Source: Parabacteroides hominis (lineage in GTDB: Bacteria > Bacteroidota > Bacteroidia > Bacteroidales > Tannerellaceae). Taken from it: DNA of 22,054 nt. Under the pieces are notes generated by a model. That model searched no databases. It was given only the letters and a program-made list of their open reading frames with translations, and was not told where the DNA came from. Position numbers and translations under genes: made by a program. The stretch is taken from assembly GCF_014287585.1 (NCBI RefSeq), contig NZ_JACOOJ010000052.1, positions 1 through 22,054 of the forward strand, in the 5' to 3' direction. This document shows positions 1 to 22,054 of the stretch, piece by piece (the first letter of the stretch is position 1; the number at the start of each line of letters is the position of its first letter).

Positions 1-305
1 AATGATTTTGTCCATATTTTTTGTTTGCACTTATAATATAGACTTTTATTTTTTAAGCTGTGCTCTTTTATTAATCAAATACACTAAAAGCAGCCATACA
101 GCAAATGTGAACAAGACCCATCCGAATTACATGCAAGGGTAATATTTTTTAACAAACAGGCATTTTCGGCAAACATCTATCAATGAGTAATTTTATTCAA
201 TATTGCCATTTCGGGAGGGATATTGTCATTTTTCCTTCAAATTCAAGGCGAGATTTTATTAATTTGCATATCTTTATGGCGTAGAGCAATGTTGCTACAG
301 TTTCT
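1..305. other. AT-rich leader region upstream of the TPR-HTH gene
   Basis: I see no convincing gene here. The left edge holds TTTTGTCCATATT at 6-18. This is the same core as the two repeats at 2049-2060 and 2069-2080 in front of the next gene. A one-mismatch -7 box (TATCTTTA) lies at 269-276, about 30 bases before the start of the following gene. The rest is AT-rich with no clear hairpin. The window begins inside this region, so it may belong partly to a gene on the left. Confidence 0.5.
6..18 (+). repeat. TTTGTCCATAT motif, copy 1
   Basis: The 13-mer TTTTGTCCATATT shares the core TTTGTCCATAT with the two tandem copies upstream of the beta-barrel gene. It stands almost 300 bases upstream of the TPR-HTH gene, so any regulatory link to that gene is an inference. 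A candidate use is autoregulation, or regulation of a gene beyond the left edge. Confidence 0.4.
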
Positions 306-1997
306 ATGCCTATGAAAAATATACTCTTATTTGCCTTCTTATCCATTCTCTTTTTCTCCTGCGGGGAAAATCAGGCAGTTACGGAGCAGATGAACCGGGC
401 GGAAACGCTGCTGGCATCAAATCCGGACAGTGCATACGCAATATTGGAGAACATCGAACTGCCGGACGAACTGAACGAACGGCAGTTCGCCCGTTGGTGC
501 ATGCTGTATTGCCGGGCGGCGGATAAACTGTATAAGGATATGCTTTACACCGAACAACTCAACCGTGCTTTAGACTGGTACAAAAGCCACGGGACGGCAG
601 AGCAACAAGCGTGGATCGGCCTCTACTTAGGACGTTCGTATATGGAAGACAAACTTTTCATCCCGGCAACAAAGGCATATTCGGAAGCGTTGGATTTGGC
701 AAAGGAGAAACATTCATATAATGTGGCAGGATATATTTGCAGCTATATGGCAGATTCGTACACTTACACCGGACAGCGTTCCGAAGAACGGCGGAAGTAT
801 GAAGAGGCTGCCGAGTATTTCAAAAAAGTCGGCAATATGCGGAGTTATGCATTCGCTTTGCGGGATATCAGTAGAACGTGGGTATTTGACGACTCTTTGT
901 CCCTTGCACTTGACCTGATGCTGCAAGCGGATTCGATCGTTACAGAGATGAATGATTCCATAGGAATAGCATCAATTGCGAACGGATTAGGAAATATTTA
1001 TGAACATTTAGATGAAATAGACACAGCAAAGTTCTATTTTTTCAGAAGTTTGGCTTATGACACGATAGATAAAGCTTCTACCTATATGGCTTTAAGTACA
1101 TTATTTTATAATTGCGACCAATTGGATTCAGCCCACCATTATGTAGAAATGGCAGATTGCCCGACCAATAATCCATATATCCCTTCCGATCGTTTATATC
1201 TAAGCTACCTGATCGAAAAGGAGGCAGACAATATTCCGGAAGCACTCCGATATCTTGAACAATGTTATGAAGCAAAAGATATTTTATACGACAAGCAAAA
1301 ACAGGTAGACATCATCGACGCAGAGAAACGGCATGATTCATTAGCCGTTATCCAGCAAAATCAAAAACTACATTCTATCATCTATTTATTAAGCGGGCTT
1401 ATCCTTTTTGTCAGTTTAGTTAGTGTTTTGTTCTATCTGTACAAGGACCGGAAAAGATTGAACAAGATCAACAAACAGCAACAACTATTAGACGAAAAAG
1501 AGCAACTGTTAGCAAAACTGGCGGATGAAATCAAGCAAAAAGCAGCAATCAATACCAATACAAATAAGGAAGAGATAATGCAAATCCGCGAAAAAATGCT
1601 TCAAGCCAAAAAAGAAATCCTGATCCTGAGATGTGAGAAACTACAGCATTCCGCGTCCTTCCTGGAGCTGAAAGAACGCCTGAATAGCACTAAAAAATAT
1701 GGACAAAAGTTCTCCGAACAAGATTGGGAGGAGCTAAAAGAACAGATCGACTCTGCTTGTCTGAATTGGCTGGAAGCCATACAAGAAACGGAAAGCCTAA
1801 AGAAGACCGAGATAGAGACCTGCTATCTTAGTTTCCTGAATATCAGCATAAAATCAGAAGCCATACTTTTGGGAATCAATCCTGACTCAGCTAATAAACG
1901 CAGGCTTAGAACCCGACAAGCATTAGGGCTGACCAATTCGAAAACGAGCATTTGCGAATTTATAATCAAAAGGACATTGGAGAATATAACAATTTAG
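306..1997 (+). CDS. Membrane-anchored TPR protein with C-terminal helix-turn-helix (putative transcriptional regulator)
   Basis: The 563-residue product has a lipoprotein-type signal with Cys at residue 19 (context LFFSC). Helical TPR-like repeats fill about residues 25-340, for example the YLGRSYMEDKLF and GLGNIYEHLDEID stretches. A single membrane segment lies at about 357-379, followed by a charged coiled coil to about 460. The C-terminal segment, about 498-545 (ETCYLSFLNIS, then NPDSANKRRLRTRQALGL), has the shape of a LuxR-like HTH. This layout occurs in Bacteroidetes regulators that sense through TPRs outside the membrane and bind DNA inside; the assignment here is inference. Translation can start at 306 or at the ATG at 312, and the latter gives the more usual MKN signal start. 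The lipid anchor together with an internal membrane span is unusual, so the N-terminus may instead be a plain signal anchor. Its ligand and targets are unknown. The downstream beta-barrel gene is the obvious candidate target. Confidence 0.72.
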   Translation: MPMKNILLFAFLSILFFSCGENQAVTEQMNRAETLLASNPDSAYAILENIELPDELNERQFARWCMLYCRAADKLYKDMLYTEQLNRALDWYKSHGTAEQQAWIGLYLGRSYMEDKLFIPATKAYSEALDLAKEKHSYNVAGYICSYMADSYTYTGQRSEERRKYEEAAEYFKKVGNMRSYAFALRDISRTWVFDDSLSLALDLMLQADSIVTEMNDSIGIASIANGLGNIYEHLDEIDTAKFYFFRSLAYDTIDKASTYMALSTLFYNCDQLDSAHHYVEMADCPTNNPYIPSDRLYLSYLIEKEADNIPEALRYLEQCYEAKDILYDKQKQVDIIDAEKRHDSLAVIQQNQKLHSIIYLLSGLILFVSLVSVLFYLYKDRKRLNKINKQQQLLDEKEQLLAKLADEIKQKAAINTNTNKEEIMQIREKMLQAKKEILILRCEKLQHSASFLELKERLNSTKKYGQKFSEQDWEELKEQIDSACLNWLEAIQETESLKKTEIETCYLSFLNISIKSEAILLGINPDSANKRRLRTRQALGLTNSKTSICEFIIKRTLENITI

Positions 1998-2048
1998 ATT
2001 TGACTATTTCATCTTTCATTTTCATTGATACATAAAACATTACAACTA

Positions 2049-2080
2049 TTTGTCCATATAAATTCAGGTTTGTCCATATA
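2049..2080 (+). promoter_or_regulatory. Tandem TTTGTCCATATA sites, 20 bp apart
   Basis: TTTGTCCATATA occurs at 2049-2060 and again, identical, at 2069-2080. The 20-bp period puts both on nearly the same face of the helix. They end 13 bases before the likely -33 element of the next gene, the usual position of an activator site. Binding by the neighbouring TPR-HTH protein is an inference. Confidence 0.55.
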
Positions 2081-2093
2081 CTTTTTGACCGTT

Positions 2094-2125
2094 TTTGGTA
2101 CTCTCAAAGTTCACTACTACTTTTG
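2094..2125 (+). promoter_or_regulatory. Bacteroidetes-type promoter of the beta-barrel gene
   Basis: TTTG at 2094-2097 and TACTTTTG at 2118-2125 are separated by 20 bases. They fit the Bacteroides consensus TTTG, about 19 bases, TAnnTTTG. The predicted transcript would start near 2132 and leave a leader of about 40 bases before the ATG at 2174. Confidence 0.6.
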
Positions 2126-2173
2126 CTAAAGATAAAAAACAAAGATAAATCAGAATAAATACATTTAGTTACA

Positions 2174-2803
2174 ATGAAAAAAATCCTATTCTTACTTTTA
2201 CTCATTTCAACCACCGTGTTCGCTCAAACCGAACACGGCCTGTTGGTCGGTGCTGGTGCCGGGTTTCCTATACAGGATGGCGCAGTGTATATGACAACTC
2301 CTCATTATGGATATAATAATGATGTGAATGTGAATGGAATGCTTGGTTATCGATTCCGTTTCTTGGCAAATCAGAGGTATTTTATCGACTTGGATGCGAG
2401 TATCGGTTTCCAATGGATGCAAGTTTACAAATACAAAGCACTTCTTCTTGGAGATATTGATAAAATACCGGAAGGAGACTATGTCATCCCACCCGGAGAA
2501 AGTTTTACTGATTTCATCATGCCGATCTCCATTGCCGCCAGTTGGAACTATCGCCTCACCGACAAATTCCATTTCGGATTAGGCGTAACTCCGACATTAT
2601 ATGTACAACCACAAGCCGTATTCGACCTCTCCATAATGGCTAAAGTCGGCTACCGGTTGAGCAAACATTGCGAATTAGGACTGTCCTATCAATATGGCTG
2701 TTTGAACACACTGAAGCACTTCAACGACGGTCCGGCACTCGGACGCCGGGGGCATTTGTCCGATTTGATGTTATCGGTGTACATTCCGTTTGTTATCAAA
2801 TAA
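2174..2803 (+). CDS. Small outer-membrane beta-barrel protein
   Basis: The 209-residue product begins with a clear signal peptide (MKKILFLLLLISTTVFAQ, cleavage likely after residue 17). The mature protein of about 190 residues alternates hydrophobic and polar residues in glycine- and aromatic-rich strands, such as LLVGAGAGFP, NGMLGYRFRF, IAASWNYRL and VGYRLSKHCELGLSYQYG. It ends in a strand (LMLSVYIPFVIK). This is the pattern of an 8-stranded outer-membrane barrel of the loosely defined OMP_b-brl type. No enzymatic motif is visible. It follows the TPR-HTH gene on the same strand but has its own promoter and the paired repeat sites, so it may be the regulated output of that gene. Its ligand or role is unknown. 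Confidence 0.72.
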   Translation: MKKILFLLLLISTTVFAQTEHGLLVGAGAGFPIQDGAVYMTTPHYGYNNDVNVNGMLGYRFRFLANQRYFIDLDASIGFQWMQVYKYKALLLGDIDKIPEGDYVIPPGESFTDFIMPISIAASWNYRLTDKFHFGLGVTPTLYVQPQAVFDLSIMAKVGYRLSKHCELGLSYQYGCLNTLKHFNDGPALGRRGHLSDLMLSVYIPFVIK

Positions 2804-2841
2804 AAGACAACAATAATCCACCCTTTTTCCCACGTCAGCAG

Positions 2842-2892
2842 AAAAAAGCCCTCCTTTCCGTTTCGTCTTTTTGAAACGGGAAAGGGCTTTTT
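2842..2892. terminator. Bidirectional terminator between convergent genes
   Basis: A strong hairpin pairs AAAAAGCCCTCCTTTCCGTTTC with GAAACGGGAAAGGGCTTTTT (one small bulge) around a short loop. It has a T-run on either strand. It can end the beta-barrel transcript from the left and the Fic transcript from the right. Confidence 0.85.
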
Positions 2893-2950
2893 CTCCGACA
2901 CTCACCAAAAACGTTTGCCTGTTTGTCTCCGGATCGTCCGGGAAAACCAC

Positions 2951-2979
2951 TGCATGAGCCTACAACGCATGCTCATGCA
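2951..2979. repeat. Perfect 9-bp inverted repeat near the Fic 3' end
   Basis: TGCATGAGC (2951-2959) and GCTCATGCA (2971-2979) are exact reverse complements with an 11-base loop. The site lies between the terminator and the Fic stop codon. It has no T-run, so it is not a normal terminator. Its function is unknown. Confidence 0.35.
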
Positions 2980-3016
2980 ACTGGAATTGTATGCCGAGGA
3001 CAGTGAGATCAAAGAC

Positions 3017-4012
3017 CTAATCGAATATCCGAATATATTTTTCCAATACATAAATCCGCCCCCGTTTACTGCCTGTCATTTCTTTCAACATCTCCAAACG
3101 TTCCAGCTCTTTAATCAACTTATAGGAGGAAACCGTACCAAGGCCTGTTATCTCGGAAACTCCTGTTGCATCGATCATCGGATGTTTGTATAGTTCTGTT
3201 ATGACTTTCAAAGCATTAGCCGATCTGCTACCCAGGGCTTTAATACATTCTTCATATTCCTTTTGCAAAGACAAAATCTTTTGAAATGTTTCAACTCCCT
3301 TTTCAGCTGTATCGATTATTCCATGAAGGAAAAATTTAAACCAAGTTTCGATATCATTCTCAAGCCGGACTTTCATCATGTTGGAATAATATGTATTTCT
3401 ATGTTTTTCCAAATAATCAGACAAATACAATATAGGTCGTTTCAAAATACCTTTACTGACCAAATACAACGTAATCAACAACCGGCCAGTTCGTCCATTG
3501 CCGTCCAAAAAGGGATGAATAGTCTCGAATTGATAATGTATCAATGCTATTTTCAATAATTCAGGGAAAAAGATCTGCTCATTATGAACAAACTTTTCAA
3601 TATCTTCCATCAGTTCCGGGATCGAAGTGCAGACCGGAGGTACGAATATGGCATCATTAATAGACAAACCTCCTATCCAGTTCTGACTTTTCCTAAACTC
3701 TCCTGGCTGTTTGTGCTCTCCACGTACCCCCGATAATAAAACCTTGTGGACATTTCTGATTAATCTGCTTGAAAACGGCAAATCTTCCAGCATCTTGATT
3801 GCCTCGTTCATCGCGTTAATATAATTATGCACTTCCATCCAGTCATCCCGTTTGTCTAACGGAACATCTTCTTTTGATAAAAGCGCCTCTTCCATATTGG
3901 TTTGTGTACCTTCTATTTTAGAAGATTGTGTGGCTTCTTTCATAATATGCATACTGATGAACAAATCAAGATTAGGAATATGTTCTGAGTACATATCCAA
4001 CCGCCCCAACAT
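3017..4012 (-). CDS. fic: Fic family AMP-transferase (N-terminally shortened by an upstream nonsense codon)
   Basis: The visible frame of 331 residues contains the Fic active-site motif HPFLDGNGRTGR at 166-177 (catalytic His166, phosphate-binding loop). It also has the N-terminal inhibitory motif SSKIEG at 30-35, with the autoinhibitory Glu at 34. This is the class II arrangement. A winged-helix-like domain occupies about 265-325. Proteins of this family transfer AMP from ATP to target proteins, and many have a DNA-binding tail. The family normally has about 40 more residues at the front. That segment is present in the same frame up to an ATG at 4141 but is cut by TAA at 4028-4030. The ATG at 4012 is only 15 bases past the stop, so reinitiation is possible. 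Catalytic and inhibitory elements are both retained. Whether the protein is made is uncertain. Confidence 0.85.
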   Translation of the reverse strand: MLGRLDMYSEHIPNLDLFISMHIMKEATQSSKIEGTQTNMEEALLSKEDVPLDKRDDWMEVHNYINAMNEAIKMLEDLPFSSRLIRNVHKVLLSGVRGEHKQPGEFRKSQNWIGGLSINDAIFVPPVCTSIPELMEDIEKFVHNEQIFFPELLKIALIHYQFETIHPFLDGNGRTGRLLITLYLVSKGILKRPILYLSDYLEKHRNTYYSNMMKVRLENDIETWFKFFLHGIIDTAEKGVETFQKILSLQKEYEECIKALGSRSANALKVITELYKHPMIDATGVSEITGLGTVSSYKLIKELERLEMLKEMTGSKRGRIYVLEKYIRIFD

Positions 4013-4027
4013 CCTGTCCGCTTTGCT

Positions 4028-4141
4028 TTACAAAGTGATTATCTCCATATTATCAATCACCCAGCTATGGTTAATCGAGTTTGGCTGGAAACTTTTATAA
4101 TATCCTTGATTTATGTACAGACCTGATTTAAATTCTTTCAT
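4028..4141 (-). pseudogene. Severed N-terminus of the Fic gene (37 codons, ends at in-frame TAA)
   Basis: Reading from ATG at 4139-4141 gives a 37-residue peptide, starting MKEFKSGLYINQGYY and ending WVIDNMEIITL, and then TAA. The codons after the stop continue in the same frame as SKADRMLGRLDMYS, which reads straight into the retained Fic frame. The join matches the usual Fic N-terminus, where a Leu is expected at the stop. A single T-to-A change (TTA to TAA) would explain it. It could also be a sequencing error. Confidence 0.75.
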
Positions 4142-4191
4142 ATCGATTACAATATTAAAATTAGGACTCTTATCACTGAGTTATACCATTC

Positions 4192-4227
4192 CCTTATTTC
4201 ATTTTTCAGCCAAAAAGTGAAATAAGG
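4192..4227. promoter_or_regulatory. Palindromic operator-like site 1 upstream of fic
   Basis: CCTTATTTCATTTTT (4192-4206) and AAAAAGTGAAATAAGG (4212-4227) are near-perfect reverse complements around a 5-base spacer. The site lies between the predicted fic promoter and the fic start, a position suited to repression. The half-site TATTTCAYTTTT recurs in the second palindrome. Confidence 0.6.
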
Positions 4228-4234
4228 AAATCGC

Positions 4235-4265
4235 TATTTCATTTTATAACGGTAAAAGTGAAATA
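4235..4265. promoter_or_regulatory. Palindromic operator-like site 2 upstream of fic
   Basis: TATTTCATTTTA (4235-4246) faces TAAAAGTGAAATA (4253-4265) with a 6-base spacer. It uses the same half-site as the palindrome at 4192-4227, so four half-sites sit within 75 bp. The winged-helix end of the Fic protein is a plausible ligand (inference). Confidence 0.6.
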
Positions 4266-4287
4266 ACAACCTTAATAACCTCGTGTA

Positions 4288-4295
4288 CAAATATA
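4288..4295 (-). promoter_or_regulatory. Predicted -7 box of the fic promoter
   Basis: On the minus strand this reads TATATTTG, an exact TAnnTTTG match. Transcription from here would run through both palindromes before the ATG at 4141, giving a leader of about 140 bases. No convincing -33 element was found. Confidence 0.4.
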
Positions 4296-4636
4296 CCACT
4301 TTCAATTAATCCTTTTTTATATATCCCTAAAATTTCCACTATACAAAAAATTACAGGAGACAGTGGATTCGAAACAAAAACTATAAATCCACACCTCTCT
4401 ATCAACAAGATACGAATCCTGTCCGCAGATGTCAGTTTGTTGTCATCCGAATGTCAGCAAATTTTCAGATTTCAGACTGTCATTCAGCGGATTCTTTTAA
4501 TATATTTCTAATCTCTTCCACACAATTTATAGCGTATCAGGGCGTTGGTATTAAACGTAAATGCTTACCTTTGCGGCCAACTGTCCGTGTGAGGATACAG
4601 AATTAAGACAATTAATTATTACACTTTATACAAAGT
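4296..4636. other. Intergenic region between divergent fic and the DUF2723 gene
   Basis: No gene is visible in the AT-rich stretch. TGTCA recurs at irregular spacing at about 4430-4485, including two ATGTCAG copies, and may mark a binding site. A promoter for the rightward operon is listed separately. Confidence 0.4.
4544..4573 (+). promoter_or_regulatory. Promoter of the DUF2723 operon
   Basis: TACCTTTG at 4566-4573 matches TAnnTTTG, with a GTTG -33-like element at 4544-4547, 18 bases upstream. The predicted start is near 4580, about 57 bases before the ATG at 4637. Confidence 0.5.
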
Positions 4637-7600
4637 ATGGGAAAGTATAAATTGATCAACAACGCGTTGGGCTGGATCGTTTTTGCGATCGCTTCGACCG
4701 TCTATTTGATGACTATGGAACCCACTGCCAGTTTCTGGGATTGCGGTGAGTTCATTTCTTCGGCTTACAAGCTGGAAGTAGGGCATCCGCCCGGAGCACC
4801 GTTCTTTATGTTGACGGCCAACCTGTTTACACAACTTGCATCCGACCCGTCTACAGTGGCAAAGATGGTGAACACGATGTCCGCCCTCTTTAGCGGGCTG
4901 ACGATCCTGTTCCTTTTCTGGAGCATCACTCACCTTGCCCGCAAGATCATGGTGAAAGACGGAGAAGAAGCATCTTTAGGCCAGATGATTACCATCATGG
5001 GTAGCGGTCTGGTCGGAGCACTGGCGTATACATTCAGCGATACGTTCTGGTTCAGTGCCGTGGAAGGGGAAGTTTATGCCTATTCATCACTCTTTACAGC
5101 GGTTGTTTTCTGGCTGATACTGAAGTGGGAAGCTGTTGCCGACAAACCGCATGCAGACCGCTGGATCGTACTGATCGCTTACCTGATGGGGTTGAGTATC
5201 GGCGTCCACTTGCTGAACTTGTTGTGTATTCCGGCTATCGTGCTGGTATATTACTATAAGAAATTCCCGAACCCGACGATGAAGGGTACGTTGGTTGCCC
5301 TGCTCGTTTCCTTCGCCATCGTTGCGCTGATGATGTACGGCGTCGTACAGGGGCTGGTCGAGGTTTGCGGCTATTTCGAACTGTTGTTTGTCAATGTCTT
5401 AGGCATGCCTTACAATTCCGGAGTATTTGCTTATGTGATCATTGTGGCAGGCGTATTGATCTGGTCTATCTGGGAAACCATGCGCGACGAGATCCATCCG
5501 ACACGCATGAAGATTGCTTTCATCCTGTCGATCGTATTGATCGGTATTCCGTTTATCGGTAGCGGCTACGTTTTGGCGGTAATCCTGACTGCTGCATTGA
5601 GCCTTTATCTGTTCAAGAGCAAGAAGGTGGATATCAAGACGCTGAATACGATCCTGGTCTGCCTGATGGTAGTCGTTGTGGGCTATTCTTCGTATGCACT
5701 GACGCTGATCCGTGCAACAGCCGACACGCCTATGAACCAGAACGCGCCGAGCGATATCTTTACGTTGCGTACCTACCTGGCACGTGAACAGTATGGCAAA
5801 ACCCCGCTCCTTTACGGACAGACCTACGTTTCGGAAGTACAGCGCGAAAACCAGGGAGGAAGTTGCGTGCCCGTCACGACCGAAGGCGAACCGACCTGGA
5901 GCCGCGTGATCAAGAAGGACAAAAACGAGAAAGACCGTTATTATGTGTCCCGCACGGATCAGGAATACAAATATGTCGACGAACTGAACATGTTGTTCCC
6001 GCGTATGTTCAGCTCCGACCCGCGCCATGTCCAGGCCTACAAGGATTGGGCGCAGGTAAAAGGCCAACCGGTGAAATATAACTATTGCGGAGAGATGAAG
6101 AGCGTAATGAAGCCGACATTCGCGGAAAACCTGAAGTTCTTCTTCTCCTACCAGCTGAATTTTATGTACTGGCGCTACTTCATGTGGAACTTCTCCGGCC
6201 GTCAGAATGACATCCAGGGAAATGGCGAGGTGCTGAACGGCAACTGGATTACCGGTATTCCGTTTATCGACGAAGTGCTGGTCGGTCCGCAGGAAGATAT
6301 GCCGTTCGATATTATCAATAATAAAGGGCACAATGTCTATTATATGCTGCCGTTGCTGTTAGGTATTTTAGGTTTGCTGTTCCAGGCTTATTCGGGACAG
6401 AAAGGGATCCAGAGTTTCTGGGTGACCTTCTTCCTGTTCTTCATGACCGGCCTGGCTATCGTGCTGTACCTGAACCAGACGCCGTACCAGCCGCGTGAAC
6501 GAGACTATGCGTATGCCGGATCGTTCTATGCGTTCTGTATCTGGATCGGGTTCGGTGTCGCGGCACTGGCAAAGGGATTGGAGCGATACGGCAAACTGAA
6601 TCCGGTTATCGCCGGATCGGTGGCAACCGTGCTCTGCCTGTTCATACCGATCCAGATGGCCGGACAAAACTGGGACGACCACGACCGTTCAGGCCGCTAT
6701 GTCTGCCGCGATTTCGGTTCCAACTATCTGGAATCCTGCGAGCCGAATGCCATCATCTTCACCAACGGCGACAACGACACATTCCCCTTGTGGTATGCCC
6801 AGGAGGTAGAAGGTGTCCGTACCGATGTCCGCGTATGTAACACCAGCTACCTGCAGACTGACTGGTACATCGACCAGATGAAGAAACAGGCTTACGAGTC
6901 CGCTCCGCTGCCTATCACCTGGACACGCGACCAATATATACAAGGAACCCGCGATGCTGCTTATGTATTCCCGCTGACAAAAGATTCGATCGACCTGAAC
7001 ACGGCCTTGAACTTTGTCCGCAGCGACGATCCGAAGTTCAAGAAGATTCCGGGTATCAACCAGGAACTCGATTATATCCCCGCCGACAAGCTGTACTACA
7101 AAGTCGACTCGGTCGCCGGAGCCAAGATCTTAGGCGGCAAGACAGACGGCATGGTAGACAAGATGATGATCAACCTTGCCGGAAAGAATGCGCTGGGCAA
7201 ACAGGAACTGACGATCCTCGACATGTTGCAGACGAACAACTTCGAACGTCCGATGTACTACGCGATCACGGTCAGCCCGGACCAGTTCGTCAATCTGGAC
7301 GGTTACTTCGAACAGACCGGTCTGGCTTATCAGGTCGTTCCGAAAAATGCCAACAAGTCGGTCAACACCGACAAGATGTATGACAACGTGATGAACAAAT
7401 TCAAATGGGGTGGCGTGGATAAACCGGGCGTTTACATCGACGAAAATGTAATGCGCATGTGTAAGAGCTACCGCTTGCTGCTGTTCAACAAGCTGGCAGA
7501 GGCATTGGTGAAAGAAGGCAAGAACGACAAGGCTCTGGAAGTATTGGACAAATGTATGCAGGTGTTGCCGCCGGAAAATGTTCCGCTCGACTACACGGCT

Positions 7601-7879
7601 CTTTCAACCGGTGAGCTTTATTACGTGCTGGGCCAGAAAGAGAAAGCGGCGGAAATATTTACAGGCATTGCCGATAACATGATGCGTAACATTAACTGGT
7701 ACTTCCGCTTGAACCCGATGCAGTTGGCTTCCGTAGAAACAGAATTGTTACAGGATATGCAGGTTTTGAATCAAGTATTGTTAATCAACAAACATTACAA
7801 CCCCGAATTCAATAAGAAATACCAGGAAGAGTTTGACAACTACCGTATGGCTTACGAATCGGCAGGACGCAGAGAATAG
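4637..7879 (+). CDS. DUF2723 family GT-C-like membrane protein (TMEM260-like)
   Basis: The 1080-residue protein has roughly a dozen membrane helices in residues 10-680. The first extracytoplasmic loop carries FWDCGEFISSAYKLEVGHPP (Asp35, Glu38, His50), the hallmark of DUF2723 proteins. The human relative TMEM260 is a protein O-mannosyltransferase, and acidic residues in this loop are typical of GT-C glycosyltransferases. A further conserved stretch is PYQPRERDYAYAGSF near 620-630. The remaining 400 residues are soluble, with TPR-like helices at about 950-1040 (LLLFNKLAEALVKEGKNDKALEVLDKC). A role in transferring sugars to exported proteins is inferred, with no direct evidence here. It is the first gene of a packed operon; the deacetylase gene starts 2 bases after its stop. 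The extracytoplasmic sugar context would suit both proteins. Confidence 0.85.
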   Translation: MGKYKLINNALGWIVFAIASTVYLMTMEPTASFWDCGEFISSAYKLEVGHPPGAPFFMLTANLFTQLASDPSTVAKMVNTMSALFSGLTILFLFWSITHLARKIMVKDGEEASLGQMITIMGSGLVGALAYTFSDTFWFSAVEGEVYAYSSLFTAVVFWLILKWEAVADKPHADRWIVLIAYLMGLSIGVHLLNLLCIPAIVLVYYYKKFPNPTMKGTLVALLVSFAIVALMMYGVVQGLVEVCGYFELLFVNVLGMPYNSGVFAYVIIVAGVLIWSIWETMRDEIHPTRMKIAFILSIVLIGIPFIGSGYVLAVILTAALSLYLFKSKKVDIKTLNTILVCLMVVVVGYSSYALTLIRATADTPMNQNAPSDIFTLRTYLAREQYGKTPLLYGQTYVSEVQRENQGGSCVPVTTEGEPTWSRVIKKDKNEKDRYYVSRTDQEYKYVDELNMLFPRMFSSDPRHVQAYKDWAQVKGQPVKYNYCGEMKSVMKPTFAENLKFFFSYQLNFMYWRYFMWNFSGRQNDIQGNGEVLNGNWITGIPFIDEVLVGPQEDMPFDIINNKGHNVYYMLPLLLGILGLLFQAYSGQKGIQSFWVTFFLFFMTGLAIVLYLNQTPYQPRERDYAYAGSFYAFCIWIGFGVAALAKGLERYGKLNPVIAGSVATVLCLFIPIQMAGQNWDDHDRSGRYVCRDFGSNYLESCEPNAIIFTNGDNDTFPLWYAQEVEGVRTDVRVCNTSYLQTDWYIDQMKKQAYESAPLPITWTRDQYIQGTRDAAYVFPLTKDSIDLNTALNFVRSDDPKFKKIPGINQELDYIPADKLYYKVDSVAGAKILGGKTDGMVDKMMINLAGKNALGKQELTILDMLQTNNFERPMYYAITVSPDQFVNLDGYFEQTGLAYQVVPKNANKSVNTDKMYDNVMNKFKWGGVDKPGVYIDENVMRMCKSYRLLLFNKLAEALVKEGKNDKALEVLDKCMQVLPPENVPLDYTALSTGELYYVLGQKEKAAEIFTGIADNMMRNINWYFRLNPMQLASVETELLQDMQVLNQVLLINKHYNPEFNKKYQEEFDNYRMAYESAGRRE

Positions 7880-7881
7880 AT

Positions 7882-8493
7882 ATGTTTATAGAACAACCGC
7901 CCTGGTTTTACAGGGTCCTGTTTCCAGGGGTAATCTGGCGGATTCCGGCAAAGAAGAAGTGTGTATATCTCACCTTCGACGATGGCCCGATCCCTGAGGT
8001 TACCCCTTGGGTATTGGATATATTAGACAAATATGGCGTAAAGGCTACCTTCTTCTGTGTCGGTGACAATGTCCGCAAGCATCCGGACATCTACCGGATG
8101 GTACTGGACCGGGGACATCGTGTGGGCAACCATACTTTCAACCATATCCAGGGCATCCGCTTCTGGACCAAGAACTATCTGGCGAATGTGGAAAAGGCTG
8201 CCGAATATATCAAAAGCAACCTGTTCCGTCCGCCTCACGGACACATGCGTTTTCCGCAGGTAGTATGGCTCAGGAGGCATTACCGGATCATCATGTGGGA
8301 CGTGGTGACGCGCGATTATAGTCCGCACATGACACCGAACGGCGTCTTCAACGTGGTGAAGAATTACACCCGCAACGGTTCCGTAATCGTCTTTCACGAC
8401 TCGCTGAAAGCAGAAAGCAACATGCGCGAAGCGATGCCCCGGGCCATCGAATGGCTACAGGCACAAGGGTATGAGTTCAAGGTCTTTGAGTGA
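7882..8493 (+). CDS. Polysaccharide deacetylase family protein (NodB homology, CE4)
   Basis: This 203-residue protein shows all five CE4 motifs: TFDDGP (Asp33, Asp34), HTFNH (metal ligands His84 and His88), RPPHG at 116-120, WDVVTRDY with Asp140, and IVFHD with His172. Such enzymes remove acetyl groups from N-acetylated sugars in peptidoglycan or surface polysaccharide using a divalent metal. No classical signal peptide is seen. The N-terminus (PPWFYRVLFPGVIWRIP) is hydrophobic and may hold it at the membrane. It starts 2 bases after the DUF2723 stop and is immediately followed by queG, so translation is probably coupled. The substrate is not predictable from the sequence. Confidence 0.88.
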   Translation: MFIEQPPWFYRVLFPGVIWRIPAKKKCVYLTFDDGPIPEVTPWVLDILDKYGVKATFFCVGDNVRKHPDIYRMVLDRGHRVGNHTFNHIQGIRFWTKNYLANVEKAAEYIKSNLFRPPHGHMRFPQVVWLRRHYRIIMWDVVTRDYSPHMTPNGVFNVVKNYTRNGSVIVFHDSLKAESNMREAMPRAIEWLQAQGYEFKVFE

Positions 8494-9426
8494 ATGCAAA
8501 TTTCGTCTACATATATAAAAGAGAAAGCAAAAGAGATCGGCTTCGATGCCTGCGGGATCGCACAAGTGGCAACCGCAGACAGTGAAGCCTTTTTTTTTGA
8601 CAAGTGGCTGAAGGAGGGCAACCATGCCGAGATGGCATATATGGAGAACCACCGGGAAATACGGCTTAATCCCACTGGGTTGGTGGAAGGAGCCAAGACA
8701 GTCATATCCGTGGCGTTGAATTATTATCCGGAGCAGAAACTTCCGCCCGAAGCGCCTCATATCGCCTATTATGCATACGGAAAAGATTACCATTTCGTCA
8801 TAAAAGAGATGCTGAATGACTTGTGGGTCGCACTGCTGCCGCACACGGGAACGGGACAGGCAGACACAGGAACCGCCCGCTTTTTCACCGACTCCGCTCC
8901 TATCCTCGAACGCTATTGGGCTTGGAAAGCCGGACTGGGCTGGATCGGGAAGAACACGAACCTGATTATTCCCGGTAAAGGTTCTTTCTTCTTCTTGGGA
9001 GAAATTGTCACCACCCTCGAAGCGGATCATTACGACACACCGCAGAAGAACCGTTGCGGCAGTTGTACCCGTTGCCTGGATACCTGCCCGACAGGAGCAC
9101 TGGAAGGCCCCCGCCATCTGAACGCCCGCAAATGCCTCTCCTATCTCACCATCGAGAACCGCGGAGAAATCCCCGTCGAACAGGCCGCCCGCCTCGGTAA
9201 CCGCCTCTACGGCTGCGACACCTGCCAAGAGGTCTGCCCCTGGAACCGTTTCGCCCGCCCGACCCGGATAGAGGCATTCCGTCCGTCCAAAGAATTACTC
9301 CAGATAAGCCGGAAGGAAATCGACAGCATGACAGAAGAAGATTATCGTCGCATCTTTGCCAAATCAGCTGTAAAACGAGCCAAATATGAAGGTTTAATGC
9401 GTACACGAGATGCATGGCGAAAGTGA
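8494..9426 (+). CDS. queG: Epoxyqueuosine reductase QueG
   Basis: This 310-residue cytosolic enzyme catalyses the last step of queuosine synthesis, reducing epoxyqueuosine to queuosine in the tRNA anticodon with a cobalamin cofactor and two [4Fe-4S] clusters. The ferredoxin-type cysteines are present: CGSCTRCLDTC (188-198), Cys214, and CDTCQEVC (241-248). TDSAPILER contains the conserved Asp at 134, and GWIGKNTNLI follows. It is the short QueG form without the long C-terminal repeat domain. Its ATG directly abuts the TGA of the deacetylase gene (TGAATG). A run of nine T at 8590-8598 encodes FFF at 33-35 and is a potential slippage spot. The enzyme has no obvious functional link to its two operon partners. 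Confidence 0.95.
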   Translation: MQISSTYIKEKAKEIGFDACGIAQVATADSEAFFFDKWLKEGNHAEMAYMENHREIRLNPTGLVEGAKTVISVALNYYPEQKLPPEAPHIAYYAYGKDYHFVIKEMLNDLWVALLPHTGTGQADTGTARFFTDSAPILERYWAWKAGLGWIGKNTNLIIPGKGSFFFLGEIVTTLEADHYDTPQKNRCGSCTRCLDTCPTGALEGPRHLNARKCLSYLTIENRGEIPVEQAARLGNRLYGCDTCQEVCPWNRFARPTRIEAFRPSKELLQISRKEIDSMTEEDYRRIFAKSAVKRAKYEGLMRTRDAWRK

Positions 9427-9466
9427 TTTTATAGAAGAAAATTTCAAGCATGTTATAGATATTAAG

Positions 9467-9474
9467 TATATTTG
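9467..9474 (+). promoter_or_regulatory. -7 box of the toxin-antitoxin operon
   Basis: TATATTTG is an exact TAnnTTTG match, 17 bases before the antitoxin ATG. No good -33 element stands out upstream. Confidence 0.5.
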
Positions 9475-9491
9475 TAGCAAAACATTACAAG

Positions 9492-9794
9492 ATGGCAACA
9501 ATAGCATTACAGAGAAAAAGGAAGAATATCGATCTGCCGGTAGAAACTTTGCAAAAACTTTCTATCGTAGCAGCCGAACAGGGCAAGAGCTTAAAATCAT
9601 ATATCGAAAGTATTTTAATAAAAAAGGCCGAAACTTTGAACATACAAACCACAGCTAATCCAAGTCCGAGTAACGATACTTGGTTTGACGACCCCGACAA
9701 CATGGCATCAGTCATGCGCGGCATTGAAGACATTAAGCACGGCCGATCTAAAACTTATACCGCAGAAGAAATCAAAAAACTGTTGGATATATGA
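9492..9794 (+). CDS. Antitoxin of a YoeB-type pair (ribbon-helix-helix-like)
   Basis: The 100-residue protein has an N-terminal ribbon-helix-helix pattern: a strand (RKNIDLPVE), a helix (LQKLSIVAAEQ), a turn (GKS), then a second helix (LKSYIESILIKKAE). An acidic C-terminal part follows (DDPDNMASVMRGIEDI), ending in a helix rich in charge. The N-terminus would bind DNA and the C-terminus would neutralise the toxin. The stop overlaps the toxin start (ATGA), typical of antitoxin-first operons. YoeB usually pairs with a YefM/Phd antitoxin, so this partner type is noteworthy. The exact family was not recognised beyond the fold. Autoregulation of the promoter just upstream is the expected behaviour. 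Confidence 0.8.
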   Translation: MATIALQRKRKNIDLPVETLQKLSIVAAEQGKSLKSYIESILIKKAETLNIQTTANPSPSNDTWFDDPDNMASVMRGIEDIKHGRSKTYTAEEIKKLLDI

Positions 9795-10069
9795 GTTATA
9801 AACTTATACTGGCCGAAGAAGCCGAACGGGACCTTTTATTGTGGAAAAAATCCGGACAGAAAAAAGACCTTTTGAAAATCCTGTCTTTGTTTAAAAAACT
9901 CGAAGAACACCCAACTACAGGAACGGGGCAAGTAGAACAACTGAAGGGAAATTTATCTGGTTATTGGAGCAGACGCATCAATAAACACTTCCGTACCATC
10001 TATGCCATCCATGAAGATATAGTGACAGTTGAAGTCATTTCTGCCAGAAAACATTACGATAATAAATAA
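9791..10069 (+). CDS. yoeB: Txe/YoeB family addiction module toxin
   Basis: The 92-residue toxin matches YoeB throughout: the middle segment EEHPTTGTG, then LKGNLSGYWSRRIN, and the end ISARKHYDNK. YoeB is a ribosome-dependent mRNA endonuclease. The expected active-site residues are present: Glu49, Arg68, His88 and Tyr89. The length is close to the 84-residue E. coli protein, so the gene looks intact. It overlaps the antitoxin by 4 bases. The S37 peptidase gene begins 18 bases after its stop and may be co-transcribed with the module. Confidence 0.92.
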   Translation: MSYKLILAEEAERDLLLWKKSGQKKDLLKILSLFKKLEEHPTTGTGQVEQLKGNLSGYWSRRINKHFRTIYAIHEDIVTVEVISARKHYDNK

Positions 10070-10087
10070 TCAATAAAAACAAACCTC

Positions 10088-11377
10088 ATGAAAAGAACAA
10101 TCTATCTATTGCTCCTGTCCTGTGTTTGGGTGCTGACAGCATTTGCAAACCCAAGTGAATTACAAAAGAAATTAGAAGGACTGAAAGGTATCAGCGGCAT
10201 CGAGAAGCTGGAATCGGATCATTATGCCGAGAAATATCTCGTACGCATCACCCAGCCTGTCGACCATCGTGACCCGGCAGCCGGAACATTTACGCAACGC
10301 GTAATCGTCTCTCATGTCGGTTTTGACCGACCGACCATATTGGTCACGGAAGGATATGGTGCGGCGTATGCCTTGAACCCGCGCTATCAGGAAGAGCTGT
10401 CTAAGCTGCTCGATGCCAATATGGTATTCGTGGAATACCGTTATTTTCTCGAATCCACCCCGAATCCCTGCAATTGGGACTACCTGACGGCAGAGAACTC
10501 GGCCTACGACCTGCATAATGTCAACCGGACATTCAAGCAACTGTACGCCGGTAAATGGGTCAGTACCGGCATCAGCAAAGGCGGACAGACCACCTGCCTG
10601 TACCGTGCCTGGTTCCCGGACGACGTAGACTTCTCCGTCCCCTACGTAGCCCCCTTGAACCGCGGTGTGGAAGACGGGCGCCACGAACCCTTCCTCCGCA
10701 AGGTCGGCACGAAGAAAGACCGCCAAAAGATCGAAGCTTTCCAAACCGAAATCCTGAAACGCAAGGAAGAAATCGTCCCGATGCTGGAAAAGTTCTGCAA
10801 GGACAAGAAGCTGGAATTCCGTATTCCGATGGCCGAAGTATTGGATTATTGTGTTTTGGAATACCCGTTCGCCCTCTGGCAATGGGGTACGCCGACCAGT
10901 GTGATCCCGCCGCTCACATCCGATACTAAGACACTGTTTTACCATTTGGCCGATATCAGCGGCCCCGACTATTTTGCCGAAAACCAGCCAAACATCTCCT
11001 TCTTCGTACAGGCTGCCCGCGAATTGGGCTACTACGGCTACGACACGAAACCGTTCCGCAAATACCTGACAATCGACAGCAGCAAAGGATATCTGAACCG
11101 CATCATGCTACCGAAAGAACTGGTCGACAAAGTAGAATACCGCCCCGAACTCTACCATAAAGTCTACGATTTCCTCCGTGACAACGATCCGAAGATGATC
11201 TTTATCTATGGCGAAGTAGACCCGTGGAGCGCCACCCGTGTCCCGACCTTCAAAGGCAAGGTAAACGAACAAGTCTACATCCAACCCGGAGGCAGCCACC
11301 GCGCCCGTATCAGCAACATGCCGGAAGACTTGAAGGAAAAGATACTGACGCAGATCAATAAATGGCTGGCGGAATAG
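10088..11377 (+). CDS. Secreted S37-family serine peptidase (PS-10-like tripeptidyl aminopeptidase)
   Basis: The 429-residue protein has a signal peptide (cleavage likely after Ala20, AFA-NP) and an alpha/beta-hydrolase body. The nucleophile elbow is TGISKGGQ with Ser163, matching the G-x-S-x-G-G pattern of the Streptomyces PS-10 family. The likely acid is Asp378 (IYGEVDPWS) and the histidine is His404 (GGSHRAR). Known relatives release tripeptides from the N-terminus of peptides, so a role in periplasmic or extracellular peptide use is inferred. The gene sits directly behind the toxin-antitoxin module. The next gene is separated by 178 bases containing a large hairpin. Confidence 0.82.
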   Translation: MKRTIYLLLLSCVWVLTAFANPSELQKKLEGLKGISGIEKLESDHYAEKYLVRITQPVDHRDPAAGTFTQRVIVSHVGFDRPTILVTEGYGAAYALNPRYQEELSKLLDANMVFVEYRYFLESTPNPCNWDYLTAENSAYDLHNVNRTFKQLYAGKWVSTGISKGGQTTCLYRAWFPDDVDFSVPYVAPLNRGVEDGRHEPFLRKVGTKKDRQKIEAFQTEILKRKEEIVPMLEKFCKDKKLEFRIPMAEVLDYCVLEYPFALWQWGTPTSVIPPLTSDTKTLFYHLADISGPDYFAENQPNISFFVQAARELGYYGYDTKPFRKYLTIDSSKGYLNRIMLPKELVDKVEYRPELYHKVYDFLRDNDPKMIFIYGEVDPWSATRVPTFKGKVNEQVYIQPGGSHRARISNMPEDLKEKILTQINKWLAE

Positions 11378-11382
11378 TATCT

Positions 11383-11443
11383 ATAACCCTATGCCTTACG
11401 ATGGCTAAAGCATAGGGTTAGCTATCGTAAGGCATAGGGTTAT
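11383..11443. repeat. 61-bp hairpin with a third copy of the arm in its loop
   Basis: Arms of 26 bases (11383-11408 and 11418-11443) pair along their whole length, with one G-T wobble. The 11-mer GCATAGGGTTA occurs at 11410-11420 and 11432-11442 and inverted at 11384-11394. Two exclusive stems can therefore form. There is no T-run on either side, so this is not an ordinary terminator. It lies 6 bases after the peptidase stop. Confidence 0.75.
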
Positions 11444-11503
11444 CGTTCGGATGACACTTTCAAAAGAATAATGGATAACGACCGCTTTTCAACAAAATAT
11501 AAT

Positions 11504-11511
11504 TATCTTTG
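11504..11511 (+). promoter_or_regulatory. -7 box of the lipoprotein gene
   Basis: TATCTTTG matches TAnnTTTG exactly, 44 bases before the ATG at 11556. A weak T-rich -33 region precedes it near 11484-11489. Confidence 0.5.
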
Positions 11512-11555
11512 TATATGTGTTTCACCTATTGTCTAACTTATTAATAAAGAAGTAA

Positions 11556-12269
11556 ATGAAAAAGAATCTCTTGTTTCAGTTCCTGCTGGCGGCATTTCTG
11601 CTCCCGGCTTTTTCCTGTTCGGATGACGATTCCACTCCGGAAATCGACAATGCAACAACCTTGAACATGCTCGACGCAGAAAACGGCAAGACCCGCTTGG
11701 GCAACTCCGATATCTATATCAATGCAGCAAACAATTTCGAGACAAACAGATGCCTGATCGTCGAACTCGGTTCGTCGAAAGGACTCGGAAGGGTTGTCCC
11801 GCCCCAAATCAGCGAGGGATTGGTCAACCAGGTAGCCGTAACGCCGGGACATCTCTACCAGGCTTTCAAGGGAGATGCTGTGATGCGGTTTCCTTCGGGG
11901 AAGTTGGCACTGGCGCTGGCTGGCGACTACTATCAGTTCTATGTCGACTCCGAGATCAAGAAAGAGGAAAGAAGGATAGGAGCCGTTGTCCGGTTTGCTC
12001 TGATCAATCCAGAGGCCGACGGGATGCCTGCCTACGACAGTACGATCGGGACAGTGGTCAGCGGCACTGAAAACGAAGTTGTCTATGAATTCCCGAAAGG
12101 CACAGAGTTTAGCTACGATAGCGATCTGGAAGATATTTTCCAGATTTCGACTGAAGGCGGAGTCCTGAAAATGAGTCTTCTACTCACGTGGCACGACATC
12201 CGGGGCAACTACGCCATCTATGCCCGGCATAATGAGATTTATACGAAAGTATATCTCAAAGTGGAATAA
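11556..12269 (+). CDS. Lipoprotein of unknown function (resembles the DUF5036 group)
   Basis: This 237-residue protein has a lipoprotein signal with Cys at residue 21 (PAFSC), followed by SDDD, the acidic run that often marks surface-exposed Bacteroidetes lipoproteins. The mature part begins with LDAENGKTRLGNSDIYI and is rich in predicted beta strands (GDYYQFYVDSE, EVVYEFPKG). I recall similar ENGKTxLGNSD openings in small Bacteroides lipoproteins grouped as DUF5036, but this is from memory and unverified. No catalytic motif is seen. The gene has its own promoter. Its stop directly abuts the stop of the convergent YqaA-like gene with no base between them and no visible terminator. Confidence 0.72.
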   Translation: MKKNLLFQFLLAAFLLPAFSCSDDDSTPEIDNATTLNMLDAENGKTRLGNSDIYINAANNFETNRCLIVELGSSKGLGRVVPPQISEGLVNQVAVTPGHLYQAFKGDAVMRFPSGKLALALAGDYYQFYVDSEIKKEERRIGAVVRFALINPEADGMPAYDSTIGTVVSGTENEVVYEFPKGTEFSYDSDLEDIFQISTEGGVLKMSLLLTWHDIRGNYAIYARHNEIYTKVYLKVE

Positions 12270-12719
12270 TCAGAACATTCCTTGTACTTTATAGACAAAT
12301 TCCATCCAAACCCAATATCGGATCGCCTTTCCGAGAAACATCGAGATAGCCACGATCCAGATATTGGCACGGAGGAAACCGAGTGCCACGGCGATAAAAT
12401 CGCCTATGCCGGGAAGGAAGACGAAAAAGCCCATCCAGGAACCTTTCCCCTTTATCCAATCCTGTACTTTCTGCAATTTGACGGCATCCAGTTTCAGATA
12501 TTTCTCTATCCATTCGACCTTGCCCAGCATACCGAGCCAGTAACAACTCATACCGCCTAAAAAATTACCCAGCGTAGCCGCAATCATACAGGGCCAGTAG
12601 GCCGCTCCCGCCAACAACACGCCGGTCAGAACAACCTCGCTGCTGAACGGCAAAACGGTGGCAGCTAAGAAAGAGGCGATGAACACGCCGATATATCCGT
12701 ATTCTATAAGAAATTCCAT
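12270..12719 (-). CDS. YqaA/DedA-like membrane protein (VTT domain)
   Basis: The product is 149 residues from the ATG at 12719 (MEFLIEYGYIGVFIASFLAA). This start is preferred to an upstream ATG at 12836, because the extension lies inside the upstream gene in another frame and has no family features. There are about four hydrophobic segments. The family landmarks are FLAATVLPFSSEVVL near 17-31, GNFLGGMSCYWLG, and the F-LPGIGDFIAVALGFLR stretch. DedA-related proteins are inner-membrane proteins implicated in lipid scrambling and membrane homeostasis. The specific function of YqaA members is unknown. It overlaps the end of the upstream membrane-protein gene by 16 bases and so is probably translationally coupled to it. 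Confidence 0.85.
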   Translation of the reverse strand: MEFLIEYGYIGVFIASFLAATVLPFSSEVVLTGVLLAGAAYWPCMIAATLGNFLGGMSCYWLGMLGKVEWIEKYLKLDAVKLQKVQDWIKGKGSWMGFFVFLPGIGDFIAVALGFLRANIWIVAISMFLGKAIRYWVWMEFVYKVQGMF

Positions 12720-13717
12720 ATCCGAATGAATAGAGTGGCAATCAGGACTGCCACAGTTGCAAAAAACGACCAAAACACGATCTTGCCCCGTGTCACCGTA
12801 AAAAAGTGGGCGATCAGGATAGAGGCTGGCACGCAAGCTGTTTCCAGAAACTCTTCCGAAACCTGTTCATAAAGGAAATACAGACTGAACGCCCACACGG
12901 ACATCGCAATCAGGAACGAGAGGAACTGACGGGAGCGAAGCGAATCTTCCGTATCGTGCATGACGATATTCAGGGAAGCGACAACCGTCAACAGGGCAAT
13001 CGCCATAATACTGATCCAATCCAGCAACACGATTCCGTCCGTGGCAAGGAAGCGCACCTTGAAGAGTGTTGAGAAAGGAACGCTGAACAGCGTGAAATCC
13101 CGTTGCCAGACACACCACCCCAACAGGAACCAATACACCGTCGCCACCCCTAACAAAGAAGCGATAAAAGTACGGGGCGTCAACGAACGGAAATTATACA
13201 TCCCCAGCCAAAACAACGGCAGAAACCAGAGCAAGTGAATCCAGAGCAGGCTGCCGATACCGATCAGCAAGGCGGCACTGTAGGCCTTTTCTCTCGCTTC
13301 GGGATCATGATAGGTCGTGAACAGCTGGTAAATCGCCAGGATCAGGCAGAAAACACCGACCGAAGTCGATTTCAAGGGAAAGAAATCGGGATTCGTACTG
13401 ATGAACAGGACATAGAAGAGAAAGGGCAACATCGTCTTCTCCCGTATCAGCACCAGCACATAGTTCGCACGATGCAAAAGGAAAGCCCCCCCGAACATCA
13501 ATGCCATCCCGATGATATAGGTAAATTCTTTGCCTGGCAATGCCTGGCAAATCGTATTCCAGAGAGGAGTAGCCGAGACCTCGCCATAGACAGGATAGCC
13601 CACGGAGTACAAATAACTGACCACCCAACAGACGATACATGCCAATAAGACCGGAACGAATGTCGGCGGTGCAGAAAAGTCGAATCGACGGGAATATTTG
13701 TTATAAGCTACTCGCAT
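12704..13717 (-). CDS. Polytopic inner-membrane protein of unknown function
   Basis: This 337-residue protein has about ten hydrophobic helices and short charged loops. It begins with a cytoplasmic basic segment (MRVAYNKYSRRFDF). The helix-rich architecture and the FYVLFISTNPDFFPLKSTSVG stretch resemble the Bacteroidetes DUF6427-type membrane proteins, but I cannot confirm membership. No catalytic motif was recognised. The YqaA-like gene starts inside its last codons (16-base overlap), so the two are likely made together. Upstream of its start lies the 248-bp palindromic element that separates it from purD. No clear promoter was seen in the 34 bases between element and start. Confidence 0.75.
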   Translation of the reverse strand: MRVAYNKYSRRFDFSAPPTFVPVLLACIVCWVVSYLYSVGYPVYGEVSATPLWNTICQALPGKEFTYIIGMALMFGGAFLLHRANYVLVLIREKTMLPFLFYVLFISTNPDFFPLKSTSVGVFCLILAIYQLFTTYHDPEAREKAYSAALLIGIGSLLWIHLLWFLPLFWLGMYNFRSLTPRTFIASLLGVATVYWFLLGWCVWQRDFTLFSVPFSTLFKVRFLATDGIVLLDWISIMAIALLTVVASLNIVMHDTEDSLRSRQFLSFLIAMSVWAFSLYFLYEQVSEEFLETACVPASILIAHFFTVTRGKIVFWSFFATVAVLIATLFIRIWNFL

Positions 13718-13751
13718 TTTTGATCAGGAATAGATAAATGATGGTTTACAT

Positions 13752-13999
13752 GTGAGCCAACAGACAAGGCAAGCCTTATACCGTAGGCTCTCTTTTGCCG
13801 TCTGCTTCAGCAGACGGATAGATGATTGTTCCGGCTTTGCCGGTTCCTCTGTGGGTTTTAACCCCTTTAAATACAATAGAAGAAAGGGACTAAAGTCCAC
13901 AGAGGAAGAGGCTTTGCCTTCAGATCTTTTAAACCGTCTGCTGAAGCAGACGACAAAAGAGAGCCTGCAACACAAGGCTTGCCTCGTCTGTTAGCTCAC
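13752..13999. repeat. 248-bp palindromic (MITE-like) element
   Basis: The ends are inverted repeats: GTGAGCCAACAGACAAGGCA begins at 13752, and its near-complement ends at 13999, with 24 of 26 end bases matching. Inside are nested arms: CTCTCTTTTG and CAAAAGAGAG; two hairpin palindromes, CCGTCTGCTTCAGCAGACGG at 13798-13817 and CCGTCTGCTGAAGCAGACG at 13934-13952; and CTCTGTGG with CCACAGAG. The sequence folds on itself almost end to end. It carries no transposase and no believable gene. Because it is a palindrome, both strands yield similar open frames of about 80 codons, which I judge non-coding. Confidence 0.8.
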
Positions 14000-14027
14000 C
14001 CCATAAATCAGCATTTATGACAACAAT

Positions 14028-15299
14028 TTATAAATCAAATCCGATATCGCTACGGAAATATTTCTTTTCGAAATCGATGAGCTTAGCACCGGCGAAGGAT
14101 CGGGCAAGGGCTTCTTCCTTGTTGACCCCGTAAGAGCTGACAGCGATGACACGACCGCCATTAGTCAGGATCTGTCCGTCGGCAGCTTTTGTCCCGGCAT
14201 GGAAAACGATGTTTTCAGCGGAGACCTTATCCAGGCCACTGACAACCTTTCCTTTTTCATACGCTTCGGGATAACCGCCGCTTACCAGCATAACCGTTAC
14301 AGCCGCACGCGGATCGTGCACCAGTGTACGGCTACCCAAATTACCTTCGGCCACACCTTCCAACAGTTCAACCAGGTCGCTCTGGATACGCAACATGACA
14401 ACTTCCGTTTCCGGGTCACCCATGCGGCAATTATATTCGATCACCATCGGTTCGCCCTTCACATTGATCAGGCCGAGGAAAACGAAACCCTTATAGTCGA
14501 TATTTTCCGCTTTCAGCCCTTCTATCGTCGGGCGGATAATGCGCTCGTCCACTTTCTGCATAAACACCTCGTCGGCAAAAGGAACCGGAGACACGGCTCC
14601 CATGCCGCCTGTATTCAAACCTGTATTGCCTTCGCCGATACGCTTGTAGTCTTTTGCCACCGGAAGCACTTTGTAGCTTTCGCCATCCGTCATCACGAAT
14701 ACGGAACATTCGATACCGTCCAGGAACTCTTCGATCACGACCGTCTTGCTGGCATCGCCGAACATACCGCCCAACATATCGCCCAGTTCCTTCTTCGCTT
14801 CTTCGAGCGTGTCGAGGATCAACACCCCTTTACCGGCAGCCAGACCATCGGCCTTCAACACATAAGGAGCCTGCAATTCTTCCAGGAAAGCATACCCTTC
14901 TTCCAAATTTCCGGCTGAGATACTCTTATAACGGGCAGTCGGGATGTTGTGACGCATCATGAACGCCTTCGCAAAGTCCTTGCTGCCTTCCAGCTGCGCT
15001 CCCTCTTTCGAAGGGCCGATCACCGGAATACCTGCCAGGGCGGCATCGTTCTTGAAATAGTCATACACCCCTTTTACCAGCGGATCTTCCGGGCCTACCA
15101 CCACCATACCGATATGGTTTGCCAACGCAAAGTCCTTGATAGCAGGGAAATCGTCCGCCTTGATATTTACATTCGTACCCACCAATGCAGTTCCCGCATT
15201 ACCGGGGGCAATGAATAACTGATCTACTTTCGGGCTTTGAGCAATCTTCCAGGCTATTGCATGTTCGCGGCCGCCTGAGCCAAGTAATAATATGTTCAT
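14028..15299 (-). CDS. purD: Phosphoribosylamine-glycine ligase (GARS)
   Basis: PurD joins phosphoribosylamine and glycine with ATP to form GAR, the second step of de novo purine synthesis. The 423-residue product starts at [18 protein letters not shown] (ATG 15299). An ATG 27 bases upstream would add residues not seen in the family. ATP-grasp features follow in order: [54 protein letters not shown], and [14 protein letters not shown] near the C-terminus. The length is typical. It is the last gene of the cysE to purD run on this strand, 42 bases after the PtpA-like gene. The palindromic element lies 28 bases beyond its stop. Confidence 0.97.
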
Positions 15300-15341
15300 A
15301 TTGTAGTTCTTTTTATATTTTGTCAATTCTGATACGCCTCC

Positions 15342-17540
15342 TTACTTCAAGTAATCGTCGAAGTAGCGCGTTATCTTCTCATACAGATGCGGACGGTCTT
15401 TACCGATCACATTATGCAAATGGCGGGGATAAACGAAATAATCGGGATAGGTATCCGCATCCACACAAGCTTTCAGGAATCCCAGACTGTGCTGCCAGAC
15501 AACAACCGGATCGATATCTCCGTGGATCAACAACAAATGCCCCTTCAGGTTACCCGCTTTCAGCTTCAGGTTGGCATTCTTATAACCTTCCGGATTGTCC
15601 TGCGGACGGTCCATATAGCGCTCGCCATACATAATCTCATAGTTGCTCCAGTCGATCACCGGGCCACCGGCAACCCCTACTTTGAACAGTTCCGGATACG
15701 AGCACATCAGGTTCGTCGTCATAAAACCGCCGTAGCTCCATCCGTGCACGCCGATACGACCGGCATCGACATACGGGAGTGATTTCAGATACTCGACACC
15801 TTTTACCTGGTCCGCCATCTCGTTCACACCTAAATTACGATGTATGACATTTTCGAAAGCCTGTCCCCGGTTCGCCGATCCCCGGCTATCGAGCGTGAAG
15901 ACCACATAGCCGCGTTGAGCCATATAGATATCCCAACCGCCTACGCCGTTTTTCCATCCGCCTGTAACCAACTGGGCATGCGGGCCGCCGTACACATAGA
16001 CAATCGTCGGATATTTCTTCGTTTCATCCAGGCCGACAGGTTTTACCAAGCGGTAATTCAAAGAAGTGACGCCATCTGCCGCCTTGATCTTTCCGGTAAC
16101 GATTTCCGGCATCGCATATCCTTCGTACGGATCTTTCGCCGTCAACAACGTCCGTAAGGTTTCCCGTTTCTGTCCGTCAATGATCGAAATCTCACGTGGG
16201 ACGTCAGGAGCGGAATAGCTGTCGATCAGATATTTGCCGGACGCGCTCAGTTGCGTGGCATGTACACCCTGCAAACCGCCCGAAGTCAATTCGTAAGAGG
16301 TTCCCTTTTTCAGGTCCAGGCGTGACGTCCCGACATACAGTGCATCGCCATAGCTGAACGAGCTCAGCATCGACGGCCTTGTAGAAGAGAAGAACAACGC
16401 CTTTCCCTTGGCATCGAAGCCGAGGACATTCAGCACTTCCCACTCGCCTTCCGTCAACTGCTTCAACAGTTCTCCCTTCGTATTATACAGATACAAATGA
16501 TTATAGCCATCGCGCCGGCTCTGCCAGATAAACTGTTCCGGATTGTTCGGCAGGAAAAGCACCGGATGTTGCGGCTCTACATAATGTTCGTTTTTTTCGG
16601 TAAACAGATCCGCCTCTTTCTCACCCGTCAAGGCAGAATAGCGTACCAGGTGCATCTCGTTCTGATCCCGGTTCAGTTCGGCAATATAAATGCTCTTTTC
16701 ATCCGGGCTCCAGGCAATATTCGTCAGATACTTTTCCTTCGGCAACCCGGTTTTCAACCAGACGGTTTTCCCGGTCGCCAAGTTGTAGACACCGACCGTC
16801 ACCTCGTGGCTTTTCATCCCAGCCATCGGGTATTTGTGCGGCTCGGCTTTCGCACAACGGGCGGTAATATCGACAAACGGATAATCCGTCACCATGCTTT
16901 CATCCATCCGGTAGAAAGCCAGCGCCGAACCGTTCGGAGACCAGAAAGTCCCTTTATGGATACCGAACTCGTTCTGATGAACAGACTTTCCGCAAACTAT
17001 ACCTTCGACCGTTTCATCCGTCACGATACCGACAGCGTTATCCGGTGAAAGGATTCTCAGGTTGTCGCCCTCCGTAAAAGCCAAATAGCCGTTGGCCGGA
17101 CAGAAGTCGAAGTTCTCCCAGGAGCCGTTCAGGTCATACGTGTTTACAATCCTGTTTTCCGCAAAGTTATAATGGAAACGATGGTGCTTGGCATTAAAAG
17201 CAAGCACCGGCTGATCTTTATAAGGAACCGAGAAGAAGGGCATACTGCCGACCGTCTGTGCGCCGGCTGCCGTAAGCGCTTCGTTCAACTGCCGGCGGGT
17301 AAAGGCGACTTTCACCGGCTTTGTCGATTCTCCACTCATCATGCTGTCGCCCTTGACATACAGATACGTATCTCCGCACCACTGCAACTGTTTCAAGTTA
17401 CGGGGCACAAAGTGGCTTTGCGTCTTTCCACCGGGAATCAGGTCATGCAAAGTGAACTGTTTGTCTTGTCCCATCATCGACAACGGATTTAGAAGTGCCA
17501 AAGCACAGAATATACCTAAAAGATTAAGCCTCAAAGTCAT
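15342..17540 (-). CDS. ptpA: S9 family prolyl tripeptidyl/dipeptidyl peptidase (PtpA-like)
   Basis: The product is 732 residues from the ATG at 17540, with a signal peptide (MTLRLNLLGIFCALALL). The longer frame reaching 17771 lies inside the upstream gene and is not a believable N-terminus. Beta-propeller repeats (DPPIV N-terminal domain) occupy about 35-480, followed by an alpha/beta-hydrolase. The triad is Ser602 (GWSYGGF), Asp677 (HGDIDPVV) and His709 (RHLHNVIG). These are one residue off the positions I recall for Porphyromonas PtpA (732 residues), which cleaves X-Y-Pro tripeptides from peptide N-termini. A role in periplasmic peptide use is inferred; a DPPIV-type specificity is not excluded. 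The start overlaps the end of the RNA methyltransferase gene by 17 bases. Confidence 0.9.
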   Translation of the reverse strand: MTLRLNLLGIFCALALLNPLSMMGQDKQFTLHDLIPGGKTQSHFVPRNLKQLQWCGDTYLYVKGDSMMSGESTKPVKVAFTRRQLNEALTAAGAQTVGSMPFFSVPYKDQPVLAFNAKHHRFHYNFAENRIVNTYDLNGSWENFDFCPANGYLAFTEGDNLRILSPDNAVGIVTDETVEGIVCGKSVHQNEFGIHKGTFWSPNGSALAFYRMDESMVTDYPFVDITARCAKAEPHKYPMAGMKSHEVTVGVYNLATGKTVWLKTGLPKEKYLTNIAWSPDEKSIYIAELNRDQNEMHLVRYSALTGEKEADLFTEKNEHYVEPQHPVLFLPNNPEQFIWQSRRDGYNHLYLYNTKGELLKQLTEGEWEVLNVLGFDAKGKALFFSSTRPSMLSSFSYGDALYVGTSRLDLKKGTSYELTSGGLQGVHATQLSASGKYLIDSYSAPDVPREISIIDGQKRETLRTLLTAKDPYEGYAMPEIVTGKIKAADGVTSLNYRLVKPVGLDETKKYPTIVYVYGGPHAQLVTGGWKNGVGGWDIYMAQRGYVVFTLDSRGSANRGQAFENVIHRNLGVNEMADQVKGVEYLKSLPYVDAGRIGVHGWSYGGFMTTNLMCSYPELFKVGVAGGPVIDWSNYEIMYGERYMDRPQDNPEGYKNANLKLKAGNLKGHLLLIHGDIDPVVVWQHSLGFLKACVDADTYPDYFVYPRHLHNVIGKDRPHLYEKITRYFDDYLK

Positions 17541-19044
17541 CCTTACCCCTTCTTTTGAATGGTTTCTTAAATGAACGGTCACCGAATTTCTTATCTCCGA
17601 ACTTCTTCTTACCGCCAAAATCCTCATCATCCTTAAAGTGTTTCTTGATCGGACGTTTGCCGACAAAATCCTTACGCGCCGGACGTCCATCTGCTCGATC
17701 ATCGCCGAAATAACGTTTGCCGGGAACAAAGGGAGCCCGTTCGCTGTCTTCTTCAGCATGTGCGGCGGCAAAACGGCGGTCGGGACGATCCATGCGGTCG
17801 GTACGGAAGTTAGGACGCGACGGGCGGTCCGGCCTGCGTTCGAAAGAAGGCCTTTCCGGACGGGAAGGACGTGCTTCGCCCTCTTCGTTCAGTGCTTTTT
17901 TATAATCCTTGTTTTTCCCCTCGAATATGTCGTAGCAACGGTATTCGCATTCCAGCGATCCGTTCATAAGCTTCATCTTTTCACTCGGTTTCAGGCCGAT
18001 CTTGTCGAAACATTCATCCTTATAGCTCAGAATCCAAACCTTATAACCTGTAAACACATGCTTGATGCGTTCGCCGATCATGTTGTACAACCCTAACAGG
18101 TCACGGCTGGAAATACGTTCGCCGTAAGGAGGATTGGTCACCATGATGCCCGGCTGCGGAGCTTCCGTGCACTGCTGGAACGGCTGGGTTTTCAGCTCGA
18201 TATATTTCATCAGGCCAGCACTGCGGATGTTCTTTTCGGCAATCTCGATCGCCGCCGGATTGATATCGGCGCCATAACACTTGAAAGTAAACTCACGTTC
18301 CTGGCTTTCGTCGTTATAAATGCGGTCGAACAGTTCCTGGTCGAAGTCAATCCATTTCTCGAAAGCGAACTCCTTACGATGCACGCCCGGCGCAATATTC
18401 AAGGCGATCATCGCCGCTTCGATTAACAACGTACCGGAACCGCACATCGGATCGACGAAATTCGATTCGCCTTTCCATCCCGTTTTCAAGATCATACCGG
18501 CAGCCAGCACCTCATTCAACGGCGCTTCCGTCTGGTCCACGCGGTAACCGCGTTTATGCAGGCTCTCGCCCGAACTGTCGATAGAGAGCGTACAATCGTT
18601 ATGTGAAATATGAATATTGATATACAGATCCGGATTGTTTACACGGACAGAAGGGCGTTTCTGCTCCTTCTCCATGAAATAATCCACGATTGCATCCTTC
18701 GTACGATAAGCAACAAACTTGGAGTGATTGAAATCCTCAGAGTAGATTACAGAATCTATGGCAAACGTCTTGTCCAGGGACATGTAATTTTCCCATTTCA
18801 CCTTTTTAACCTCTTTGTAGACACTATCGGCGTCTTTGGCTTTAAAGTGATAGATAGGCTTCAAGATACGCAATGCCGTACGGCAATAGAAGTTGGCTTT
18901 GTAAAGCACTTCCTTATCTCCGGTAAAGGAAACCATCCGGCGACCAATCTGTATATCGTTGGCACCTAAAGATAATAACTCGCCGGCCAGTATTTCTTCC
19001 AACCCGTAAAGGGTCTTGGCCACCATTTCAAATGTCTCGCTCAT
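17524..19044 (-). CDS. THUMP-domain class I SAM-dependent RNA methyltransferase (RlmL-like) with charged C-terminal tail
   Basis: The 506-residue protein has an N-terminal THUMP-type RNA-binding region (about 45-155) and a methyltransferase core. The core has the SAM-binding DPMCGSGT at 198-205 and the N6/N2-guanine motif NPPYGER at 304-310. Relatives such as E. coli RlmL methylate 23S rRNA guanine; the exact target here is inferred. From about residue 377 a 130-residue low-complexity tail begins, rich in Arg, Asp, Pro and Lys (PSRPERPSFERRPDRPSRP, then KKFGDKKFGDRSFKKPFKRR). It is probably disordered and RNA-binding. Such tails occur on Bacteroidetes RNA enzymes. It starts 50 bases after the cysE stop and overlaps the peptidase gene. 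Confidence 0.9.
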   Translation of the reverse strand: MSETFEMVAKTLYGLEEILAGELLSLGANDIQIGRRMVSFTGDKEVLYKANFYCRTALRILKPIYHFKAKDADSVYKEVKKVKWENYMSLDKTFAIDSVIYSEDFNHSKFVAYRTKDAIVDYFMEKEQKRPSVRVNNPDLYINIHISHNDCTLSIDSSGESLHKRGYRVDQTEAPLNEVLAAGMILKTGWKGESNFVDPMCGSGTLLIEAAMIALNIAPGVHRKEFAFEKWIDFDQELFDRIYNDESQEREFTFKCYGADINPAAIEIAEKNIRSAGLMKYIELKTQPFQQCTEAPQPGIMVTNPPYGERISSRDLLGLYNMIGERIKHVFTGYKVWILSYKDECFDKIGLKPSEKMKLMNGSLECEYRCYDIFEGKNKDYKKALNEEGEARPSRPERPSFERRPDRPSRPNFRTDRMDRPDRRFAAAHAEEDSERAPFVPGKRYFGDDRADGRPARKDFVGKRPIKKHFKDDEDFGGKKKFGDKKFGDRSFKKPFKRRGKDDFEA

Positions 19045-19094
19045 TTTAAGTGAAAGTTAACAATGATTCCTCATCGTTTATTAGTAATTCTATT

Positions 19095-20042
19095 TTAATT
19101 ATTAATCGTTTTTTGTTCAGTTACCCCGCTAACCGTCAATTGACATTTGCCTATCGTCAGTTGGCTGACAGTAGCCCCTGCCGGAACATCCTCCGTGATC
19201 CAGACGTTGCCGCAGATCGTGGCCCCTTCGCCGATATGGATCCGTCCCAACAACGTTGCATTGGAATAGACCGTCACATGGTCGCCCAACACCGGATGGC
19301 GCGGCACACCGCGTATCGCATTCCCGTTTTCGTCGGGCGGCAGTTTCTCTCCTGCCAGACTGACTCCCTGGAAGATACGGACGTGGTTCCCGATCACGCT
19401 GGTTTCACCGATAACGGTTCCCGTCCCGTGGTCGATCGAGAAATAATGCCCGATCTCTGCCCCCGGATGGATATCGATACCTGTCTCCGAATGGGCCATT
19501 TCAGTAATCATGCGGGGAATAAAGGGGACGCCCAACCGGTATAGCTGGTGCGCAATGCGATAGTTGCAGACAGCCCGGAAACCGGGATAGCAAAAAATAA
19601 CTTCGTTGATGTTCTGCGCAGCGGGATCGCCATTAAAAGCGGCTTCGGCATCCGTCGCCAACAGGCTGCGCATTTCGGGAAGCGTCCGGATAAAGGCTTC
19701 CGACAGTTTCTCCGCCTCGGTAAGGATCTTTTCTTCGGGACAAGAGACGCAGGTAGTATCAGCAAAACAAAGCCCTGCATAAATCTGCTTGGAAAGCAGC
19801 GTATGCAACGTTCCGACATTTACGCCGGTATGGAAACGGATTGTCTGCTTGCTGATCCGTGCATTCCCGTAATAACCGGGGAAAAGGATTGCCCGGCACA
19901 AATCTATGATCTCTTTCAGCACTTCACCCGAGGGTAGCGCCTCTTCATCCCGGTAAGCATGAAACAATTGCTGGTAAGACCCCTCGTCCGAGAGCATCTC
20001 AACTGTATCATTCAAGACCTTGCTATGCTTTTGCAATCCCAT
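19095..20042 (-). CDS. cysE: Serine O-acetyltransferase
   Basis: The enzyme acetylates L-serine with acetyl-CoA, the first committed step of cysteine synthesis. The 315-residue product has a helical N-terminal part (1-150) and a left-handed beta-helix of hexapeptide repeats (IHPGAEIG, VIGETSVIG, VLGDHVTVYSNATLLG, IGEGATICGN). The likely catalytic Asp204-His205 lies in FSIDHGTGTVIGET, and His249 in RGVPRHP. The sequence is of the EpsC type, which is longer at the front than E. coli CysE. It appears to lead a minus-strand operon with the RNA methyltransferase, ptpA and purD, and a promoter box lies 26 bases upstream. A sulfur-related regulatory motif was not recognised. Confidence 0.95.
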   Translation of the reverse strand: MGLQKHSKVLNDTVEMLSDEGSYQQLFHAYRDEEALPSGEVLKEIIDLCRAILFPGYYGNARISKQTIRFHTGVNVGTLHTLLSKQIYAGLCFADTTCVSCPEEKILTEAEKLSEAFIRTLPEMRSLLATDAEAAFNGDPAAQNINEVIFCYPGFRAVCNYRIAHQLYRLGVPFIPRMITEMAHSETGIDIHPGAEIGHYFSIDHGTGTVIGETSVIGNHVRIFQGVSLAGEKLPPDENGNAIRGVPRHPVLGDHVTVYSNATLLGRIHIGEGATICGNVWITEDVPAGATVSQLTIGKCQLTVSGVTEQKTINN

Positions 20043-20067
20043 TATTCAGCAATATCGTATTTGGCAA

Positions 20068-20075
20068 CAAAAGTA
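20068..20075 (-). promoter_or_regulatory. -7 box of the cysE operon
   Basis: On the minus strand this reads TACTTTTG, a TAnnTTTG match, 26 bases from the cysE ATG. No strong -33 element was found; the upstream sequence is already the heptad-repeat array. Confidence 0.5.
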
Positions 20076-20080
20076 AGAAT

Positions 20081-20108
20081 AAATTGAAAATGAACAATTG
20101 ACAACAGG
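20081..20108. repeat. Degenerate 7-bp repeat array, left arm
   Basis: About four units of a 7-base pattern (ATTGAAA, ATGAACA, ATTGACA) run between cysE and the NimA-like gene. They are oriented opposite to the array at 20164-20200, so the two face each other as an inverted pair. Confidence 0.5.
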
Positions 20109-20163
20109 CAATTATTTGCCCATCATACAACGCTTTATCCAAAAAGACAAATCGCCCGGCAAC

Positions 20164-20200
20164 GTCAACTTTCAATTCTTAACTTCCAATTTTCAACTTA
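20164..20200. repeat. Degenerate 7-bp repeat array, right arm, entering a coding sequence
   Basis: Units of seven bases (CAACTTT, CAATTCT, TAACTTC, CAATTTT, CAACTTA) run without a break. The last units encode the final codons (KLKIGS) and stop of the NimA-like gene on the minus strand. The same motif family forms the hairpin at 21324-21444. Confidence 0.55.
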
Positions 20201-20667
20201 TTATGCGGTGCCCCGAATTCCTTGCAGGTCACTTCGTCCATTTCCACAATCCATATTTTGACATTCTTCACAGCCGGACCGGAATAGCGAAATTCCTTAT
20301 CCGAATACTGTTTCATTATGATATCCAAGGCCTCCGTCTTCTTGTCGAAATCTTCTTCAAAGCGGACTTTACCCCAGCAGATCACGCTCTTGGAGCGCAT
20401 CCGGTAACTGCAAGCGACCTCCGGGTGCTGGAAAACGAGATCATGATCCGTACTGAACGTAATGCAGACGCGTGGATTCCGTTCTAAAATGGAGATGCTC
20501 CGTCCCTCCTGTGCCGAATGCAGGTATATAACACCATCGCGGTAGCCAAAGTTCATCGGCAATACATAGGGAGTCCCATCCGTATCGGCCAGTCCCACAT
20601 AGCAAATATCACACTTCTTAATGGTCGCTTCAATCAGTTCTTTATCGGTATGTACTAATGTCTTCAT
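20179..20667 (-). CDS. NimA-like flavin-binding protein (pyridoxamine 5'-phosphate oxidase fold)
   Basis: The 162-residue protein has the split-barrel flavin-binding fold: the CDICYVGLADTDGTPYVLPMNFGY opening (residues 19-42), then IYLHSAQEGR and a core with GKVRFEEDFDKK. Relatives include NimA, which reduces nitroimidazoles, and many PNPOx-like FMN proteins of unknown role. Sequence alone does not show that this one acts on nitroimidazoles. The last six or seven residues (NKLKIGS) are encoded by the heptad repeat, suggesting that the repeat replaced or extended the original 3' end. The gene is monocistronic, with a promoter box upstream. Confidence 0.82.
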   Translation of the reverse strand: MKTLVHTDKELIEATIKKCDICYVGLADTDGTPYVLPMNFGYRDGVIYLHSAQEGRSISILERNPRVCITFSTDHDLVFQHPEVACSYRMRSKSVICWGKVRFEEDFDKKTEALDIIMKQYSDKEFRYSGPAVKNVKIWIVEMDEVTCKEFGAPHNKLKIGS

Positions 20668-20691
20668 TTCTCGTTTCTGTTTTTATCCCTA

Positions 20692-20699
20692 CAAACATA
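20692..20699 (-). promoter_or_regulatory. -7 box of the NimA-like gene
   Basis: The minus strand reads TATGTTTG, matching TAnnTTTG, 25 bases before the ATG at 20667. Confidence 0.5.
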
Positions 20700-20763
20700 C
20701 AAGTTTTTTATCTTTTTCAGGCTGCTCCCGCAGGATATATTTGTCGCATCCTCTTACAAGAAC

Positions 20764-20791
20764 AAAAGGAGGTGTCAATCCACCCCCTTTA
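20764..20791 (-). terminator. Terminator of the HU-family gene
   Basis: AAAGGAGGTG and CACCCCCTTT pair with one mismatch around a 6-base loop, starting 14 bases past the HU stop. On the minus strand the stem is followed by CCTTTTGTTCTT, a T-rich tail. Confidence 0.75.
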
Positions 20792-20804
20792 TTGTTGTCA
20801 TCTT

Positions 20805-21251
20805 TTAGAGCTCGCCCGGCCTTTCTTCCTCTCCGCCACCGGAACCTTCACCAATCACAACTTTCACATCGTCTTCTTCAAACCTAATCTGACCGTTTGA
20901 ACGGCGAAGGCTCAATCCCGGAGTAAATACAATACGTGCTTTCGTAATATTGGAAGCATTGAATTCATCTTCCGTTGCCGCCCCTTTCGAGCGAACCGAC
21001 ATACGGAAATTTCCAAATTCACCGACCTGTACGATATTGCCGGAACGGAGTTCCAATCCCATAGCCCAATTCAAAGAATCGAGTACGGCTTTCACATCCG
21101 CACTTGACATAGCCGAGCGGTTTGAAACCAATTCACAAAGCTTTTCCATATCACAATAGCCCGAAGCTTTCGCCACTGCATACGTTTTCACCTGGTCTTT
21201 TTCTTCACCGACCATTACTTTTCTCTGTACTTTTCTAAATTTCAAAGCCAT
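20805..21251 (-). CDS. HU-family DNA-binding protein with C-terminal extension (HU-HIG type)
   Basis: This 148-residue member is longer than classical HU (about 90). Residues 10-120 show the fold: YAVAKASGYCDMEKLCELVSNRS, the helix SSADVKAVLDSLNWAMG, and the strand segment VQVGEFGNFRMSVRSKG that makes up the DNA-binding arm base. The C-terminus ends in an acidic, glycine-rich tail (GEGSGGGEEERPGEL). Such long HU relatives are common in Bacteroidetes, but their cellular role is less clear than that of HU. It has its own promoter box (minus strand, 21298-21305) and terminator, so it is a single-gene unit. Confidence 0.85.
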   Translation of the reverse strand: MALKFRKVQRKVMVGEEKDQVKTYAVAKASGYCDMEKLCELVSNRSAMSSADVKAVLDSLNWAMGLELRSGNIVQVGEFGNFRMSVRSKGAATEDEFNASNITKARIVFTPGLSLRRSNGQIRFEEDDVKVVIGEGSGGGEEERPGEL

Positions 21252-21297
21252 AATCTTTAGTTTTTAAATGATTAATAATTTGTTTTTGATCACACTG

Positions 21298-21305
21298 CAA
21301 AGATA
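21298..21305 (-). promoter_or_regulatory. -7 box of the HU-family gene
   Basis: The minus strand reads TATCTTTG (TAnnTTTG), 47 bases upstream of the ATG at 21251. It lies close to the end of the upstream heptad-repeat terminator. Confidence 0.5.
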
Positions 21306-21323
21306 TGGCACCCGAAAACCGTT

Positions 21324-21444
21324 AAAAAAGCAGTGAGACAAGACAGTTGAAAGGTGAAAGGTGAAAATTGAAAGTTGCGACAAGCGGTATTTCAACTTTC
21401 ACCTTTCAACTGTCACCTTTCAACTATTCCCTCTCACTGCTTTT
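21324..21444 (-). terminator. Large terminator-like hairpin filled with heptad repeats
   Basis: The outer stem pairs AAAAAAGCAGTGAGA (21324-21338) with CTCTCACTGCTTTT (21431-21444). On the minus strand it ends in a run of T. Inside lie two opposed arrays of 7-base units, TTGAAAG/GTGAAAG at about 21346-21377 and CAACTTT/CACCTTT at about 21392-21425, with a loop between. This suits a terminator for the gene to the right, although that gene ends more than 200 bases away. Confidence 0.7.
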
Positions 21445-21525
21445 CTCCATCAGGTCGGCAAAATCGTACGAATCCATCCGCGCATACCGGATTTTGTCAG
21501 CCAAATACCTGGCAGACACATCCAT
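21424..21525 (-). pseudogene. Possible gene remnant or small ORF
   Basis: Reading leftward, a frame free of stops runs from the TAA at 21589-21591 to TAG at 21424-21426. The only ATG is at 21525, giving 33 residues (MDVSARYLADKIRYARMDSY, then DFADLMEKSSERE). The amphipathic, protein-like composition and the missing start upstream suggest the decayed end of a longer gene. I do not recognise the family. The stop lies at the edge of the heptad array, as in the NimA-like gene. Confidence 0.3.
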
Positions 21526-21670
21526 ATCAAAAGCGAGTAAAAGAGAAAATGAAATTTCCGTATACGAAGATTTATGTTTTTTATACGGTTACATCCATAA
21601 ATTGACTACTTCCAGGAACAGATTTAACTCGTTCCCCCCATTAAAAACTCATGAAACTTTTGAAAGCCAC
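21526..21670. other. AT-rich gap downstream of the secretion gene
   Basis: No gene or clear hairpin is seen between the end of the HlyD-like gene and the possible remnant at 21424-21525. The sequence holds several stops in all frames. Confidence 0.4.
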
Positions 21671-22054
21671 TTACATTCCTTCGCGTAAGATTTTTTTCAG
21701 TGGCTGGAAGAAACGTTCTATCAAACGAAGCTCTTCTGTTACGATTCCGGCCGTGGCTCTCATTTCCTGCGCCACAGGAAGACAGATTCCGTAATTGGTG
21801 GTCAGTCCGACGGGGAAGGCAATCTCCACCCTGTAATTGTCTTCCAGCGGGACCATTGAGACGGACAACACACGCCCCTCCACGATCCCGAACTCCTGAT
21901 CCGGGTAATTGCTGAAACGGACAATCACGCGCTGCCCCTTCCGCACCTTGCCCGAACTCGCGATCGGCATCGACGCCAGCCCGACCCATTCGCCAGCATC
22001 CTCCGGCACGATCCGCGCAAACAAGTCGCCACCCTGCACATACAGGTTCGGGTA
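21671..22054 (-). CDS. HlyD family secretion periplasmic adaptor (C-terminal part, runs off the window)
   Basis: The 127 visible residues are open to the right edge, so the gene begins outside the window. GTG at 22039 is an internal codon, not a start. The segment VQGGDLFARIVPED, followed by GKVRKGQRVIVRFSNYPDQEFG and GRVLSVSMVPLEDNY, is the beta-barrel and strand region of HlyD-type membrane-fusion proteins, which bridge an inner-membrane transporter and TolC-like outer-membrane channels. The end LRLIERFFQPLKKILREG fits the Bacteroidetes versions, often found with peptidase-containing ABC exporters of bacteriocins or peptides. The partner genes should lie beyond the right edge. Confidence 0.85.
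   Translation of the reverse strand, partial: YPNLYVQGGDLFARIVPEDAGEWVGLASMPIASSGKVRKGQRVIVRFSNYPDQEFGIVEGRVLSVSMVPLEDNYRVEIAFPVGLTTNYGICLPVAQEMRATAGIVTEELRLIERFFQPLKKILREGM

Follow-up and report, generated by a model that had tools for sequence, protein, structure and literature searches.

Two identical 12-bp boxes in the window (the whole 22,054-bp stretch of DNA analyzed here) are probably an operator for a transcriptional activator. The best candidate is the adjacent TPR-HTH regulator, which would drive the neighboring operon. This judgment comes from comparing sequences across loci and genomes. It agrees with the sequence-only reading made earlier of the same DNA, which had suggested a one-component transmembrane regulator acting on the neighboring outer-membrane gene. 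That is still the best reading, because such boxes recur 3' of relatives of the regulator at a fixed distance from the promoter in two genera. Binding of the boxes by the regulator, activation rather than repression, and the nature of the signal are inferred. The features are collected in Table 1.

Table 1. Features of the window that bear on the proposed operator and regulator
Feature	Positions	Strand	Evidence or remark
Regulator gene (TPR, transmembrane segment, coil, HTH), 563 aa	306..1997	+	ORF; relative of the BT3442 family; AlphaFold2 mean pLDDT 84.1
Signal peptide with lipobox FFSC and Cys19 (predicted lipid anchor)	306..362	+	Alignments and regular expression
Single transmembrane segment, residues 358-376	1377..1433	+	Hydropathy
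C-terminal HTH domain, NarL/LuxR-like fold (predicted)	1770..1976	+	
Degenerate TTGATACATAA element	2025..2035	+	Largely conserved in orthologs L049 and L002
Box 1 (proposed operator, distal)	2049..2060	+	TTTGTCCATATA, exact
Box 2 (proposed operator, proximal)	2069..2080	+	TTTGTCCATATA, exact; 47 bp from the start of its TGT to the TA of the -7 element
-33 element TTTG, Bacteroidetes-type promoter	2094..2097	+	Sequence; 20-bp spacer
-7 element TACTTTTG	2118..2125	+	Sequence
Target gene, 209-aa outer-membrane beta-barrel-like protein	2174..2803	+	PF13505, 26.1 bits, below the cut-off of 28.7
Terminator-like hairpin 3' of the target gene	2855..2882	+	

Boxes, promoter, and regulator in the window

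The identical pair of boxes and the Bacteroidetes-type promoter 3' of the pair, both claimed in the sequence-only reading, were confirmed; the -33/-7 elements are assigned by the Bacteroidetes consensus. The copies are 20 bp apart from start to start, and 13 bp lie between box 2 and the TTTG. The spacing had been described as a whole helical turn; it corresponds to about two turns and not to one. No other direct repeat in the window reaches 12 bp at a spacing of 15 to 30 bp. Such repeats averaged 0.03 (maximum, 1) in 60 simulated windows (first-order Markov), and shuffling the 176-bp intergenic region 20,000 times produced one in 23 cases. At a tolerance of up to 2 mismatches, the 12-mer has 9 matches in the window, compared to a shuffle mean of 1.91 (largest, 6; n = 100). 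A third copy that had been reported near the start of the window is present at positions 7 to 18 but matches at 11 of 12 bases (TTTGTCCATATT), and a role for it in the system is unsupported (it was not seen upstream in L002 or L049). This copy is close to the window edge and may belong to a gene cut by that edge or be due to chance. Another 11/12 copy, absent from the earlier note, is found on the minus strand at 1696 to 1707, inside codons of the regulator gene; it is kept in genome G017 but not in L002. The region 5' of the regulator gene contains a pair of its own, TATTGCCATTT and TATTGTCATTT, 20 bp apart at 201 to 231, which is possibly a different operator. L002 has much the same pair, but L049 lacks one of this form.

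The closest orthologous loci fetched were L049 and L002 (Parabacteroides massiliensis). The beta-barrel-like gene directly follows the regulator region in the window and in L049 and comes two genes later in L002, in which the boxes are followed by genes for a DUF3244 protein (31.9 bits; cut-off, 25), a DUF4848 protein (207.8 bits), and the beta-barrel protein. All three intergenic regions share TGTCCATATA in box 1 and TCCATAT in box 2. An 11-bp insertion between the boxes and the -7 element in L049 puts the proximal box at 58 bp instead of 47 bp from that element. On the other side of the target gene, a convergent gene on the minus strand (3017 to 4012) encodes a Fic-domain protein (Fic_N, 80.2 bits; Fic, 66.5 bits), and the hairpin sits between the two. 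Farther along the window are two small overlapping genes on the plus strand (9492 to 10069) that resemble a toxin-antitoxin pair, the second being YoeB/Txe-like by eye, and a large imperfect inverted repeat (13752 to 13999) with 66-nt arms that are 88% complementary and 116 nt apart and a nested 30-nt pair.

The neighboring gene had been described as encoding a membrane-anchored TPR protein with a C-terminal HTH, and prediction bears this out. The protein has weak TPR matches and a single membrane segment beyond residue 350, and its C-terminal domain is helical with an HTH-like fold; together with the lipobox signal peptide, these predicted features are those of a transmembrane one-component regulator. 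Cys19 is invariant in alignments of 13 and of 15 sequences. Among 53 proteins, the lipobox (by regular expression) is found in 45 and a membrane segment starting between residues 300 and 450 is found in 52, with the window protein included in each of these sets. The C-terminal 108 aa had no Pfam HTH match, GerE included, among those listed up to an E value of 10, a range in which the HMMER filters drop most matches above 0.1, and a Foldseek search with the C-terminal domain gave no match with an E value below 0.001. With the whole model, NprR and Rap structures were among the Foldseek matches (E value of about 1e-5); better matches came from eukaryotic TPR proteins such as LGN, and the likeness to NprR and Rap is therefore one of fold only. 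The window regulator is 79% identical to a protein of P. massiliensis and 76% identical to proteins of P. johnsonii, which places the DNA in Parabacteroides or near it. Relatives at an E value of 1e-10 or better are found in 33 of 38 Parabacteroides genomes. Some TPR-HTH gene copies are split into frames or contain stops (L087 in G014, L057 in G009, and L060 in G026), which suggests paralog turnover.

Promoter-phased boxes beside regulator relatives

Regions downstream of regulator relatives in Parabacteroides and wider were compared, with 52 non-redundant regions retained from 71 rows (score of at least 220, length of at least 90, near-copies removed). TAnnTTTG is found in 41 of these regions and in none of the other 11. 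In 28 of the 41, TGTCY or TGTAC is located 47 to 50 bp before a -7 element (mean of 0.54 and maximum of 3 in shuffles; n = 500), and the remaining 13 lack a box at that distance. Upstream of the last TAnnTTTG, TGTCY occurs 78 times versus 8 times for its reverse complement, and 19 copies are exactly 49 bp away. The palindrome TGATWATCA occurs 14 times in the 41 regions, 12 of them 67 bp from the -7 element. The full order, measured from start to start, is box, 26 to 27 bp, TGATWATCA, 18 bp, box, 49 bp, and -7 element. The clade of the window departs from this order in that its palindrome is degenerate and lies 5' of both closely spaced boxes, and the boxes of another clade are 38 and 59 bp from the -7 element. 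The element at 2025 to 2035 is a possible counterpart of the palindrome of the relatives. A fixed, helically phased site 5' of the -33 element looks like that of an activator, and the DNA-bound protein would most simply be the adjacent regulator.

Box extraction yielded 39 boxes, including six that had no -7 element to anchor them and were placed by hand; no box was obtained from 17 regions. Clades differ in their box sequences (TGTCCATAT, TGTCCTAT, TGTCCGGTT, TGTCCCAT, TGTACATG, TGTCYACGC, and TGTCTATGC). The nine-base palindrome is common to clades with differing boxes (e.g., L145, L144, L070, and L067) and is possibly the site of a second, common factor. Autoregulation, which had also been raised, is not supported: 30 regulator upstream regions with a -7 element contain 7 copies of TGTCY, none of them 47 to 50 bp from the -7 element, and a listing of upstream regions that covered 30 of the 71 rows likewise showed no phased boxes.

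Genome scans considered linkage in three frames of the strand of the match with a flank of about 1.5 kb. The sequence-only reading had proposed scanning related genomes for the 12-mer and had named random scatter as grounds for refutation; scatter is found in part, depending on the form that is searched. The single 12-mer with at most 1 mismatch was not enriched in 5 genomes (320 matches versus 296 for the reversed control) and is scattered; specificity is confined to the paired or promoter-phased form. Paired TGTCCATA with a gap of 8 to 18 gave 9 matches in 7 of 38 Parabacteroides genomes (reversed control, 4). Six of the nine lie just 3' of a relative of the window regulator, and the other three (L010, L015, and L017) were set aside as having no TPR-HTH gene. 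A single box plus a -7 element gave 20 matches in Parabacteroides versus 15 in the control. Five of the 20 adjoin a relative of the regulator by coordinates, and unlinked targets in this genus are thus unsupported. Across the order (393 genomes), 8 matches versus 2 in the control were found; three adjoin a TPR-HTH gene and one further match is the unlinked MACPF promoter described below. These low numbers indicate that the layout in its exact form occurs mainly in a few lineages. TGATWATCA plus a -7 element gave 27 matches in 10 genomes (control, 5), and 10 of the 27 adjoin a TPR-HTH gene, one of these being weak (52 bits).

The layout was followed into a second genus, that of genome G255, which is taken to be Bacteroides because 5 of 31 of its genomes contain proteins above the BT3442-family cut-off. 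Sets of 119 and 158 genomes were drawn from this same genus, and their counts overlap. The box-palindrome-box pattern had 16 matches in the 119 genomes and none in the control. Ten are directly after a TPR-HTH gene (two of them, L217 and L227, identical in sequence), two are full promoters without such a gene, and four (L218, L220, L224, and L225) also lack one and look like chance. In the 158 genomes, TGATWATCA-box-TAnnTTTG had 21 matches in 17 genomes and none in the control, with 18 directly after a TPR-HTH gene (L198 and L258 are identical in sequence). The remaining three are the same two unlinked promoters and L255, which looks like chance. One of the unlinked promoters (L182/L192) precedes a gene for a BSAP-like MACPF lipoprotein (PF01823, 48.4 bits) that scores 70.7 bits against NCBIfam BSAP5a, below the cut-off of 500, and the other (L228/L259) precedes a gene for a GLPGLI protein (159.9 bits; cut-off, 50). 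Neither has a TPR-HTH gene on its strand within 1.5 kb upstream. G202, the genome with the MACPF promoter, has two TPR-HTH loci with nearly the same box.

Identity and sign of the factor at the boxes

The strongest competing explanation, which we nevertheless consider unlikely, is that the boxes genuinely serve as an activator operator but belong to a different, shared transcription factor, with the TPR-HTH gene being a mere conserved neighbor or acting at TGATWATCA. The box core TGTC and the palindrome are common to clades and to the two genera, and the two complete promoters without an adjacent regulator would fit such a factor. However, the 18 of 21 layout matches that directly follow a TPR-HTH gene do so although the operons behind them differ (DUF3244, MACPF, C10 peptidase, and beta-barrel), and the boxes vary by clade (TGTCCATAT, TGTCCTAT, TGTCCGGTT, and TGTACATG), unlike the site of one global regulator. 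Box distance correlates with regulator distance (r = 0.58 with the TPR part; partial r = 0.35 given the recognition helix), based upon 38 of the 39 boxes, with the L004 box reassigned by hand. Such box-regulator pairing could arise via co-inheritance of adjacent DNA. The recognition helix itself explains little of the box variation beyond general divergence, which is a point for the shared factor (partial r = 0.14, P = 0.036, partial Mantel test), and an HTH recognition code is not claimed on so weak a correlation.

It is considerably less probable that the regulator, as a repressor or as a switch that proteolysis frees from the membrane, sits at the boxes to block the promoter. Fixed phasing would fit any DNA-bound factor, whatever its sign. 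Activators normally sit upstream of the -33 element. The boxes are likewise upstream of -33, and their distances move in helical turns, both of which argue against a repressor. The operon beside BT_3442, a relative of the regulator, had one of the top two fold changes in a co-culture, which speaks for inducibility and not for sign (available text of PMC8264420).

There is very little probability in the suggestion that the repeats are RNA-level elements of the 3' end of the regulator, or an attenuator. The boxes are just 3' of the regulator stop codon and read-through could transcribe them, but their spacing peaks relative to the -7 element and shifts by helical turns, and their distance to the stop codon is highly variable. 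A chance repeat in an AT-rich intergenic region, to which the scatter of the single 12-mer might point, is equally improbable, being contradicted by the comparative counts, in which both paired and promoter-phased boxes are largely confined to promoters next to a regulator gene.

If the adjacent regulator is the activator, the following route would link the envelope to the promoter. The signal peptide and lipobox are predicted to direct export and lipid-anchoring of a periplasmic TPR superhelix, which would be followed by one membrane helix, a cytoplasmic coiled coil, and the NarL/LuxR-like HTH. A signal in the envelope would engage the TPR part, and the HTH, probably as a dimer, would occupy the direct-repeat boxes 38 to 69 bp upstream of the -7 element. 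The bound HTH may then help RNA polymerase at the -33/-7 promoter, as the fixed phasing suggests. The target would be the neighboring operon of secreted or outer-membrane proteins, which here is the single beta-barrel gene.

Known systems and the operons under proposed control

ToxR and CadC are transmembrane one-component regulators. The window protein resembles them in combining an exported sensor, one membrane helix, and a cytoplasmic DNA-binding part in one chain, all by prediction, but it has the reverse order (HTH C-terminal), a putatively LuxR-like and not a winged HTH, a lipobox, and a TPR sensor. The RRNPP regulators NprR and Rap, which are cytoplasmic Firmicute proteins, share the TPR superhelix. 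In contrast, the signal peptide, lipobox, and membrane segment predicted for the window protein would place its TPR part outside the cytoplasm, unlike NprR and Rap. Similarity to the FimS-type TPR sensor histidine kinase (NF053520) is a weak TPR similarity of 25.8 bits over residues 107 to 262 only, far from the cut-off of 600, and the window protein has an HTH-like domain where the kinase would be.

The nearest named family is BT3442 (NF053779). The window protein scores 323.7 bits over residues 3 to 555 against a cut-off of 940 and is thus a relative and not a member. The BT_3442-BT_3433 cluster of Bacteroides thetaiotaomicron has the same architecture and the same place before a DUF3244 gene (L144 to L147). 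Six loci (L144, L145, L146, L147, and two in L115) exceed the family cut-off. All six have the palindrome, proximal box, and -7 element, and four have the distal TGTCY. Compared to this layout, the window has the boxes and the promoter, with the palindrome degenerate and 5' of both boxes. The same layout precedes operons with MACPF proteins, which are of the pore-forming toxin type, and C10 peptidases at BT3442-type loci. Operon content was surveyed with 113 of 148 downstream ORFs plus the L182 protein, the rest being omitted as far-downstream, overlapping, or from low-scoring loci. Profile matches among these 114 proteins include DUF3244 (30), two beta-barrel models (19 and 16), Peptidase C10 (5), MACPF (4), and DUF4848 (3).

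In the available text of PMC2954219, BT_3442 is described only as a TPR protein, in one putative operon with BT_3441, which has an immunoglobulin-like fold and is a homolog of PDB 3d33, and the MACPF protein BT_3439. Co-culture of B. thetaiotaomicron with Akkermansia gave the highest fold changes for the operons BT_3439-3441, which adjoins BT_3442, and BT_2217-2221, which encodes C10 peptidases (60- to 96-fold and 30- to 120-fold, respectively; PMC8264420, available text). That text names no regulator for either operon, and the word "regulator" is absent from it. In the openly accessible literature searched, no description of the operator, or of BT_3442 as a regulator, was found. The naming of the BT3442 and BSAP5a families by NCBI suggests that further work on them exists.

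A broader scheme can be put forward tentatively, although we judge it unlikely as a whole. The Bacteroidales may have a large family of membrane-spanning TPR-HTH switches that are the exported counterpart of the RRNPP peptide sensors. In such switches, the lipid-anchored periplasmic TPR part would sense a peptide or protein, which might come from rivals or might be the small DUF3244 protein secreted from the same operon. Clade-specific boxes together with the shared TGATWATCA would turn on surface and antagonism operons (beta-barrels, MACPF toxins, and C10 peptidases), unlinked toxin genes included. The promoter layout itself can be read for a widespread, uncharacterized group of Bacteroidales regulators. 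It ties these regulators to surface and antagonism genes, and, if the reading is right, their control would be directly testable.
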